Assembly (NCBI GenBank): GCA_037138755.1
Contig: JBAXHT010000003.1
Span: 124,001 to 188,000, forward strand
Origin: Armatimonadota bacterium
GTDB taxonomy: Bacteria; Armatimonadota; Fimbriimonadia; Fimbriimonadales; Fimbriimonadaceae
Length of the DNA: 64,000 nucleotides
Direction: 5' to 3'
Shown: piece after piece, positions 1-64,000 of the stretch
Numbering within the stretch: the stretch's first letter is position 1
How the letters are laid out: each line of letters begins with the position of its first letter
Program-made: the position numbers and the translations under genes
Notes under the pieces: generated by a model
What the model was told of the DNA's origin: nothing
The model's input: the letters and a program-made list of their open reading frames with translations, nothing else
Databases searched by the model: none

Positions 1-306
1 CTCGACTTCAAGAAGGACATTATTCCAATCGTTAAGGCGAACTGTATCAGTTGCCATAACAAGGATAAGGCGGAGCACAATGTGATGTTTCCGGACAACA
101 TGACCGAAGAAGACGCGTTGAAGAATGCCCGAATGTGGCGCAACTCGGCTCGCGAGGTGAAGAAGGGTGCAATGCCTCCCAAGAACAACGGAACAATGGG
201 CGATAAGGATCGGGCAAAGTTTGTGGAGTGGGTTGAAGCAAAGATCCCTCGACCAGCACGCCGACCGGGCGGTGAGCCACCGAAGACGACTGGCGGCGGC
301 CACTAA
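1..306 (+). CDS. c-type cytochrome domain protein, C-terminal part
   Basis: The reading frame is open from the first base, so the start lies to the left of the window; 101 residues are visible. A heme-attachment motif CISCH sits at visible residues 15-19, and a GAMPP motif about 40 residues later supplies the likely distal methionine (Met58). This is the layout of a mono-heme class I cytochrome c domain as seen in periplasmic electron carriers and in Planctomycete-type cytochrome domains at protein ends. The tail is rich in Pro, Gly and Arg and ends GGGH. It is followed closely by a strong terminator, so it is the last gene of its unit. Whether the missing N-terminal part carries another enzyme domain cannot be seen. 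Confidence 0.8.
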   Translation, partial: LDFKKDIIPIVKANCISCHNKDKAEHNVMFPDNMTEEDALKNARMWRNSAREVKKGAMPPKNNGTMGDKDRAKFVEWVEAKIPRPARRPGGEPPKTTGGGH

Positions 307-323
307 GGCTTCCAAGTTTGATA

Positions 324-362
324 AAAAGCTGTCGTTGACGAGGTCAACGACAGCTTTTTTGT
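324..362 (+). terminator. Rho-independent terminator after cytochrome gene
   Basis: A 16-bp near-perfect stem (324-339 pairing with 343-358) with a GAG loop is followed directly by a T-rich run. It lies 17 bp after the cytochrome stop codon. Confidence 0.9.
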
Positions 363-445
363 TTTTCTCTTGCTTATGGGAACTTCTGGAGAACGATGGT
401 TCGTACACCGATCAACCAACGTTGCGTTGGAAACAGGAGAACACA

Positions 446-1669
446 ATGCCGATCCTTTCCGGACTCTTATTTGCAGCAAGCATGACAATTGCCATGCAAG
501 ACGATTTGATTCACGACAAGCAGTATGTTGTGGTCAAGAACAATGAGCAGGGAACCAGCGCAGGAGCAGGAGCAGGAGCAGGAACGAGCTCAACTGCAGT
601 GGCGGGGAGTGTTTTGCCGCTGACGGAAGTCCAGACACGCGACTTACCAAGCAGGCCGGCGGAGGTGATTGAAGTTCCCCGACTAGCTGAACTGCCGATT
701 GTCGGTAACCTATTCGCTACAAACCCTTCTTCAGATCAACTTCGGCGGATTCCCGAACTCAAGAAAGACGTTTCCTGTGCTTTTGTTGACGCATCAGCGA
801 CCGACGTTTTGAAATGGCTGTCGAAACAGGGCGTGAACTTTGCCGGATCAAGCGATTCAATGCCAAAAGGTCGGCTCTCCTTGGCCCTCAAAAATGTCCC
901 TCTTTACGAGGCTCTCGACGCTATTGGAGAAGTCTTTGGAGGTTATTGGAGCTTGCGAGGGAAGACTTTGGTTTTCCGAGCAGGGCGGTCTTATGCAATT
1001 GCGCCCGATATGGCAGTCGGTCGGTCGATCCCTGCACGTCCTCTGGATCCAAAGCGACCGTACTCGATCACCGTTCCTGGAATGGCTGTGATGCCCCCTA
1101 TGGGAGCGATGCCTCCGATGAGTGCAGAAGGTTTTAGACTCCGACTTGATCAGAATGCATTTGGTGACCTGGCAAAGTTGCGTGAGATTCCTCCGATGAG
1201 TCAGGAAGAGCGGGCGAAGATGCAGAAGGATCTTGCGGTTGCTCGAGAAGAGATCAGCAAGTCGCTTAAAGAAGTGGAGCGAGTTCGCGAAGTCGATATT
1301 CGAGCATCTCGAGCTGAGCTCGATAAAGCCCGAAAGGACATGGAGAAGGTTCGAGAAATTGATGTTCGCGCAGCGAGAATCGATATGGAGCGAGCTCGTA
1401 AAGACATGGAGAAGGCCCGCGAAGAGATGACCAAGGCCGAGCGTGCGCACCGCGAGGCCTCGTCTCAGCTCAAAGACCTCGGGGAGCGCATGAAGAAGTT
1501 GATGGGCTCGATGACTCCTGCGCAGTGGGATCTTCATAAGAAGCAGGGGCACCTGATGTTCAACGACCTGACGAAGGAGCAGCAAAAGATGCTCGCACCT
1601 GACGGAAAGTTCAAAGGGAACACCGTCCAGACCACCATCGACGGAAAGTCGCTGACAATCAAAGGCTGA
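446..1669 (+). CDS. Secreted protein with STN-like domain and long coiled coil
   Basis: The frame is open upstream, but ATG 446 is chosen because AGGAGA stands just before it and a signal peptide (residues 1-18) starts there. That gives 407 residues. Order: signal peptide, Gly/Ala-rich stretch (about 37-48), a domain at about 106-176 resembling the secretin/TonB short N-terminal (STN) fold (VLKWLSKQGVNF, then LALKNVPLYEALDAI), a Met/Pro-rich linker, a charged coiled coil at about 250-352 with repeated units (VREVDIRASRAEL, VREIDVRAARIDM), and a short C-terminal domain. The exact family is not recognised. STN-type domains bind partners in cell-envelope complexes, so a periplasmic scaffold or sensor role is a guess. 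The gene is flanked by terminators and appears monocistronic. A second STN-like domain occurs in the gene at 5282-5998. Confidence 0.75.
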   Translation: MPILSGLLFAASMTIAMQDDLIHDKQYVVVKNNEQGTSAGAGAGAGTSSTAVAGSVLPLTEVQTRDLPSRPAEVIEVPRLAELPIVGNLFATNPSSDQLRRIPELKKDVSCAFVDASATDVLKWLSKQGVNFAGSSDSMPKGRLSLALKNVPLYEALDAIGEVFGGYWSLRGKTLVFRAGRSYAIAPDMAVGRSIPARPLDPKRPYSITVPGMAVMPPMGAMPPMSAEGFRLRLDQNAFGDLAKLREIPPMSQEERAKMQKDLAVAREEISKSLKEVERVREVDIRASRAELDKARKDMEKVREIDVRAARIDMERARKDMEKAREEMTKAERAHREASSQLKDLGERMKKLMGSMTPAQWDLHKKQGHLMFNDLTKEQQKMLAPDGKFKGNTVQTTIDGKSLTIKG

Positions 1670-1675
1670 CCTTGG

Positions 1676-1711
1676 CGGCTCCCTGCACTCACTTGAGGCA
1701 GGGGGCCTTTT
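1676..1711 (+). terminator. Rho-independent terminator
   Basis: A GC-rich hairpin (GGCTCCCTGC pairing with GCAGGGGGCC, about 12-nt loop) is followed by CTTTTC, seven bases after the coiled-coil gene. Confidence 0.8.
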
Positions 1712-1722
1712 CGTGGGTCAAG

Positions 1723-1728
1723 TATGCT
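1723..1728 (+). promoter_or_regulatory. Probable -10 box (TATGCT) for leaderless DUF423 gene
   Basis: TATGCT ends 6 nt before ATG 1735 and no Shine-Dalgarno is present. The spacing matches the other leaderless-type sites in this window. Confidence 0.5.
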
Positions 1729-1734
1729 TGATGT

Positions 1735-2085
1735 ATGAATCGGTGGGTGAAAGTTGCTGCGCTTAGCGGGGCTCTTGCAGTCGCGCTCGGGGCGTTTGGC
1801 GCGCATGGTTTGAAGTCACACGTCACCGGAGAAGCTCTTGAAACGTGGAAAACCGCGGCGCACTACCATTTGATTCACTCAGCTGTTTTGCTTATGTTGG
1901 GATTGCTGAGCGAGAAATTAGTTTGGTCTAAGCGGCTGATGCTGGTGGGAATGTGCATCTTTGCCGGCTCGCTCTACATCTATGTGCTCAGCGGAGTGAA
2001 GTTTTTCGCAATCATCACTCCACTGGGAGGTTTATCGCTGATCCTGGGTTGGATCAGTTTGGCACTTGGTGAACGCCGGGCTTAG
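1735..2085 (+). CDS. DUF423 family small membrane protein (YgdD/TMEM256-like)
   Basis: 116 residues with four hydrophobic segments, the normal length for the family. The N-terminus carries the conserved GAFGAHGLK stretch (about residues 20-28), followed by the typical TAAHYHLIHS segment, both hallmarks of DUF423. The protein is expected in the inner membrane; its biochemical role is unknown. A TATGCT hexamer 6 nt upstream and the lack of a ribosome binding site suggest leaderless transcription. The stop codon overlaps the stop of the convergent small gene on the other strand. Confidence 0.9.
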   Translation: MNRWVKVAALSGALAVALGAFGAHGLKSHVTGEALETWKTAAHYHLIHSAVLLMLGLLSEKLVWSKRLMLVGMCIFAGSLYIYVLSGVKFFAIITPLGGLSLILGWISLALGERRA

Positions 2086-2354
2086 GGCCAGGCGAGGTTG
2101 TTTCGCGGGTCTTTAGGATAGGCGCCTTTGGGCTTGAACTTCTGACTCGCGACGGCAGTTCCGATCGCAGGTTGAGCCAGATTGGCGGTGATGTCCTTGG
2201 GATAGGAGCCAGTACGTGCAGTGACCGCGCTTTGGCGACCAGATTGGGCCACGACGGCGATGTGCTGCCGGGGACCCTTCGGGTACGCGAGTCCGGTTGT
2301 GGACTGGGCGTTCACTTTCGTGACGACAAGAGTGAGCAACATCGTTGTGATCAT
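2082..2354 (-). CDS. Small secreted protein with YPKD repeats
   Basis: 90 residues. An N-terminal signal peptide (MITTMLLTLVVTKVNAQ) is followed by a short mature protein with three repeats of the form [AS]YPK[GD] (AYPKGPRQ, SYPKDITANL, AYPKDPRNNL). The repeated asparagine/leucine pairs suggest short binding motifs instead of an enzyme fold. It lies 56 bp downstream of uppS on the same strand and converges with the DUF423 gene, the stop codons overlapping. AGGCAAG just before the ATG is a weak ribosome binding site. No known family is recognised; the signal peptide and repeats argue against a chance frame, but expression is unproven. Confidence 0.55.
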   Translation of the reverse strand: MITTMLLTLVVTKVNAQSTTGLAYPKGPRQHIAVVAQSGRQSAVTARTGSYPKDITANLAQPAIGTAVASQKFKPKGAYPKDPRNNLAWP

Positions 2355-2410
2355 CTTGCCTAGTTCTACGTATCAGTGATGGACATCCGTTGACACATTC
2401 ACTGCTTTGG

Positions 2411-3157
2411 CTAAACCACGGCGCCAAACTTTCGGGTGCGCCGCTGGAATTCTTTGACGGCATCGAGAAGATGCTGCTTGGAGAATTCAGGCCACGGATC
2501 TTGCGTAACCCAGAGCTCGCAATAGGCTCCTTGGAAAAGGAGGAAGTTGCTCCAGCGCATCTCGCCAGCCGTGCGGATCATGAGGTCTGGATCGGGCTGG
2601 TGGGGATTGTAAAGGTGAGCGGAGATCAGCTCTTCAGTGATGTCCTCCGGGTCAAACTCTGCGGCGATGAGATCTTTGACGGCGTCGACGATTTCCGCCC
2701 TTCCGCCGTAGTTTACGGCGAGGGTGAAGACGATGCCGGTGTTGTTGGCGGTCATCTCCATGCCGGTTTCGAGAGCGTCTCGCAGCCCGGCGGGGAGCTC
2801 TTCGATTCGGCCCGAGAAGTTGAGACGCACATTATTCGTGTGCATAATCCTCAGCTCCTCTCGGGTGGCTTTCTCGATTAGGGTCATCAACCCTTCGACC
2901 TCTTCTGAGGGCCTGCGCCAGTTCTCTGCAGAAAAGGCATAGACCGTAAGATACTTGATCCCAAGGTCGCTTGAGTTCAGCAAAGCACCGCGTAAGGCCT
3001 TGTAGCCTTCGCGGTGACCCAAAAGTCGCTGCCAGCCCTTCTTCTTCGCCCAGCGACCGTTGCCATCCATGATGATAGCAAGATGGTGGGGAAGAGCATC
3101 AAGGTCAATCCCTTGCTCTTGCGCCTGAACTTGAATCTTTTTAAGCTTGGTATCCAT
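2411..3157 (-). CDS. uppS: Isoprenyl transferase (undecaprenyl diphosphate synthase)
   Basis: 248 residues, the normal length for cis-prenyltransferases. It condenses isopentenyl diphosphate onto farnesyl diphosphate to build the C55 carrier lipid for peptidoglycan and polysaccharide synthesis in the cytoplasm. The P-loop-like signature IIMDGNGRWA places the catalytic Asp at residue 31, VYAFSAENW follows near 75, and the C-terminal substrate motif RTAGEMRWSNFLLFQ begins at Arg195. The usual Ser of RTSGE is Ala here, a mild change. It is the last of pyrH-frr-uppS, 20 bp after frr. AAGG stands almost directly against the ATG, an unusually short ribosome-binding-site spacing. Confidence 0.95.
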   Translation of the reverse strand: MDTKLKKIQVQAQEQGIDLDALPHHLAIIMDGNGRWAKKKGWQRLLGHREGYKALRGALLNSSDLGIKYLTVYAFSAENWRRPSEEVEGLMTLIEKATREELRIMHTNNVRLNFSGRIEELPAGLRDALETGMEMTANNTGIVFTLAVNYGGRAEIVDAVKDLIAAEFDPEDITEELISAHLYNPHQPDPDLMIRTAGEMRWSNFLLFQGAYCELWVTQDPWPEFSKQHLLDAVKEFQRRTRKFGAVV

Positions 3158-3177
3158 ACCTTCGTAGGAACCCAGCT

Positions 3178-3738
3178 TTAGACTTGCATCAGTTCTTCTT
3201 CTTTCTTCTTGCCTAGATCATCGGCTTTTGCGATGTAGGTATCGGTGAGCTTCTGGACCTTCGCCTCGCCGCCTTTCACCTCGTCTTCGGTGATCTCCTT
3301 TTTCTTCTCAAGTCCTTTTATCGAGTCGTTTGCATCGCGGCGGACGTTTCGGATGGCGACGCGTCCCTGTTCCGTTCGGGCGTGCACTTGTTTGACCATG
3401 TCCTTTCGGCGATCTTCGGTCATGGCAGGGAAGATGAGGCGGATGCCGGTGCCGTCGTTGTTCGGGTTGATTCCGAGGTCGCTCTTCATAATCGCCTTTT
3501 CGATCGGGCCAACCATGCTCTTCTCATATGGCTGGATCATGAGTTGCCGTGCTTCCGGAACGGAGACGTTTGCGATTTGAGTGATCGGAGTTTCGACTCC
3601 GTAGTACTCGACGTGAACACGGTCGAGAATCGCCGGGGAGGCGCGGCCGGTGCGATAGCTCGCGAAGTCGTGGATCATGGCCTCAAGGGCCTGTTGCATC
3701 TTGTGTTCTGCTTCCTGCAGGGTTTCGTTTACGCTCAT
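3178..3738 (-). CDS. frr: Ribosome recycling factor
   Basis: 186 residues, the standard RRF length. With EF-G it splits the post-termination ribosome into subunits. Recognisable parts are the N-terminal helix with MQQALEAM, the RTGRASP segment (about 31-37), the domain II stretch ITQIANVSVPEARQLMIQP and the C-terminal helix RKDMVKQVHARTEQGRVAIRNVRRDAN. Its start overlaps the pyrH stop by 4 nt (ATGA), so the two are translationally coupled. The pyrH-frr-uppS order is widespread in bacteria, although the usual upstream rpsB-tsf pair is not present here. Confidence 0.97.
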   Translation of the reverse strand: MSVNETLQEAEHKMQQALEAMIHDFASYRTGRASPAILDRVHVEYYGVETPITQIANVSVPEARQLMIQPYEKSMVGPIEKAIMKSDLGINPNNDGTGIRLIFPAMTEDRRKDMVKQVHARTEQGRVAIRNVRRDANDSIKGLEKKKEITEDEVKGGEAKVQKLTDTYIAKADDLGKKKEEELMQV

Positions 3739-4469
3739 GATTGTTCGTCTCCTACGAGGGTCCCTGTCGGTCCGCCACTGAGGGCGTCGAGAAGGGCACC
3801 TGGTTTGTGAAAATCGAGGACGATGAGCGGGAGTTTGTGCTCCTCGGCCATCGTGAATGCGGTCTGGTCCATGACCTTGAGGCGATCCTGGATTGCAGTG
3901 TTGTAGCTCAGTTTGTCGTACCGCTTGGCGTTCGGATTCTTCTTCGGGTCGCTGTCGTAGACTCCGTCGACTTTGGTGGCTTTGACGATAACGTCGGCGT
4001 CAATTTCCAGTGCCCGCAGGACAGCAGCGGTGTCGGTAGAGAAGTACGGGTTACCTGTTCCAGCCGCAAAGATGACCATGCGACCCTTTTGCAGGTGGCG
4101 CATTGCGCGTCGTTTGATAAATGGTTCGGCGACTGCGGCGATGGTGATTGCGCTTTGAACGCGCACTTCAACGCCTTTCTTTTCAATAGCGGAAAGTAAC
4201 CCGAGGGAGTTCATGAGGGTGCCGAGCATCCCCATTTGGTCGGCGACTGAACGGTCGATTCCTCCTTCAGCAGAAAAGGTTTCGCCACGGATGAAGTTTC
4301 CTCCACCGACAACGATTGCGGCTTCGATGCCGGCTCGGTGAACAGCAGCCACTTCGTTTGCGATGTAGTTCAGAACGTGGGGGTCAAGACCGAATTTGAG
4401 GTCTCCAGCGAGGGCTTCGCCGCTGAGTTTGATAAGTGCGCGTTTGAAGGGTCGTCTACCGCTCGCCAA
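3735..4469 (-). CDS. pyrH: UMP kinase
   Basis: 244 residues, typical for bacterial UMP kinase, which phosphorylates UMP to UDP as a hexamer and is unrelated to eukaryotic UMP/CMP kinases. The phosphate-binding start is KLSGEALAG (about 13-21), followed by VVGGGNFIRG near 53-62, GTGNPYFSTDTAAVLRA for nucleotide binding and VDGVYDSDPKKNP. The frame gives TTG as the only start that leaves this fold complete; a TACACT hexamer lies 9 nt before it and no good ribosome binding site is seen. It overlaps frr by 4 nt. The zinc-ribbon gene ends 38 bp upstream. Confidence 0.96.
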   Translation of the reverse strand: MASGRRPFKRALIKLSGEALAGDLKFGLDPHVLNYIANEVAAVHRAGIEAAIVVGGGNFIRGETFSAEGGIDRSVADQMGMLGTLMNSLGLLSAIEKKGVEVRVQSAITIAAVAEPFIKRRAMRHLQKGRMVIFAAGTGNPYFSTDTAAVLRALEIDADVIVKATKVDGVYDSDPKKNPNAKRYDKLSYNTAIQDRLKVMDQTAFTMAEEHKLPLIVLDFHKPGALLDALSGGPTGTLVGDEQS

Positions 4470-4507
4470 GATGCGGAGAGTGTACCCGCCGCTCCTACCT
4501 GTAAAGA

Positions 4508-5233
4508 CTACTGGCTCAGAACCCGCATTTCGGCTTTTGCCCCATGGCTACCGATTTGGGCGGCGAGCATTTCCGCCTTCATTCTAGGGATGCCCTGGAG
4601 CAGGGTTACGGGAGTCTCTTCGAGCATATCTTTCACCTGATTTCGGTTCAAAGCCAGCATGTGCTGGAGCACTTTGATGATCTCTTCATCCTTCTTGCCG
4701 CCGTCGATCAGAACGAGCTCGTAGCTTTGGTTGTCATCCACCACTGCGTAGCCTTTAGGGAGTTGCTTGGTTGGTTTGCCTTCTTCCTGGGTAATGGGGA
4801 TCTCGTGGTTACAAGTTTCGCAGATGAGGAGCTCAGTTTTTTCTGAGTAGTAGTTGAGGGAATTGCAGAAGCCGCAGCGGACTTGCTCAACTGGCAGAAC
4901 CTTGCTGTCTTTGATAGGAATGAGGTGATTGCACGCAACGCATGTGACGTCCTCGTTTTCGGGTTTTGCAACGAGTTCGTTTCTCTCCGTACAGATTGGG
5001 CAGTCCACCGAAAAGGAAGCGACTTTGCGGGTTCCAAGAGCGACTTTGATTCCGTAGCCAATGAGGCCGACGGCTGCCAGACCCAGAACCGAACCAAGCC
5101 CGACAAACATGCCGTCGCCTTTGTATTTCAGAAAGAGGAAGGCAAGTGCTCCGCAAGCGATTCCACCGCCGAAGAAGTAGAACGCGCGTTCGCTAATGAG
5201 TTCAATGACGTCGGAGGTGCGTTTGATTCGCAT
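4508..5233 (-). CDS. Membrane zinc-ribbon protein with ribosomal L7/L12 C-terminal-like domain
   Basis: 241 residues. Two transmembrane segments (about 17-36 and 42-66) are followed by two zinc-ribbon-like units whose Cys pairs are C78/C81 with C98/C101 and C120/C123 with C138/C141. Each unit ends in a similar CNHLIPI or CNHEIPI stretch, so they are internal duplicates. The C-terminus (about 190-238) resembles the L7/L12 C-terminal fold: VKDMLEETPVTLLQG followed by AEMLAAQIGSHGAKAEM. In ribosomal L7/L12 that face binds translation GTPases; a similar fold occurs in other proteins without that role. The function is unknown. It sits directly upstream of pyrH in the same direction. Confidence 0.75.
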   Translation of the reverse strand: MRIKRTSDVIELISERAFYFFGGGIACGALAFLFLKYKGDGMFVGLGSVLGLAAVGLIGYGIKVALGTRKVASFSVDCPICTERNELVAKPENEDVTCVACNHLIPIKDSKVLPVEQVRCGFCNSLNYYSEKTELLICETCNHEIPITQEEGKPTKQLPKGYAVVDDNQSYELVLIDGGKKDEEIIKVLQHMLALNRNQVKDMLEETPVTLLQGIPRMKAEMLAAQIGSHGAKAEMRVLSQ

Positions 5234-5281
5234 AGGTTTGTCCAGTGAATATAGCTGATTCCCGCGATTCCGGCAAGGGGT

Positions 5282-5998
5282 TTAGTTGAGTTCGTCGTTC
5301 TTATCGGACGGTTCGCTATCATCCTTAACCGGCAGGATGAGGATGTGCTTGTCGCCGTCGATCACGGGCGTAAAGGCGTAGTCCCTGCCGAGGGCGCTCA
5401 GCATCTCCATCGCGGTCATCTGGGTGAAGTTAACTTGGACATCCGGGTTCTCGAGCCCTGGTGCGATTGTGACGGTGACTTCGCCAGCGGCTGCGATGAG
5501 CTGGATCGCCGCGTGGAGTTTTGACACTTCGAGGATGAGATCTGCCTTTTTGAAGTTATCTACGGGTTTTGGCGGCGGGTTCTTTGCCGGATCGACGGGT
5601 GGGGTCGCCTGAGCAACCGGGGGAGTTGGGTTCGTCACCGGCATCTCGGGCATGAGTGACTTGCGCTCCGTATTGACTGGAGCCGGTTTGGTAACCGGAG
5701 TGGGTTGATTCCGGGTCGCGGCGAGTACGGCCGTTGAGATGACGGCAAGCGAGACGGCAGCGTAGCCGAGCCATTGGATCGGTTTGCGGTCGATGTTGAC
5801 TGGCCTTGCCTGGAAGACGGGAATCTCGCGGCTGGGGACGCTCTTTCCTTGAGCCTTAAGGGCTTGGACGGTTTTGATGCGCCGCAACAGTTCCTGTTTG
5901 TACTTGGGGAAGCGGTGTTCGAAATCGTGGACGGCGTCTACGGTGTCATTCTCCGCGATGGCCCACATGAGCTCGTCGATATCTGGTGGAATTTGCAT
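5282..5998 (-). CDS. Membrane-anchored STN-like protein, likely partner of the ECF sigma factor
   Basis: 238 residues. A cytoplasmic N-terminal region (1-73) with a helical stretch (FEHRFPKYKQELLRRIK), one transmembrane helix at about 74-94, a Pro/Thr-rich periplasmic linker (97-148) and a C-terminal STN-like domain (about 150-228, KLHAAIQLIAAAGEVTVTI then MTAMEMLSALGRDYAF). Its start codon overlaps the stop of the sigma-factor gene by one base (TGATG), so the two are made together. That position and topology are those of an anti-sigma factor, but no HxxxCxxC zinc motif is present. An anti-sigma role is inferred from context only. Confidence 0.7.
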   Translation of the reverse strand: MQIPPDIDELMWAIAENDTVDAVHDFEHRFPKYKQELLRRIKTVQALKAQGKSVPSREIPVFQARPVNIDRKPIQWLGYAAVSLAVISTAVLAATRNQPTPVTKPAPVNTERKSLMPEMPVTNPTPPVAQATPPVDPAKNPPPKPVDNFKKADLILEVSKLHAAIQLIAAAGEVTVTIAPGLENPDVQVNFTQMTAMEMLSALGRDYAFTPVIDGDKHILILPVKDDSEPSDKNDELN

Positions 5999-6552
5999 CA
6001 GAGTTCGGGCTCCTGTTCAAAGTATTGGCGGAATCTTTCTCTGGCTCTATAAAGGCGGGTTTTCGCCGCGTTGAGGTTGATGTCCATCGAGTCGGCAATC
6101 TCTTGGAGGCTGAGTTCTTGCCAGTAGAAAAGGGTGATGATTGCGCGATCTTGAGGGGCAAGCTTCTCCATGGCAAGCTGGACGCGTGGATCTGGCTCCT
6201 CGCCACCTTGAGGCGGAGCCGGGTGTTCGGCGGCTTGGTCAAGTTCTAGTGGCTTGTTTCGGAACCTTCGCTTTCTAGACTCCTGGATCGCTCGGTTGAC
6301 GGAGATTCGGAAGAGCCAGGTGCTGAATTTGCTTTGGCGATTGAACTTTGGCAGGTTGCGGTAGACAAGCGCGAAGATTTCCTGCGTCGCGTCGGCGGCT
6401 TCTTCAGGGTCGATCAGGACGCCTCGGGCCAGGTTGAAAACGCGAGTGTAGTAGCGCGAATAGAGGGTCTCGAAGGCACTTTGATCACCGGCGACGAAGC
6501 GCTCGACGAGGATTGTATCCTCGTCGAAACTTCCCGCACCTTCATAGATCAT
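5998..6552 (-). CDS. RNA polymerase sigma factor, ECF family
   Basis: 184 residues from ATG 6552; the frame extends to GTG 6567, so up to five more residues are possible. Region 2 is recognisable in FETLYSRYYTRVFNLARGVLID with PEEAADATQEIFALVYRNL, and region 4 in LAPQDRAIITLFYWQELSLQEIADSM with the helix-turn-helix LNAAKTRLYRARERF. It would direct core RNA polymerase to a small regulon in response to an envelope signal relayed by the overlapping downstream membrane protein. AAGGTG lies 12 nt before ATG 6552, a long spacing, so the start is uncertain. Confidence 0.93.
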   Translation of the reverse strand: MIYEGAGSFDEDTILVERFVAGDQSAFETLYSRYYTRVFNLARGVLIDPEEAADATQEIFALVYRNLPKFNRQSKFSTWLFRISVNRAIQESRKRRFRNKPLELDQAAEHPAPPQGGEEPDPRVQLAMEKLAPQDRAIITLFYWQELSLQEIADSMDINLNAAKTRLYRARERFRQYFEQEPEL

Positions 6553-6585
6553 CGACACCACGATCACCTTGTTCTGACGCGCAAA

Positions 6586-8007
6586 CTACGGCGAAGGTGA
6601 CTCCGTTTGGATCCGTTTGGCAAATTCGCCAGGAAGCTGGGTTCCGGCGTAGACAGTGAAGCCGCCGAAGATGATGACTACCAGGGCCAGAGCGATCTGC
6701 CATTTGCGGAAGACGTGCACCCAACCGATCGCCATCAGGGTTGCGAATGCGCTGAGGGCAGGGAAGAGGTAGCGGGCTTGGGCCTGGAAGTAGGTGTTGT
6801 TGAACATCACGAACAGGGCAAGGGTGAGGCCGATGAGGCCAAGGGTGATCGCACCGAGTCGTTTGTTTTCGTTCCAGTTCTTACGTAGCCACAGAACTCC
6901 GCCGCCGAGGCCGAGGAAGTTGAAAAGGATGATTGCTTTGTACAGTAAGTCAGGCGATTTTCCGTAGGGATTTCCAGATTCGTTGAACCAGATGTCCATA
7001 TAGCCAAAGACGCCGATGAAAGAACGGGCGGTCCAGTAGCCAATCCAGTTGATCCAATACTGGACTTCGGACGAACCCGCGCCAGGTCCAGCTTCAATGA
7101 TGCTAATCATAAGCGACTTTTGTGCGGAGCCGGGGAACGCCTCCCGAAAGACCTTTTGGGCCAGCGGGTCGCCGTAAAGATTTTGGTTTCTAAGCCAAAA
7201 ACGTACAACGAGCAAGATTGGAAGAATTGCTAAAAAGGCAACGTGGACCTTTCGTAGTGTCATCTGTCTAGGTGTATCAGTCGGCAAACCGACTGAGTTC
7301 AGGAGAAACCAGAGCGCAACAAGGATATGAGGAATCAAGACAATCAAGGCCGATGTCTTAGTACAGAGGGCAAAACCGACCAGGAACGCGCACTTTTGAA
7401 GTGCCGAAGTAGCCTGATCCGGATCGTCAGTTGTAGTCCAAGCCTTGAGCAGGAACGCTACTGACCAACTCATAAAGGTGAAAAGTAGCGGGTCGTTCGA
7501 AATTGCACCGCTCAGAGCCACGTTCATTGGCAACAGGGATGCAACGGAAGCTGCCAGGGTCCCAATCTCTTCTCGTTTTGAGCCCCACAATCCAGCAAAG
7601 AAAACTCCCGCGACGCCGATCGTGCCGATGAAGCAGTTAAGCAAGCGAATTGTTCTTCCAAACTCCGATGTCTCAACGTCGGTCTTTCCAGTGGCCTCGG
7701 CAACTATCTTGGCGACTGAATAGTACAGTGGAGGTTGATGACTCTGGTATTCCTCGCCCAAATCCGGGGAACCAGGCTTAAGAATCGGCAAGGAGTTCTT
7801 CGTCAACAGATGTCGGATGTAGTTTGCGTGCTGTCTCTCATCCGGTGCTCCAACATCGCTGACGTGCTGGCGACCGCCTTTACCGTCACCCTGGGTCTGA
7901 AGAATTCCGCCCGTTCGGTACGGCGTGATCATCGCGAACCATGCCGCCAGGCAGAAGTGGGTGACCATCAAAATGACTAAGGAAATTCGCGCAAATTTCG
8001 CTGACAT
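6586..8007 (-). CDS. Polytopic membrane glycosyltransferase (GT39/ArnT-like)
   Basis: 473 residues from ATG 8007; a TTG six bases upstream is also possible, but the AGAG ribosome binding site spaces better to the ATG. About eleven hydrophobic segments are present. The first periplasmic loop holds the acidic GAPDERQHANYIRH motif and then YQSHQPPLYYSVAK, both typical of lipid-phosphate-sugar-dependent glycosyltransferases of the GT-C superfamily (PMT/ArnT/DUF2142 kind). Such enzymes transfer a sugar from a polyprenyl carrier to a protein or lipid on the outer face of the membrane. Donor and acceptor cannot be told. It is divergent from the thioredoxin-fusion gene across a 55-bp spacer. Confidence 0.8.
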   Translation of the reverse strand: MSAKFARISLVILMVTHFCLAAWFAMITPYRTGGILQTQGDGKGGRQHVSDVGAPDERQHANYIRHLLTKNSLPILKPGSPDLGEEYQSHQPPLYYSVAKIVAEATGKTDVETSEFGRTIRLLNCFIGTIGVAGVFFAGLWGSKREEIGTLAASVASLLPMNVALSGAISNDPLLFTFMSWSVAFLLKAWTTTDDPDQATSALQKCAFLVGFALCTKTSALIVLIPHILVALWFLLNSVGLPTDTPRQMTLRKVHVAFLAILPILLVVRFWLRNQNLYGDPLAQKVFREAFPGSAQKSLMISIIEAGPGAGSSEVQYWINWIGYWTARSFIGVFGYMDIWFNESGNPYGKSPDLLYKAIILFNFLGLGGGVLWLRKNWNENKRLGAITLGLIGLTLALFVMFNNTYFQAQARYLFPALSAFATLMAIGWVHVFRKWQIALALVVIIFGGFTVYAGTQLPGEFAKRIQTESPSP

Positions 8008-8062
8008 GAGCAATCTCTGTGTATGATAGCTTTAACTCACTGCACAAGCGAGGGAAAAGGTC

Positions 8063-9037
8063 ATGACAACACTCATCGCGCTCTCCGCAATCGCGGGATT
8101 TCTGGACACTCCGAGTAAGGGCTTTACTGATTGGCAGACGGCTCTGGCCGGTAAGAAGTCGGTCTCGGCGACGGTCACCATCAACGAAGTTGGCGGTGTC
8201 ACCAGCAGCTATAAGATCGACATGAAGAAGCCTGCGTCGCTTCGATTGGAGACAACCGAGGAAACAATCGTCGCCGACGGGACCAACATCACGGTTTTCT
8301 CTAAAAAGGACAACGTCTTCTACAAGAAGCCCCAGACCGCAGAAGAGCTGAAGGTGACTTTGAATGAGGACCAGTATGCGATGTTCAGTGGTTTCTTTGG
8401 AAGTGCTCCCAAAGTTGTGAAAACTGTCGACGCCGGTTCAAGAACTCTTGGCGGCGAGCCAGTCAACGAAGTCAAGGCGTTTTTCGACAAGTCCGGAAAG
8501 AAAACCACTTCCTTCTTTGTTTCGCCAGACGGAGTGGCACGAAGGGCTAACTTGACGGCCGAGGCGAAAGGGCAGTCAAAGCCTAAGCAACTCGTTTTCT
8601 CGGCCAAGAACGTTGTGATCGACGGCGCAGCGGTAGACACTCTGTTCGCCTTCAAGGCTCCTACAGGCTCGACGGAAATGTCCTACGAGGACTTCTTCGG
8701 ATCGCGCTGGGTATACGACTTTGATGAGGCAATGATGATTGCTAAGAAGACCAACAAGGGAATCTTTGTGGACTTCATGGCGAGCTGGTGTGGGCCGTGC
8801 AAGATGATGGCCGCAACTGCCTTCGACACTCCGGAATTCAAAGCGTTTGGCAAAAAAGTCGTCTTCTGTCAAATCGATATCGACCTGAATCCAGCGCTCG
8901 CAGAGAAATACGGCGTTGAGGCGATTCCGAACGTGTTTGTTCTTAAGTCCGACGGAACTAAGGTCGGATCAATCTTGGGTTGGAGTGGGCTAAGCACCTT
9001 CATGTCTAAGATGGACGGACTCGTCAACTCCCTGTAA
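8063..9037 (+). CDS. LolA-like (DUF2092-type) domain fused to thioredoxin
   Basis: 324 residues. Residues 1-15 are a short hydrophobic leader. Residues about 20-205 form a beta-rich domain like the LolA/DUF2092 group (periplasmic lipid or lipoprotein carriers), including MKKPASLRLETTEETIVADG. Residues about 215-324 are a thioredoxin domain with active site WCGPC at 242-246 and the cis-proline loop EAIPNVFVLK. The protein is probably exported and could use a disulfide centre to act on, or be recharged with, a lipoprotein carrier; that link is inference. GAGGGAAAAGG is a good ribosome binding site, and a terminator follows. The similar LolA-like gene at 51952 lacks thioredoxin. Confidence 0.8.
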   Translation: MTTLIALSAIAGFLDTPSKGFTDWQTALAGKKSVSATVTINEVGGVTSSYKIDMKKPASLRLETTEETIVADGTNITVFSKKDNVFYKKPQTAEELKVTLNEDQYAMFSGFFGSAPKVVKTVDAGSRTLGGEPVNEVKAFFDKSGKKTTSFFVSPDGVARRANLTAEAKGQSKPKQLVFSAKNVVIDGAAVDTLFAFKAPTGSTEMSYEDFFGSRWVYDFDEAMMIAKKTNKGIFVDFMASWCGPCKMMAATAFDTPEFKAFGKKVVFCQIDIDLNPALAEKYGVEAIPNVFVLKSDGTKVGSILGWSGLSTFMSKMDGLVNSL

Positions 9038-9054
9038 GCAACCATGGGCCGAAG

Positions 9055-9092
9055 CAACCCCAGGCAAGTTTGCATGGGGTTGTTTCACTTTT
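9055..9092 (+). terminator. Rho-independent terminator
   Basis: CAACCCCA (9055-9062) pairs with TGGGGTTG (9075-9082), with an inner GCAA/TTGC extension, followed by TTTCACTTTT. Confidence 0.8.
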
Positions 9093-9170
9093 AAGACCTT
9101 TTTGAACCTGGAACGCTACCGATCCTTGGGTATTCTCCGAAGTAATAGTTGTATTGCGACTGGAGAAAGT

Positions 9171-10298
9171 GTGAGCGCGAAATCTGGAAGTGCGACCGCC
9201 GAGCGAGCGGAGCAAAGGCAAGGTAGCCGTCGACCCAGCGAGTCATTGACTCGCGAAGAGTGTTTGGAGCTGTTCAAGCAGCTCTATCTCGCCCGATATT
9301 TTGATATCCGCCTCATCAAAGAGAAGAAGCGGGGACGACTCCGAGGGACCCTCTACTCGTCGCACAACCAAGAGGCGATTTTGGTTGGTTCGCTTTTTGG
9401 CCTTCAGCCAACGGACTGGATCAGCCCGATTCACCGCGACATGCCTGCGTTCTTTTTGAAGGACATTCGTGCGGGGTGGGACAATGACAACCGCATCGGA
9501 ATGACCATCGAAGAGGTTTGCTGCCAGGTGTGGGGCAAGGTTGGATCCCCTGGACGAGCGCGCGACAACTGGTCGCACATCGGCTCGAAGGCAAAGAAGA
9601 TCATCCACTCGACCTCGATGCTTGCAGGAACAATTCCAGCTGCGGCGGGTGTCACCTATGCAGACCGACTTCAGGGTGGTAACTGCGTGGCTCTCACTTA
9701 TAACGGCGAAGGATCGACCGCGCAAGGAATCTTTCATGAGGCAATCAACTACGCGGCAGTTCATAAGCTTCCGGTGATTACGATCATTGAGAACAACCAG
9801 TGGGCGTACGGAACTCCTACGGACTTAGAATCTCCGTTAGAGGATTTTGCTGACCGAGCCAAGGGATACGGAATTCCGGGTTTGATCGCCGACGGACAGG
9901 ACGTTTTTGATGTTTATGACAAGGTCATGGAGGCAGTGAACCACGCCCGAGAAGGCAAGGGACCAGCGATTGTGGAGTGTAAGACATTCCGCGCTTACGG
10001 GCACGGCGATCACGATGACGATCGGGCGCAGAAGTATCGCCCAGCCGAAGAAGTTGAAAAGGGCAGACAGCGCGACCCGATTGCGGTTTGCCGCAAGCGG
10101 CTGATCGAGCTTGGGCACCTGACAGGCGATGCCGCAACGAGCTTCATGGCTGAAGGAAAAGGCGCTTCGGAAGCGACCAATGACGACTTCCCACCGGAGG
10201 TTGTGGCTTACCTGAACAAAGGTATCGAAGCGGCGATCGCATCCCCGCTTCCTGCGGCAGAGGAAGGCGCGATGTGGGTCTTCAAGGAGAACAACTAA
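9171..10298 (+). CDS. 2-oxoacid dehydrogenase E1 component, alpha subunit
   Basis: 375 residues from GTG 9171, chosen because GGAGAA lies 4-9 nt before it; the frame is open to 9102 without better support. With the beta subunit it decarboxylates a 2-oxoacid using thiamine diphosphate. The cofactor motif is GEG (179-181) with NN at 208-209, and HRDMPAFFLKDIRAG and GHGDHDDDRAQKYR flank the active site. Glu replaces the more common Asp of GDG, as in some branched-chain 2-oxoacid dehydrogenases. Pyruvate, branched-chain and acetoin dehydrogenases cannot be separated by eye. The beta gene follows after 2 bp; E2 and E3 are not in the window. Confidence 0.92.
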   Translation: MSAKSGSATAERAEQRQGSRRPSESLTREECLELFKQLYLARYFDIRLIKEKKRGRLRGTLYSSHNQEAILVGSLFGLQPTDWISPIHRDMPAFFLKDIRAGWDNDNRIGMTIEEVCCQVWGKVGSPGRARDNWSHIGSKAKKIIHSTSMLAGTIPAAAGVTYADRLQGGNCVALTYNGEGSTAQGIFHEAINYAAVHKLPVITIIENNQWAYGTPTDLESPLEDFADRAKGYGIPGLIADGQDVFDVYDKVMEAVNHAREGKGPAIVECKTFRAYGHGDHDDDRAQKYRPAEEVEKGRQRDPIAVCRKRLIELGHLTGDAATSFMAEGKGASEATNDDFPPEVVAYLNKGIEAAIASPLPAAEEGAMWVFKENN

Positions 10299-10300
10299 TC

Positions 10301-11314
10301 ATGGCGGCAACAACGGAAGCTCCGGTGGCTTTGAAGAAGAACTATTTGACCGCGCTCAAAGAAGCTCTCGACGAAGAGATGCAGCGTAACAAGCTGATGC
10401 TTTGTCAGGGCGAAGATATTGGCCGACTCGGTGGCGCATTTGGCGTCACCGACGGTTTGCAAGCAAAGTACGGTGTGGATCGAGTTGTCGATATGCCGAT
10501 CTCGGAAGCGGCGATCATCGGCTCGGCGGTCGGAATGGCGCTGAATGGCATGACGGTTATGGCCGAGATGCAGTTCATCGACTTCATCTCATGTGGCTTC
10601 GACCAGATCGTCAACATGATGGCGACCTACCACTATCGAACCGCAGGTGAAGTGAACATTCCAGTCGTCGTTCGCGGTCCAGCCGGAGCTTACGGCGGTG
10701 GTGCTCTGTATCATAGTCAGATGAACGAGGCGTGGTTCTGTAACTCGCCAGGTCTGAAGGTGGTTTGCCCTTCAACCCCTTACGATGCTAAGGGAATGCT
10801 GAAAGCGGCCCTGCGCGACGGTAATCCAGTCATTTTCTACGAGATCAAGGAGCTTTACCGAAAGCGCGAGATTGAGGAAGAACTGCCTACTGATGACTAC
10901 ATTGTTCCACTCGGAAAGGCGGCAGTTCGACGCGAAGGAACGGATGTTACGCTGGTTTCTTATGGTCAGAACGTCTATCACTGTCTTGAGGCGGCGGCTG
11001 AACTTGAGAAGCAAGGTATATCGGCCGAGGTGATCGATCTTCGATCACTCGTTCCTCTCGATGAAGAGACAATTTTCGCATCAATTGCTAAGACTTCGCG
11101 AGTGATCGTTGTGAACGAGGCTCCGATGACCTGCGGTTTTGCGGGCGAAGTGGTCGCTCGGATTACGACTAAGGCGTTCCACTTGCTGGATGCTCCTCCG
11201 AGCCGAGTGACGCGAATGGATACACCAGTGCCGTGGGTGAAGCCGCTGGAGCTTCACGTTCTGCCTTCGGTTGAAAAGATTGTGAACGAAGCCGTGCGGC
11301 TTGTTCGGTTCTGA
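10301..11314 (+). CDS. 2-oxoacid dehydrogenase E1 component, beta subunit
   Basis: 337 residues from ATG 10301, preceded by AAGGAGA. It completes the E1 heterotetramer with the alpha subunit just upstream. Recognisable parts are ALDEEMQRNKLMLCQGEDIG near the start, the transketolase-type pyrimidine domain (VDMPISEAAIIGSAVGMALNG; MAEMQFIDFI), RGPAGAYGGGALYHSQMNEA and the C-terminal domain with DLRSLVPLDEETIFASI. The length is standard for the family. The gene ends at a strong bidirectional terminator shared with the convergent liv operon. Substrate as for the alpha subunit is unresolved. Confidence 0.93.
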   Translation: MAATTEAPVALKKNYLTALKEALDEEMQRNKLMLCQGEDIGRLGGAFGVTDGLQAKYGVDRVVDMPISEAAIIGSAVGMALNGMTVMAEMQFIDFISCGFDQIVNMMATYHYRTAGEVNIPVVVRGPAGAYGGGALYHSQMNEAWFCNSPGLKVVCPSTPYDAKGMLKAALRDGNPVIFYEIKELYRKREIEEELPTDDYIVPLGKAAVRREGTDVTLVSYGQNVYHCLEAAAELEKQGISAEVIDLRSLVPLDEETIFASIAKTSRVIVVNEAPMTCGFAGEVVARITTKAFHLLDAPPSRVTRMDTPVPWVKPLELHVLPSVEKIVNEAVRLVRF

Positions 11315-11335
11315 TGTCCTAGCTCGAAAGAATGA

Positions 11336-11367
11336 AAAAGAGGCTCCTTTTTGGAGCCTCTCTTCTT
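11336..11367. terminator. Bidirectional terminator between E1 beta and liv operon
   Basis: GAGGCTCC (11340-11347) pairs with GGAGCCTC (11353-11360) around a T5 loop, with A-rich sequence on the left and T-rich sequence on the right, so it can stop transcription from both convergent units. Confidence 0.88.
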
Positions 11368-11371
11368 TGTC

Positions 11372-12136
11372 TTAGACTGCTTCGCCGAGATAGGCGGCGA
11401 TAACTTTTGGGTTACTCCGAATCTCTGCAGGGGGCCCCTGAGCGATTTCTTCACCGTGATCCAGAACCAAAATTCGCTCGCAAAGGTTCATGACGAACTT
11501 CATGTCGTGCTCGATAAGAAGAACCGTGACGCCGAGGACGTCGCGGATCTTTTTGACCATCTGGAGCAGTTCCATCTTCTCCTGTGGGTTCATTCCCGCG
11601 GCAGGCTCGTCAAGAAGTAGAAGCTTTGGTTGGGTCGCCAAAGCGCGGGCGATTTCTAGTCGGCGCTGCTTGCCGTAAGGTAGGTCTCGCGAGCGGGTGT
11701 TCGCAACGTCGGCAAGATCAACGAGTTCGAGAAGCTCCATCGCTTTTGCCTTGAGTTCATCGGTCTCTTTGATTGCTGAAGGGAGGTAACAGAGTGCCGA
11801 GCCGAGCATCGTTTTGTGGCGCAAGAAGCCACCTACCACGACGTTCTCAAGTGACGAGAGCGAGTGGAAGAGGCGGATGTTTTGGAACGTCCGGCAGATG
11901 CCTTGTTGGGCGATTTTATTGGATGGGGTGCCAGTGATGTCGCGGCCATCAAAGTTGATCTTTCCGCTTGTCGGCGCGTAGACGCCCGTAATGATGTTAA
12001 AGCAGGTCGTTTTTCCCGCTCCATTCGGACCGATGAGTCCGAATAGGTCACCTTTTTCCAGCTCGAAGGAGACTGAGTTGACCGCAACCAGTCCACCAAA
12101 TTTGATCGTGGCTTGATCGAGTTTGAGGAGGCTCAA
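11372..12136 (-). CDS. livG: Branched-chain amino-acid ABC transporter ATPase LivG
   Basis: 254 residues. Walker A is GPNGAGKTT (about 36-44), the signature is YGKQRRLEIARAL and Walker B is KLLLLDEPAAGMNP. The C-terminal tail with HGEEIAQGPPAEIRSNPKVIAAYLG is characteristic of the LivG branch. It energises uptake through LivH and LivM at the inner membrane. Its start overlaps the livM stop by 4 nt. A LivF partner ATPase, normally next in the operon, is missing: a terminator follows the stop at once. LivG may work as a homodimer or LivF may be encoded elsewhere. Confidence 0.93.
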   Translation of the reverse strand: MSLLKLDQATIKFGGLVAVNSVSFELEKGDLFGLIGPNGAGKTTCFNIITGVYAPTSGKINFDGRDITGTPSNKIAQQGICRTFQNIRLFHSLSSLENVVVGGFLRHKTMLGSALCYLPSAIKETDELKAKAMELLELVDLADVANTRSRDLPYGKQRRLEIARALATQPKLLLLDEPAAGMNPQEKMELLQMVKKIRDVLGVTVLLIEHDMKFVMNLCERILVLDHGEEIAQGPPAEIRSNPKVIAAYLGEAV

Positions 12137-13341
12137 GCTGCCACCTCCGTTTCAGGAGCCTTCTTGCCGAGGAGCTTTTGAACCCAGCTCCATGAGAATT
12201 CGTGGTGCCCGAAGATTCCTTGAGGACGAAGGAGCATAAGAACGACGAGAGTAACGGCGAGGACAGGCATTCGGAAGAGCGCACCGTTGATCTGGCCCTG
12301 AAAGGCAGGGATCATGATGAGAATTTTCGCCATGACCAACGCAACGACTGCTCCGATTGCGACTGCGCCAAGATTTCGGGCGAGGCGTTGTGAACCAGCG
12401 CCGTGGAAGTTCTCTTGGATCTTGCGGAGGAGCACGACGGCTACGATGATTCCAATGGCAACTCCGAGAGGGGTGCCCATCTGGACGTAAGGCAGATCGC
12501 GCATCTTCTCAGGAATGAGAAAGAGAACGATCGCGGCAATGGTTGTTCCCGTGATTGACCCCGTGCCACCGAGGACGACCATGGTAAGGATCAAGAACGA
12601 TACGTCCATCGAGAAGTCTGGCGGGCTTACAAATGCTTTGGTGTGGGCGTACAGCGCCCCAGCGGCTCCCGCGAAGGCAGAACCGATGACGAAAGCAGTG
12701 ACCTTTATTCGAGTCAGATTAACTCCCATTGCGGCTGAGGCGACCTCGTCCTCGCGGACGGCAAGGAAGGCAAGACCGTGGGCGCTTTTCAGAAGGTTTC
12801 GGCAAACGGCGATGCAGGTGATCGCAAGAAGTGAAATAAGGAAGACAGATTCGATCTTTGCAGTTGAGAGACCGTATGCTTCTCCGAGTGACTTTTGGTT
12901 CTTGGCAATGATCGTCACGATCTCGCCGATGCCCAGCGTCACGACGGCAAGGTAGTCGCCTTTGAGTCGGAGCGAGGGAATTCCGACAATCAACCCAGCC
13001 AATCCGGCTGCGATGGCGCCGAAGAACGCGGAAAGCAAGAGCCAGAGCAGCGGCTTTGAAGCGGCCAGGGCAGAGAACTTGTTAGCCGCCAACACTGCGC
13101 CAGTGTAGGCGCCGATTTGGTAGAAGGCGGCGTGACCGATGGAAAACTGGCCTGTGATTCCGTTGATGAGGTTAAGGCTCACCGCCAGGGTCACGTAGAT
13201 GCCGGCGAGAGACATCAAGAAGCGTCCGTAGGACTTGTCAGCACCCTGCATGAACTTGTCGAGCAGGAAGCAGAAGACAAGCGCCACCAGAATCGAGATC
13301 GCCCGAGTGCCGAACCACTTTCCAAAGTTGAACTGCGTCAT
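12133..13341 (-). CDS. livM: Branched-chain amino-acid ABC transporter permease LivM
   Basis: 402 residues from ATG 13341, which is preceded by GGAGAAGG; a longer open frame to 13449 runs into livH and has no ribosome binding site. About ten transmembrane segments. Family landmarks are SLNLINGITGQFSIGHAAFYQIGAY (in pieces), GLIVGIPSLRLKGDYLAVVTLG and DEVASAAMGVNLTRIKVTAF. The C-terminal 100 residues (two extra hydrophobic stretches) go a little beyond the common LivM length. It overlaps livH upstream and livG downstream by 4 nt each, so all three are translationally coupled. Confidence 0.93.
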   Translation of the reverse strand: MTQFNFGKWFGTRAISILVALVFCFLLDKFMQGADKSYGRFLMSLAGIYVTLAVSLNLINGITGQFSIGHAAFYQIGAYTGAVLAANKFSALAASKPLLWLLLSAFFGAIAAGLAGLIVGIPSLRLKGDYLAVVTLGIGEIVTIIAKNQKSLGEAYGLSTAKIESVFLISLLAITCIAVCRNLLKSAHGLAFLAVREDEVASAAMGVNLTRIKVTAFVIGSAFAGAAGALYAHTKAFVSPPDFSMDVSFLILTMVVLGGTGSITGTTIAAIVLFLIPEKMRDLPYVQMGTPLGVAIGIIVAVVLLRKIQENFHGAGSQRLARNLGAVAIGAVVALVMAKILIMIPAFQGQINGALFRMPVLAVTLVVLMLLRPQGIFGHHEFSWSWVQKLLGKKAPETEVAA

Positions 13342-14510
13342 ACCTTCTCCACCTTGTTTGAGCCCAGAAGCCCACCGGGCTTGAAGAGCAAGACGGCGAT
13401 GAGGATCACGAAGGCGATTGCGTCGCGGTAGGAGGAGTATCCAGCCCATGTGACGAGGTTCTCGGCGACACCCATGAGGAGGGCTCCGACGACTGCGCCG
13501 GGGATGTTTCCAATTCCGCCGAGGACTGCGGCAACGAAGGCTTTAACGCCCGGGGCAGTTCCGCTAAACGGATCAATCGGGGCACTTTGAAACGTGGAGT
13601 ACATCATCGCACCGGCTCCGGCGAGAACTGAGCCGAGGATGAACGTGAAGGAGATCACAGTATTGAGGTTGATTCCCATCAGAGACGACGCATTAAAGTC
13701 GACGGAGACAGCGCGCATCGCACGGCCCATGCGGGTTTTCATGACCAAATACCATAGGCCGATCATGAGCATGATCGTCGTGGTGAGCATGATCAGCTTG
13801 CCTTTGGGGAGCCGAATCGTGACGGCACTTGTGTCGGCGCGATTCTTTAAGTCGTCGCGCTTGGCGATGGCGGCGGCAAGAACCTTGTTGAGCCGATCAC
13901 CTTCGGGGGAAAGATCATAAATGCTCGTTTCGAGTTTCTTTTGCTCGTCAAAAGCTCGCTGAGCCGCGTCAACTTCGGGCTGAACCTTTGCGGCTTCGGC
14001 AATCAACGAGGCATCAGCCTTCTTGGGAGTGAAAACGAAATCGTCTGCGAAGGGATTAACCTTCGATGTGATCGCTTGCTTTTTGCCTTCGAGAAGAAAA
14101 GCCTGTCCTCCGTATTGGAGCAATAGCGAAAGACCGATTGCGGTAATCAGCGAGGCAATTCGGGGGTGGTTTCGGATGGGCCGGTAGGCAAACCGTTCAA
14201 TTACGAAGCCAGATGCGCCGCTGACAAGCATCGCCATCAATAGCATCAGCAGCAGAGTCACCCAGGAGCCTGCTACTGCGGAGCCGCCGGGTCCAAAGCC
14301 GAGCATCCACGACGCGAACATGGCACCGTAGGAGCCTAGCATGAATACTTCGCCGTGTGCGAAGTTGATGAGCTTGAGAACGCCGTACACCATGGTGTAA
14401 CCCAGGGCGACAAGCGCATAGATGGCTCCCAAAAGGAAGCCATTGACAAGCTGCTGAGGCAGGGTTGTGAAATCCAACCCTGCCAGATTAAGCGATACGA
14501 GGTCTAACAC
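13338..14510 (-). CDS. livH: Branched-chain amino-acid ABC transporter permease LivH with a large insertion
   Basis: 390 residues from GTG 14510, about 90 more than usual. The N-terminal half (GAIYALVALGYTMVYGVLKL, NFAHGEVFMLGSYGA) and C-terminal half (MGRAMRAVSVDFNASSLMGI, AAVLGGIGNIPGAVVGALL) are standard LivH. Between them, about residues 145-240, lies a hydrophilic insertion rich in Ala, Lys, Asp and Glu with predicted helices (EVDAAQRAFDEQKKLE; LNKVLAAAIAKRDDLK). In normal LivH the sequence goes almost directly from one membrane segment to the next there. The reading frame is continuous, so it is an insertion and not a frameshift. The start has only a weak ribosome binding site. Confidence 0.92.
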   Translation of the reverse strand: MLDLVSLNLAGLDFTTLPQQLVNGFLLGAIYALVALGYTMVYGVLKLINFAHGEVFMLGSYGAMFASWMLGFGPGGSAVAGSWVTLLLMLLMAMLVSGASGFVIERFAYRPIRNHPRIASLITAIGLSLLLQYGGQAFLLEGKKQAITSKVNPFADDFVFTPKKADASLIAEAAKVQPEVDAAQRAFDEQKKLETSIYDLSPEGDRLNKVLAAAIAKRDDLKNRADTSAVTIRLPKGKLIMLTTTIMLMIGLWYLVMKTRMGRAMRAVSVDFNASSLMGINLNTVISFTFILGSVLAGAGAMMYSTFQSAPIDPFSGTAPGVKAFVAAVLGGIGNIPGAVVGALLMGVAENLVTWAGYSSYRDAIAFVILIAVLLFKPGGLLGSNKVEKV

Positions 14511-14525
14511 TCTTTGTTATTTGCC

Positions 14526-15821
14526 TTACTTGATTTGGTCTGGCGTGTAGCTGGTTGCGTACTTCTGCCAGTTGTTTCCAGTCTTAGGAACGACTTCAAC
14601 GACGATGAGCTTCTTCGGCGGGTTGCCATTCATACCTTTGAGGGTGATGCTACCGGAGACGCCTTTGTAGTCGCTGGTGTCCTCTAGAGCAGCCATGAGG
14701 CCTTTGGAATCCATGGTTTTGCTTCGCTTGAGCGCATCAAGAGTGACCGCCATGGCATCGTAGCCGAGGGCGCCCATTGTGGTCGATGGCTCATTTCCGC
14801 CGTGTACTGCCTTCCATCGTCCGAGGAAGCCTTGAACTTCTGGGCTCGGATCGAGGTTGTTATAGTGGTTGGCGAAGAATCCTCCAATGATGGCATCGCC
14901 AGCTCCGGCAAGGATCGTGTCGCTGTCCCAGCCGTCTCCGCCTAAGAAGACAGCTTTGATCCCAGCGGCTCGGGCTTGCTTTGCGATTGGCCCGACTTCG
15001 GTGAAGTAACCGCTGAGGAATAGTGCCTCAGGATTCGCCTTGGCAATATTGGTGAGAACACCTTGGTAATCGGTGCCTTGCTTGGAGCCCGATTCGTACT
15101 TTTCGTCGGCAACGATGGAATCATCGCCGGCGAGCTTCTTGAACTCAGCACGGAAACTGTCGCTCAGACCTTGCGAGTAAGGAAGAGCGTTGTCCGTAAG
15201 AATTGCAACCTTCTTCTTGTTCAACTTCTCGAACGCGAAGTGAGCCATCGCAGGACCTTGGAATGCGTCGGTGTAGCAGACTCGGAAAACGTGGGAGCCT
15301 TCGTCGGTGAGGTCGGTCTTAGTTGCGCCAACTGCGACAACTGGGACGCCCTTATCGAACGCTGACTTCGCGATTTGAATCGTGTTACCACTGGAGACTT
15401 CGCCAACGATTCCGATGACTCCCTGACCGAGAACCTTTTCGGCCGCCAGCTTGGCTTGGTCTGGTTTGGAGGCGGTGTCGCCTTCAACGATTTCAACCTT
15501 CTTTCCATTGATTCCGCCAGCCTTGTTGACTTCGTCCACGGCGAGTTTGCAGCCGTCAAGTTGATCCGTTCCCCAGGGCTTATTGTCACCGGAAATGCTG
15601 GTCACGACGGCGATTTTGATGGTATCGCCTTCAACTTTGAACCCTTCGGCAGTTGGAACCTTTCGAGCGCCCGTGGTGGGAGCCTCGTTGCCACCGGCAG
15701 GTGCTGAGGTGCCACCCGCTGCGTTAGAGCCTGAGGCTGCATTGTCACCGCATCCGACGAGAGCGCCGCCAATGATTGCAGCCAGCGCGAGTATGTTAAG
15801 ATTGCTTCCCCCGATTTTCAC
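14526..15821 (-). CDS. Branched-chain amino-acid ABC transporter substrate-binding lipoprotein
   Basis: 431 residues from GTG 15821, backed by AAGGTGA seven nt upstream. The lipobox LVGC puts the acylated Cys at residue 24, followed by a Ser/Gly/Ala-rich tether. The rest is a Peripla_BP_6-type leucine/isoleucine/valine-binding fold, with IKIAVVTSISGDNKPWGTDQLDG at the start and VVAVGATKTDLTDEGSHVFR in the hinge region. As a lipoprotein it would hand amino acids or a related ligand to LivHM. It is first in the operon. A 5' leader hairpin (GCCGAG-CTTT-CTCGGC, 15839-15854) stands just before the ribosome binding site. Confidence 0.92.
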   Translation of the reverse strand: MKIGGSNLNILALAAIIGGALVGCGDNAASGSNAAGGTSAPAGGNEAPTTGARKVPTAEGFKVEGDTIKIAVVTSISGDNKPWGTDQLDGCKLAVDEVNKAGGINGKKVEIVEGDTASKPDQAKLAAEKVLGQGVIGIVGEVSSGNTIQIAKSAFDKGVPVVAVGATKTDLTDEGSHVFRVCYTDAFQGPAMAHFAFEKLNKKKVAILTDNALPYSQGLSDSFRAEFKKLAGDDSIVADEKYESGSKQGTDYQGVLTNIAKANPEALFLSGYFTEVGPIAKQARAAGIKAVFLGGDGWDSDTILAGAGDAIIGGFFANHYNNLDPSPEVQGFLGRWKAVHGGNEPSTTMGALGYDAMAVTLDALKRSKTMDSKGLMAALEDTSDYKGVSGSITLKGMNGNPPKKLIVVEVVPKTGNNWQKYATSYTPDQIK

Positions 15822-15871
15822 TTGGTTTCACCTTGGTTGCCGAGCTTTCTCGGCGTGTTTGGAGTTCGGCA

Positions 15872-15877
15872 AGTATA
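15872..15877 (-). promoter_or_regulatory. Probable -10 box of the liv operon
   Basis: On the minus strand the sequence reads TGTATACTT, with TATACT about 50 nt before the GTG start. No clear -35 is seen, so this is tentative. Confidence 0.4.
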
Positions 15878-15925
15878 CAGAAAATTGCACCGAAACATCT
15901 TCGGCGTTCGTACAAACTTTAAGAA

Positions 15926-16702
15926 ATGAGTTCCCAACTGGATGTTTTGGTCAGCGAATCCACTGATCTTGTCAACTCGGGGCAGTTCGCTGAGGCACTA
16001 ACCAAAGCGGACGCTGCGCTTGCGATTGATCCGAGCTCACCCGGTGCCTCACTTGCTCGCGCCGTGTGTCTGTCACAGCTTGGGAACTCAAGCGAGGCTT
16101 CCCAGGCATTCGACAAGGCAATCGGTTTGGCACCTGGAGATCCGAAGGCGAGGTTTAATGCTGCGGTACACGAGTACAACTTGGGGAACCTGGAGTTGGC
16201 GCGTTCGCTTGCCAAGCAGGCAGTCGACCTGGACGCAAACCATGAAGGTGCCAAGGGACTCCTACAGCGGATTCCGGTAACGAGCCAGCAAGCAAGTTAT
16301 CCTCGCGACTTCGAGATGGCAGACGAAGTACAGCCTGCGGGTCTTCCATTCATTACCAAGATGGGTAGCGGATGGGTTCTGCTTGGCTGGATCATCTCGA
16401 TCGCCGCGCTCGCATTTTTTATCATGGATCTCGGCCCTCTGCTTGAAGGTATTCAGGCGGGAATGGCCGCAAAAGGTGACCCCGAAAAGATCAAGCAAAT
16501 GCAGGCGGAGATGGCCGGTAAGCAGAACATGGTTCTCGCAACCCTCGGACTCGGGGTTCGGGTTCTGACAGTTCTTTGGGGCTTGCTTGACCTAATCCAT
16601 CGAAAAGGGAACATGGTCTGGCTGATCCCGCATCTTCCTTGCTCCTGCTGTGGGTTTGGGTGGTTGACGCTGCCGATCTACATTCTGTTTGGTCGCAAAT
16701 AG
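15926..16702 (+). CDS. TPR-repeat protein with C-terminal membrane segments
   Basis: 258 residues. The first 115 residues contain three tetratricopeptide-like repeats (NSGQFAEALTKADAALAIDP; LGNSSEASQAFDKAIGLAPG; LGNLELARSLAKQAVDLDAN). A short linker leads to hydrophobic segments at about 149-167, 200-217 and 235-255. The likely topology is a cytoplasmic TPR domain tethered to the inner membrane. TPRs bind proteins; the partner is not known. No ribosome binding site is obvious; CAAACT stands 7 nt before the ATG, a weak match to the leaderless-type promoters found elsewhere in the window. It is divergent from the liv operon. Confidence 0.8.
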   Translation: MSSQLDVLVSESTDLVNSGQFAEALTKADAALAIDPSSPGASLARAVCLSQLGNSSEASQAFDKAIGLAPGDPKARFNAAVHEYNLGNLELARSLAKQAVDLDANHEGAKGLLQRIPVTSQQASYPRDFEMADEVQPAGLPFITKMGSGWVLLGWIISIAALAFFIMDLGPLLEGIQAGMAAKGDPEKIKQMQAEMAGKQNMVLATLGLGVRVLTVLWGLLDLIHRKGNMVWLIPHLPCSCCGFGWLTLPIYILFGRK

Positions 16703-16729
16703 TTGTTACTTAGGGCGGCATTTGTACGT

Positions 16730-16735
16730 TAGAAT
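16730..16735 (+). promoter_or_regulatory. Probable -10 box (TAGAAT) for leaderless aspartyl protease gene
   Basis: TAGAAT ends 6 nt before ATG 16742; there is no Shine-Dalgarno. Confidence 0.6.
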
Positions 16736-16741
16736 AGTGCA

Positions 16742-17947
16742 ATGCTTTCTTTCCTCGGTGCAATTGTATTGAGTCAGGGCGGTGCAAAACCGCCCGTACT
16801 TCCAGTTCAGGAGATCACTACTCCGGTTGAGGTGCCATTCCGCACATCAGATACCGCGATCATAGTTGATGCTGAAGTCAACGGCAAGAAGGTGTCTCTG
16901 ATGTTCGATACGGGATTTGGTGGCTTCGTACTTTGCGACGCGGGAATAAACCTTGGCAAACCCGACGGTAAAATGGGCCTTCGCGACTTTGTCGGATCGT
17001 TCGACGTAGACACAGTGACGATCAAGTCCCTGAAACTGGGAAGTATGTCGATTCCGGTCGCTGATAGAAAAGCGGCGGCAGTCTTACGAGAAGGAGCGGA
17101 CAACAGCCTTACTTATGGGCAGCATTGCGACGGTATCATGGGCTTCTCCGTCATCTCGGAGAACATCACCGAGATCAACTTTGAGAAGAAGAAGTTCATC
17201 TTTTATCCAAAGACATACGATATTTCGACCCGGAAGCCAGACGGGGTGAAGACGTTTCTCTCTAAGTTGATTCCGGCGGGACACTCTTCGCTAGAGATGC
17301 TGGTGAAGACTGAGGCCGGGAAGTCACTCGTGCTTGCCCTCGACACCGGAAACAGTTTTTACATCACGACTCACAAGGACGTGCTGGATCGAGTTGGCGT
17401 GATGCCGCTGTCCAAGCGCCCAACGTATGTCTCGCAATCCTATGTCGCATCGGGTCCGGTGGACTCCTACAGCGTCCAGATGCCGAAGATGTTCGTCTTC
17501 GGAGTTCCGGTCGAGTCAAGTGTCTGGGACATTATTGATCTCCCGTCTTCATCTGCGGAAGGCGACGGAACCGTTGGCTTCGGATTCTTGAAAAACTTTA
17601 ACGTCACTATCGACTACCAACGTCGGCGCGTCTGGATGGAGAACTTTACGGGCAAGACCACTGATGAAAAGCTTGGAGAGGCGGGGATGTTTACAGCTTG
17701 GGACGACAAGTCCAAAAATTGGATCGTTTCGTTTATCGTTAAGGGTGGCCCTGCCGAAGCAGCCGGGATCAAGCGCGGCGACGTCTTTCTAGGATTCGGC
17801 ACTGAAGAGGTCGGCAATATCGGTTATCTACGAATGCGAAAGCGTTTCCAAGGCCCTGCAGGTTCGGAAATCAAACTAACCCTCTCTCGAAAAGGTGAAC
17901 TCTACCGAAAGTCCCTCACTCTAACCCCGCTGGTCAACCTGCCGTAA
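16742..17947 (+). CDS. Secreted retropepsin-like aspartyl protease with PDZ domain
   Basis: 401 residues with a short signal peptide (about 1-13). Two aspartyl protease lobes are visible: the first catalytic motif is DTG at 56-58 (LMFDTGFGG), the second DTG at 201-203 (LVLALDTGNSF). A PDZ domain covers about 325-395 (GGPAEAAGIKRGDVFLGFG). Bacterial proteins of this build are thought to be periplasmic or surface proteases, with PDZ guiding substrates; the substrate is unknown. Having both DTG motifs in one chain suggests it can act without dimerising. Its tail overlaps the convergent symporter gene by 14 bp. Confidence 0.88.
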   Translation: MLSFLGAIVLSQGGAKPPVLPVQEITTPVEVPFRTSDTAIIVDAEVNGKKVSLMFDTGFGGFVLCDAGINLGKPDGKMGLRDFVGSFDVDTVTIKSLKLGSMSIPVADRKAAAVLREGADNSLTYGQHCDGIMGFSVISENITEINFEKKKFIFYPKTYDISTRKPDGVKTFLSKLIPAGHSSLEMLVKTEAGKSLVLALDTGNSFYITTHKDVLDRVGVMPLSKRPTYVSQSYVASGPVDSYSVQMPKMFVFGVPVESSVWDIIDLPSSSAEGDGTVGFGFLKNFNVTIDYQRRRVWMENFTGKTTDEKLGEAGMFTAWDDKSKNWIVSFIVKGGPAEAAGIKRGDVFLGFGTEEVGNIGYLRMRKRFQGPAGSEIKLTLSRKGELYRKSLTLTPLVNLP

Positions 17948-19196
17948 CTGGCTCCCGCCCTTCAAGAATCGCAGTCGACGCCATGTCGCCCATCACGTTG
18001 ATGGTCGTACGGCAACGGTCAAGGAACCAGTCGACGGTGAGAAGGAGAGGGATGTACTCAACGGGGAGGTTGACGGCTTTGAAGACGGCTAGCATCGTGA
18101 CAAGGCCGGCCTCGGGGATTCCGGCGGCGCCGACGCTCGCAATGACTGACATGATGACAACGATCACCTGCTGGCCGACAGGCAGGTGCATACCGATTCC
18201 CTGGGCGATGAAGAGGGCGGCCATCGCCTCGTACAGAGCAGTTCCGTCATGGTTGAAGGTTCCGCCAACCATAATTCCCATGCTTGCGTTCTCGTCCTTG
18301 ATCTTGAGATTCTCGGTGGCGCATCGGTAAGTGACGGGCAGAGTCGCCGCGGAAGACGCGGTAGAGAACGCCATGAAGAATGCGTCTTTGCCACCCTTTA
18401 GGAAGACCATAGGTGAGATGCGGCTGGACAGCGACATTCGGAGCAAGTAGAACCCTCCCATCACCAGCAACGCAAAAACCACGCTGAGAACCCAAACGCC
18501 CATCCCGGCGAGGCTCTCAAGTCCCTTAGTTGCGACCACACGGGTGACCACCGCAAAGACGGCAAGCGGCACCAATTCAAAAACCCAATGCAGGATCTTA
18601 GAAGTGAGCTGGAAGAAGGCGTTGAGCGTCTTTTGGAAGTGCTCGATGGTTGACTTGAGCGCTGGCTGCTCGGAGTGTAGAAGTAGCCTCATTGCGATAC
18701 CGAACGCGATTGCGATGAGGATAATGCCAATGATGTCGTTCTTTTGGAATGGTGAGACAAAGTCGGTGGGAATGGAGTCCAGCAAGTGGTTCCAGATGTT
18801 GTAGGGTTCCTTTTCCGGGGCAGCACCTTTCTCGGTGAAAACGTTTCGAAGGTGGTCACCCGGTCGGGCAATGTTGGCGACGAGCAGCCCGACTAGAATC
18901 GCGACAACGGTGTTGCTCATCAAGAGCCACATCAGCTTTCCGGCTTTGCGACCTGTGATGTTTGCTCCGACAATTGACCCAATGACGGCTGTAAAGATCA
19001 GAGGAGTTGCAAGTAGACGCAAAACACGCAGAACAATATCGGCAATCCACTTGAACGATTCGCCTGTAATTCCCGTTGCTTCGGTCAAACTGACCAGCGG
19101 ACCGAAGCCCGAGTGCCACGCATGACCCAGCACCGCGCCGATCAGGAGCGAGATGATGATCTTTACAAAAAGGGGAATGCGCTTGTACGCCGCCAT
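17934..19196 (-). CDS. Dicarboxylate/glutamate:cation symporter (DAACS family)
   Basis: 420 residues from ATG 19196, chosen because TAGAAT ends 7 nt before it; the frame also allows ATG 19205. It is a GltP/DctA-type secondary transporter in the inner membrane. Marks of the family are the serine-rich hairpin AFSTASSAATLPVT, the GTFNHDGTALYEAMAALFIAQ segment in the place of the usual NMDGT motif (here NHDGT), and the C-terminal DWFLDRCRTTINVMGD. His replaces Met in that motif, otherwise the binding region looks intact. Substrate could be glutamate, aspartate or C4-dicarboxylates. Confidence 0.92.
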   Translation of the reverse strand: MAAYKRIPLFVKIIISLLIGAVLGHAWHSGFGPLVSLTEATGITGESFKWIADIVLRVLRLLATPLIFTAVIGSIVGANITGRKAGKLMWLLMSNTVVAILVGLLVANIARPGDHLRNVFTEKGAAPEKEPYNIWNHLLDSIPTDFVSPFQKNDIIGIILIAIAFGIAMRLLLHSEQPALKSTIEHFQKTLNAFFQLTSKILHWVFELVPLAVFAVVTRVVATKGLESLAGMGVWVLSVVFALLVMGGFYLLRMSLSSRISPMVFLKGGKDAFFMAFSTASSAATLPVTYRCATENLKIKDENASMGIMVGGTFNHDGTALYEAMAALFIAQGIGMHLPVGQQVIVVIMSVIASVGAAGIPEAGLVTMLAVFKAVNLPVEYIPLLLTVDWFLDRCRTTINVMGDMASTAILEGREPVTAG

Positions 19197-19203
19197 ACCG
19201 CGC

Positions 19204-19209
19204 ATTCTA
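19204..19209 (-). promoter_or_regulatory. Probable -10 box (TAGAAT) for leaderless symporter gene
   Basis: On the minus strand TAGAAT is followed by 7 nt and then ATG 19196. The hexamer would be inside the coding sequence if the upstream ATG 19205 were used. Confidence 0.6.
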
Positions 19210-19211
19210 CT

Positions 19212-19240
19212 TTAGAGAATGCCCTAAATTAGAGAATGCC
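19212..19240. repeat. 12-bp direct repeat near the symporter promoter
   Basis: TTAGAGAATGCC occurs at 19212-19223 and again at 19229-19240, a 17-bp period. It overlaps the stop codon of the ArgC-like gene and lies just upstream of the symporter -10 box. It may be a local duplication or an operator. Confidence 0.6.
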
Positions 19241-19918
19241 GAGGGACTCTTCAAAGCCGCACATCACATTCATCATGTGAACGTATTGTGCGGCTCCAAG
19301 CTTGCCGTTGATGTCTGCCATCACGTGGATGCTCAGCAAGCTCTCGATTTCTCCGGGGGAGAGTTCCAAGTAGTAGGATGCGAACGGAGTATCCGCAACC
19401 AACTCCTTGTTCCACTCGTTGTCCCTCCGCTCCCTCACAAAGAAAGATCTGGCGTATCGTTCGCGGTAGATCTCGTCGAGGTCGTCGAAGTTGTCTGGAT
19501 TGCGGATTTTGGCGACGACGTAGACTCCCCGAACCGAACCAAGATCGTGGTTCTCGGATTGCAGCATGATTCCGCCCGTCCAATTTGCCGAAGCTAGTTC
19601 TGTCTCGATGACCGACTGCTGGGCATCCGGGAACGAAGTCAGGACAGCCGGTGCTTCAATAAGAAGTCCCGCCTCGCTGATCGGTCCGAGCGCCAAAAGG
19701 GCAAGTGTTCCAGCGGGAGATGGAACCCAGCAGTGGTCTGCACAGACAAGCGGATTGTTATCAATCAGCTCGATGAGTCCTCCGACTTCACCCGTTCCGG
19801 CGTTCACCGAGCGCGAGCCAAACTCGATTCCCGGATGATTCGATGGCACAAGTTCCACTCTCGGATGTTGCCCAAGCAGTTCTGTGATGATCGGATTCGA
19901 TGAGCCAGCATGAATCAT
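19229..19918 (-). CDS. ArgC-like protein lacking most of the NAD(P)-binding domain
   Basis: 229 residues, against about 345 for N-acetyl-gamma-glutamyl-phosphate reductase. Three regions align by eye with ArgC: the N-terminal ITELLGQHPRVELV (ArgC: LLRLLxxHPxVEL), the active-site region DHCWVPSPAGTLALLALGPI (ArgC: NPGCYPTAxxLALxPL) with Cys63 at the catalytic place, and the C-terminal AAQYVHMMNVMCGFEESLGI (ArgC: GxAxQxxQNMNLMxGLxETxGL). Some 85 residues between the first two, most of the Rossmann domain, are missing, so reduction with NADPH looks unlikely. The start overlaps the preceding gene by 4 nt. Homology is by pattern only. Confidence 0.6.
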   Translation of the reverse strand: MIHAGSSNPIITELLGQHPRVELVPSNHPGIEFGSRSVNAGTGEVGGLIELIDNNPLVCADHCWVPSPAGTLALLALGPISEAGLLIEAPAVLTSFPDAQQSVIETELASANWTGGIMLQSENHDLGSVRGVYVVAKIRNPDNFDDLDEIYRERYARSFFVRERRDNEWNKELVADTPFASYYLELSPGEIESLLSIHVMADINGKLGAAQYVHMMNVMCGFEESLGIL

Positions 19919-20571
19919 TTTGCTAGGCTCACGGACATGTTGATTTTCGCTTTACTAATTTTCTTAGTCTTCTGGTCCGGGATGTCCATGTTCATCACCA
20001 TGTTCATGGAGTAAAGCTGCCCATCCGAAACTCTGACCACTTGGGTTCCTGAACCGGTAGAGTTGAACAGAGCCTTCATGTCCATATTGAAGTTGATGGT
20101 TGCAACTCGCGTTCCTTTGACGGTTGAAATTCCGACAAAGGTGTAGTTCCCCTTAATCGGGACTCCACCAGCGACTCCACCAGCCATTTGAACGTCGCCA
20201 GTCCACTTTTGACCAACCTTAATCGCATCCAATGGTAATCCTAGGGAGCCGGTAAACGATCCGAAGTTATTGTCCGTCGGCTTGCCGTACTTGTCCAGAG
20301 TCATCGTCACAGACTGTGGCTTCTCGCCGGGATAGACAGTGCTAGTCTGAATTACTTTGTTGCCGTTTGGTTTGACGTCCAGCACTTTGACGATAACGCT
20401 CATCGACTGATTTGATGCCTGTGGGCCGGCAAACCGAACGTTCATGTTGTATTTGAAGTTCTGTCCCTTGACGTATTTTGTCGAGAACTTGTACTTGCCT
20501 CCGGAGACTGGAGTGACCTGAGAAACCGTAAGGGATGCAAGAGCAAGGAAGGGAAGGCAAGCGTATTTCAT
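19915..20571 (-). CDS. Secreted protein of unknown function (DUF6263-like beta fold)
   Basis: 218 residues from ATG 20571, where a signal peptide (MKYACLPFLALASLTVSQ) begins; an open frame extends upstream without support. The mature part is beta-rich with alternating polar residues (YKFSTKYVKGQNFKYNMNV; VGQKWTGDVQMAGGVAGG) as in DUF6263-type envelope proteins that may bind lipids; the assignment is tentative. It is translationally coupled (4-nt ATGA overlap) to the ArgC-like gene, so the two may share a task, an odd pairing of an exported and a cytoplasmic product. It is divergent from the M16 pair across 59 bp. Confidence 0.65.
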   Translation of the reverse strand: MKYACLPFLALASLTVSQVTPVSGGKYKFSTKYVKGQNFKYNMNVRFAGPQASNQSMSVIVKVLDVKPNGNKVIQTSTVYPGEKPQSVTMTLDKYGKPTDNNFGSFTGSLGLPLDAIKVGQKWTGDVQMAGGVAGGVPIKGNYTFVGISTVKGTRVATINFNMDMKALFNSTGSGTQVVRVSDGQLYSMNMVMNMDIPDQKTKKISKAKINMSVSLAK

Positions 20572-20630
20572 GCTAGTTTTCAACCTGGAGACCTGGCAAG
20601 ATTGTACCGCCGTCGTATACTTCCTACGTT

Positions 20631-21746
20631 TTGCCGTTGACTTCAATTGCTGCTTTACTGGTGCTCGGTCAGACTCGCTTCCGAGAGGAGAACGGATTGC
20701 GGACGGTGCTGGCAAATGACTCCGTGATCTACGTGCAGCAGATGCAGGCACCGCTAGTCACCTTTCAGCTCTTGGTGGCAAATGCGAACAACCCTGATTC
20801 CGCACCTATCTACGGCTACCGGCACTTGATCGAGCACATCATCGCCCGGTCAGTTCCTGGCCATGATGTGCTGATTCAGTCATCTGGAGGGGCACTCGAT
20901 GCGGCGACATCGCGCGACATTGTTCGATTTGAATGGCGAGTCCCGCCAGGCCTCGTACCCGTCGTGGTTTCCACTATGAGAAAGTTTCTTGACTGGAAGA
21001 CGGTCACTCAGGCCGAGATCGCTCGGGAATCAGCGATCATCGGGCACGAACTTGCGCTACAGGATTCAGTTGCTAACTCAACGGCCGAAGCCTGGAATGC
21101 GGTCTTTGAGGAGCAGGGTCTTTCGATGATGGGCGACAAGGAGTCGTGCTCTAAAGCAACTCCGGAGCAGCTGACGAGTCTTTGGAAAAAGATCACAGTC
21201 GGCAGTCAAATCGTCGTCTCAGTTGCCGGTCCGGTGGATAAAGTGGCCCTGACCAAGCTAGTACGCAATGAGCTAGAGGGGTTTCCAAGGGGTCCCGTCA
21301 AGTCATGGCCGAGCCGAACGATTTCTGGTTCGTACGGTACAAAGCAGCTCGCGGCAATCGTCGTCCCGCCCATTGGTTCTCCAGGTGCAATCTCGGCACT
21401 TGCCGCCGCCCTTGGAGCAAGCGCCCGTTTATCGCGCCCGTTCTTTAGCTACACGCCATCGGCCCGCCCGGGAGTTGCCCTCTTGGGTTCTCTCGACGAA
21501 GCAGAAGAGATTGCTAAAGTGTTGAAGGAGGAAGATCCGGCCGTGGCTTACCGCACGGGAAAGGCGTACTTATATGCTTGGATCAAGGGTGAAGTCGGAA
21601 ATCCGACGAAATCCGCGACGTTCAATGGAACGCTTTTGAGTGCCGGATTGAGCCAGCGTCCTTCCAAACTTTGGGAGCAAGTGGAATATGCCGACTACGC
21701 TCAATTCCTGAACTACTGGCGCCAAATCCAGGCGGTGGCAAAGTGA
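20631..21746 (+). CDS. M16 family zinc peptidase, catalytic subunit
   Basis: 371 residues starting at TTG 20631 (TTG 20637 is an alternative). A hydrophobic leader (about 4-14) suggests export. The inverted zinc motif HLIEH is at 65-69, and E133 and E140 in ESAIIGHE reproduce the E-x6-E of M16 peptidases, in which the second Glu is the third zinc ligand. It degrades peptides in a closed chamber formed with a partner half. That partner is the next gene, whose GTG overlaps this stop (GTGA). TATACT lies 9 nt before the start and there is no good ribosome binding site. Confidence 0.85.
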   Translation: MPLTSIAALLVLGQTRFREENGLRTVLANDSVIYVQQMQAPLVTFQLLVANANNPDSAPIYGYRHLIEHIIARSVPGHDVLIQSSGGALDAATSRDIVRFEWRVPPGLVPVVVSTMRKFLDWKTVTQAEIARESAIIGHELALQDSVANSTAEAWNAVFEEQGLSMMGDKESCSKATPEQLTSLWKKITVGSQIVVSVAGPVDKVALTKLVRNELEGFPRGPVKSWPSRTISGSYGTKQLAAIVVPPIGSPGAISALAAALGASARLSRPFFSYTPSARPGVALLGSLDEAEEIAKVLKEEDPAVAYRTGKAYLYAWIKGEVGNPTKSATFNGTLLSAGLSQRPSKLWEQVEYADYAQFLNYWRQIQAVAK

Positions 21747-22885
21747 TTCTATGGGCGTTAGCTGTAGCGCAACCGCTAGTGACGCCTCAGATGATCGAAT
21801 TCCCGACGACCGAAGGGGAAGTTGTCGCTATTGAGGCTCTGATCCGTCTACCCAAACTGGAACCGGGCCACCGGTTTCGCCTGGAACAAGCGGCTTACAA
21901 CGCGGTCAAGATGACTCCTCAATATGGAAAGAGAGACATCTCCCGTATTCTGGCTCCTGGCTACCGCTTCAGGATCGATCAGTTGGCCGACACGCTGAGA
22001 ATAGGGCTGACCGTAGAGCCAAAGGACCTCGGTTCAGGTCTAAGTGTCTTGTCGAGCGTGCTGACGGAACCGACCTTTCTCCCGGACGCGATCAAAGTCG
22101 AGTCGATGCCCGCCATCAGTCCTTGGCTAAAGGCAATTCGTTCTTTCGACCTGGTTCCGATGGAGGTAGATCAGGGCCTGTTGCAAGACATTTGGAAGTA
22201 TGTCATTCGTCCGGAAGCCATCACAGTTGGCGTCCGTGGTCCGATTCCCGCTGGTCGCGCAACCCAGCTTTGGCATGAACGAGAGCGATTCTGGCAGGAG
22301 TATCTGCCCAACAAGACTGTTTCAGGACGATCCCCGAAGCTGAGGCTTGACATTGGGAACCCGCCGATTCTTCTGTTTAGTTCCCAAGTTTCAGTCCTCG
22401 AGCCACTCGACATCATGGCCGCGACCTTGCTGAGCGGAGGCAAAGACACCATTCTTTGGAAGGTATGCCGGGAGAGCTTAACGATGAGCTATCAACAAGA
22501 CGCTTTTCTGATTCCGACGAGCAGCGGGTGGGAGTTCAAGATTGCGATCGCAACCGACAAGCGAATCTTGGAGGAAGACGCGGTTAACCAGCTCAAGTCA
22601 AAGTTGCTAACATCGGTTGACCAACTTTCCGAAGCCGACCTTTCCCACGCCAAAGGGTTGTTGACCGGTTTCTTCGAACTTGGCCAGCCCGGAATTCCTA
22701 TCAGGATCGGGAATACTCAACTTACTGGAGGCGATGCGAACGAGATGCTCTTTCGTGATCTGTACCTCGCAGCAAAAAGCTCGCCACCGTTTTCTTCGAG
22801 CTCCTGGCTCGCCGGTAGCAGCCTCGCCGACGCTAAAAAGCGACTGCGATCAATCATCGAGAATTCCTCCGTCAGCTTCCGGTAA
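21743..22885 (+). CDS. M16 family peptidase-like, non-catalytic subunit
   Basis: 380 residues from GTG 21743, which overlaps the upstream stop. It has the M16 overall layout (GKRDISRILAPGYRFRIDQLADTLRIGLTVEPKDLG; LLSGGKDTILWKVCRESLTMSYQQDAFLIP, seen in parts) but no HxxEH motif. In two-chain M16 enzymes the second subunit binds substrate and completes the chamber, so this is probably such a partner. A short hydrophobic stretch at the N-terminus (LWALAVAQPLV) may be an export signal, matching the catalytic subunit. Confidence 0.78.
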   Translation: MILWALAVAQPLVTPQMIEFPTTEGEVVAIEALIRLPKLEPGHRFRLEQAAYNAVKMTPQYGKRDISRILAPGYRFRIDQLADTLRIGLTVEPKDLGSGLSVLSSVLTEPTFLPDAIKVESMPAISPWLKAIRSFDLVPMEVDQGLLQDIWKYVIRPEAITVGVRGPIPAGRATQLWHERERFWQEYLPNKTVSGRSPKLRLDIGNPPILLFSSQVSVLEPLDIMAATLLSGGKDTILWKVCRESLTMSYQQDAFLIPTSSGWEFKIAIATDKRILEEDAVNQLKSKLLTSVDQLSEADLSHAKGLLTGFFELGQPGIPIRIGNTQLTGGDANEMLFRDLYLAAKSSPPFSSSSWLAGSSLADAKKRLRSIIENSSVSFR

Positions 22886-22944
22886 CAAGAGCGCCCCGCG
22901 AGCCTGCCGAGCGCTGTTGTTCCAGAATGTATCGGCTCACGCCG

Positions 22945-23562
22945 TTATTCTGCTAGAGCTTCTTCTTCAACAGCAACCGCTACCGGAGCTGCTTCTTCAA
23001 CTTTCTTGCTTGCTCGTTTTTTGGTCGTGGTTCCTTGCTCAGAGCCTACGGCTCCTTCGGTGAAGTGAGCTTTGATCCTAATTCGTCGGCTGAGGTCGCC
23101 GTCGCTGATCGTGTTCCAGTTTGCACGGTCGAGGGCCCATTGCCAGCCAATATCAGCGGACGAGTAGCTAAACTCAACTCCGGCCTGCAGGATGTCGGAA
23201 AGCATGGTCTTCAAATCTTCTCGAGTGTTGAGAAGCTCTTCGCCGGCAGCGATGTTTGGAGCCAGTCCGATGTTAACAACGACTGGTTCGTCGTCCAAGA
23301 CGGTGTTCTTAGTAATCTTTTTTGGCAAAGACTCAACGATGGCTGCGTTGATCGAGTGAAGATGGCCCGACATCGAGACCATGAGTTTCTCGTTATCGTT
23401 TGGCCAGATGAAGTACTCGCCTTCGTAGACGGCTTTGGCGTGGCGACCCGTGAGACTGAGCGCGGACGCGACGAGTGCGGCATCGGCGGCAAGAAGCTTG
23501 GGGTGAGTCTTTCTGATCTGATCGACGGCGGATTCAAGCTTCGTGAGGTTACAAATGATCAA
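22945..23562 (-). CDS. Hypothetical protein with Ala/Lys/Glu-rich tail
   Basis: 205 residues from TTG 23562, chosen because AAGGAG stands nine nt before it; the frame stays open to 23631 without such a site. No known family is recognised. The body (1-175) is mixed alpha/beta, with LLAADAALVASALSLTGR, YEGEYFIWPNDNEKLMVSM and DDEPVVVNIGLAPNIAAG. The last 30 residues are low-complexity (KKRASKKVEEAAPVAVAVEE), like tails of nucleic-acid-binding proteins. No signal peptide or membrane segment. It is divergent from the orphan BMP lipoprotein gene. Confidence 0.7.
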   Translation of the reverse strand: MIICNLTKLESAVDQIRKTHPKLLAADAALVASALSLTGRHAKAVYEGEYFIWPNDNEKLMVSMSGHLHSINAAIVESLPKKITKNTVLDDEPVVVNIGLAPNIAAGEELLNTREDLKTMLSDILQAGVEFSYSSADIGWQWALDRANWNTISDGDLSRRIRIKAHFTEGAVGSEQGTTTKKRASKKVEEAAPVAVAVEEEALAE

Positions 23563-23649
23563 ACTGGGTTGCTCCTTATCGACGCAACATAAAATTGCGC
23601 CATAATGTGCCAGTTTACCTCGCCGACGCAAGTCGTTGTCGTACCTGAG

Positions 23650-24690
23650 ATGAGTATGAAAAGGATTCTGTTTGCCCTCCTGGGAGCTTCGCTGGTCTTC
23701 GCTTTGGCCGGATGCACCGGAGGTTCCACTGACTCGACAAGTTCGAGTCCTTCGTCGTCTTCCGCTCCAGCCACCGACGCAGGAGGAAAGAAGCTCCGCA
23801 TCGGAATGGTTTTCGATAGCGGCGGACGAGGCGACAAGTCCTTCAACGACTCGGCCTACGCCGGACTAGAGAAGGCCCAAAAGGAACTTGGCGTCGAGGT
23901 TCAGACCGTTGACAGCAAGGCCGAAAAGGATTATTCGATCAACCTGACAACCCTAGCCGAGCAAAAGTTTGACGTCATTTTCGCGATCGGAATCACCCAA
24001 GGCGAAGCCCTGACGGCAGTTGCGCCAAAGTTTCCTGATGTGAAGTTTGCGATCGTGGATGCCACTGTTGAAGCACCAAACGTCCGTTCTCTTCTTTTCA
24101 GCGAGGAGCAGGGAAGTTACCTGGCCGGGTACGCCGCTGGACTAGCGACCAAGGCTAACAAGATTGGTTTTGTCGGAGGCAAGAAGATCCCTCTCATTGA
24201 GAAGTTTGAGGCTGGCTACAAGGCAGGCGCAATGGCCGCCAATCCGAAAGTCGAAATGCTACCGAGCAAGTACACCGAAAGCTGGGACGACACGCAGCTT
24301 GGTAAAGAGTCTGCGAAATCGCTCTTTAATGCGGGCGCGGACATCGTTTACCACGCAGCAGGACGCTGCGGCGTAGGCGTCATTGCGGCGGCTAAAGAAG
24401 CCGGAAAGCTTGCAATCGGAGTGGACAGCAACCAGGATGATCAAGCTCCTGGTTTCGTCCTCACCTCAATGATTAAGCGAGTCGATGAGTCGGTTTTCCA
24501 GACGATCAAAGACATCAAGGACGGCTCGTTCACCGCCGGATCGAAGGTTTACGACCTCGCTTCAAACGGTGTCGGCCTGAGCGATTTCAAGAACACCAAG
24601 GACAAGATTGGCGAAGACAATCTTAAGAAGATTGAGGCTGTGAAGGCAGACATCGTTGCTAAGAAAATCACGGTTCCGACCAAACTCTGA
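23650..24690 (+). CDS. BMP family ABC transporter substrate-binding lipoprotein (orphan)
   Basis: 346 residues from ATG 23650; ATG 23656 is equally possible. The lipobox LAGC gives an acylated Cys at residue 22, followed by a Ser-rich tether. The fold is basic membrane protein (PnrA/Med) type, with RIGMVFDSGGRGDKSFNDSA near the start and YHAAGRCGVGVIAAAKE in the middle. PnrA-like proteins bind purine nucleosides for ABC import. No ATPase or permease gene is adjacent; the full BMP system is at 34-38 kb, so this may feed that transporter or be a sensor. CATAAT at 23601-23606 is a possible -10 box. Two hairpins follow the gene. Confidence 0.9.
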   Translation: MSMKRILFALLGASLVFALAGCTGGSTDSTSSSPSSSSAPATDAGGKKLRIGMVFDSGGRGDKSFNDSAYAGLEKAQKELGVEVQTVDSKAEKDYSINLTTLAEQKFDVIFAIGITQGEALTAVAPKFPDVKFAIVDATVEAPNVRSLLFSEEQGSYLAGYAAGLATKANKIGFVGGKKIPLIEKFEAGYKAGAMAANPKVEMLPSKYTESWDDTQLGKESAKSLFNAGADIVYHAAGRCGVGVIAAAKEAGKLAIGVDSNQDDQAPGFVLTSMIKRVDESVFQTIKDIKDGSFTAGSKVYDLASNGVGLSDFKNTKDKIGEDNLKKIEAVKADIVAKKITVPTKL

Positions 24691-24707
24691 ACCGAATCCA
24701 TTCCGTG

Positions 24708-24790
24708 CCCCGTAGTGAATTACGGGGACAACAAAACGACCCCGGCCGGTACGAAGTGCTAAACTTAGCTGGTCGGGGTCGTTTTGTTAG
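24708..24790 (+). terminator. Double hairpin terminator
   Basis: First hairpin CCCCGTA/TACGGGG (24708-24726). Second hairpin 24731-24749 pairs with 24769-24787: 14 perfect base pairs then five including two G-U pairs, with a small inner AAGT/ACTT helix, ending in GTTTTGTTAG. It lies between the BMP gene and the desaturase gene. Confidence 0.88.
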
Positions 24791-24819
24791 TCGTTCAGTC
24801 GGCTCCCCTGGCAGCAGTT

Positions 24820-26241
24820 ATGTCTGAAACGCACACGTCAGCGAACCGCCGATTCGAGCTTGGTATCATCGGCTTTTTCATCTTCATGCCCCCCATCGGT
24901 GGACTTGTTGCGCTCTATCAGGCGCTGCAGAATCCGACGAAGTTCGGCCAATCTGTTGGGCTTCTTGCGTGGCTCTGCCTGCTGATTGGTGCTCACATCA
25001 AGTTCGTTCGACCATACTTCCGCCGTTATCCTATTGTCCGGGGTTACAAGGAGATTGCTGAAAAGATCAAGAGTTACAATGGCCGCCACGCCAAACTAAC
25101 AGCTTCGGCTTGGCGATCTCGGATTCTACGTTCCGCTTATCGGATCGGCTTTTTTGCCCTGACGCTACCATTCTTCATCGGCCAATACTCGATCTATGGA
25201 GCCAATTTTGTTTGGTTCACGATGGGCTGGGTCGTCGCGGGTTTTGGAATCACGGTTGGATACCACCGTATCGGCACTCACCCTTCATTCAAAGCCCCCG
25301 AGTGGGTGAGAGCGATTTTGCTCATCATGGGTTCCATGGCTGTACAGGGTCCGGTGAGCGAGTGGACCAAGAAGCACTCGAAACATCATGCTTTTGGCGA
25401 AACCTCAGCAGATGTTCACTCTCCGTATGTGTTTGAAGACTCCAAGCGGGGAATCTTCATCGAACAGTTCTATGCCTTCATGCACAGCTTCATGATGTGG
25501 GCGTTTCGAGAGCCTTCGTTGCGGCGACCGAAGGGGATGTCGATTGAGGACTGGAAGGCTGATCTGCTCGCGAATTCGCCCGATTCTTCGACTTTCAAGT
25601 TCCGCGAAGAAGATCGTGGACATTGGGAAGTAAAGGACAAGGACGGCAAGATCGTTGCCTCGACCGAAAAGCTGATCAAGGCTCGCTGGGGCAGATTTGT
25701 GGATGTGATTGTTGGGATCGAGCAAGATAAAACGATTTCAATGCTCGGTCAGCCACTCATCTACTTGAGCATCCTAGCGGTTAGCGTCGGAGCACCGATG
25801 ATTCTAGGGGGAATCTCGATCTGGGAAGTCCTAGCTAGAATTTGCTACGTAAACTGGGCCACATTCTGCGTGAACTCTGTGAGCCATATCTGGGGCGAGC
25901 AGCCCTTCCAAGTTCCTGATAACTCGCGGAATAACGCATTCGTCGAAATCTTGGCACTCGGAGAAGGCGGACACAACACCCATCACAAATCCGAGCTCTG
26001 GGCGCAGCATGGCGTCTTTGCTTGGCAGTTTGATCCTTCCGCCGTTTTCATCAAGACCCTTGCTTTCTTCGGGCTTGCTAGGGAACTCAACCTTCCTTCA
26101 AGATCGCAAATCAAAGCTGCTTGGCGCGGCTGGAGAAGACGAGAGCCAACAATGCAGGGCTATCCGGCTCCAACCTGGGAGCAAGCCATCTCTCCAGCAC
26201 TTGTTGAACAATTAAGTGCCGCAGAAGAAGTTGTTGCTTAA
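24820..26241 (+). CDS. Membrane acyl-CoA/acyl-lipid desaturase (delta-9 type)
   Basis: 473 residues from ATG 24820. The three histidine boxes that hold the diiron centre are HRIGTH (149-154), HSKHH (186-190) and HNTHH (385-389), the order and type found in stearoyl-CoA-like delta-9 desaturases. About four to six transmembrane segments surround them. It would introduce a cis double bond into saturated fatty acyl chains to tune membrane fluidity. It is longer than common bacterial homologues, partly through a charged stretch at about 240-290 between the second and third boxes (HWEVKDKDGKIVASTEK). No strong ribosome binding site is seen. Confidence 0.9.
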   Translation: MSETHTSANRRFELGIIGFFIFMPPIGGLVALYQALQNPTKFGQSVGLLAWLCLLIGAHIKFVRPYFRRYPIVRGYKEIAEKIKSYNGRHAKLTASAWRSRILRSAYRIGFFALTLPFFIGQYSIYGANFVWFTMGWVVAGFGITVGYHRIGTHPSFKAPEWVRAILLIMGSMAVQGPVSEWTKKHSKHHAFGETSADVHSPYVFEDSKRGIFIEQFYAFMHSFMMWAFREPSLRRPKGMSIEDWKADLLANSPDSSTFKFREEDRGHWEVKDKDGKIVASTEKLIKARWGRFVDVIVGIEQDKTISMLGQPLIYLSILAVSVGAPMILGGISIWEVLARICYVNWATFCVNSVSHIWGEQPFQVPDNSRNNAFVEILALGEGGHNTHHKSELWAQHGVFAWQFDPSAVFIKTLAFFGLARELNLPSRSQIKAAWRGWRRREPTMQGYPAPTWEQAISPALVEQLSAAEEVVA

Positions 26242-26271
26242 CAATACTTCCGTTTAGCTCCGCCATCTTGA

Positions 26272-26277
26272 TAGAAT
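26272..26277 (+). promoter_or_regulatory. Probable -10 box (TAGAAT) for leaderless lipoprotein gene
   Basis: TAGAAT ends 7 nt before ATG 26285. It overlaps the upstream in-frame ATG 26276, which argues for 26285 as the true start. Confidence 0.6.
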
Positions 26278-26284
26278 GGCGGAG

Positions 26285-26974
26285 ATGCACATTCGAACGA
26301 TCATCCCTTTCGCGCTGGTTGCAGCAGGATGCGGTGGACCAGCCATCCAAACCAAGGCCACGGCGTTTGCGTTGCCTCCTGGGCACACCAAAGGTGCGAG
26401 TGATGATGGAGTGGTGGAGATAGGAATTCCTAGCGGCTGGCGTCAGGGTGTTGACCGGATGATGGAGTCGCCTCTGCTTGGACAAGGAAACGAGTTCGGA
26501 TCATCAGCACCGAGCGATCCAGAGGCCTCAAAGGCGGTCGAACAGATGTCCAGCGCCCTGACACAAATGTCGAACGAGGACGAACAAGAGGCCCTTGAGC
26601 GACTTAAGAAGAAAGGAAACATACTCAATGTGATCTCTACTGGCAACAAGCCGATTATTGGCGAGGCGAGAACCCGCTTCTACGTGCAGAAAGCAACTCA
26701 AGGCGGCAACTGGAGTTGGGACGGAGCCCATCAGTATGAAGGCGGCCAATACTTCCATAAGCCTGCTGCCAAGGAAGTCGACCTTCCGGTCGGCAAAGCC
26801 CATCGAATGGAGGAAACCAAGACTCTTATTGACGGTGGCGTCAAGACGACCATCAGCTACGTCATTCCAAACGGCAAAGACCTATACTGCCTACGCTTCG
26901 TGACGCAGGAAAACGCAGACGTTATCAAGTCCATTGAAAAACAAGTCGCTGAATCGATTCGGATTAAGCCTTAG
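26285..26974 (+). CDS. Hypothetical lipoprotein
   Basis: 229 residues from ATG 26285, where the signal peptide MHIRTIIPFALVAAGC ends in a lipobox (Cys16). The mature domain starts VVEIGIPSGWRQGVDRMM and ends with YVIPNGKDLYCLRFVT and a helix; this pattern is like small bacterial domains that sit on the periplasmic face of a membrane, but the family is not recognised. Between lies a charged helical segment (EDEQEALERLKKKGN). The tail overlaps the convergent PPK2 gene by 11 bp. It probably has its own leaderless promoter. Confidence 0.75.
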   Translation: MHIRTIIPFALVAAGCGGPAIQTKATAFALPPGHTKGASDDGVVEIGIPSGWRQGVDRMMESPLLGQGNEFGSSAPSDPEASKAVEQMSSALTQMSNEDEQEALERLKKKGNILNVISTGNKPIIGEARTRFYVQKATQGGNWSWDGAHQYEGGQYFHKPAAKEVDLPVGKAHRMEETKTLIDGGVKTTISYVIPNGKDLYCLRFVTQENADVIKSIEKQVAESIRIKP

Positions 26975-27785
26975 AATTCCTAAACTCAGCCACTTCCGCC
27001 TTCATCTGTTCGCTCAACTTGGCCAACTTGGCTCGCCACAGGGTTTCAAACGGCTCTAGTGCCTCGCAGATTGCCTTGGTGATAACGTAGTTTCTATACC
27101 ATTTGTGGTTTGCAGGGACGACCGTCCAAGGTGCATTCTCGGTTGAACACTTTGCCAACGCATCTTCATACGCCTCGGAGTAGGAGTCCCAGAACTCACG
27201 TTCCTTCCAGTCACCAACCGAGAGTTTCCACGACTTGATCGGGTCATTCCCCCGCTCGATCAGCCGTTCTTCTTGCTCATCTTTGCTGATGTGCAGAAAG
27301 AACTTGAGAACGATCGTTCCGGAGTCAGCAAGGAGCTGCTCAAAGTTGTTAATGTGCTCGTACCGCTTGCTCCAGACCTCTTTCGGGGCGATATCGTGAA
27401 CGCGTACGACTAAGACATCCTCGTAGTGCGATCGGTTGAAGATTACGGTTTCACCTTTCATCGGAGTTTGCTGGTGGATGCGCCACAAGAAATCATGTCC
27501 AATCTCTACCGGCGTTGGGACCTTGAACGGGGCGATCCTGGTTGCTTGAGCATTCATGAACTTGAGGAGGTGGCGAATGGTGCCGTCCTTACCGCTCGTA
27601 TCCCGGCCCTGCAACACGATGAGTAAGGAAGTCTGCCCTGCGGCAAACATGAGTTCTTGCAGTGCGGAGACCCTTTCGGTCAGTTTTGCCAGCTTGGCAA
27701 TCACTTCCTCTTCCGAAAACTTGCCGCGATCGGCGGCGTCAAACTTGTTGAGGTCTACTTTGTCGCCGGGTTGAACTTTGGGCAT
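26964..27785 (-). CDS. ppk2: Polyphosphate kinase 2 family protein (class III-like)
   Basis: 273 residues, a one-domain PPK2. It transfers phosphate between polyphosphate and nucleotides. Walker A is GRDTSGKDG (60-68), the Walker B region is IFNRSHYEDVLVVRVH (about 115-130), and the lid helix includes ERGNDPIKSWKLS. The DTSGKDG and NRSHYEDVLV wording is closer to class III enzymes, which accept both AMP and ADP, than to class I; this is judged by eye. TAAACT ends 6 nt before the ATG, pointing to a leaderless mRNA. The PAS-GGDEF gene ends 16 bp upstream on the same strand. Confidence 0.93.
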   Translation of the reverse strand: MPKVQPGDKVDLNKFDAADRGKFSEEEVIAKLAKLTERVSALQELMFAAGQTSLLIVLQGRDTSGKDGTIRHLLKFMNAQATRIAPFKVPTPVEIGHDFLWRIHQQTPMKGETVIFNRSHYEDVLVVRVHDIAPKEVWSKRYEHINNFEQLLADSGTIVLKFFLHISKDEQEERLIERGNDPIKSWKLSVGDWKEREFWDSYSEAYEDALAKCSTENAPWTVVPANHKWYRNYVITKAICEALEPFETLWRAKLAKLSEQMKAEVAEFRNSKA

Positions 27786-27791
27786 CTGCCC

Positions 27792-27797
27792 AGTTTA
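27792..27797 (-). promoter_or_regulatory. Probable -10 box (TAAACT) for leaderless PPK2 gene
   Basis: On the minus strand TAAACT is followed by GGGCAG and then the ATG at 27785. Confidence 0.55.
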
Positions 27798-27801
27798 ACA
27801 C

Positions 27802-29202
27802 TTACGCAGCTTTGAGCTGGTCTTCAGTGAGATCCCTATAATGGGTTACACGATTTCGACCCGTTCGCTTTGAATGGTAGAGAGCTTCGTCGGACTGTTC
27901 GATCATCCCGCGAGCGCTTTCTACCCCTGTGAACGTCGAACATCCGACCGAGGCCGTGATCGCCCGGTGTGGCCAAGTTTCGGCCAAGATTGCTGCGCGG
28001 AATCGCTCAGCCGCAAGCTGTGCGGCAGCCGCGTCACAGTTATCCAAAATGATTGCAAATTCCTCTCCACCGTACCGAGCAGGTCGCTCGTAGCGTCTTG
28101 CCGTCGTATTGAGAATCTTTGCAAATAGGATGAGAATCTCGTCTCCCGCTTGGTGTCCGAAATTGTCATTCAGAGCCTTGAAGTGATCGATATCGAACAA
28201 CAACAGGGAGAACTTGTGGTCCTGCCGAATTGCGCGATCAAGAGTCTCTTCAAGTAGCTCGTTAAACCGGCGTCGGTTCATCAGGCCAGTAAGGCCATCG
28301 GTAACTGCCAGCCGTCGCAGCTGTCGGTTGGCATCTTGGAGCTTGAGCCGTTGACGCTCCATGACCTTCATGTAATTCTTGATCTCTCGCATTTGCTCGT
28401 CGATTTTGCGCTGAGACAGAACGCGTTCTGTGATGTCCAAGTTTCCAGCGACTGCGGCGATGACTTCGCCTCTTCGGTTTGTAAGGCAAACGACTTTGCA
28501 GGCCAAGTGGACCTCGGTCTCATCTGGACGGCGGAACTGCCAATCGAACTCGATACTCTTGTTGCTGGCAAAGAGTTTGTCGACCTTTTCCTGACTCCAC
28601 GCTCCTGTTTCGTCGGGATCTAGAACGGTCCAAACGGTGTTAAAAAAGGCTTCGTAGGCCTCGATGCCGAACGTTTCGGTGGCGAGTCCGTTCCACTCGT
28701 GAACCAGTCCTTGAGCATCGAAGGTGAAGCACGCAACCGGCAGACCGTTGAATAGCGCCTCGAAACGTCGAGATGCAAACTCTAGACTTTCAACTGTCGC
28801 ATGCAAATCCTCGTGGGCTCGCGTGAATTTCTCCTCCGTCTCTTGCCACTGATGTCGTTCGTCCAACAATTTGGCGATGAAGTGAACCTTGGCAAGCCAA
28901 CGATCATCGGGCACCCCGACCACCACTTGATCGGCGCCTGCGTTGTACCAAGCGAGTTCCTGTTCTTCGCTAGTCCATACCAGGACGAAATGCCCTAACC
29001 GATTGGCCGAAGACAAATTCAATTGACCGTTTTCGGCGGGCGATCCTTGGTCGTGAACCAGATAGAAGTAGAACCCTTCTTGAGAGAAGTCTTTGAATTC
29101 TTCAAAACTTCTTGTTTTGACAGTGAATCCTTCTCGTTCGAGGAATGCGGTTGCCATCGGACTCTCCGACCCAACCCAAAAACATGTTCCTCGCGATACC
29201 AT
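27802..29202 (-). CDS. Diguanylate cyclase with PAS domain and degenerate receiver-like N-terminus
   Basis: 466 residues from ATG 29202 (TTG 29238 also in frame). Residues about 1-115 alternate beta and alpha like a receiver domain but lack the usual phospho-acceptor surroundings. A coiled coil follows, then a PAS domain (about 145-270, FEALFNGLPVACFTFDAQG), another helix (RQRLKLQDANRQLRRLAVTD) and a GGDEF domain with active site GGEEF at 378-382. The last makes c-di-GMP from two GTP. The signal sensed is unknown. TATAGG stands 6 nt before the start, one mismatch from the TANNNT leaderless pattern. Confidence 0.93.
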   Translation of the reverse strand: MVSRGTCFWVGSESPMATAFLEREGFTVKTRSFEEFKDFSQEGFYFYLVHDQGSPAENGQLNLSSANRLGHFVLVWTSEEQELAWYNAGADQVVVGVPDDRWLAKVHFIAKLLDERHQWQETEEKFTRAHEDLHATVESLEFASRRFEALFNGLPVACFTFDAQGLVHEWNGLATETFGIEAYEAFFNTVWTVLDPDETGAWSQEKVDKLFASNKSIEFDWQFRRPDETEVHLACKVVCLTNRRGEVIAAVAGNLDITERVLSQRKIDEQMREIKNYMKVMERQRLKLQDANRQLRRLAVTDGLTGLMNRRRFNELLEETLDRAIRQDHKFSLLLFDIDHFKALNDNFGHQAGDEILILFAKILNTTARRYERPARYGGEEFAIILDNCDAAAAQLAAERFRAAILAETWPHRAITASVGCSTFTGVESARGMIEQSDEALYHSKRTGRNRVTHYRDLTEDQLKAA

Positions 29203-29268
29203 CAGAAGCCTATATTGGGAGAACAATCGAGTTCTCAAAAGACTTATCAGTAGTTCTGTTCCGGATTT

Positions 29269-29979
29269 TTAGGATTTACCAAAACATTCTTTCCAAGCAC
29301 GCTGATATTTTGTATGAACATATCTCGGCACTCTCCACATGTCAAGTCTCTTTTGAGCTGGAGCAAGATTCTCCGTGAACCCAATGAGATAGTTGGCTTT
29401 TCTAGCAGCATTGGCTACCTTTGAATCAAACTTTCCATTTGGATATGCAATTGTTGTGACCGTGTGACCCAACTTCAGCTCCAGCTTCTTCTTTGAATCT
29501 TCAAGTTCGTGCTTGAGTTGAGAATCGCTGAGTTTGGTGAGATCAGCCGGATGCGAGCAAGTTTGGGAACCGATGGTTACGAGACCACTCTGGTCAAGCT
29601 CAGTCAACTCTTTCCAGGACATCTTCGGCCTTCCAACCGGGCTGCCGACGAAGTCAGTGTGAACAAACTGGGCGACTGGGATTCTTTCCCTCTTGAGAAT
29701 CGGCCAAGCGTGCTTGTAAAAGCCCAGATAGTTATCTGCAAACGTGATGCAGATCGCGTTCTTGGGAAGCGGGCGGCCCGTGCTCAGTGAGATCCGAAGC
29801 TGGTCGACAGATACGAAACTGGCATTTCGCTTGCGGAGGAAGGCGAGTTGTTCGCGGAACTCGTCAACAGTGCAGTCAAACCAAAGACTCTTTGAATCTC
29901 GCTTACGAATGATGTCGTGATAGGTCAATACCGGGGTCAACTGCGCCGTACCAAGAGCGAACTGGGAAGGGAGAATCAT
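29269..29979 (-). CDS. Polysaccharide deacetylase family protein with altered active site
   Basis: 236 residues with a possible short leader. The NodB fold is clear from VLTYHDI (17-23), the ICITFADNYLGF strand (77-88) and GSQTCSHPADL (137-147). Active enzymes have TFDDG and HSxxHP; here they read TFADN and QTCSHP, so the catalytic first Asp is Ala81 and the first metal-binding His is Gln139, while Asp82 and His143 stay. Deacetylase activity is therefore doubtful. It is third in an operon with the histidine phosphatase and CocE-type hydrolase, overlapping the phosphatase gene by 4 nt. Confidence 0.85.
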   Translation of the reverse strand: MILPSQFALGTAQLTPVLTYHDIIRKRDSKSLWFDCTVDEFREQLAFLRKRNASFVSVDQLRISLSTGRPLPKNAICITFADNYLGFYKHAWPILKRERIPVAQFVHTDFVGSPVGRPKMSWKELTELDQSGLVTIGSQTCSHPADLTKLSDSQLKHELEDSKKKLELKLGHTVTTIAYPNGKFDSKVANAARKANYLIGFTENLAPAQKRLDMWRVPRYVHTKYQRAWKECFGKS

Positions 29980-30569
29980 CGCAAGTGATCCGTGTTGTTG
30001 AACTTCTCCAGAACCCAGACATCCTGAGCCCAGCGAAGTTCAGTGATTGAAGCATTATCAAAACGGAACGAGCGACTGACCTCCACGGGCGCTCCAAGAA
30101 GCCGGCAAAGAATCACCTCCTTGGTCATCCCATGGGTGAAGATCGCTGTCGAGCGGGTGTCCAGATGAAGATCAGCGGTGATCGATTCGATTCGCTCCAT
30201 CACTTCGTAAGCGCTCTCTGCGCCGTGCGGCTTGACTCTAAAGCGGCTCTGACCTTCCGAACATGCGGCATCCCACGCTTTGACCAAGGTAGTCAACGGG
30301 GCGCCTTCAAGTTCACCCAACGAGCGTTCTCGGAGCAGTATGCTCGTTTCAAGTGGGATTCCAAGAGCAACGCTGGCCAACCGAGCAGTTTCCGAGGCCC
30401 GCTGGCTATCAGAAGAGATCATTCTTTGAACCGGATGACGAACAAAGAATTCAGCGACCTTGATCGCTTGGCTGGTTCCAACCTCATCCAAGGGCACATC
30501 GATATGCCCTTGAGCAAGGTGGTTCACATTGTAGTCTGTCCTGCCATGGCGAACGAGGTAGAGCCTCAT
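29976..30569 (-). CDS. Histidine phosphatase family protein (phosphoglycerate mutase-like)
   Basis: 197 residues. The catalytic RHG motif is at 8-10 (LYLVRHGRTDYN), the second half of the site is the ISSDSQRASETA segment and the second catalytic His is in AIFTHGMTK (about 146). The size suits a broad phosphatase of the CobC/PhoE/SixA group and not the cofactor-dependent glycolytic mutase. The substrate is unknown. Both ends overlap the neighbours by 4 nt, so it is coupled to the CocE-type hydrolase upstream and the deacetylase-like gene downstream. Confidence 0.92.
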   Translation of the reverse strand: MRLYLVRHGRTDYNVNHLAQGHIDVPLDEVGTSQAIKVAEFFVRHPVQRMISSDSQRASETARLASVALGIPLETSILLRERSLGELEGAPLTTLVKAWDAACSEGQSRFRVKPHGAESAYEVMERIESITADLHLDTRSTAIFTHGMTKEVILCRLLGAPVEVSRSFRFDNASITELRWAQDVWVLEKFNNTDHLR

Positions 30570-32359
30570 TTGGGTAACTGTCGGAAGATAATCCTTGAGC
30601 CGTACTTTCCACCCCAGAGCAGTGAAATCGTTGCCTTCTGGAAATCCGTGTCACTTGCCTCATGGATGTTCATGAACTTGTTCGGGTTGCGATCGGCAAT
30701 CGGGAACCAGCTACTTTGAACTTGAACAACGATCTGGTGACCCTTTCGGAAGGTGTGCATCGTTTCGTTGAGATCAAACTTTACTTTCGTTGGCTCGCCC
30801 GGCTTGATGGGTATCGGCTTTTCGAACGACTTTCGGAACTTAGCGCGGAAGATGTCTGATCGAACCATCATTTGGAATCCCGCCATCGATTTCTCGTCCG
30901 CACCAGCGGTTGTCTCAGTGGTACTAGTAGGGAATTGGTCGATGATCTTGACAACCAAATCGCAATCCGTTCCTGTGGTTTTGATCCATAGGTCAGCAGT
31001 TGGCTTTCCGATGATCTGAACATCTTGAACGAGCGGAGCAGACTTGTATGTCAGTACATCTCCCCGCTTTTCGGCCCAAGCCTGGTTATGAATGAGCCAA
31101 TCACCAGGTGCTCGCTTGCTGTTTTGCCAGTCCTCCAAGTACGGTGTCGGGTTTGCAGGATCGCTCACGTATGAGTCAGAGCCTGGTTGATTCTCTGGTA
31201 GCCACTCAAGCGACTTTCGACCATCGAAGTAGACCGATTTCTCTTTCAGACCTTTCGGTGGCCACTCGGCAAACGTGTGCCATTTATTCGCTCCGGTCTC
31301 AAAGATGTTTGCTTCTGCGGTGGCAGAAGTCTTTCCGTTGAGATACTTTTCAAAAAAGGGAAGCTCGATCTTCTCACCGAAGAACTCCGCCGTGTTCTGA
31401 TAGAACTTCACTTGTCCAAGCGATGCTCCAGTTCCGCGAGAGAATCCTCCATGCAACCATGGTCCCATGACAAGGTAGTTGTCCGTGCGGTTTTGCTTTT
31501 CGCCCGCCTGATAGAGGTTAAGCGCCCCCCAGAGGTCCTCTTTATCAAAGAACCCGCCGACGGTCATTACCGCACATTTGACATTCTTGAAGTTGCGAGT
31601 AAGTGAACGATCCTTCCAGTAGGCGTCGTAGGTGTCGTGCGCCATCAATTCCTTTGTCCAGTAGGGAATCAGACCCTTGTAGTGCAGCCTGTCAAAATTT
31701 GGCAAAGCTCCGGTATCCAGATAGAACTGGTAGGCCGATTTTGTGCCTCGATCTATCGTCGGTCGCTGACCGCCGCGGGGCACGTCGAAGCCGCCGACGA
31801 AGTCGAAGGTTTCCTGGAGGAACAAAGCTCCGTTGTGGTGGCAGTCGTCACCGAGGAACCAGTCGCTCACTGGTGCTCCTGGTTCGACCGCCTTCAATGC
31901 TGGATGGTTGTTCACGGCTCCGATGCCCGCGTAGAAGCCCGGATAAGAGATGCCCCAGAGCCCAACGTTGCCATTGTTTTTCGGAACGTTCTTAACTAAG
32001 AAGTCGACAGTGTCATAGGTATCCGTCGTCTCGTCAAAGACCACTCCCGCTTTTCGCATCGGTCGGGTGTTCAGAAAGTCGCCTTCGCTCTTGCCCTTTC
32101 CGCGAACGTCCTGATAGACGTAAATGTACTTCTTCTCAGTAAGATAGACCGACCGACGGCGCGGACCGGAACTGGGGGAGCCTGCGCCGTATGGAGTTCG
32201 CTCCATGAGGAGTGGCGATTTGCCGGTGAGATCCTTTGGCACCCAGGCGACGGTGTAGAGTTTCACGCCGTCTCGCATGGGGATTGAGTATTCGTAAGCG
32301 TCGTACTGGGAAGCGAAGCCTCCCTGAATCATCATCGCAAGAGCTAATGTCGAAGTCAT
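30566..32359 (-). CDS. Secreted CocE/NonD family hydrolase (X-Pro dipeptidyl-peptidase-like)
   Basis: 597 residues. An N-terminal signal (MTSTLALAMMIQGGFAS) precedes the alpha/beta-hydrolase domain with nucleophile Ser138 in GISYPG, and the C-terminal jelly-roll domain typical of CocE and PepX (IKTTGTDCDLVVKIIDQFP; MHTFRKGHQIVVQVQSSWFP). A probable catalytic His is in MGPWLHGGF. Members act on acyl esters or on peptides with proline at position two; the substrate here is not known. It heads a three-gene operon. The ATG has no clear Shine-Dalgarno. Confidence 0.92.
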   Translation of the reverse strand: MTSTLALAMMIQGGFASQYDAYEYSIPMRDGVKLYTVAWVPKDLTGKSPLLMERTPYGAGSPSSGPRRRSVYLTEKKYIYVYQDVRGKGKSEGDFLNTRPMRKAGVVFDETTDTYDTVDFLVKNVPKNNGNVGLWGISYPGFYAGIGAVNNHPALKAVEPGAPVSDWFLGDDCHHNGALFLQETFDFVGGFDVPRGGQRPTIDRGTKSAYQFYLDTGALPNFDRLHYKGLIPYWTKELMAHDTYDAYWKDRSLTRNFKNVKCAVMTVGGFFDKEDLWGALNLYQAGEKQNRTDNYLVMGPWLHGGFSRGTGASLGQVKFYQNTAEFFGEKIELPFFEKYLNGKTSATAEANIFETGANKWHTFAEWPPKGLKEKSVYFDGRKSLEWLPENQPGSDSYVSDPANPTPYLEDWQNSKRAPGDWLIHNQAWAEKRGDVLTYKSAPLVQDVQIIGKPTADLWIKTTGTDCDLVVKIIDQFPTSTTETTAGADEKSMAGFQMMVRSDIFRAKFRKSFEKPIPIKPGEPTKVKFDLNETMHTFRKGHQIVVQVQSSWFPIADRNPNKFMNIHEASDTDFQKATISLLWGGKYGSRIIFRQLPK

Positions 32360-32371
32360 CTTAGGCGAATG

Positions 32372-33979
32372 TTACCGCCAGAAGGGTTGTCTGCCTGTTG
32401 CAATCGCACGAATGTTCGTGCCCGTTGAGGTCATGATGACGATCTCAGGAGCTTCAAATGAACCACGCTCGGCGGCGATTTGAGTTCCATCCTGCGAGAT
32501 CGTCGGGTTTGAGTAACCTCCCTCGGTGGTCAGCAAAGCACTAGATACGAGAGAGACGGAAACGGTTCCGAAGCCATCGTTCATGATCGAGCAGTCGTAC
32601 CGACGAAGATTTCCGCTCGCATCGACTCCGACCAAGAAGAACGTCGTCCCCGTTGTGCTACTGACCGAGATTTGGCTCAAACCGACTGCTTCTTGGTCAA
32701 TGTTCTCGTTGTCAATCGTCGAAATCCAGCCATTGGCTGTAGATGTTGAGCTCGCAAGCAAAGCGCGCGGCGCGGCATTCCAAGACCCTAAAGCAAGCTG
32801 GTCGGCAATGAAAGACTGGAGAATCGTTCCCGATGCTGTGTCAACAGCGTAGGCGCTAAGCCCCGAACTCGGGGCAATCGCAATGAACCAGAGCAGATCG
32901 GTGCCAGTGAAGAAGTCTCCAGAAATCTTTGGAGCAAGCGACCACCTGGGCTGGAATGGCCCATCTGGCTTCGGCGATGAGCCTAGGAATAGGTCGATTA
33001 GATTCGAACCATCGAGCCCACATGTGAAAATCGAAGCATCGAACCCTGACTTGGTTCCCGCGAATGCGAGCTTCGTGCGATTGAAGTTTGGAGCCGGAGA
33101 GGAGATCGCGCTAAATACTCCAATTCCGTCCAAGACATTGACAAGATCACTTCCATCACCGGACATCGACTTCAATATCGGTCCATCACTCACAAAGAAA
33201 ATGCGTCCAGTTCCGGTAGCTCCACCTCCCGTGACGTTGAGTGGTGTAGAGGAACTAGATATACCGTTCACGCGTGCGATTACGGAGCCAACACCCCCAG
33301 CGAGGCCGACGACAGAGGGACCATTGACACCCAAAAAGGAACTTCCACTCGCAACCGAGATTGAGAGCGAGCCCGGCGAGACGGCCACGATATTCAGGTC
33401 TGCGTCCCTACATTCGACCTGCAAGTCCTTCGTTTGACCCACTTGTACGCTCTGATTAGGAGGAATCGTCACAGTTTGGATGATGGACTGGATAACGATA
33501 TTGCCAATATCACCACCATTCAGACTGAAATCGACGTCAGCCGCACCGGCCGCAACAACGGCACCCGCGCCGTTTTGATCGGCATAAAATGCAACATCAA
33601 CCAGCAGAGCACCTTTGCGAACCGCTCCCGGCGACGTGTAGTTCTGACTGTAGGCAGCTGGATCGGTACTGCGGTTGATCGTGAACTTGTAATCTGTCGA
33701 AGTGTCGATTCCCCCAAAGACTGTCACGACCGCCGATAGAGCGGATGATGGGGCATCTACGGATCGACTACGGGCCGCCCAGTTGATTCCTAGCTTGACA
33801 GGCGTCGTGGTACTGCCTGTCGAAGCGGTTGTCGAAGTCGTGGAAGTCGTGCTTGTGGTGGAAGTTGTAGATGTTGTTGACGTCGTCGATGTTGTTCCGG
33901 TAGTGCCTCCACCTCCGCCCCCACATGCGATGAGTAGCGCACAGAGGATCACGAAAAGGATCGGAACCAAACGGGACAT
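32372..33979 (-). CDS. Lipoprotein with Thr/Ser linker and TolB-like beta-propeller
   Basis: 535 residues from ATG 33979. The lipobox LIAC is followed by six Gly and then about 30 residues of TTS triplets, an extended linker that holds the domain away from the membrane. The middle is beta-sandwich, with a bacterial Ig-like stretch (VGQTKDLQVECRDADLNIVA; LSISVASGSSFLGVNG). The last 270 residues show WD40/TolB-like repeats (AISSPAPNFNRTKLAFAG; SNPTISQDGTQIAAERG). A surface or periplasmic binding role is likely; the ligand is unknown. It lies just before the CocE-type operon, 12 bp from it. Confidence 0.82.
   Translation of the reverse strand: MSRLVPILFVILCALLIACGGGGGGTTGTTSTTSTTSTTSTTSTTSTTSTTASTGSTTTPVKLGINWAARSRSVDAPSSALSAVVTVFGGIDTSTDYKFTINRSTDPAAYSQNYTSPGAVRKGALLVDVAFYADQNGAGAVVAAGAADVDFSLNGGDIGNIVIQSIIQTVTIPPNQSVQVGQTKDLQVECRDADLNIVAVSPGSLSISVASGSSFLGVNGPSVVGLAGGVGSVIARVNGISSSSTPLNVTGGGATGTGRIFFVSDGPILKSMSGDGSDLVNVLDGIGVFSAISSPAPNFNRTKLAFAGTKSGFDASIFTCGLDGSNLIDLFLGSSPKPDGPFQPRWSLAPKISGDFFTGTDLLWFIAIAPSSGLSAYAVDTASGTILQSFIADQLALGSWNAAPRALLASSTSTANGWISTIDNENIDQEAVGLSQISVSSTTGTTFFLVGVDASGNLRRYDCSIMNDGFGTVSVSLVSSALLTTEGGYSNPTISQDGTQIAAERGSFEAPEIVIMTSTGTNIRAIATGRQPFWR
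33833..33899. repeat. Low-complexity tract encoding Thr-Thr-Ser triplets
   Basis: A 9-nt periodic tract in the minus-strand lipoprotein gene. Codons vary between units, so the protein repeat looks selected and not only the product of recent slippage. It also creates a spurious long plus-strand frame rich in Val. Confidence 0.8.
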
Positions 33980-34027
33980 CACAACTATGATGCTCGATTT
34001 ACTCGCAATTCAGCAGGGTGATCAGCG

Positions 34028-34033
34028 TAGAAT
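34028..34033 (+). promoter_or_regulatory. Probable -10 box (TAGAAT) of the BMP transporter operon
   Basis: TAGAAT ends 7 nt before ATG 34041. AGGGA within those 7 nt could also serve as a weak ribosome binding site. Confidence 0.55.
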
Positions 34034-34040
34034 CAGGGAC

Positions 34041-35039
34041 ATGAGATCCTTCTTGGCTCTGCTAATGGCATGTGCACTGTTGATTTCTGGTTGTGGTAGC
34101 GGCGAAACCGCGAGCAACCAACCTTCTGAGTCTTCTCCTAAATCTGACTTCAAAGTAGCATTACTGACGCCGGGGCCAGTGAACGACTCCGGTTGGTCTG
34201 CGATGGCATATGAGGGACTCGAGGCGATCAAGACCGACCTCGGCGCCGAAACGAGCAACCAAGTTGCTCAAGGCAACGATATCAAAGAAGCCATGAGGAG
34301 CTATGCCCAAAAGGGTTACTCCCTAGTGTTCGGTCACGGCTTTGAGTACAACGAACCAGGAGTTCAAGTCGCTAAGGACTTCCCGGACACCGTTTTCGTC
34401 TCTTCTTCTGGAAGTGCAACTGCCAAGAACGCTGGAGCAATTCGTTTCTACCTCGAACAGTCGTTTTATATTGCCGGAGTCCTCGCCGCCCAAACAAGCA
34501 AGAGCGGTACGGTGGGAATGGTGGGCGGGCCCGATGTGCCAAGTATTCGATCTACCTTCAAAGCGTTTCGGGCCGGAGCTGAGGCATCAAAACCCGGCAT
34601 CAAAGTTCTCGAAGTTTTCACCGGAAAGAATGACGATGTTGCTGCAGCTCGCCAAGTGGCGGAAGCTATGATCAAGAACGGCGCGGACGTTTTGATTCAC
34701 CAAGCAAATGCGGCTGCCCAAGGAGTGTTCACGGCATGCAAGGATGGGAAAGCTTGGGCGCTTGGCGCCAATCTGAACCAAAACGATAACGATAGTGGAA
34801 TCGTTATTGCCAGCGCAACAATTTCTGCCAGAGCCGCTTTCCTAGAGGTCGCAAAGCTCGTAAAGGATAAAAAATTTGACGGCAACGTGGTTCAGCTTGG
34901 AATGGAGAAGGGTGCGATCGACTTCGTCTTCAATGACAAGCTTAAAAGCAAACTGCCCGAAGCCGCGATCAAAGCGGTTGAAGAGACCAAAGCAAATATT
35001 CTCAACGGAAAGCTAATCGTTCCAAAAGACAAATTCTGA
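34041..35039 (+). CDS. BMP family nucleoside-type substrate-binding lipoprotein
   Basis: 332 residues from ATG 34041; the open frame runs further left only because of the Thr/Ser repeat tract on the other strand. The lipobox LISGC gives acylated Cys18. The BMP/PnrA fold is visible in KVALLTPGPVNDSGWSAMAYEG and QSFYIAGVLAAQTSKSGTVGMVGG (in parts). Known relatives bind purine nucleosides; a flavin or other ligand is also known for related proteins. It is first in an unbroken operon of five genes, each overlapping the next by 1 or 4 nt. Confidence 0.93.
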   Translation: MRSFLALLMACALLISGCGSGETASNQPSESSPKSDFKVALLTPGPVNDSGWSAMAYEGLEAIKTDLGAETSNQVAQGNDIKEAMRSYAQKGYSLVFGHGFEYNEPGVQVAKDFPDTVFVSSSGSATAKNAGAIRFYLEQSFYIAGVLAAQTSKSGTVGMVGGPDVPSIRSTFKAFRAGAEASKPGIKVLEVFTGKNDDVAAARQVAEAMIKNGADVLIHQANAAAQGVFTACKDGKAWALGANLNQNDNDSGIVIASATISARAAFLEVAKLVKDKKFDGNVVQLGMEKGAIDFVFNDKLKSKLPEAAIKAVEETKANILNGKLIVPKDKF

Positions 35040-36376
35040 TGCCTGGCGGTCTCTTAGAGGCGAAAAACATCTCGATGAAGTTTGGGGTACTGAGTGCTCT
35101 CAACGACATTTCTGTAGCGTTCAGGCCCGGTGAAGTACATGCCGTTGTTGGTGAAAACGGGGCAGGGAAGTCCACTTTGATGAACGTCCTCGCCGGGTTT
35201 CTAACGCCGAGTACTGGAGTTGTCGAGCTGGATGGTGTGCGTCTCGAAGGATCGGCTTCGCGACGGGCCAATGGCATCCAGATGGTTCACCAACATTTCC
35301 GATTAGTACCGGCATTTTCGGTTGCCGAAAATTTGCGTCTCGGACTCCTCGCCTCCAAGGGTGATGTTGAAGACGCCGAACGGACCGCGGAAGAACTCGG
35401 CTGGGAGCTACAATTGCCCGCGCGGTGCGAAAATCTGGGGGTTGGAGAGCGGCAGAGAATCGAAATTCTCAAGGCATTATCGTCGTCGCCAAGAGTCGTG
35501 ATCTTTGATGAACCTACGGCGGTGTTGACAGAGAATGAAGTTGAGGGGCTTCTGAATACCCTTCGTGCGCTTGCCGAAAGAGGGCTGACGGTGATCTTGA
35601 TTGCTCACAAGCTTGTGGAGGTGTTTTCGGTGGCAGATCAGATCACTGTTTTGCGAAACGGCTTGTTTCGAGGCACATTCAAGGCATCTGAATCGTCTCC
35701 GAAACAAATTGCGGTAGAGATGGTCGGCGCAAGTCTCGCTACTTCTAACCCTTCGCGAGCTGATCACAAAGGGATCTTTGAGTGCCACTCCCTGATGGTT
35801 GACGGACAATGTCCGATTGTGGATTTGAACCTTGCTGTCGGCTTCGGTGAAGTACTCGGAATTGGTGGTGTGGATGGAAACGGCCAAGTTGAACTTGCGG
35901 AAGCTCTCGCGGGAGTACGGAGTTTTCGTGGCTCAATGACCGAGGTGGACTCGGTGGGTTACGTGCCTCAGGATAGACAAAACGATGGTCTGGCCCTTTC
36001 GATGTCGATCGAAGAGAATCTTGAAATTGCCGCTACTCTATTGACCGCTGACTCAGCCATACGGGACTACGAGATCAAGGCTTTAAGCGGAAAGTCAACG
36101 GTGAATGCCCTGTCAGGTGGGAACCAGCAAAAAGTGGTTCTTGCTCGAGAATTATCCCGCAATCCTCAGCTTCTTGTTGTCGTGAATCCGACCAGGGGCT
36201 TGGATGTGAAAGCGTCCACGTTTGTGCTCAATCAAATCGGTGAGGCCGCTGTTCGTGGTGCAGCAGTGGTATTGATCTCGACAGATCGGGACGAGATCGC
36301 AGCAATTTCACACCGAACGCTTTACCTTTCCAAAGGAAGACTACTTCAAACATCAGCTGAGGCCCTGTCCGCATGA
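35039..36376 (+). CDS. BMP-type ABC transporter ATPase with two nucleotide-binding domains
   Basis: 445 residues, rather short for the two-domain family (usually about 500). The first domain has Walker A GENGAGKST (38-46), signature LGVGERQRIEIL and Walker B VVIFDEPTAVLT. The second has no true Walker A (GIGGVDGNGQVELAEAL, the usual degenerate form), a full LSGGNQQKVVLAREL signature and LVVVNPTRGLD in place of the Walker B Asp-Glu. It drives the two permeases that follow. Its ATG shares the A of the preceding TGA (TGATG). Confidence 0.94.
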   Translation: MPGGLLEAKNISMKFGVLSALNDISVAFRPGEVHAVVGENGAGKSTLMNVLAGFLTPSTGVVELDGVRLEGSASRRANGIQMVHQHFRLVPAFSVAENLRLGLLASKGDVEDAERTAEELGWELQLPARCENLGVGERQRIEILKALSSSPRVVIFDEPTAVLTENEVEGLLNTLRALAERGLTVILIAHKLVEVFSVADQITVLRNGLFRGTFKASESSPKQIAVEMVGASLATSNPSRADHKGIFECHSLMVDGQCPIVDLNLAVGFGEVLGIGGVDGNGQVELAEALAGVRSFRGSMTEVDSVGYVPQDRQNDGLALSMSIEENLEIAATLLTADSAIRDYEIKALSGKSTVNALSGGNQQKVVLARELSRNPQLLVVVNPTRGLDVKASTFVLNQIGEAAVRGAAVVLISTDRDEIAAISHRTLYLSKGRLLQTSAEALSA

Positions 36377-37383
36377 AATCTGTCTGTATTGGGCTGGCAG
36401 GTTTGACGGCCATCATTTCGATCGGCCTGCTGCTGGCCGGTGTGCCGATTCTTGAAGGGTTGCGACTCTTGGTACAGGGTGCGTTCGGGGATCGCTTTGC
36501 AATCTCTCAATCATTCGTTCGTTCCACTCCACTTCTGCTTGCTGGGCTAGGAGTTGCGATCGCCTGGAAAGCTGGTGTCTTCAACATCGGTGGCGAAGGT
36601 CAGCTTGTGATCGGCGCTTTGGCGGGAGCCTCTGTCGCAAAAATGCTTGCCGCCATTGGATTGCCCGTAGTTGCTACATTGCTGATTTTGGTAGCTAGCG
36701 TCTTCGGAGGGGCCGCCTGGTCGGCGATTGCAGGCTGGCTCTGGATAAAAAGAGGTGTTAACCTTGTCATCTCCACGATTCTCCTCAACTTTATCGGCGT
36801 CCAGTTGCTCGTATTCAGCGTCGATGGGCCACTTCGAAGAGCAGGGCAATCTGCTCCAATGACAGACCAACTCCCGGACGCCTGGATGCTTTGGAAACCA
36901 TCTCGTCAGACCGACTTTCACCTGGGAGTGCTTCTGGCATTAGTGGTCGCATTTTGTGTGGGCTGGTACGTGTTTAGAACCAGGAGCGGATACCTACTGC
37001 GCGCCACGGGTGCGAATCCGAGATTTGTGCGGGCTAACCGATACAGGCCGGAGTGGATTCAGTTTAAGGCAATGTTGCTCAGCGGGGGACTCTGCGGCCT
37101 TGCGGGCGGTGTCCAGTATCTTGGAATCAACGGGCAACTCACGTCTTCATTCTCTCAGCAATACGGGTTTCTAGCCATTCCTGTTGCGCTTGTCGGAGGT
37201 TTGCATCCAATCGGGGTTGTCGCGTCCAGCCTGTTCTTCGGATCGCTGTTTGCAGGAACGTCTAACCTCTCCCGCTTCAGCGGAGGGGGAAGCTACTTCG
37301 TTTATGTGGTGCAAGCTCTCGCAGTTTTGGCACTCCTGGGTTATCGGCTACTTGCAGAACAGCGTCAGGAGGCCGTCGCATGA
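36373..37383 (+). CDS. BMP-type nucleoside ABC transporter permease 1
   Basis: 336 residues, about nine transmembrane segments. Family landmarks are TPLLLAGLGVAIAWKAGVFNIGGEGQL (in pieces), the cytoplasmic coupling region FRTRSGYLLRATGANPRFVRANRY and ALVGGLHPIGVVASSLFFGSL. It pairs with the next gene to form the membrane channel, as in BmpFG or NupBC. It overlaps the ATPase gene and the second permease gene by 4 nt each. Confidence 0.94.
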   Translation: MKSVCIGLAGLTAIISIGLLLAGVPILEGLRLLVQGAFGDRFAISQSFVRSTPLLLAGLGVAIAWKAGVFNIGGEGQLVIGALAGASVAKMLAAIGLPVVATLLILVASVFGGAAWSAIAGWLWIKRGVNLVISTILLNFIGVQLLVFSVDGPLRRAGQSAPMTDQLPDAWMLWKPSRQTDFHLGVLLALVVAFCVGWYVFRTRSGYLLRATGANPRFVRANRYRPEWIQFKAMLLSGGLCGLAGGVQYLGINGQLTSSFSQQYGFLAIPVALVGGLHPIGVVASSLFFGSLFAGTSNLSRFSGGGSYFVYVVQALAVLALLGYRLLAEQRQEAVA

Positions 37384-38246
37384 TTGACCCAATTTCGATT
37401 CTGCGGTATGCGGCTCCAATCGGATTTTCTGCGGTTGGAGAGACGGCGGGTCAGAGAGCTGGAATCATCAACATCGGTCTAGAAGGCACGATGCTGGCCA
37501 GTGCTTTCGTGGCGATGCGAGTGAGCCTGAGCACAGGTAACCCTTGGCTCGGAATACTTGCCGGAATGTTTGCGGGACTGTTTGTGACCTTAATTTCGGC
37601 AGTGTTAACCATCAGCATGCGTCAAGACCAAGTTGTGATTGGGACCGTCTTCAATCTTCTCTTTTTTGGAATTTGTGGGATGCTGTTTGAAAAGTCCAAC
37701 GGAGCAACTGGCCAACTGCTATCACTTCCAGCTTTGCCTAAGCTCATTTGGGGCATCGACGCAGTTCTTATCATCTTAATACTTGCTGCGGGGGCCACTG
37801 GTTACGCTCTCTTCAAAACGGATTGGGGACTCAAAGCTCGGGCAGCAGGTGAGTATCCGTCTTCACTTGAGGCGGCCGGGTTCTCCGTAGCAAGAACTCG
37901 ATATGAGGCGTGTGCTATCGCGGGAGTGATGGCTGGCTTGGGTGGAGCATATTACGCAATCGGGGTAGCAGGTTCGTTCGCTCCAGATATGATTTCGGGG
38001 AGGGGATTTATGGCAATCGCAATGGTCACGTTCGCGCGGTGGAAACCGGTTTGGGGCCTACTTGCGGCTTGCCTGTTGGGCTACTTCGAGACCTTGCAAA
38101 TTCAACTTCAAATGAACCAGCAGGGGATTCCAAAGTCGCTCTTAATTGCCATTCCGTATGCCGCAACACTGCTTGTGCTGGTGTTTTCAGGCAAAGGGGC
38201 AAAGGCTCCTGAAGCTCTTGGCGAGCCTTATCGGGGGATGAGATGA
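37380..38246 (+). CDS. BMP-type nucleoside ABC transporter permease 2
   Basis: 288 residues with about eight transmembrane segments. The start region RYAAPIGFSAVGETAGQRAGIINIGLEG (in parts) and the coupling loop LKARAAGEYPSSLEAAGFSVARTRYEA are typical of the second permease of these systems. It completes the transporter: lipoprotein, double ATPase, two permeases. Its 3' end overlaps the tandem PTPS gene by 4 nt, which ties that enzyme-like protein to the transporter. Confidence 0.94.
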   Translation: MIDPISILRYAAPIGFSAVGETAGQRAGIINIGLEGTMLASAFVAMRVSLSTGNPWLGILAGMFAGLFVTLISAVLTISMRQDQVVIGTVFNLLFFGICGMLFEKSNGATGQLLSLPALPKLIWGIDAVLIILILAAGATGYALFKTDWGLKARAAGEYPSSLEAAGFSVARTRYEACAIAGVMAGLGGAYYAIGVAGSFAPDMISGRGFMAIAMVTFARWKPVWGLLAACLLGYFETLQIQLQMNQQGIPKSLLIAIPYAATLLVLVFSGKGAKAPEALGEPYRGMR

Positions 38247-39058
38247 CCCTACGAATGACCCGAACCGTATCATTTTCTTCCGGGCATCGTTATTGGTTCG
38301 CCCATCTTGCGGCGGAAGAGAACAAACGTTTGTTTGGCGAATGGGCTTCGCCGTTTAGCCATGGCCACAACTACACACTACACGTCACCGTTGATGGTCA
38401 GATTGATCCTTTAAACGGCATGATCGTCAATATCAAGGACATTGACGGAGTTCTGAAGACGCACCTGTTGCCCCAGTTTACCAATCGTAGCTTGAACGAC
38501 GAGATTCCACATTTTGAACGACATGCTCCGACGGTAGAAAACGTGCTCGCCTACGTTTGGGCCGAGATTCAGCGCATCGGACTCCCTCACGAAGTGACGC
38601 TAACCCACATCAAACTCGAAGAAATCCCCACACTTTACGGAGAATTTGACGGCATGAAAACCACGATCACACGCATTTATGAATTCGCTGCGAGCCACCG
38701 GCTTCATGCACCTAATCTGCCGCCTGAAGAGAACCTCAGACTGTTTGGCAAGTGCAACAACCCAGCGGGCCACGGACACAACTACGTTCTTGAGGTAACG
38801 ATCAGTGGTGAGGTCGATACCAAAACAGGAATGATCTGTTCGATCGATGATCTCGACCGGATCATTTCGGAGCGCGTCGTCGACCGTTACGACCATCGGA
38901 ACCTTAACGAAGATATCGCCGAGTTTGCAGGTCGAGCAACGACCAGTGAAAACGTTTCCATCGAGATCTTCTCACGCTTGGATGGCGCTCTGCCAGCACA
39001 GCTGGAAAGGGTTAGGCTCTATGAGACCGCGCGAAACCTCTTCGAAGTCTGTCGTTAA
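38243..39058 (+). CDS. Tandem 6-pyruvoyl-tetrahydropterin synthase/QueD-like protein
   Basis: 271 residues made of two PTPS units, about 1-140 and 145-271, against one unit (about 120-140) in QueD. Both units keep the three zinc histidines (H15, H40, H42; H152, H177, H179). Only the second has the catalytic Cys171 (LFGKCNNPAGHGHNY), the Asp217-His218 pair and Glu262 (RLYETARN). In the first, Trp34 stands where Cys should be and the DH pair is missing. PTPS family enzymes act on dihydroneopterin triphosphate to give pterins or the queuosine precursor. The ATGA overlap with the nucleoside permease suggests a joint role. Convergent with the debranching enzyme, 4-nt overlap. Confidence 0.93.
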   Translation: MTLRMTRTVSFSSGHRYWFAHLAAEENKRLFGEWASPFSHGHNYTLHVTVDGQIDPLNGMIVNIKDIDGVLKTHLLPQFTNRSLNDEIPHFERHAPTVENVLAYVWAEIQRIGLPHEVTLTHIKLEEIPTLYGEFDGMKTTITRIYEFAASHRLHAPNLPPEENLRLFGKCNNPAGHGHNYVLEVTISGEVDTKTGMICSIDDLDRIISERVVDRYDHRNLNEDIAEFAGRATTSENVSIEIFSRLDGALPAQLERVRLYETARNLFEVCR

Positions 39059-40947
39059 TCTCCGCCACAGTCTTCAACCCAAGCCCGTAGATACTCCGCC
39101 ACGCTCCAAGCTTGCCAAGGGCAACCATTCGGGCGGTGGGGCGGGTCTCCGTCGTAGCATTCGCTGATTCCGGCAAAACCGCAATCTGCGAGCATTTCTA
39201 TCGAGTGTTTCAAAGTCTTTCGGAGCGAGCTTATCTCGCCTCCGAAACGGGCCCTGGCCGAGATGTAGGGCCCCATAAGCCACGGCCAAACGGTGCCTTG
39301 GTGATAGGCGGCGTCAAGTTCTCGGACAGGGCCTTCGAATCGACCAATGTAGCTGGGCTCGTTAGGTCCGAGCGTCCTTAGCCCGACCGGAGTCAGCAGG
39401 TCCCGCTCAATCACGGCTAATGCTCTTTCTGCTCTTTCTTCACGGCAGGGGGAGAAGGGAAGCGACATGGCGATGACTTGATTTGGTCGCAGTGAAGCAT
39501 CACCTGGTTCGACAGTGTCGAAGTAGTGGCCTCTTGCCTCGTGCCAGAACTTCTCCTCAAAGTGTTTCGTTGCAAGATTTGCCAGTGTTTCTTCCGCTGA
39601 CCAATCGGCTCCAAGCTTTGCCTTTAGCCAGACTGTAACGCGCAAGAGATTGATCCAGAGTCCGTTGATCTCAACTGGCTTGCCGTGCCTCGGAGTAACC
39701 ACCCAGTCGCCAATCTTGGCATCCATCCAAGTGAGTTGGAGGCCCGGTTCGCCTTGTTTCAGAAGTCCATCCGCAGGATCGACCATGATTCCAAAGTCGG
39801 TTCCGTGGCGGTGGTGCCAGATCACTTGCTCAAGAACTTTGACCATTTGATCGGCAAATTTCTCGTCCCATTCTGCCAAAAGGGTTTTGTAAACCGCGTT
39901 GCCATACCAGAGGGTGGCGTCGACCGTGTTATAGTCCGGAATCTCACCCCGTTCGACGAAGCGATTCGGAATGAGGCCGTGCTTGAGCTGGGAGGCGTAA
40001 TCACGCAGAATCTGCCGAGCTTCGGCGACGTGACCGGTTTCCAAACAGATACCGGGAAGGGAGATCATCGTATCTCGGCCCCAATCGCTAAACCACGGGT
40101 ATCCGGCCAAGATTGTGGTTCTCGACTCAGTGGTTACTAGGAACTTCAACGCAGCCTCCTTCAGCCTGGAAGTGAGCGATAGGTCCGCATTTGAAGTTTC
40201 TGCTGGAAGCGCGGTCAAAAGTGCTTCGCCTACGCTCGCGGAAATCGAGGCTGATTCACCAGCCTGCAATGTATAGGAAAGCTCGCACGGGCAAAAAAGG
40301 TCGTCTCGCGGATCAAGGCCACGCTCTAGTTCGCGCTGATGCTCAAATCGGTAGTACCAACCGGCAACCGGAGAACGCATTGCTCCTGGATGGGAGATCA
40401 GTAATTCGACTCCGTCCTCTTCGATGATGGTCTGATCTGATCCGATTTGAATCGACTGGGGGTAGCTCTCACGTTCGGCAAAGTTCGCGTGAAAGTCTCG
40501 ATGACAAACCAACGGACTCAAAGACAGCTCGATTGCTTTATTACCAGTGTTCTTGTACTCGATCCAAACTGCATTCTCGCCCGGAACAATGTAGATGGTT
40601 TTCTGGACTTTCACTTGTCCTCTCCGGTAGTTCCATACAGCCCGATCCGATACTGAGAATGATTCGAGGAACTCATAGCCATCCGGGTAGACCGCGCCCG
40701 GGTATTGGTTGGAGCTTAATCCGAGCTTTGTCCCCCCGCAGGACGCGTAGCCATCGATTCCGGCAAGCAAGAGCCTTCTGTCGGTTGGCGGATTGACCGC
40801 GGCGATCAACAACCCGTGATATCGCCGAGTGTTTATTCCGCTTGCAGTACCCATCGCAAATCCTCCGATCCCGTTGGGTAGGAGCCACTCGCGTCTCGTG
40901 GAGACGGCGAGGTTTTTGCACTGCTGGCTATCGAGCGAGTAGATCAT
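39055..40947 (-). CDS. Amylo-alpha-1,6-glucosidase, glycogen debranching enzyme type (GH133)
   Basis: 630 residues. The N-terminal beta-sandwich domain starts REWLLPNGIGGFAMGTASG...RRYHGLL, and the (alpha/alpha)6 catalytic domain includes GYPWFSDWGRDTMISLPG (about 285-302), typical of archaeal/bacterial GDE proteins. The AYHQGTVWPWLMGPY stretch near the end is another mark. It removes the alpha-1,6 linked glucose at branch points of glycogen in the cytoplasm. A GT4 enzyme of glycogen synthase type is at 55976-57352. TTATAA stands 6 nt before the ATG, another possible leaderless start. Confidence 0.93.
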   Translation of the reverse strand: MIYSLDSQQCKNLAVSTRREWLLPNGIGGFAMGTASGINTRRYHGLLIAAVNPPTDRRLLLAGIDGYASCGGTKLGLSSNQYPGAVYPDGYEFLESFSVSDRAVWNYRRGQVKVQKTIYIVPGENAVWIEYKNTGNKAIELSLSPLVCHRDFHANFAERESYPQSIQIGSDQTIIEEDGVELLISHPGAMRSPVAGWYYRFEHQRELERGLDPRDDLFCPCELSYTLQAGESASISASVGEALLTALPAETSNADLSLTSRLKEAALKFLVTTESRTTILAGYPWFSDWGRDTMISLPGICLETGHVAEARQILRDYASQLKHGLIPNRFVERGEIPDYNTVDATLWYGNAVYKTLLAEWDEKFADQMVKVLEQVIWHHRHGTDFGIMVDPADGLLKQGEPGLQLTWMDAKIGDWVVTPRHGKPVEINGLWINLLRVTVWLKAKLGADWSAEETLANLATKHFEEKFWHEARGHYFDTVEPGDASLRPNQVIAMSLPFSPCREERAERALAVIERDLLTPVGLRTLGPNEPSYIGRFEGPVRELDAAYHQGTVWPWLMGPYISARARFGGEISSLRKTLKHSIEMLADCGFAGISECYDGDPPHRPNGCPWQAWSVAEYLRAWVEDCGGD

Positions 40948-40968
40948 CCGTGGTTATAAGTTTGGCGA

Positions 40969-42564
40969 CTACGGACGAATTTTTGTAGGCTTGCCGTTTC
41001 TTCCGCCCGAACGATTGAGCAATAGCCCCAAAACTTCATCCATCCGGAATCGCAATCCGAACTGGTATTCGTTGGGATTTTGGCGATAGATGATGACGGG
41101 TTCGAGCGGTCCCATCGTTTGAGATATCCGAAACTGGCGGTCGAACCAACCCTGAGCAGGATCGTAACGCCATAGCATGCTGACTTTGGTCGCTTTTCCG
41201 TAGATGTCCCCTCGGAGGCTTAGCCCTTGTTCAGAGTTGAAGATGTCCGCATCATACAGGGGCCTGCCGAAGGTCTTGTAGCCGTAGACACCTACGCTGA
41301 GCCGGGTGTTCTCGCGAGGCTCATACGAGATTCCGGCTTCGCCTCCAAACCAACTATAGCGACCTGCATCAATGTGGGCTCCACCGTCGAGTCTAAAACT
41401 GGAGATCATGCGTCCGGTTTGCTTGAGAGGCGGTGAAATTGCTCCTGTGAGCAACCCTCGTCCAACGGCCCTATCGCCGTCTTCCTGAAACAGCCCGGCA
41501 CGAAGTTGAGTGGCGTAAGTATTTCCACGGCTTACGCCGGTCTTCTCCTGGATGACTTCAACCGGTTTGCTGTACTGCTTGAGGAAGTCGCTTTGACGTC
41601 CAAAGGTTCTTACATTGAACGTCGAAGCGATCTGAAATGTATCGCGTGAGGCGGACTGAAACGAGTTCTGAGCTTCGATATCTGAAAGATAGATATTGCT
41701 AAAGAAGGAGAAAGGGTTTCGCTCTCCGAGGTCCGATTGAACCTGGAACTGGTTTTGGATAGACCTCTCGTAAGGAATTCTTGACGTCGAGAATGTCGTT
41801 ACGAATGTCGGCGGCAACTTTGGGAACGAGCTAATGCTTGTGGCCAGAAGACTCTGGTCACCACTGAGAAAGTTACCGTCCCAAGCGACACCGAACCCGT
41901 CTCGCTGGCGATAACTGAGCTGTGGAATCCGAGTCGCCCTAGCTCGGCGATCCAATGAGAACGCCATCGAAGGGATCTTTGGCAACTTGGTGCCCAGAAA
42001 CGAGATAACGACTCCCTTCCCAGTGCCTTGTCGACCCGGATCCACTAAGAGTTGATCCATCGACAGCGAATACAGGGGCCTCGAACCCTTGTCGGTGGTA
42101 GCCCTTACTTGGCCCAGACGCCATCGGGTTCCTTCACGCTTCGCCTCGGCGGCAGTCATCAAGAACTTGCCGATTTCCACATTGAAGTCCTTTGCAATTG
42201 CCGTAGTGCCTCCCGGAGGTAACTCCTTGGCCCAGGTCACCCAAAGATCGCTGGCTTGAATTGTTCCGTCGGGATCAATGATCTTCACAGCGCCAATGGC
42301 ACGAGCCTCGTGGTTGTTTAGCCGATAAGTTGCTCCGCCGTCCTCAATATCGATCGGAACTGCTCCTTCGGGTGCGTCTCTGACGATCAGAGTGTCGGTG
42401 ACTATTCTCGTCGGGCCAAGGATTGCCTCAACTCCTCCGCGATAAATGATGTATCCGTCTGAGAGTCGGCGTTCGATGTCGTACGCCTTGATCTCAATGT
42501 CTTCGACCTGGCTTTGCTGAACGCAAGTCCATACCGGAGCCATGTCAAAAAACGGAAAAGGCAT
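40969..42564 (-). CDS. LptD/OstA-like outer membrane protein
   Basis: 531 residues. Residues about 20-150 look like an LptA/OstA-type beta-jellyroll repeat (IKAYDIERRLSDGYIIYRGGVEAILGPTRIVTDTLIV, in parts; YRLNNHEARAIGAVKIID). From about 195 on the chain is made of alternating-residue strands with aromatic ends, as in LptD barrels (GVVISFLGTKLPKIPSMAF; GLSLRGDIYGKATKVSMLW). LptD-type proteins insert lipopolysaccharide-like lipids in the outer leaflet. The start has little of a signal peptide (MPFPFFDMAPVWTCVQQ), so a different start may be used. It is divergent from an ECF sigma factor. Confidence 0.65.
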   Translation of the reverse strand: MPFPFFDMAPVWTCVQQSQVEDIEIKAYDIERRLSDGYIIYRGGVEAILGPTRIVTDTLIVRDAPEGAVPIDIEDGGATYRLNNHEARAIGAVKIIDPDGTIQASDLWVTWAKELPPGGTTAIAKDFNVEIGKFLMTAAEAKREGTRWRLGQVRATTDKGSRPLYSLSMDQLLVDPGRQGTGKGVVISFLGTKLPKIPSMAFSLDRRARATRIPQLSYRQRDGFGVAWDGNFLSGDQSLLATSISSFPKLPPTFVTTFSTSRIPYERSIQNQFQVQSDLGERNPFSFFSNIYLSDIEAQNSFQSASRDTFQIASTFNVRTFGRQSDFLKQYSKPVEVIQEKTGVSRGNTYATQLRAGLFQEDGDRAVGRGLLTGAISPPLKQTGRMISSFRLDGGAHIDAGRYSWFGGEAGISYEPRENTRLSVGVYGYKTFGRPLYDADIFNSEQGLSLRGDIYGKATKVSMLWRYDPAQGWFDRQFRISQTMGPLEPVIIYRQNPNEYQFGLRFRMDEVLGLLLNRSGGRNGKPTKIRP

Positions 42565-42635
42565 AAAAAGTCAGTTTACCGACGAACGAAACGCCCACCT
42601 CGTCTCGTCCTGTTGTACGATTGAAAGGAAAGGAC

Positions 42636-43178
42636 ATGGCGTTTTCGAGAACACTTGAACTCAGAGTACAGGATTGTCACCTGGTGCTGCGCGCTCGCGA
42701 AGGCGACCAAGATGCCGTTGCAAGGCTCATCGAAAGACACCGGGTCGGCCTGATCAAAGTGTCCGCCAATATTCTGCGCGATCCATCCGAGGCGGAGGAT
42801 GTTGCCCAAGAGGCGTTTCTCAAGGTGTTTAACCAACTTTCGGCACTGCGAGACGACCAAGGATTCAAGCGCTATCTCTATCAAATTGCCGTCAGGTTGT
42901 GCATCGACCGAATGAGGAGAATTCGACCTGAGCCTCAATCCGATATCCGAGAGGGAGCGACCAAGCGTGAGGACATCGAATCCCGAGTCCACATTGAGCG
43001 AGTGCTGGCGAAACTTCCAACCGACCTGCGGACAACTTTGGTGCTTAGGGAAATCGAAGAACTGGACTATTCCGAAATTGCCGACATCTTAGAGATTCCC
43101 GTTGGGACCGTTCGCTCTCGACTTCACAGTGCGCGCGAGCGGTTCCGAGCCCTTTGGATGGACGAGGTGTTCAGCTAA
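42636..43178 (+). CDS. RNA polymerase sigma factor, ECF (RpoE-like)
   Basis: 180 residues from ATG 42636, preceded by GGAAAGG; TTG 42621 is also in frame. Region 2: GDQDAVARLIERHRVGLIKV and DPSEAEDVAQEAFLKVFNQL. Region 4: LPTDLRTTLVLREIEELDYSEIADI with IPVGTVRSRLHSARERF as the helix-turn-helix. It is divergent from the LptD-like gene (71-bp spacer) and overlaps the anti-sigma gene by one base (TAATG). Its regulon may well include the LptD-like gene, by analogy with envelope-stress sigma factors. Confidence 0.95.
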   Translation: MAFSRTLELRVQDCHLVLRAREGDQDAVARLIERHRVGLIKVSANILRDPSEAEDVAQEAFLKVFNQLSALRDDQGFKRYLYQIAVRLCIDRMRRIRPEPQSDIREGATKREDIESRVHIERVLAKLPTDLRTTLVLREIEELDYSEIADILEIPVGTVRSRLHSARERFRALWMDEVFS

Positions 43179-43426
43179 TGCTTCGGCTTCGCTGTTACTT
43201 GTTCGGGAAGATGATACGAGAAAAGCGGGATCGAATGCTCTCTGCGGAAGAGAAGGACTTTCTTGATCGACACCGGATGGAGTGCATCGACTGCCGGATA
43301 AGGGAGGCCACAACCGGATGTTCGTTGGATATCCTAAAAAACTCTTGTTTAGAAGCGTCGGAGAGTCTCAGTACGAAAAAGATTGCGGAATCGATCGAGT
43401 CGCAACGCAACTTGAGAACAACTTGA
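43178..43426 (+). CDS. Small ZAS-type zinc-binding anti-sigma factor candidate
   Basis: 82 residues from ATG 43178, whose A is shared with the sigma stop codon. The motif HRMECIDC (H32-x3-C36-x2-C39) is the exact HxxxCxxC core of zinc-associated anti-sigma factors, and the preceding helix (LSAEEKDFLDRHR) matches the usual layout. There is no transmembrane segment, so it is a soluble type like RsrA or ChrR, which often sense redox change. Two more Cys (C48 region and C57 region) are present downstream. Its function is inferred from motif and coupling. Confidence 0.78.
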   Translation: MLRLRCYLFGKMIREKRDRMLSAEEKDFLDRHRMECIDCRIREATTGCSLDILKNSCLEASESLSTKKIAESIESQRNLRTT

Positions 43427-43493
43427 ATTTCCCAAATCTTCGCCAATTGCACAACCATTTTCAGGTAATTCAGTCAAAATAGGCGAAGGCTCA

Positions 43494-44978
43494 ATGAGTG
43501 CATTCGAACAGCTTCTAAACCGCTATCGCGATCTTTGCGCCTTGGAAGCCTCCGTGGGTCTCATGAATTGGGATCGCCAAGTGATTATGCCAGTCGGTGG
43601 GGGCCCTGCACGAACGGAGCACGTCCGACGCCTTTCAAAAATGAGGCACGAGTTGCTGACCTCGAACGAAATGGCAAAGTACATGGACGGTGCTTCTCGG
43701 TGGGCCTCCGAAGAAGAGCAAGCGCAGATCACGGTACTTAAACGCGAGATAGATCATGCTCAGCGGATGCCACTAGAACTCATCGAGCGCAAGTCCAGAG
43801 TCAGTAGCGACGCCTATGATGTTTGGCGCAAGTGCCGTCAGGAGGCCGATTATCCACCCCTCGCTCCGTACTATTCCGAACTCTTTCTGATCGCCCGAGA
43901 GACGGCCGAAGCTCTCGGTTATCAAGATCATCCTTACGACGCCCTCATCGATCAGTACGAAGAGGGTTCAACTCACGCCGAGGCCATCGAAACGCTTGGA
44001 GCACTCAAAGAACCCGCAATCAACCTGGTTCGCGAGATCCAGGAAGAAGGTCGGCATATTGACTCATCTTTCTTAGAGCGTAAGTGGGATCAAGAAAGAC
44101 TCAAGTCTGTCATGGAACGAGTCATCGGCCAAATCGGGTTCAACTTGGACGCTGGTCGTCTTGATATCTCAACTAACGCATTTTGCACTAATCAAGGCGT
44201 TGGCGACGTCCGTATGACGACTCGACCGAGCAATCATATCCGAGGCATCGTTTCATCGACCTTGCACGAGATGGGACATGCGTTGTACGAGCAAAACCAA
44301 AGGTCGGACTGGGAAGGCACGCCGCTCATCGGAGGAGTGAGCCTTGCCGTTCATGAATCGCAGAGCCGAACTTGGGAAAACGTCGTAGGTCGAAGCCTTC
44401 CGTTCTGGTCATTCTTCTTTCCCTGGTTCCAAGAGGAGTTTTCATTCCTTGGCGACCACTCCACGGAAGAGTTTTACGCAGCGTACAGTAAAGTCGAACC
44501 AGGGTTCATCCGGGTGGGGTCGGACGAGGTGACTTATAACCTTCACATCCTCATTCGCTTTGAGCTTGAAGTTGCCTTGATGATGGGCGAGCTCGACGCA
44601 AAGGACCTGCCGGAAGCGTGGGACAACAAGTACGACGAATATCTGGGAGTGTTCCCTCTGGATGACTCCGTTGGTTGCTTACAGGACGTCCACTGGGCGC
44701 GAGGCTCGGTAGGATACTTCCCGACCTACAGTTACGGAAACCTGATCGGAGTTCAGATTTGGAACAAGTTGAAATCTGAAGTTGATGGCGTGGACGAAAT
44801 GATTTCAAGAGGCAACTTTCGTCCAATCATGGATTGGCTCGTTGAAAAAGTCTATGGGTATGGCCGACTCATGCCGCCGAAGTTTTTGGTCGAGCATGTT
44901 ACCGGAAGCAAGATGCAAGCACAGCCTTGGTTGGATTACGCGGATTCGAAGTTCCGCGCAATCCACGGACTAGATTAG
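43494..44978 (+). CDS. Metallocarboxypeptidase Taq, family M32
   Basis: 494 residues, the usual length for M32. The zinc motif is HEMGH (258-262, in TLHEMGHALYEQ) with the third ligand Glu about 26 residues later in VHESQSRTWENVVGRS. DVRMTTRP and GTPLIGGVSLAVHESQS are also family signatures. It removes C-terminal amino acids from peptides in the cytoplasm. GAAGG precedes the start. The glutathione peroxidase gene converges on it with 5 bp between. Confidence 0.95.
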   Translation: MSAFEQLLNRYRDLCALEASVGLMNWDRQVIMPVGGGPARTEHVRRLSKMRHELLTSNEMAKYMDGASRWASEEEQAQITVLKREIDHAQRMPLELIERKSRVSSDAYDVWRKCRQEADYPPLAPYYSELFLIARETAEALGYQDHPYDALIDQYEEGSTHAEAIETLGALKEPAINLVREIQEEGRHIDSSFLERKWDQERLKSVMERVIGQIGFNLDAGRLDISTNAFCTNQGVGDVRMTTRPSNHIRGIVSSTLHEMGHALYEQNQRSDWEGTPLIGGVSLAVHESQSRTWENVVGRSLPFWSFFFPWFQEEFSFLGDHSTEEFYAAYSKVEPGFIRVGSDEVTYNLHILIRFELEVALMMGELDAKDLPEAWDNKYDEYLGVFPLDDSVGCLQDVHWARGSVGYFPTYSYGNLIGVQIWNKLKSEVDGVDEMISRGNFRPIMDWLVEKVYGYGRLMPPKFLVEHVTGSKMQAQPWLDYADSKFRAIHGLD

Positions 44979-44983
44979 GACTC

Positions 44984-45520
44984 TTACTTCTCAGCGAGAA
45001 GAGTTTCGATCGCCTTCTTCAGATTCGGACTTTCGACGGTATCTCGTGGCGAGAACCTTAAGACTTTGCTTCCATCGCGTCCGATGAGGAACTTGCCGAA
45101 GTTCCATTCGATGTCGTTATGATTGTCGGTTTGCTCTAAGAGCCACTTGTAGAGCGGGTGGATATCCTCACCCTTCACTGAGATCTTGCTGAACATTGGG
45201 AAGGTGACGTTGTATTTCGACGAGCAGAAGGTCTTGATTTCAGCTTCCGTTCCAGGCTCTTGTCCACCGAAGTTGTTGGCAGGGAAGCCGAGGACGACGA
45301 GGCCCTTGTCTTTGTTAGCTTCGTATACTTTTTGCAGTGCGTCGTACTGTGGTGTGAGTCCACACTTGCTGGCGACGTTGACGACGAGAACGACTTTGCC
45401 TTTGAACTTCTTGAGGCTCGTTGGCTTGCCGTCAATGTTTGGCATGGTGAAGTCGTACAGTGAGTTTGCCGCCACGGGGGCGACTGCGAGCATTGCGTAG
45501 ATTGCGGCGGCAGAGATCAT
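44984..45520 (-). CDS. Exported thioredoxin-type glutathione peroxidase
   Basis: 178 residues with a signal peptide (about 1-19). The peroxidatic Cys53 is in NVASKCGLTPQY, Gln87 and Trp139 complete the catalytic triad (FGGQEPG; EWNFGKFLIGRDG), and Cys99 (KTFCSSKYNVTFPMF) fits the resolving cysteine of thioredoxin-dependent members. It would reduce peroxides in the periplasm. It is divergent from mpl; TAGAAT on this strand lies 10 nt before the ATG, so the mRNA leader would be only a few bases. Confidence 0.93.
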   Translation of the reverse strand: MISAAAIYAMLAVAPVAANSLYDFTMPNIDGKPTSLKKFKGKVVLVVNVASKCGLTPQYDALQKVYEANKDKGLVVLGFPANNFGGQEPGTEAEIKTFCSSKYNVTFPMFSKISVKGEDIHPLYKWLLEQTDNHNDIEWNFGKFLIGRDGSKVLRFSPRDTVESPNLKKAIETLLAEK

Positions 45521-45526
45521 GGTTAG

Positions 45527-46981
45527 ATGGATTCTACGCCATCTTCGGCGACATACTCACTACTGACCTTGGAAACGCTCTACTTTATTCGGATCGGTGG
45601 GACAGCGATGGGTGGCGTCGCTGGTGCTTGCGCGGCCCTTGGTGATCAGGTTTTCGGCTCCGAACAGGATCTCTATGAGCCGATGAAGTCTTACCTTGAA
45701 GACGCGGGGGTTTCGGTTTTCCGTTCGTTTGATCCAGCCAACATGCTGGAGTGTAAGCCGACTCAGGTGGTGGTTGGGAACGCTGTCTCCCGTGGGAACG
45801 AGGAGCTTGAGGTTGCGTTGGAGCAGAAGCTCAACTGTGTTTCTTTGCCTGCGTTGATTGGCGAGCGTTTAATTGGCAAAAAGACTTCGGTCGTGATCGC
45901 CGGAACGCACGGGAAGACAACGACGACGGCGATGACTGCGGCGGTTTTGGAAGCCGGCGGCTTGGAACCCGGTTTCTTGATCGGCGGAGTGCCGGGGAAC
46001 TTTAATGTTTCTTGCCGGCCCGGCGGGGGTTCGGTTTTTGTTATCGAGGGAGACGAGTATGACTCGGCTTACTTTGATAAACGATCCAAGTTCTTGCACT
46101 ACCGGCCGGACATTGCGGTGGTCAACAACATCGAGTTCGATCATGCGGATATCTTCGATGATCTTGCAGCGGTCAAAAAAACTTTTCGGCTGTTCATTCG
46201 CTTGGTTCCCCGAAACGGAGTAGTTTTGGCTAATGGCGACGATGCCAATGTTCTGGATGTGCTTCGAGTCGCCTGTTCTCCGGTGGAAACTTTCGGTTTC
46301 TCCGAAGGTTGCTTCTGGCAGGTGCGCGGCCTGGTCGAGGGTCCTCAAGGTTCCCGTTTTTCCGTTCTCAGAGATGGCTCTGAATTTGGTGAGTTTGGTT
46401 CTCCCGCTAATGGTCGGTTCAACGCGCTTAACATGCTCGTCGCGATTGCGACGGGCCATCGGCTCGGGATGACATTGGCTCAGTTGCAAGCTGGCGTGGC
46501 CTCATACCTTTCGCCAAAGCGAAGGATGCAGGAGGTTGGCACCTGGCACGGGGCCTTGGTGATTGACGACTTTGGACATCATCCGACGGCGATCCGGGAG
46601 ACTTTGGCGGCGCTGTTTTCCAAATATCCGGGACGGCGGGTGGTGGCCTGCTTCGAGCCTCGGTCCAATACGACGACTCGTGCTTTCTACTCCAAGGAGA
46701 TCGAGGAGTGCTTTGAGGGATGCGCGGCGGTTGCTTTTGGAGCTTTGGATCGGCCCGAGCGTTATTCGGAGTCGGAGCGTCTGGACACGCGCGGCATTGC
46801 GGCTCGGCTGTCGGCTTTGGGGGTTCCTTCGATGGCGATCTCATTGGAGCAGGGAAGTGAGAAGGATTGGGGTCGACATGTTTTGGCTTGGCTTGTGGGA
46901 GTCGTTCAGGAAGGCGATTTGGTTGTCAGCTTCAGCAACGGTTCCTTTGGCGGGCTGTTGTCCTCGCTGCGCGGCGCCTGA
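45527..46981 (+). CDS. mpl: UDP-N-acetylmuramate:L-alanyl-gamma-D-glutamyl-meso-DAP ligase (Mpl)
   Basis: 484 residues from ATG 45527. It is a Mur ligase that reattaches recycled tripeptide to UDP-MurNAc. The N-terminal nucleotide motif is RIGGTAMGGVAGA (22-34; most homologues have GIGGT), the ATP loop is GTHGKTTTT (126-134), then EGDEYDSAYFDKRSKFLHY and NNIEFDHADIFDD, and the C-terminal domain has DDFGHHPTAIRETL. The start is uncertain: only 6 bp separate it from the divergent peroxidase start, and TTG 45569 would give a protein beginning nearer the normal Mpl N-terminus. Confidence 0.94.
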   Translation: MDSTPSSATYSLLTLETLYFIRIGGTAMGGVAGACAALGDQVFGSEQDLYEPMKSYLEDAGVSVFRSFDPANMLECKPTQVVVGNAVSRGNEELEVALEQKLNCVSLPALIGERLIGKKTSVVIAGTHGKTTTTAMTAAVLEAGGLEPGFLIGGVPGNFNVSCRPGGGSVFVIEGDEYDSAYFDKRSKFLHYRPDIAVVNNIEFDHADIFDDLAAVKKTFRLFIRLVPRNGVVLANGDDANVLDVLRVACSPVETFGFSEGCFWQVRGLVEGPQGSRFSVLRDGSEFGEFGSPANGRFNALNMLVAIATGHRLGMTLAQLQAGVASYLSPKRRMQEVGTWHGALVIDDFGHHPTAIRETLAALFSKYPGRRVVACFEPRSNTTTRAFYSKEIEECFEGCAAVAFGALDRPERYSESERLDTRGIAARLSALGVPSMAISLEQGSEKDWGRHVLAWLVGVVQEGDLVVSFSNGSFGGLLSSLRGA

Positions 46982-47417
46982 GGGGAGAGAACTGCGACGC
47001 GTTTGGGTGGGGACACTGGGTTCAAAAGGGTCTTCATTTCTCGATTTTGGTGGGGACAAGTGGGGACAGGCTTCTGAGTTGGGAGTGGGTTTTCGGTCAT
47101 CGGGAGAAGAGAACTGCGACGCAGTTTGGTGGGTAGTCAGGTTCAACGAAGTTCGGATTTTGCCTGAAAGGTGGGTAGGGCTGGGTAGGCCGGTGGACGT
47201 TGGAACTGGTTTTGGCCGGTCGCTTTGCTCGAACATCAGTGTGGAAAGGCGAGACACCCCGACTGCTTCGCGATGTGCCACCCCAAATTCATATGGATCT
47301 CCGTCCTGAGTCCCAGCGCGGACCACGTTTGGTTAATCCTTTTCAGACATTCATCGACCATCACTAATAAGCGACAAGAATCGGGTTTTGTCAACCATGC
47401 CGCGGCAAAACCGCCCT
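46982..47417. other. Gene-free stretch with degenerate repeats
   Basis: 436 bp without a convincing gene. It is rich in G and T on the plus strand and contains several GTGGGGACA words. Frames on both strands exist but are low in hydrophobic core residues, rich in Ser, Pro and Arg, and have no ribosome binding sites. It holds the repeat pair described below. The right end, next to pyrE, has the plain hairpin GCGGCAAAACCGCC. Confidence 0.6.
46986..47150. repeat. Pair of about 45-bp imperfect direct repeats with palindromic core
   Basis: AGAGAACTGCGACGC occurs at 46986-47000 and 47108-47122, each followed by a similar GTTTGG...TTCAA stretch of about 30 bp. In the second copy the core AACTGCG-A-CGCAGTT (47112-47126) is a perfect palindrome around one base. 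Confidence 0.65.
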
Positions 47418-47981
47418 TTACGTTCTTGTGCCAGGCTTCGAAGTGGGGATCGCGGCTAGCCATTCGGGAACATCGTGCGGGGCGTAGCTCGTCGCTTCGA
47501 CAGTGAAAGCGCTAAAGAGGTTTGGAAGATCGAGCTGGCCTTGGGCGCGGTTGATGAGGACCCCATAGCCGACGGGGGTTCCACCCGCTTTTTGAATCGC
47601 ATCTCGGCTCTCGAAGAGTGAGCGACCAGTTGTGAGGACATCGTCGACGATGAGAACTTTCGCGCCTTCGGGCAGGGTTTTGCCTCTTCGTAATGTCTTT
47701 TCGCCATTCTCGGACTCGATGTAGACCGCCTGGATGCCCATTTGACGGGCGACTTCGAAGGCGATGATGATGCCGCCGGTGGTTGGTCCGGCGACGAATT
47801 CGATGTCCTGCCCTTTGAAGTTCTCCGCGATTTCGCGGCAGAGTGCGACGAGCACTTCGGGTTGCTCAAGCACTCGGAACTTCTCGAAGTAGGTGTCGCT
47901 GTGACGTCCACTTGTTAGCACAAAGTGTCCTTTCAGGATTGCTCCCGACGCTTCGAGAATCGCTCCAAGATCAGTCTTCAT
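47418..47981 (-). CDS. pyrE: Orotate phosphoribosyltransferase
   Basis: 187 residues, normal for short bacterial PyrE. It joins orotate to PRPP in pyrimidine synthesis. The PRPP site is VLIVDDVLTTGRS (about 109-121), with FVAGPTTGGIIIA and FVLTSGRHSDTYFEKF upstream. Its ATG lies inside the end of lysS (11-nt overlap), so it is translated from the same mRNA. The link between lysS and pyrE has no obvious metabolic meaning. pyrH of the same pathway is at 3735-4469, far away. Confidence 0.96.
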   Translation of the reverse strand: MKTDLGAILEASGAILKGHFVLTSGRHSDTYFEKFRVLEQPEVLVALCREIAENFKGQDIEFVAGPTTGGIIIAFEVARQMGIQAVYIESENGEKTLRRGKTLPEGAKVLIVDDVLTTGRSLFESRDAIQKAGGTPVGYGVLINRAQGQLDLPNLFSAFTVEATSYAPHDVPEWLAAIPTSKPGTRT

Positions 47982-49509
47982 CTTCGCTGGGATCCTTCTC
48001 GGGGCGCATGAAGGGGAACATGAGGCATTCGCGGATGGTGTTTGAGCCCGTCAGGAGCATGGCCATACGGTCGAGGCCGATTCCGCAGCCGCCGGTGGGC
48101 GGCATTCCGCATTCGAGGGCGTAGAGGAACTCCTCGTCCATTGGGTGGGCTTCGTCGTCTCCGGCTTCGGCTTCGCCGACTTGGAACTCAAAGCGCTCGC
48201 GCTGGTCGATTGGGTCATTGATCTCGCTGAAAGAGTTGCAGACCTCGCTGCCGAGCACGTAGCCCTCAAAGCGACGTGTAAAGCGAGGGTCGTTGGGATC
48301 CTTCTTCGCGAGTGGAGAAGTTTCGAGCGGATAGCCTACGATGAAGGCAGGATGAATCAGGGTCGGTTCGACGTAGACTTCGAGAAGCTTCTCCAGCAGC
48401 CCACCAAGATTTCTCTCGTCGGCGGGAGCGACCTTCTTTCCGGTCACGGGGTTGACCCGAACGCCGTCGCCAAGGGCTTCAACCGCCGTATTGAGGTCGA
48501 GCAGCAGTTCACGAGCGACACCGGTGTGCTTGGAGATTTCATCAAGCATGTCGATGCGTGTCCAAGGCTCGGCAAAGTCGACCGTAACATAGCCGTCTTG
48601 GTGCGGGAGGTCTACCTTTGTCCCACCGAACACGGCGAGAGCCACGTACTTGAAGCAGTTCTCAACATGCTCCATCATGTCCTCGAGGTTTGCGTAAGCC
48701 TCGTAAAACTCGAGGAGCGTGAAGTCGGGGTTGTGCTTGTAGCTGACGCCTTCGTTCCGGAAGACGCGCCCTACTTCGTACACCTTTGGTACGTCGCCAC
48801 AAATGATTCGCTTAAGATACAGCTCGAGCGAGATGCGGAGCTTTACTTCAACGTCGTAGGCGTTCAGGTGGGTCATGAACGGGCGGGCAGCGGCTCCGCC
48901 AGCTTCCATTTGCAGGACTGGGGTTTCGACCTCTAGATATCCTTGTCCATCGAAATACGACCGAACTGCCGACACGATGCGGGCTCGGTTGAGGAGCTTG
49001 GCGCGGCCCTCTTTGCTCGACATGAGGTCCAAGTGACGGTGACGGAGCTTTGTCTCGACATCTTGGAGGCCGTAGAAAACGTGGCCGTCCTTTTCTTTCC
49101 CAAGTGGCAGGGGGTGCAGTGCCTTACTGAGCGGGTGGAAGGAAGTGACGTGGATCGACTGCTCGCCGGTTTTGGTGACGAACATCTTGCCTTCGACACC
49201 GACGTGATCGCCGAGGTCGAGAAGCTTGTAAACCTCGTATAGGTCATCGCCGAGTTCGTCTTTGCGGAAATAGCCTTGGATTTTGCCCTCGCCATCGCTC
49301 ATGTGGGCAAAGCCTGCTTTTCCCATATCGCGATAGGAAACGATTCGACCTGCGAAGGAAACTTCACGGTCATCCTCAAACTGTTCGAGCAAGGCCTCTG
49401 CAGAATCAGTGAGTTTCCATTTCTCGACCCGATAAGGATCGTAGCCAAGCTCGCGCATTCGGGCGAGCTTGGCAAGGCGGATATCTCTGATAGATTCTTC
49501 GTTGCTCAT
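47971..49509 (-). CDS. lysS: Lysyl-tRNA synthetase, class II
   Basis: 512 residues from ATG 49509; the frame extends to TTG 49542, which would overlap the arm of a terminator hairpin. The OB-fold anticodon domain (VSFAGRIVSYRDMGKAGFAH) leads to the class II core: motif 2 in VGRVFRNEGVSYKHNPDFTLLEFYEAYA (in pieces), then FTRRFEGYVLGSEVCNSFSEINDP, and motif 3 GCGIGLDRMAMLLTG. It charges tRNA-Lys. The Shine-Dalgarno for either start is weak. The prepilin gene lies upstream behind a terminator. Confidence 0.97.
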   Translation of the reverse strand: MSNEESIRDIRLAKLARMRELGYDPYRVEKWKLTDSAEALLEQFEDDREVSFAGRIVSYRDMGKAGFAHMSDGEGKIQGYFRKDELGDDLYEVYKLLDLGDHVGVEGKMFVTKTGEQSIHVTSFHPLSKALHPLPLGKEKDGHVFYGLQDVETKLRHRHLDLMSSKEGRAKLLNRARIVSAVRSYFDGQGYLEVETPVLQMEAGGAAARPFMTHLNAYDVEVKLRISLELYLKRIICGDVPKVYEVGRVFRNEGVSYKHNPDFTLLEFYEAYANLEDMMEHVENCFKYVALAVFGGTKVDLPHQDGYVTVDFAEPWTRIDMLDEISKHTGVARELLLDLNTAVEALGDGVRVNPVTGKKVAPADERNLGGLLEKLLEVYVEPTLIHPAFIVGYPLETSPLAKKDPNDPRFTRRFEGYVLGSEVCNSFSEINDPIDQRERFEFQVGEAEAGDDEAHPMDEEFLYALECGMPPTGGCGIGLDRMAMLLTGSNTIRECLMFPFMRPEKDPSEDED

Positions 49510-49545
49510 TGGGAGGGTGTAGTTTACTTGAGGAGGGTTCAAATG

Positions 49546-49579
49546 AGAATCGCCCTCGCCTGATGGCGAGGGCGATTCT
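49546..49579 (-). terminator. Terminator hairpin downstream of prepilin gene
   Basis: A 15-bp stem (49546-49560 pairing with 49565-49579) around a TGAT loop. On the minus strand it is followed by CATTTG, a weak U-tract, so it may end the prepilin transcript. The lysS TTG 49542 lies just beyond the stem. Confidence 0.75.
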
Positions 49580-49596
49580 TGGTATCTACGGTTCGC

Positions 49597-50484
49597 TTAG
49601 AGACAGGGCTCAGCGATGCCGTTTGGAATTCCGTTGATGTCGAACGGAAGGTTGTAAACGCGCTGGTTGATGTTGGTGTTACCCATGCAAGCGGCGTCAT
49701 TGGTGCCGAAGAACTGGAGACTTGCGTTGCTCTTGAACGACTTGGCATGGGTGTCTGCGAAGTTGAGGAGCATTTGTCCGTTGTGTCGAGCGGTTCCTGG
49801 GAAGTTCTCGCCAGCGAACGGACCAACTGGAGTCAAGTACTTTGTTCGAATACCAGGCGCGGCTGCGTCGATTCCAGCTGCCTCGGCAGCGGTAAGCAAG
49901 GAAACTTCAGTGTTCGTAATCCCTGCATTGACTCGCTTTCCGGTTGCGAACATGATGGTGTCTGCCGGAAGGTCGAGCGAGGTTGCGCTGATGGTGACGT
50001 CGGAAGATCGCCCGAGGTTCGGGTCTTCGAAGACTGCGAAGTTAGGTGTTACACCAGCGAACTGGATGTAGTTGCCGTTGGCAGCAGCCAAGGTTGCAGC
50101 TCCGTTAAGGAATGGAAGCGCGCCGACGGTTGCGAGGGCGTTCACCCAGTTGATCGCCTTTGGCTCGGCGACGTCAAGAATGATGTCTCGGTTCTTAGTG
50201 TAAGGCATCAAAGCATCGTACACCGAATAGATCTGCGTTCCGACTGGGCTCTGCGGAGTTGCCTGCGGGGTAGCCGAGTAAGCACTTGCTGGGAACACGT
50301 CGTCTGAGTCAGAGAGATAGATCGCAACTGCGGTTGCGTTCTGCTTCAGGTTGCTGAGCGTGGCGGACTTCTTCGCAGCAGCTTTTGCTTGTGCGAAAAC
50401 GGGGAAGAGGATTGCAGCGAGGATCGCGATAATAGCGATAACCACGAGCAGCTCGATGAGCGTGAATGCTTTTGTGCGAGTCAT
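49597..50484 (-). CDS. Type II secretion/pilin-like protein with prepilin N-terminal methylation motif
   Basis: 295 residues from ATG 50484. The N-terminus KAFTLIELLVVIAIIAILAA is the prepilin peptidase signal and hydrophobic helix, followed by FPVFAQAKAAAKKSATLSN, a form seen very often in Armatimonadota and Planctomycetes. The C-terminal domain (AAGIDAAAPGIRTKYLTPVG; FADTHAKSFKSNASLQF) matches DUF1559-like pseudopilins. Such proteins form short fibres in secretion systems or on the surface. AGGAG lies 15 nt before ATG 50484 but 9 nt before an in-frame ATT and 3 nt before a TTG, so the real start could be upstream. Confidence 0.9.
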   Translation of the reverse strand: MTRTKAFTLIELLVVIAIIAILAAILFPVFAQAKAAAKKSATLSNLKQNATAVAIYLSDSDDVFPASAYSATPQATPQSPVGTQIYSVYDALMPYTKNRDIILDVAEPKAINWVNALATVGALPFLNGAATLAAANGNYIQFAGVTPNFAVFEDPNLGRSSDVTISATSLDLPADTIMFATGKRVNAGITNTEVSLLTAAEAAGIDAAAPGIRTKYLTPVGPFAGENFPGTARHNGQMLLNFADTHAKSFKSNASLQFFGTNDAACMGNTNINQRVYNLPFDINGIPNGIAEPCL

Positions 50485-50656
50485 GTTAATGTTCAAGTTC
50501 TCCTAAAAGAATGTCAATGAGTTCGGATCGACAACACTGTCAGCCTTCTTCGACCCGCAGTGCATAGTGACAGATTTTGCAAGTGTTATGCCACTGTTAA
50601 GGAAAAAACTCGAATGACGGGTTCGAGCAACCTACAAGACTAGCAATCATGCTTGG

Positions 50657-50662
50657 TAGAAT
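50657..50662 (+). promoter_or_regulatory. Probable -10 box (TAGAAT) for leaderless GT26 gene
   Basis: TAGAAT ends 7 nt before ATG 50670; no Shine-Dalgarno is present in the gap (CTGAAAT). Confidence 0.6.
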
Positions 50663-50669
50663 CTGAAAT

Positions 50670-51410
50670 ATGCCTTCTGAGTCGTCGGTCGAGCGCGTCT
50701 CCGTACTCGGGTTTCCGATTGACCGTGTTTCTCTGGTTCAGACGGAAGAAATCCTAACAAAGTTCCTGAGCTATGATGGTACGAAGCTGGTCTTCACTGC
50801 CGATTCGAACGCATTTGTTTGTGCCGGGAACGACCCCAGATACTCTCGCTGTTTCGATGAAGCTGCTCTGATTACTCCGGATTCTGCAGGGCCAGTTTGG
50901 GCTTTAGGACGCTACCGGAAGTCGATAGAGGGCCGCGTAAGCGGGGTTGACCTTGTTGAGGTACTTTGCCAAATTTCGGCCAAGACAGGTGCGAGGATGT
51001 ATTTCTTGGGATCTGCCCCTGGGGTGGCGGAGGCTGCGGGTAGGAACTTGGCCGCTAAGTTTCCCGGTTGCGTGATTGTGGGCTCCCGAGACGGATTCTT
51101 TGGTGGTTCGAGCGATGAGGAGATTGCCAGGGACATTGCAGGAAGTGCGCCTGACATCTTGTTGGTCGGAATGGGGATGCCTCGACAGGAAGAGTTCATC
51201 CTGGATACGGCTTCAATCATCGGGGCAAAAATTGGGATCGGAGTCGGTGGCTCGCTGGACGTGCACTCTGGAATGGTGAAGCGGGCGCCTGTCATTTTTC
51301 AGAAACTGAAGATCGAGTGGCTGTGGAGGACGCTTTTGAACCCAAAGAAACTCGATAAGGTCAAGAACTTGCCGAAGTTCTACTTCATGGTGCGTAGAGC
51401 AACGAAGTGA
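50670..51410 (+). CDS. WecG/TagA/CpsF family glycosyltransferase (GT26)
   Basis: 246 residues, normal for GT26. Family motifs: TADSNAFVCAGNDPRYSRCF (the usual TxNxE(F/M) region near 43-62), ITPDSAGPVWALGRY with the catalytic Asp, RVSGVDLVEVLC, and the C-terminal MGMPRQEEFI and GVGGSLDVHSGMVKRAPVIFQ segments. Such enzymes add N-acetylmannosamine(uronic acid) or similar sugars to a polyprenyl-linked GlcNAc at the inner membrane. It begins a three-gene operon and overlaps the next gene by 4 nt. Confidence 0.93.
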   Translation: MPSESSVERVSVLGFPIDRVSLVQTEEILTKFLSYDGTKLVFTADSNAFVCAGNDPRYSRCFDEAALITPDSAGPVWALGRYRKSIEGRVSGVDLVEVLCQISAKTGARMYFLGSAPGVAEAAGRNLAAKFPGCVIVGSRDGFFGGSSDEEIARDIAGSAPDILLVGMGMPRQEEFILDTASIIGAKIGIGVGGSLDVHSGMVKRAPVIFQKLKIEWLWRTLLNPKKLDKVKNLPKFYFMVRRATK

Positions 51411-51955
51411 AGATTTATACAAAAGCTGGAGACGCAGGCGAGACCGGCCTATTGGGTGGTAACCGCATTTCGAAAGCTGACCTGAGAATGGAGGTGATTG
51501 GGACCCTTGATGAACTCAATGCTTCGCTGGGGGTTTGTTTGCTTTGTCCGGGGCCAATGCTTGTTCTGAACACTTTGAGTTGGCTGCAAAGTTTGTTGTT
51601 TGATGTTGGATCGGAGTTCGCATGCCCGCCAGATGGGAAGTTCGAGTTGATATCCGTGAATTCAGCAGATATCGAACGACTAGAGGTTGAAATCGACGAG
51701 ATGACTGCGGTGTTGCCTGAGTTGAAGAACTTCATTCTCCCTGGCGGATCGCCATTATCGGCTCAGTTGCACATCGCACGGGCGGTGTGTCGTCGGCTGG
51801 AACGCTCACTTGTGGCGTTTTCTGGTCAAACAAAAGTCAGAAATGAACCATTACAGTTCGTCAATCGTCTTTCAGATTGGATATTCTGTAGTTGTCGCCT
51901 TGCGAACTTTGAGTCCGGGGTCGCCGACATTCCGTGGAGTAAGAGAGAACAATGA
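51407..51955 (+). CDS. Cob(I)alamin adenosyltransferase, PduO type
   Basis: 182 residues from GTG 51407, which overlaps the GT26 stop (GTGA). It makes adenosylcobalamin from cob(I)alamin and ATP. The ATP-binding start is YTKAGDAGETGLLGGNRISK (the family has TxxGDxGxTxL), then GTLDELNASLGVC, the helix ILPGGSPLSAQLHIARAVCRRLER and the C-terminal FVNRLSDWIFCSCR. Its presence suggests B12-dependent enzymes in the organism; none is in the window. The operon partner logic with a glycosyltransferase is not clear. Confidence 0.93.
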   Translation: MKIYTKAGDAGETGLLGGNRISKADLRMEVIGTLDELNASLGVCLLCPGPMLVLNTLSWLQSLLFDVGSEFACPPDGKFELISVNSADIERLEVEIDEMTAVLPELKNFILPGGSPLSAQLHIARAVCRRLERSLVAFSGQTKVRNEPLQFVNRLSDWIFCSCRLANFESGVADIPWSKREQ

Positions 51956-52779
51956 TAGCTTCGAGTTTAGCCATGATCTTGATCACCCAACAGGGAGATC
52001 AATCCGCTGCGCCAAGCGTCGCTGACGTCATCCAAGGTGTTGCAAAGCGATACTTGGACGCGGAGGCTTTTGCTGGAACGATTACGAGGACGCAGACAGT
52101 TGCTGACGTGAAGCAAGTCTATGTCACTCAGCTACAAGCCCAGCGACCAAACAAACTGTTTCTCACCCAGGAGTGGTTACAACCTACGGCAGGACGAACG
52201 AGCCGATGGACAGTCATTTCCGATGGAGCGCAGTGGCGCTATGACGCCCCGCAGAGCGAGAAGTTCATCAATGCTCCGCCACAATTTGAACCAACGGCCG
52301 TTGAAGAGACCGCCACTGGCACGCGGCGAGTGCTCAAGTTCAATGACTTCATCAATGGCGCACGGCGCAGCCTCGGAGACCCCTGGAACCCCTATCTTCA
52401 ATTCACGATGCAGTCGCCCGGTGAAGGCAACAACACATCTCTGCGGGCCTACATCAATCGCATGCAGAAGCTCTCGGTTGTTCCGCGTAAGCTTAAGGAC
52501 GGCTCTGATGGGTGGGCTCTGAAGGGAATGATCCAGTGGGGTGCCAAGTTCGCCGGAGAAGTTAAGCAGATTGGTGTCACCGAAGAAGTTGATCGAATTG
52601 AGCGGTTCGAGATGCAGATCAGCAAAGATTTCGACATTAAGAAGGTGCAAACGGTTGAGTCGGTTCGAATTGTTCCGGAAGGAAGCAATGTACCTACAGA
52701 CTTGAACATTAGCACCATCTGGGAAGGGGAGTTGAAGTTAAACTCTGATCTCAATCAGGCTCTTTTCAAAGTCAACTGA
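51952..52779 (+). CDS. LolA-like outer membrane lipoprotein carrier family protein
   Basis: 275 residues with an N-terminal leader (MIASSLAMILITQQG). The start overlaps the preceding stop by 4 nt. The body looks like the LolA/DUF2092 half-barrel: ADVIQGVAKRYLDAEAFAGTITRTQ, RPNKLFLTQEW, TVISDGAQWRYDAPQSEKF. Such periplasmic proteins carry lipoproteins or lipids. The protein is longer than classic LolA, with an insertion around 160-200. It differs from the gene at 8063 in lacking thioredoxin. Confidence 0.78.
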   Translation: MIASSLAMILITQQGDQSAAPSVADVIQGVAKRYLDAEAFAGTITRTQTVADVKQVYVTQLQAQRPNKLFLTQEWLQPTAGRTSRWTVISDGAQWRYDAPQSEKFINAPPQFEPTAVEETATGTRRVLKFNDFINGARRSLGDPWNPYLQFTMQSPGEGNNTSLRAYINRMQKLSVVPRKLKDGSDGWALKGMIQWGAKFAGEVKQIGVTEEVDRIERFEMQISKDFDIKKVQTVESVRIVPEGSNVPTDLNISTIWEGELKLNSDLNQALFKVN

Positions 52780-52792
52780 AGGAAACTATACT
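52763..52792 (+). promoter_or_regulatory. Probable feo promoter
   Basis: TATACT at 52787-52792 with a weak -35-like TTTTCA 18 bp upstream, about 30 nt before the feoA ATG. No clear Fur or other operator is seen. Confidence 0.4.
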
Positions 52793-52821
52793 ATTTAGGG
52801 TAGATTAAAGAAGCAAGGCTC

Positions 52822-53049
52822 ATGATGACGTTTGCAGAACTCAAGAAGGGAATGTCCGCTAGGATCGTACAAGTTCCGTCGATCGGAGACGACCACCGAC
52901 GGCTGATGGAAATGGGACTTGTCAAAGACACCGAGTTCAAAGTCATCAAAGTTGCTCCTCTGGGCGACCCAATCGAAATCGACCTTCGAGGCTATCGGTT
53001 GTGCCTTCGCAAGCAGGAAATGACCGGTTTTGGCGTCGAAGTCTTCTAA
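52822..53049 (+). CDS. feoA: Ferrous iron transport protein A
   Basis: 75 residues, a single SH3-like FeoA domain. Motifs: ARIVQVPSIGDDHRRLMEMGLVKDTEF and PLGDPIEIDLRGYRLCLRKQE, both typical. It helps FeoB in Fe(II) uptake from the cytoplasmic side. AAGG precedes the first of two adjacent ATG codons. Its end overlaps the feoB start by 20 nt. Confidence 0.96.
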   Translation: MMTFAELKKGMSARIVQVPSIGDDHRRLMEMGLVKDTEFKVIKVAPLGDPIEIDLRGYRLCLRKQEMTGFGVEVF

Positions 53050-55066
53050 GCGAATTGCCTTTGTGGGCAACCCCAACGCGGGTAAAACCACACTTTTTAA
53101 CTCATTGACAGGTTCCCGACAGAAAGTAGGGAACTATGCTGGTGTCACCGTCGAGCGAGTTTCCGCGACCCGCAAGGTGGGGTCGTTTGATTGTGAGTTC
53201 ATTGATGTTCCGGGGCTCTATTCTCTGACCCCCGCTTCCGAAGATGAGGCAGTCGCAGTTCAAGTTCTTGGGGAAGCAACCGACCTGATCGTCTGCGTCA
53301 TCGATGCCTCCAATCTGGAGCGAAACCTCTATCTGTATTCGCAGATTGCCGAGCTATGGCGACCGGTTGTTGTCGCATTGACGATGACTGACCGAGTTGA
53401 GGCGGCGGGATCGATTCTTAAGCTGGATCGCCTTCGGCGTCTTCTTGGTTGCCCCGTCGTTCCGATGGTTGGACACAAAGAAAAAGGTGTGAAGGAACTT
53501 CTGGCGGCCATCGAAGCAGCTTTGACTTCACCCTCCGAGCCAACGCTGCTGTCCGACATCGGCGCTCTTCGAGAACTTCAAATCGAACTTGCTCGAAGGG
53601 GTTATGATCATTCAATAGGCGATTTACGTTCGGAAGTTTTGAATGACGCTTCGACGATGATCGTCCCGTTCGCCGAGCTTCGACCTGCATGGGATAAAGC
53701 GAAAGAAGCGGCTGAAAATGCGGCGTTTACGGACCCCTCCGCGCGATATGCCTGGACCGCACAAGTCCAACGCGAAGCGATCGTACAGGCGGCTCCGAAA
53801 AGGGAACTCACTCTGACGGACCGAATCGACAAGGTCTTGACACATCGAGTGTTTGGACTGATCGTGTTTACGGCAGTCATGTACTGCGTCTTCTTCTCGA
53901 TCTACACGCTGTCGCAACCGTTTATGGATGCGATTGAAGCCGGGTTTGGCTGGCTCGGGGCGGCGATTTCGCCTCGACTTGAGACCATCCCGGTACTGCA
54001 GAGTTTTATTGTTGATGGCCTTATCGCCGGGGTGGGCGGAGTCGTCGTTTTCTTGCCACAAATTTTGATCCTCTTCTTCTTTATCGCCATGCTCGAAGGC
54101 ACCGGATACTTAGCTCGCGCGGCCTTTTTAATGGATCGATTGCTGGGGTGGTGTGGGCTCAACGGGCGCGCGTTTATTCCGTTGCTGTCTTCCTTTGCCT
54201 GCGCAATTCCTGGGGTGATGGCAGCGAGAGTGATGCCTGACCCTAAGGCGCGCTTAGCCACGATTCTGGTCGCTCCACTGATGTCTTGCTCTGCGCGGCT
54301 TCCGGTTTACATGCTCATCATCGGGTCATTCATCGAACCTCAGTACGGTGCTTTCTGGGCCGGATTCGCGCTGTTTGCGATGCATCTCTTGGGGTTGATC
54401 GTAGCAATTCCGGTCGTATTCCTCTTGAACCGAGGAGTGTTGAAAGGGAAGCGATTGCCGTTTATGCTCGAGCTCCCGCCGTATCAGATGCCTCGATGGA
54501 AGGATGTTTTCCTGGGGATGATGAACAGAGGGAAGGTCTTTTTGACAACGGCAGGAACGACGATTGTCGTAATGTCAGTGATCATTTGGGCGGCTTCCTA
54601 CTTCCCTCGCAAAGCGGAGTCTAGGCTTCCGGAGAATGAGGCTGCGGTTGCACAGTTAGAGTATTCCTTGATGGGGCGAGTCGGAAAGGCGGTGGAGCCG
54701 GCTTTTGCACCACTTGGGTTTGACTGGCGAATTTCGACCGCGATTCTTAGCGCGTTTCCGGCGAGGGAGACGGTCGTGCCGTCGTTGGGAATACTTTTCT
54801 CGTTGGGTTCTGGAGATGAGGCAGAAGCGAAGCTAGGGGAAAAAATTAAGGAGGCGAAGTGGCCCGACGGACGCCCCCTTTTCACGCTGCCAACTTCGAT
54901 TGGGCTGATGGTGTTCTTTGCGCTGTGCGCACAATGTTTGTCAACTCTGGCAGTAGTCCGGCGCGAGACAAACTCACGCAAGTGGCCACTGTTCATGTTC
55001 ACCTACATGACCGTTCTCGCGTATATTGGAGCCTGGGTTGTGCAATGGATCGGAAGCCGGATTTAA
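53030..55066 (+). CDS. feoB: Ferrous iron transporter B
   Basis: 678 residues from TTG 53030, inside feoA. The G domain has G1 GNPNAGKTT, G3 DVPGLYSL and a G4 of TMTD in place of the common NxxD; then come the helical regulator region and the membrane domain, with NGRAFIPLLSSFACAIPGVMAAR and the second Gate motif ILSAFPARETVVPSLGILF (in parts). It imports Fe(II) across the inner membrane with GTP hydrolysis. No FeoC is present. The last 22 nt overlap the next small membrane protein gene. Confidence 0.96.
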   Translation: MASKSSKRIAFVGNPNAGKTTLFNSLTGSRQKVGNYAGVTVERVSATRKVGSFDCEFIDVPGLYSLTPASEDEAVAVQVLGEATDLIVCVIDASNLERNLYLYSQIAELWRPVVVALTMTDRVEAAGSILKLDRLRRLLGCPVVPMVGHKEKGVKELLAAIEAALTSPSEPTLLSDIGALRELQIELARRGYDHSIGDLRSEVLNDASTMIVPFAELRPAWDKAKEAAENAAFTDPSARYAWTAQVQREAIVQAAPKRELTLTDRIDKVLTHRVFGLIVFTAVMYCVFFSIYTLSQPFMDAIEAGFGWLGAAISPRLETIPVLQSFIVDGLIAGVGGVVVFLPQILILFFFIAMLEGTGYLARAAFLMDRLLGWCGLNGRAFIPLLSSFACAIPGVMAARVMPDPKARLATILVAPLMSCSARLPVYMLIIGSFIEPQYGAFWAGFALFAMHLLGLIVAIPVVFLLNRGVLKGKRLPFMLELPPYQMPRWKDVFLGMMNRGKVFLTTAGTTIVVMSVIIWAASYFPRKAESRLPENEAAVAQLEYSLMGRVGKAVEPAFAPLGFDWRISTAILSAFPARETVVPSLGILFSLGSGDEAEAKLGEKIKEAKWPDGRPLFTLPTSIGLMVFFALCAQCLSTLAVVRRETNSRKWPLFMFTYMTVLAYIGAWVVQWIGSRI

Positions 55067-55347
55067 AGTCGAACTACCCTCGGGAAACGAATCCGGAGCC
55101 CGTGTTCCAGGAACCAAAGACTCCTCTTGTGGCTCCGCTCATCGTTATCGGGATGATGGTTTCCCTTGTGGCACCTGCGGGAATTACTCCAAGGAACCAA
55201 ATTCTGGTCTGCACTCTAGGGATCATTCTGATTTGGTTGATCTATAAAATCGTTTGGATCGAGCGGCAGTTTCGGGTGACGGTGAATGAGGTTGCTCCTG
55301 AACCGACCGAGGCTTTACACTCTGTTAACGAAACCAATGGAAACTAG
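55045..55347 (+). CDS. Small two-helix membrane protein
   Basis: 100 residues from ATG 55045, within the end of feoB. A hydrophilic Pro-rich N-terminus (1-28) is followed by two hydrophobic segments (about 30-48 and 54-70) and a short tail. No family is recognised. The overlap with feoB implies co-translation, and it is followed at once by the HD-domain gene. A role in iron transport, for instance like the small membrane partner of FeoB in other bacteria, is possible but not shown. Confidence 0.7.
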   Translation: MDRKPDLKSNYPRETNPEPVFQEPKTPLVAPLIVIGMMVSLVAPAGITPRNQILVCTLGIILIWLIYKIVWIERQFRVTVNEVAPEPTEALHSVNETNGN

Positions 55348-55351
55348 CGAT

Positions 55352-55900
55352 ATGTCGGTGATCGAGCAGATCTTTGATCTCTTTAACAATCATGGAGGTT
55401 CGCTTTACTTTGGCGAGCAGGTTACAGAGACGGAGCATGCGTTGCAAGCGGCACATCTGGCACGTCAGGCTGGCGCGGCTGATGAGGTGATTGCGGGGGC
55501 TTTGCTTCACGATATCGGGCATTTGATGCACGGACTGGGCGAGGATATTGCCGAGCATGGAGTTGATGGCAAGCACGAGGATGTCGGTGCGTCCTGGCTG
55601 GAGGGGAAGTTTCCGCAGGTTGTCATTGATTGTGTAAGACTTCATGTGGCGGCTAAGAGGTATCTGACTGCTGCTGATCCGGGTTATCTGGAGGGACTCT
55701 CGGCGGCGTCCGTTGAGAGCTTGCGCTTGCAGGGCGGTCCTTTTTCGGACGAGGAAGTTGCCGAGTTTGAGCGGAGTGAGCCGAACTTCGAAACCGCGAT
55801 TCAGGTTCGGCGGTGGGATGATGAGGCGAAGGTGGTTGGGCTAGCTGTTCCGGCGGTGGAGAGTTATCGGGATGTTTTGGAGCGGGTATTCCTCGGTTAA
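55352..55900 (+). CDS. HD-domain protein of the PhnZ/phosphonate-associated diiron oxygenase type
   Basis: 182 residues from ATG 55352 (ATG 55337 also possible). The layout is that of phosphonate-operon HD proteins: Y19-x2-E22 (YFGEQ), H35, the HD pair H53-D54, H57, H75-E76-D77, H98 and K102, followed by SLRLQGGPFS. PhnZ uses these to hold an Fe(II)/Fe(III) pair, to close over the substrate (Tyr, Glu) and to bind the phosphonate (Lys). All look intact, so it may be an oxygenase acting on a phosphonate or a related compound. No other phosphonate gene is in the window; it is the last gene of the feo operon. Confidence 0.85.
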   Translation: MSVIEQIFDLFNNHGGSLYFGEQVTETEHALQAAHLARQAGAADEVIAGALLHDIGHLMHGLGEDIAEHGVDGKHEDVGASWLEGKFPQVVIDCVRLHVAAKRYLTAADPGYLEGLSAASVESLRLQGGPFSDEEVAEFERSEPNFETAIQVRRWDDEAKVVGLAVPAVESYRDVLERVFLG

Positions 55901-55919
55901 GAAACTCCCGAAGCTACAC

Positions 55920-55962
55920 GCCGAGCAAGCTCGGCTGACTGAAAGCGCGAGCAAGCTCGCGC
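55920..55962. repeat. Two adjacent palindromes with a shared GAGCAAGCTC core
   Basis: GCCGAGCAAGCTCGGC (55920-55935) and GCGCGAGCAAGCTCGCGC (55945-55962) lie 9 bp apart between convergent genes. Each can form a stem of 7-8 bp with an AA turn. They may act as a bidirectional terminator or be REP-like repeats. Confidence 0.8.
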
Positions 55963-55975
55963 ACTCCAGAACCCC

Positions 55976-57352
55976 TTACGGCTCGATCATCTGAGCGATA
56001 ACGTCCTCTTCCTCGGCTTCCGGAGTCGTGGTGATCGTATGCCTCGGCATCGGCCTTGCCACAGCTTGAACTGCCTCTGCCTTCTCTCGAAGTGCCATCT
56101 GCTGGTATCGCTCTTCGGCACCTGGCGAGACGGGCCAGACGGTGTTGGCGGCCCAGTAGCTGTCGAGAAACTCGCGCCAAACGCGGTCGTAAACAGCAAT
56201 TGTCTGATCAGCCAGATTCGCCCAGTGGAAGTCGGTTTGGAGCCGTTCTTTCGCCTTGGCGGCCATCTCTCGGGTGTGAGCCGCATCTCCTAGAGCTTGA
56301 CGGATACCCCACGCTAAGGAGGCCGGGTCGTTGGCAAAGCTCGTTGTTCCGGTTACCCCATGCTGTACGATCTCCTTGAGCCCACCGGCATCGGAAGAAA
56401 CGACCGGAACTCCGGCAGCCATGCCCTCAAGGGCCACAATTCCGAACGGCTCGTAGAGAGAAGGGAAGACGGCGACATCGGCGCAACGGTAGAGCTCGTG
56501 GAGCTGACGACCGGACATGAATCCAGTGAACTTGACGCTGTCACCAAGCCCGGCCCAGCGAGTGAAACTCTCGAATTTGTCTCGAACTCCTCCGCCAACA
56601 ATGAGGAACTTGGTGGTTGGCTGCTCGGCGAGCACTGCATGAACCGCATTTAGAAGCACTTGGATTCCTTTCTCGCGCACAAAGCGTCCGACGTAGATCA
56701 CGATCTTTTCGTCGTCCTTTGCGTACTTGCGACGAGTCTCCAGTCGCTCGGCTTCGGTCCAGTCGAATTCAAACTTTGCTGAGTCCACCCCATTGAAGAT
56801 CACATCCACCTTATCCGCCGGGGTGTTGAAAAGACGAACCGCCTCGCCCTTCATGAACTCAGAGCAGACGATGAGCCGCCAGGCTTCGTACGTCAGCCAA
56901 TACTCCTGCTCGGCGATGTACTTGCTGATGTCGCTGAAAATTCCGCCATGACGCCCCCACTCGGTAGCGTGAAGAGTGGCGATGATGGGGAGCTTGTATT
57001 CGTACTTCAGGTTCCTCGCGGCGTCAAGCGAGAGCCAGTCGTGGGCATGGAAAACGGTCGGCTGTCCACCCGGGCGCCAGTCTTCAAGCATCGTTCGCAC
57101 CCTTCGGTCGGTGGCCTTGTTTAAGAGCTGGATCTCGTGGACGAAGTCTTTGGGTTCGTCGTCGAGGTGAACGCGGTGAACGTGAACCCCGCTCTCCTCA
57201 ATCTCCTCATCTGGAGCTTTGGGGGTGGATTTCGTGATGACGTGGACTTCGATGTCCTTCTTCACCAGCTCCTGCGAGAGTTCATGCACGTGCGGGCTAA
57301 TCCCCCCTACGATTCGAGGTGGGTATTCCCAGGAGAGCATCATCACACGCAT
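55976..57352 (-). CDS. GT4 family glycosyltransferase, glycogen synthase-like
   Basis: 458 residues. The start MLSWEYPPRIVGGISPHVHEL is typical of GT4 glycogen synthase-like proteins of bacteria and archaea. The nucleotide-sugar domain has VGRFVREKGIQVLLNAV and the retaining GT E-x7-E motif in EPFGIVALEGMAAGVPVV. The last 50 residues are charged and Pro/Thr-rich. ADP- or UDP-glucose would be the donor, glycogen the likely acceptor, but other sugars cannot be excluded. TAAACT ends 6 nt before the ATG, within the rimM end region, giving the gene its own leaderless-type promoter. Confidence 0.9.
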   Translation of the reverse strand: MRVMMLSWEYPPRIVGGISPHVHELSQELVKKDIEVHVITKSTPKAPDEEIEESGVHVHRVHLDDEPKDFVHEIQLLNKATDRRVRTMLEDWRPGGQPTVFHAHDWLSLDAARNLKYEYKLPIIATLHATEWGRHGGIFSDISKYIAEQEYWLTYEAWRLIVCSEFMKGEAVRLFNTPADKVDVIFNGVDSAKFEFDWTEAERLETRRKYAKDDEKIVIYVGRFVREKGIQVLLNAVHAVLAEQPTTKFLIVGGGVRDKFESFTRWAGLGDSVKFTGFMSGRQLHELYRCADVAVFPSLYEPFGIVALEGMAAGVPVVSSDAGGLKEIVQHGVTGTTSFANDPASLAWGIRQALGDAAHTREMAAKAKERLQTDFHWANLADQTIAVYDRVWREFLDSYWAANTVWPVSPGAEERYQQMALREKAEAVQAVARPMPRHTITTTPEAEEEDVIAQMIEP

Positions 57353-57358
57353 GCCGCT

Positions 57359-57364
57359 AGTTTA
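57359..57364 (-). promoter_or_regulatory. Probable -10 box (TAAACT) for leaderless GT4 gene
   Basis: On the minus strand TAAACT starts right after the rimM stop codon and is followed by AGCGGC and ATG 57352. Confidence 0.55.
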
Positions 57365-57853
57365 TCAATCTTCGCCGGGGCGCATGCCGTAAATCAGCTT
57401 CACGCGCATAATTTCCTCGTCCAAATCGATTTCGATGATGAACTCGTCGACAAGCGGAATCATGATGTCGCCGACGAGGACGATTTGGTGGGCGGGGTAG
57501 TCCTCAATGTCGGTGACCGTGCCCAGTTCTTCGCCTTCTTCGGTGATGACTCGTAACCCAATCAAATCTTCAATAAGGAACTCATCATCTTCAAGTTCAG
57601 GCTCGCCTTCCGCTTCCATGTACTTCCATTGAAGAGCTTCGGCCTGGTTGATATGATCGACTCCTTGGAGGGTGATCAGAGGGCGGTTTTTGTGGATCTG
57701 AAACTTCTGGATGACGTATGGCTTGTCATCAATGAAGACGGTATTGCCTTTCTCGAAGCGGCTCTCGAAGTTGGTGAGGGCTTCGACCTTAACTTGGCCC
57801 TTGAGGCCGAAGGCACCGACGATTTGCCCGATCCTGACTCGTTCTTCAGGCAT
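57365..57853 (-). CDS. rimM: Ribosome maturation factor RimM
   Basis: 162 residues, normal. It helps assemble the 30S head and binds S19. N-terminal domain: VRIGQIVGAFGLKGQVKVEAL; linker ITLQGVDHINQAEAL; C-terminal PRC-barrel: LIEDLIGLRVITEEGEELG and PAHQIVLVGDIMIPLVDEFI. GGAG stands 6 nt before the ATG. The usual followers trmD and rplS are not present; a glycosyltransferase comes next. A terminator-like hairpin separates rimM from khpA. Confidence 0.96.
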   Translation of the reverse strand: MPEERVRIGQIVGAFGLKGQVKVEALTNFESRFEKGNTVFIDDKPYVIQKFQIHKNRPLITLQGVDHINQAEALQWKYMEAEGEPELEDDEFLIEDLIGLRVITEEGEELGTVTDIEDYPAHQIVLVGDIMIPLVDEFIIEIDLDEEIMRVKLIYGMRPGED

Positions 57854-57871
57854 ACGGGACTCCGAAACGGA

Positions 57872-57900
57872 AAAGCCCAGGTTGCGACAACCTGGGCTTT
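57872..57900 (-). terminator. Terminator-like hairpin between khpA and rimM
   Basis: A 13-bp stem (57872-57884 pairing with 57888-57900) with a 3-nt loop; on the minus strand it ends in CTTTTCC. It could stop or reduce transcription from ffh-rpsP-khpA into rimM. Confidence 0.85.
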
Positions 57901-57919
57901 GGAACCACGTACAAAACCA

Positions 57920-58159
57920 TTACTCGGTGACGATTTTAACGTATGCCTTTTCTTTGCTCTTGCTAGCAATCGCAGAAACGACTTGCCGGATGGCGGAGAT
58001 GACTCGTCCGCTCTTACCGATAACTTTGCCTACGTCTTCTTGTGCAACTCGAACGTTGAAAGTTCGCGTGTTGCCTTCCAGTACTTCGTCGACTTCAACG
58101 CTATCTGGCTCAGAAACCATTTGCTTGACGAGCTCTTCTACGAAAGGGGAGTAGCTCAT
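57920..58159 (-). CDS. khpA: KH-domain RNA-binding protein KhpA
   Basis: 79 residues, one type-II KH domain. The GxxG loop is in VIGKSGRVISAIRQVV (about 43-58). KhpA, with KhpB, binds RNAs and influences cell size and division in several bacteria. It follows rpsP by 3 bp, the conserved order. The region after its stop contains a terminator-like hairpin. Confidence 0.95.
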   Translation of the reverse strand: MSYSPFVEELVKQMVSEPDSVEVDEVLEGNTRTFNVRVAQEDVGKVIGKSGRVISAIRQVVSAIASKSKEKAYVKIVTE

Positions 58160-58162
58160 AAA

Positions 58163-58513
58163 TTACTCAGCAGCAGGAGCGGCTTCGACGGCGGTCTTTT
58201 TGCTGATGGCAGCGGTGCGCTTGTCCAGGAACTTGTACTTCGGCTTCTGCGAAGGTCGCTCTTCGAGGAACTTTGGAAGAATCTCCATCTTGTTCAGCAG
58301 ATAAGCGGCGGTTTCGGTAGGCACTGCACCAACTCGGAGCCAGTGCAGAGCGCGCTCCTCGTCGATGCGGATTTCCTTTGGCTGAGAGATCGGATTGTAG
58401 ATGCCGATGTTCTCAACGAAAGCCGAGTTGCGGCCTGCTTCACACTTAGTGACAACCACGCGATAGAATGGGCGTCCTTTGTTTCCGAGTCTTTGAAGTC
58501 GAATTTTTACCAT
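58163..58513 (-). CDS. rpsP: 30S ribosomal protein S16
   Basis: 116 residues; the conserved first 80 (VKIRLQRLGNKGRPFYRVVV; IGIYNPISQPKEIRIDEERALHWLRVGAVPTE in parts) are standard S16, and an Ala/Lys/Glu-rich tail is added. It is needed for 30S assembly. TGGAA precedes the ATG. It follows ffh by 15 bp. Confidence 0.97.
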   Translation of the reverse strand: MVKIRLQRLGNKGRPFYRVVVTKCEAGRNSAFVENIGIYNPISQPKEIRIDEERALHWLRVGAVPTETAAYLLNKMEILPKFLEERPSQKPKYKFLDKRTAAISKKTAVEAAPAAE

Positions 58514-58528
58514 GGTTCCAGTTTGGTT

Positions 58529-59860
58529 TTAGCGTCGGCGTTGGAGCTTGCTCATCCGGCTCTGCATCTTGGACATTTGTTTCATGCCTCGACGCATTTC
58601 GTACATCTGTTTGATCAAGTGGTTGACCTCTTCGACCGACGTACCCGAACCCGCAGCAATGCGTTTCCTTCGCGAACCGTTTATTATATCCGGGTTTCCT
58701 CGCTCTTTGCTCGTCATGCTCAGGATGATCGCTTCGGTGCGGTTAATCTGCTTGTCGTTGATGTGCTCCATCGCGTCCTCGGGCAGGGAAGCGGCGAGGC
58801 CGGGGATGAGCTTGAGCATCGATTTCATCGACCCCATCTTCTTCATCATGGTGAAGCTCTGGAGCATCATGTTGAAGTCCATTTGGCCCTTTCCGAAGCC
58901 TTGCTCCATCGACGCCATGTCGTTGGCGTCGAATGCTTTTTCGACCTTCTCAATGAGCCCAAGCACATCGCCCATGCCGAGGATTCGCTGGGCCATTCGG
59001 TCGGGGTGGAAGAGTTCGAGAGCTTCGACCTGCTCACCGACACCAGTAAATCTAACAGGTACGCCGGTCGCTTGGCGGACGCTTAAGATGGCACCGCCAC
59101 GGGTGTCACCGTCGAGCTTGGTGAAGATTGCACCGGTGATGTTGACCCGGGCATGGAACGCCTCGGCAACACTGACCGCTTCTTGACCGGTAGTGGCGTC
59201 CAGGACTAGGAACGATTCGTGGGGGTTTACGGCCTTGTAGATGGCTTCCAGTTCGTCCATGAGCTCGCCGTCGATGGTGGTCCGTCCGGCTGTGTCGACA
59301 ATCAAAACATCATTGAAGAGATATTTACACTTCGCAAGCGCCTCGGCAGCGATCACCGGAGGCTTCGTGCCGTCCATCTTGGTGAATACCGGAACCCCCA
59401 CGGACTCGCCGAGAACTTCTAGCTGCTTGATCGCCGCAGGGCGGGCAATATCGCAAGCGGCGAGCATAGGCTTTTTTCCCTGCTCAAGCAGCCATTTGGC
59501 TAGCTTGGCGGTGGTAGTGGTTTTTCCCGAACCCTGAAGGCCGCACATGAGAATAACGGTCGGCGGCGCAGATCCCCAGTTGAACTTGACGGCTTCACCG
59601 CCAAGCATCTCCTCAAGTTCGTCTTTAACGATCTTGATAATCGTCTGGTCGGCGTTTAGTGATGAGAAGAGTTCTTCGCCAACGGCCTTCTCTTTAACCC
59701 TGGCCATGAACTGCTTGGCGACGCCAAAATTGACGTCCGCTTCGAGTAGAGCAACTCGTACTTCGCGGAGCATTTCGTTGACGTCGTCCTCGCTAAGTTT
59801 GCCTTTTCCGCGCAAACCGGCAAAAACACCCGAAAGTCTTCGCGTTAAGTTGTCAAACAT
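58529..59860 (-). CDS. ffh: Signal recognition particle protein Ffh
   Basis: 443 residues, normal. N domain 1-85, G domain with GLQGSGKTTTTAKLA (G1, about 105-119), DTAGRTTIDGELMDEL (G3), TKLDGDTRGGA (G4) and VGEQVEALELFHPDRMAQRILG, then the Met-rich M domain (QMYEMRRGMKQMSKMQSRM) that holds signal peptides and 4.5S RNA. It delivers nascent membrane proteins to FtsY. First gene of the ffh-rpsP-khpA-rimM group. TACACT lies 9 nt before the ATG. Confidence 0.98.
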   Translation of the reverse strand: MFDNLTRRLSGVFAGLRGKGKLSEDDVNEMLREVRVALLEADVNFGVAKQFMARVKEKAVGEELFSSLNADQTIIKIVKDELEEMLGGEAVKFNWGSAPPTVILMCGLQGSGKTTTTAKLAKWLLEQGKKPMLAACDIARPAAIKQLEVLGESVGVPVFTKMDGTKPPVIAAEALAKCKYLFNDVLIVDTAGRTTIDGELMDELEAIYKAVNPHESFLVLDATTGQEAVSVAEAFHARVNITGAIFTKLDGDTRGGAILSVRQATGVPVRFTGVGEQVEALELFHPDRMAQRILGMGDVLGLIEKVEKAFDANDMASMEQGFGKGQMDFNMMLQSFTMMKKMGSMKSMLKLIPGLAASLPEDAMEHINDKQINRTEAIILSMTSKERGNPDIINGSRRKRIAAGSGTSVEEVNHLIKQMYEMRRGMKQMSKMQSRMSKLQRRR

Positions 59861-59948
59861 ATAGTTAAGAGTGTACCGACGCTGAAACGTTCAGGTTCTT
59901 TGGAACGAATAATACAGTGTTGGCTTCAAAGAAGAAGGGACGCTCAAT

Positions 59949-60149
59949 ATGGCCACGGAGAATGTAGAAATGAAGAAAGCCACTTTTTGGATGCTAGGTG
60001 TCGCCGCAACCGGCGCCCTTGCTTATGCGCTTGCAAAGAAGCTGCGCGCCACAGAAACTTGCGAACTCGGCAAAAGCTGGGTTGATGCCTGCGATGAGGC
60101 AACTAAAAGCTTGCAGTTGAAGCTCGAGACTTATCAGAAGGCTAGCTGA
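59949..60149 (+). CDS. Small single-helix membrane protein
   Basis: 66 residues. AAGAAGGGA is a good ribosome binding site 9 nt before the ATG. A hydrophobic helix at about 11-28 (FWMLGVAATGALAYALAKKL) is followed by an amphipathic helix with Cys36 and Cys45. No family is recognised. It is divergent from ffh and converges with the gene at 60186. The clear ribosome binding site and helix make it a likely real gene. Confidence 0.7.
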   Translation: MATENVEMKKATFWMLGVAATGALAYALAKKLRATETCELGKSWVDACDEATKSLQLKLETYQKAS

Positions 60150-60185
60150 TTCTTCTGAAATAGCTTCAAGCGCTAATCCTGTATC

Positions 60186-60791
60186 TTAGAGTATTCCGCC
60201 GAATTCAAACGCCAGCGAAGAGAAACTCAGGGGTCCAGAATTTGGATGGACGCTCCAGCGGATTCCAAAACGCGCCCGGTTAGTGTTCTCGAAGCCGATC
60301 ATGCTCGAGTAAGACATCCCTTGCGAAGAATAGCCACTGCTCAAATTGCTCCCAAAAATCTTATAAGTGTTGTGCTGGATTCCGAAAGCAATGAAAGGAA
60401 CTAGAGGCTTCTTTGTCGCGAAAACTTTCGATTCAGATTGTCTTAGGCGATATGGGCTACCAATCGATTGAGTCCACTCGAGACCCAGTGAGTAGGAAAA
60501 GAACTCAGACCTGTCGAGGTCAAACAAGTTAATCGGTTCCTCTTGTAAGTCGCGTACTTTGTAGCTGAATCCGAGCTTCCATTGAGTTCGTTCCCCTCTA
60601 AGTGAAAAACGGGCCGGCGAGAAGAGATCGATGCCGGAGAAACCTGGGCCGATCACGTCCCGTGTTCGTGAACTGAGCGGCTTTACAATCGTAAAGACTC
60701 CAGACGACTCGACGTTGGCGTTCACGTATACAATCTCAATCTCGGGTCGCTCCAAGTTGTCGATCTTGGGAATATCGTTGAGCGTGATCAT
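60186..60791 (-). CDS. Hypothetical beta-strand-rich protein, possibly outer-membrane related
   Basis: 201 residues. A TAG lies directly before the ATG in frame, so the start is fixed at or after 60791. There is no signal peptide. The sequence alternates polar and hydrophobic residues (WKLGFSYKVRDL; FFSYSLGLEWTQSIG; FGIRWSVH) and ends LAFEFGGIL, like a small beta-barrel. Together with the OMP-like gene just upstream it may have formed one larger protein whose signal region was lost, but no frameshift can be shown. TAGAAG stands 8 nt before the ATG. Confidence 0.6.
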   Translation of the reverse strand: MITLNDIPKIDNLERPEIEIVYVNANVESSGVFTIVKPLSSRTRDVIGPGFSGIDLFSPARFSLRGERTQWKLGFSYKVRDLQEEPINLFDLDRSEFFSYSLGLEWTQSIGSPYRLRQSESKVFATKKPLVPFIAFGIQHNTYKIFGSNLSSGYSSQGMSYSSMIGFENTNRARFGIRWSVHPNSGPLSFSSLAFEFGGIL

Positions 60792-60872
60792 CTATTCAAC
60801 TTCTACGCAGCCAGACGACTTACTTCGATATCGCAGGGTACTGATTCATTGCTTTCTGTGAACGAGACCTTT

Positions 60873-60899
60873 GAACTTGAACTCGAACTCGAACTCGAA
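60873..60899. repeat. Hexanucleotide tandem repeat GAACT(C/T)
   Basis: Four and a half tandem copies of GAACTT/GAACTC in the 126-bp intergenic stretch between two minus-strand genes. A possible slippage-prone tract. Confidence 0.75.
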
Positions 60900-60917
60900 A
60901 GGACTGCATGCCCGACC

Positions 60918-62051
60918 TCAAAAGCTCTTCACGATGTCGAATCTAAATCCGCTGACTTTGCCAAATGCGTTACCGGGCTGAACGCCCTGGATTAAGCCAA
61001 GTTTCAGCCACATTCCGTCCGACCAACTTCCGTTCTTTAGCAGAGTCGGTCGCTGCAACGGAATAAAGCCTCCAATGTCAAAGGCGGGTTCAAACTGCCT
61101 CGTGCCGAACTGGTTAGCTGTTGAAGAAGGGAAGTAGTAGAGGTTCAAACCAAGATTGAACTTCGTGAACCCCGACGCATCAAAAGCCACAGGAATGTTG
61201 ATACCTGCTGCTCCGTAGATGCCTGAACCGGGATCGGCTCCGCCCGTGGTGTTGGAGTCCACCCGAAGTTGCCGGGTGAAGTAGATCCCGCTCGTAGAGC
61301 TAAAGCGCGGCGAGACTTCCCCCTTGTAGTTAAACGGATACTCCGGCCCGAAGAAACTCGTCTTCTCGTATCCGGCCGTTAGCATTTGCGAGGTTCCAAG
61401 TTGACTGCTCGCGGCCTGAAGTTTAACGTTTTTCGCCGGAAAGAAATCCAAACCGACGTTCGCCTGCTTGTCTTTCATATTCGTCGACAGCACGCCATTG
61501 AGCCTCAATTTCGAATTGAGGGGCATGTTCAGACCGATCTGGTAGACGCCACCGGTAGAGCCGTCAGTAAGTTGAGCTGCGGGCTGAAATCCTAGAAGAG
61601 TGAATGAAGATGGCCCTTGGGTGCCCACAGAGTCTCCGTATGTGATGCCGCCCTTGTAGACCTCTTGCCCTCCAAATTCGAGTCTAGGAACCTCCTCGAC
61701 TGCCTTACCCAGGTAGATGATCAGCTGCTCAGATGGCTCATCGAATTTAACTGCAACCACTGGAATCGATTTCGACAAAGTCGACGCTTTCCAGAACTTC
61801 GCGTCGAGGATGTTTAATGGAGCACTCTCTTTGGTTCGATTGTCAACTAGGGGTCCCTTCAACAAACTTGAATGGATCACAACCGCAGCAACACCTGTAC
61901 TCTCGCTGGCTGGCTGAACCTGAACCAGCTTGAATTGCCTCAAGATCAATGGTGGTTGATAAGATTCTTGGCCACCTCCAATGGTGATTTTTTGCTGAGC
62001 AAACACACTTGTAGCCAAACAAAAGCAAACTAGAACTGCGCTACATTTCAT
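60918..62051 (-). CDS. Exported beta-barrel-like outer membrane protein
   Basis: 377 residues from ATG 62051, where a signal peptide (MKCSAVLVCFCLATSVFAQ) starts; the frame is open to 62150 without support. After a globular N-terminal part (about 20-140) come some ten alternating strands (YQIGLNMPLNSKLRLNGVLS; GTSQMLTAGYEKTSFFG; FTKFNLGLNLYYFPSS), and the protein ends FRFDIVKSF, the terminal Phe being the classic BAM recognition signal. No exact family is recognised. TATAGT lies 7 nt before the ATG, so a leaderless mRNA is likely. Confidence 0.75.
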   Translation of the reverse strand: MKCSAVLVCFCLATSVFAQQKITIGGGQESYQPPLILRQFKLVQVQPASESTGVAAVVIHSSLLKGPLVDNRTKESAPLNILDAKFWKASTLSKSIPVVAVKFDEPSEQLIIYLGKAVEEVPRLEFGGQEVYKGGITYGDSVGTQGPSSFTLLGFQPAAQLTDGSTGGVYQIGLNMPLNSKLRLNGVLSTNMKDKQANVGLDFFPAKNVKLQAASSQLGTSQMLTAGYEKTSFFGPEYPFNYKGEVSPRFSSTSGIYFTRQLRVDSNTTGGADPGSGIYGAAGINIPVAFDASGFTKFNLGLNLYYFPSSTANQFGTRQFEPAFDIGGFIPLQRPTLLKNGSWSDGMWLKLGLIQGVQPGNAFGKVSGFRFDIVKSF

Positions 62052-62058
62052 AGGAAGC

Positions 62059-62064
62059 ACTATA
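62059..62064 (-). promoter_or_regulatory. Probable -10 box (TATAGT) for leaderless OMP gene
   Basis: On the minus strand TATAGT is followed by GCTTCCT and ATG 62051. Confidence 0.6.
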
Positions 62065-62180
62065 CATCTCAAGCCGAAGCAGAAGGATATGCATACGTTC
62101 CGATAATCATTATTATGACTCTTTATGTTGAATCGGAACAGAGTATGCATTTCCTGTTCCGAGTTCCAGCATCTGCTGGG

Positions 62181-63062
62181 CTATCGAATTCGCTTTTCAG
62201 CCAGAGCCAACAAATACTGGCCGTAGTGCGTCTTTTGAAGCGGTCTGCTAATCTCGGTGAGGTGCTGTGCGGAAATCCAGCCTCGACGGAACGCGATTTC
62301 CTCTGGACAACACACCATCAGCCCCTGGCGTTGCTCAACAGATTCGACAAACTGAGATGCTTGCAGCATCGACTCGTGCGAGCCAGTGTCAAGCCAGGCG
62401 TACCCTCGGCCCATGACCTCAACGCTCATCGAACCCTCTTCGAGGAACAACCGGTTGAGATCAGTAATCTCCAACTCGCCCCTGGCCGACGGCTTGAGGT
62501 CCCGAGCCTTGGCGATGACCGAGTTGTCATAAAAGTACAGCCCCGTCACCGCAAAATTGGATTTGGGCGCCTTGGGTTTCTCTTCGAGTCCAATTGCTTT
62601 TCCGTTTTCGTCAAACTCGACAACGCCATAAATGGACGCGTCCCTGACCGGATAAGCGAAAACAGTCGCTCCAACCTCCCGCTGATCTGCGTTCTTAAGA
62701 AGCAACTCTAAATCGTGACCAAAGAAGATGTTGTCCCCAAGCACTAGCACAGCGGGGTCCTCGCCGACGAAGGAGGCACCAATATGGAAGGCCTGCGCCA
62801 GCCCATCTGGCGACGGTTGAACGGTGAATTGAAGAGAAATTCCCCATTGAGACCCGTCCCCCAGCAGGCGCTGGAATGCCGCCTGATCCTCGGGTGTGGT
62901 GATGATCAAAATCTCTTTGACTCCGGCCAGCATGAGAACGCTGAGCGGATAATAGATCATCGGCTTGTTGTAGATTGGGCAGAGCTGTTTGCTTGTCCCG
63001 AGAGTTACTGGATACAAACGGGTTCCCGAACCACCGGCGAGAATGATGCCTTTTCGCGCCAT
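62181..63062 (-). CDS. rmlA: Glucose-1-phosphate thymidylyltransferase
   Basis: 293 residues, the standard RmlA length. It makes dTDP-glucose from dTTP and glucose-1-phosphate. The nucleotide-binding start is [16 protein letters not shown] (5-20), followed by [32 protein letters not shown] and the sugar site [22 protein letters not shown]. Its ATG shares one base with the rmlB stop (TGATG). The pair gives the first two steps toward dTDP-rhamnose or related sugars; rmlC and rmlD are not downstream in the window. Confidence 0.97.
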
Positions 63063-64000
63063 CAGTTTCGCCCCGCGTAGTTTGTCTCAAGCCATTTCTG
63101 ATAATCACCGGACTTCACGTCCGCGACCCATGAATCATTCTCTAGGTACCACTGAATTGTCTTGCGGATACCGGTGTCGAAGGTCTCGGTTGGCTCCCAT
63201 CCGAGCTCGTCCCGAAGTTTTGAGGCGTCGATCGCGTAACGCCAATCGTGCCCAGGGCGGTCAGCGACATACGTGATCAGATGAGAAAGATCGCCCTTCC
63301 CCGTTTCTTCTCCCATAAGCCGGCAGATGGTTTTGACAACGTCAATATTCTTCTGCTCAGCGTTGCCGCCAATGTTGTAGGTCTCCCCTTCCCTTCCTCG
63401 GTCCACGACCGCCATGATCGCCGAGTTGTGATCGTCCACGTAGAGCCAATCACGAGTGTTGAGTCCTTGACCGTACACGGGCAAGGGCTTCCCTTCTAGG
63501 CAGTTCAGAATCATGAGCGGAACAAGCTTTTCAGGGAATTGACGTGGGCCGTAGTTGTTCGAGCAATTCGTGATCGTGACGGGGAGCTTATACGTTCGGT
63601 TGTACGCCCGAACCAAGTGGTCAGAAGCTGCTTTTGAAGCTGAATAAGGGGATGACGGATCGTAAGAGGTGGTCTCGACAAAGAAGCCTTCTTCTCCTAG
63701 CGAGCCATAGACCTCGTCGGTGGAGACGTGGTGGAAGCGGAAGACTCCTTTCTGCTTTGCGGCCTCCAGAAGGTTAAAGGTGCCGACGATGTTGGATTGA
63801 ATGAACTCGGCTGGCCCGGTGATGGATCGATCAACATGGGATTCGGCGGCGAAGTGGATGATGACATCCGGTGCGTACTCAGTGACTAACTCCATCGTGG
63901 CGGCAAAGTCGACGAGATCCAGTCTTGAGAACTGGTAGTTCGGCGATGCATCGATCGGACTAAGTGAGGCCATATTGCTTGCGTACGATAGCTTGTCGAT
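63062..64000 (-). CDS. rmlB: dTDP-glucose 4,6-dehydratase (N-terminus beyond window)
   Basis: The frame is open to the right edge; 312 residues are visible, beginning [17 protein letters not shown], the second-strand region of the NAD-binding fold (homologues: LDKLTYAGN). The GxxGFIG loop lies outside the window. Seen are [12 protein letters not shown], the STDEVYG segment, catalytic YSASK ([17 protein letters not shown]), [17 protein letters not shown] and [12 protein letters not shown]. It converts dTDP-glucose to the 4-keto-6-deoxy form. An internal ATG at 63973 is not the true start. Confidence 0.96.

Follow-up and report, generated by a model that had tools for sequence, protein, structure and literature searches.

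The nucleoside importers PnrA, BmpA, BmpD and Lbp combine a substrate-binding protein of the BMP fold with a two-domain ATPase and two PF02653 permeases, and the nucleoside-binding residues that they share include Phe27, Phe176, Asp225 and Lys242 of BmpA (PMC13325309). AtzT belongs to the same fold family and binds guanine (PMC6834077). Its ligands, guanine and 2-hydroxyatrazine, are free heterocycles that are held without ribose. The riboflavin importer RfuABCD of Treponema pallidum also uses the BMP fold to bind a pteridine-containing ring, and we know of no linkage between RfuABCD and pterin genes. On the enzyme side, the known PTPS proteins are single-domain homohexamers, and in rat PTPS the catalytic triad is inter-subunit. 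PTPS-II comprises the rat and human PTPS and the cyanobacterial BH4 enzyme, whereas QueD (PTPS-I) shares the fold and the Pfam family but carries the motif CxxxHGH. The motif CxxxxxHGH has been reported for PTPS-II, the BH4 branch (PMC5041015).

A 2026 review describes BH4-type pterin chemistry as rare in bacteria and calls the route of pterins across bacterial membranes unknown (PMC13259868); in the literature that we searched, no bacterial pterin importer was found. Here we describe an operon in which a BMP-type importer is coupled to a tandem PTPS. Each part is of a known kind; what is new is how they are combined and which substrate we infer. As it recurs in distant bacteria, the block makes a good candidate for a system of active pterin uptake, which has yet to be identified in bacteria. 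The question of membrane crossing becomes testable with a single lipoprotein, since the importer is conserved and tied to genes of pterin synthesis.

A five-gene chain ending in a tandem PTPS

The window, by which we mean the whole 64,000-nucleotide stretch of DNA that was analysed, comes from an Armatimonadota genome of 3.27 Mb (97% complete) whose nearest named relatives are Fimbriimonas and other Armatimonadota. On its plus strand lie genes for a BMP/PnrA-like substrate-binding lipoprotein (332 aa, 34041-35039; PF02608, E 4.8e-49), an ABC ATPase with two nucleotide-binding domains (445 aa, 35039-36376; PF00005), two PF02653 permeases (336 aa, 36373-37383, and 288 aa, 37380-38246) and the tandem PTPS (271 aa, 38243-39058; PF01242 twice, and alignments). 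With its PF02608 lipoprotein, ATPase and two PF02653 permeases, the set belongs to the BMP/PnrA-like ABC importers. Direct reading of the sequence confirmed the chaining that had been predicted, with overlaps of 1, 4, 4 and 4 nt: the lipoprotein and ATPase genes share one nucleotide in TGATG, the ATPase and first permease genes overlap in ATGA, and the two remaining junctions overlap by 4 nt each. Short overlaps are by themselves ordinary in compact operons, and it is the recurrence of the five-gene block, rather than the overlaps, that goes beyond chance. The best NCBIfam match of the ATPase is the ATPase of a BMP-type putative B6 transporter, and it stays below the cut-off; a B6-transporter identity taken from the NCBIfam names was dropped because the scores are far below the cut-offs.

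Directly 3' of the tandem PTPS gene lies a convergent glycogen-debranching-type gene (39055-40947, minus strand), and 5' of the operon a divergent gene for a secreted-protein-like product with a long TTS-repeat linker (32372-33982). About 58 bp separate the start codon of the latter from that of the operon, and the two nearest relatives (L034, L035) share this gene. No riboswitch or other known RNA was found at gathering scores in the window.

The tandem PTPS consists of unit 1 (residues 1-138) and unit 2 (residues 139-271), both modelled with high confidence by AF2 (mean pLDDT 97), and its nearest solved proteins are the rat, human and C. elegans PTPS, with unit 2 closest to the animal enzymes. 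Alignment confirmed what had been predicted for both units. Unit 2 is complete, with His152, His177, His179, Cys171, Asp217-His218 and Glu261, and its stretch GKCNNPAGHGH provides the CxxxxxHGH motif. Unit 1 keeps the zinc ligands His15, His40 and His42 and also Glu127 at the pterin-anchoring place, but Trp34 replaces the catalytic Cys and Thr80-Asn81 replaces Asp-His. The full PTPS-II set (CxxxxxHGH with the zinc histidines, Asp-His and Glu) is therefore present in unit 2 and lacking in unit 1, and CxxxHGH is absent from the tandem protein. The enzyme is probably of the PTPS-II (biopterin) type; it differs from the described PTPS-II proteins in having two units, one of them inactive, and an importer in the same operon. 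Its score against TIGR03367 (QueD) is over the cut-off, and automatic annotation would label it as QueD. A separate single-domain QueD with the motif CRFPHGH (CxxxHGH) is encoded elsewhere in the host genome (C1:1813271), so queuosine is served by another protein; a queuosine role for the tandem PTPS was rejected on this ground, and the deazapurine task offered in the original prediction is not supported.

Across 50 diverse tandem proteins, unit 2 never varies at His152, Cys171, His177, His179, Asp217 or Glu261, and 45 of them have His218. The first unit behaves differently between lineages. In 22 Fimbriimonadia sequences its zinc histidines and Glu127 are always retained, position 34 is Trp (20 sequences) or Tyr (2 sequences) and no sequence has the His of the Asp-His pair, whereas in Planctomycetota and a second small phylum most of the zinc ligands are gone as well. 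Because the erosion differs in this way, unit 1 is best read as a copy in decay that is retained for assembly, rather than as a conserved sensor. The proposal of a fused regulatory or binding unit is thus weakened by the nearly complete loss in these two phyla, although zinc and pterin binding may persist in the Fimbriimonadia unit. In a tree of the units all first units fall on one side of a branch that is poorly supported, which is consistent with a single duplication but is no proof of it. No match to the tandem PTPS was found in phage records, and a search of structures and literature found no solved or described tandem PTPS.

Two other arrangements of the tandem protein were seen. On a contig labelled Acidimicrobiia (L043 and L250) both units are intact and are followed by FolE and short-chain dehydrogenases; of the arrangements seen, this is the closest to the state presumed to be ancestral. 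Complementary loss between the units occurs in 39 Poribacteria proteins (L045-L088, L100, L107), where unit 1 lacks the catalytic Cys and has Asp-His while unit 2 has the Cys and Asp-Tyr. This pattern fits an active site that would be shared between the units, as with the inter-subunit triad of rat PTPS, and is the opposite solution to that of the window's lineage.

The binding pocket of the lipoprotein

The lipoprotein (34041-35039) has a signal peptide with the lipobox LISGC, and its AF2 model has a mean pLDDT of 91. The nearest solved folds are AtzT, BmpD, Lbp, PnrA and RfuA, and a more distant relative, 3lft, binds Trp. AtzT is the closest solved structure in both sequence and fold, but the identity is 28%, Glu165, Trp194 and Asn218 of AtzT are not kept and the gene context differs; identity to RfuA, the riboflavin binder, is 21%. 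The pocket region holds Trp52, HGFEYN (99-104), PSIRST (167-172), HQAN (220-223) and Asn244. In all 44 BMP proteins that are linked to the block, the first stacking aromatic is kept, with Trp52 at the place of BmpA Phe27, whereas Asp225 is replaced by Asn244 and Lys242 by Ile, Leu or Val (44/44 each); the second stacking aromatic, Phe176 in BmpA, is missing in the linked Fimbriimonadia proteins. The combination that marks the nucleoside-binding subgroup (two aromatics, Asp and Lys) is thus reduced in the lipoprotein to Trp52.

Orphan BMP paralogues, several of which share genomes with linked proteins, carry SFN, GVDxxQ and the Lys without exception (16/16), and the same is true of the guanosine-binding Lbp. 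Since the paralogues retain the signature and provide an internal control, the linked receptor, judged by its sequence, falls outside the standard nucleoside receptors. The designation of the importer as nucleoside-type therefore holds for its BMP family but not for its pocket, from which the nucleoside signature is absent. A second BMP lipoprotein with the full nucleoside signature occurs in L198, L202-L212 and L216-L219, where it stands alone with no recognised ATPase or permease genes adjoining.

The fold family accepts guanine and riboflavin; a free pteridine is therefore a plausible ligand of the lipoprotein, and a free purine base is also possible. A pterin importer is the best supported reading of the data, followed by a purine base or nucleoside importer. 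The latter would take up guanine, guanosine or adenosine to feed GTP for FolE and would amount to precursor supply, not pterin salvage. The ligands of the BMP family are mostly nucleosides. The AtzT pocket accommodates guanine although it has no such Lys, which also speaks against a pterin as the ligand. However, the ribose-binding Asp and Lys are both replaced in the linked subfamily while the orphan proteins keep both, and no purine gene was recognised within the block in Fimbriimonadia. We consider purine uptake unlikely, and the one neighbouring gene that favours it is described below.

Recurrence of the block and its partners

Strong matches to the tandem PTPS occurred in 139 of 291 Armatimonadota genomes; 113 carried the linked BMP subfamily and 99 had both. 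The two genes are adjacent, that is within 8 kb on one strand, in 71 of these 99, and the remainder is partly due to contig breaks or moved lipoprotein genes. Gene order was inspected in 60 genomic stretches: the order BMP-ATPase-permease-permease-PTPS is found in most Fimbriimonadia and in other Armatimonadota lineages (L170, L171, L172), where identity falls to about 37-40%; linkage as such is seen across classes and in the second small phylum at 35-40% identity. A search restricted to that phylum yielded five genomes only. All four of its genomes with the tandem PTPS have permease genes directly upstream; two have the full five-gene block and two are cut by contig ends. In one stretch (L188:6820-9356) a restriction-modification pair, an N6 methylase and an AccI-like endonuclease, is inserted between the importer ATPase and permease genes.

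The recurrence in Armatimonadota and in the second phylum supports a functional link between importer and pterin enzyme, as had been proposed. The tandem protein is nevertheless found away from transporters in other phyla, a distribution that the original prediction had named as counting against it: the 45 Poribacteria and 19 Planctomycetota loci have no importer nearby, although some of these stretches are short, and 40 of the 139 Armatimonadota genomes have the tandem PTPS without the linked BMP subfamily. Both observations weigh against a pterin importer.

The partners of the importer and of the enzyme lie in one pathway. Where the tandem PTPS lacks an importer or belongs to a longer operon it is often followed by FolE (GTP cyclohydrolase I) and a short-chain dehydrogenase, the former over the NCBIfam cut-offs and the latter of sepiapterin-reductase size; such FolE and reductase genes lie 3' of the tandem PTPS in Poribacteria, Ignavibacteria and others, a neighbourhood that these relatives of the window's protein share with PTPS-II. 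FolE1 adjoins the tandem PTPS in 35 of the 38 genomes that have both. The importer itself is found in the orders importer-PTPS-FolE (L188, L193, L194) and importer-PTPS-FolE-reductase (L160, L164, L189), and in three genomes without a tandem PTPS it directly precedes FolE as BMP-ATPase-permease-permease-FolE (L183, L184, L186). Thus the importer tracks the pathway rather than a single gene, and this coupling to PTPS or FolE sets it apart from PnrA, BmpA, BmpD and Lbp.

It could be argued that the operon is shared for expression only, with an importer for an unrelated nutrient such as riboflavin or vitamin B6 and a linkage that is historical. RfuA is a fold relative, there is weak NCBIfam similarity to the putative B6 transporter, and the genes are apart in about a quarter of the genomes with both, partly through contig breaks. 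Linkage across classes and in a second phylum, together with a switch of partner from PTPS to FolE within the same pathway, makes this explanation rather improbable.

One Armatimonadota family has an adenosine-deaminase-like gene directly upstream of the importer (L182:1897-2922, L184:1623-2672, L185:1736-2806). It fits purines and lends that reading some weight against a pterin importer, but the encoded proteins reach 119-122 bits against an adenosine deaminase cut-off of 216.55 bits. The substrate of the deaminase-like protein might report the ligand of the importer.

Proposed coupling of pterin synthesis and import

We lean, by a little, towards reading the five genes as one cassette for unconjugated (biopterin-type) pterins that serves both synthesis and the import of free pterin. 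More tentatively, we propose that this may be the first bacterial ABC importer dedicated to free pterins of the biopterin type, and that its conserved operon with a half-dead tandem PTPS may couple BH4-type synthesis to salvage. In the proposed route, FolE2, encoded at C1:534700-535446 and unlinked to the operon, would make dihydroneopterin triphosphate, which the tandem PTPS would convert to 6-pyruvoyl-tetrahydropterin. Catalysis would be carried out by unit 2 only, with its full catalytic set, and unit 1 would make up the remaining half of the T-fold ring in a mostly structural role. A reductase, presumably present in the host genome, would then yield a BH4-type cofactor. Its users would include at least a biopterin-dependent aromatic amino acid hydroxylase, and PCD would recycle it. 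The importer, with its stacking Trp and without the ribose-binding Asp and Lys, would return a free pteridine to the cell, most likely a pterin in oxidised or dihydro form that the cell itself and others had leaked or excreted, and the operon would tie the expression of synthesis to that of salvage.

The host genome encodes the biopterin-dependent hydroxylase (C3:101649-102338), near an FAA-hydrolase-family gene, and PCD (C1:600686-600946). FolE1 is absent from it, but FolE2 is there and a de novo precursor therefore exists; pterin auxotrophy was rejected for the same reason. Against the pterin reading, no sepiapterin-reductase-like orthologue was found in the host genome, which has only generic short-chain dehydrogenases at 25-32% identity.

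Across genomes, the hydroxylase PF00351 accompanies the tandem PTPS in 101 of 139 cases compared with 8 of 152 genomes without it, an association strongly structured by phylogeny; outside the order it is far weaker (8/38 vs 3/140), which also tells against the pterin reading. The data suggest that BH4-type pterin chemistry is standard in Fimbriimonadia and is spread over several phyla via the tandem PTPS. Co-occurrence with the hydroxylase, and Trp binding by 3lft, could also be taken to mean that aromatic amino acids, or some other hydroxylase substrate, are what the importer brings in, with PTPS supplying the cofactor. The hydroxylase lies outside the block, however, no hydroxylase match was obtained in many of the genomes that have importer and PTPS (e.g. 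G003, G019, G217) and the importer is linked to FolE even without PTPS, so that we regard amino acid import as very improbable. A divergent hydroxylase gene adjoins PTPS-FolE in L239. In Pirellulaceae loci (e.g. L092:3837-5006), the reductase-PTPS pair has a conserved neighbour whose product weakly resembles homogentisate 1,2-dioxygenase. The match, which scores far under the cut-off of that family, gives a hint of a role in the catabolism of aromatic amino acids.
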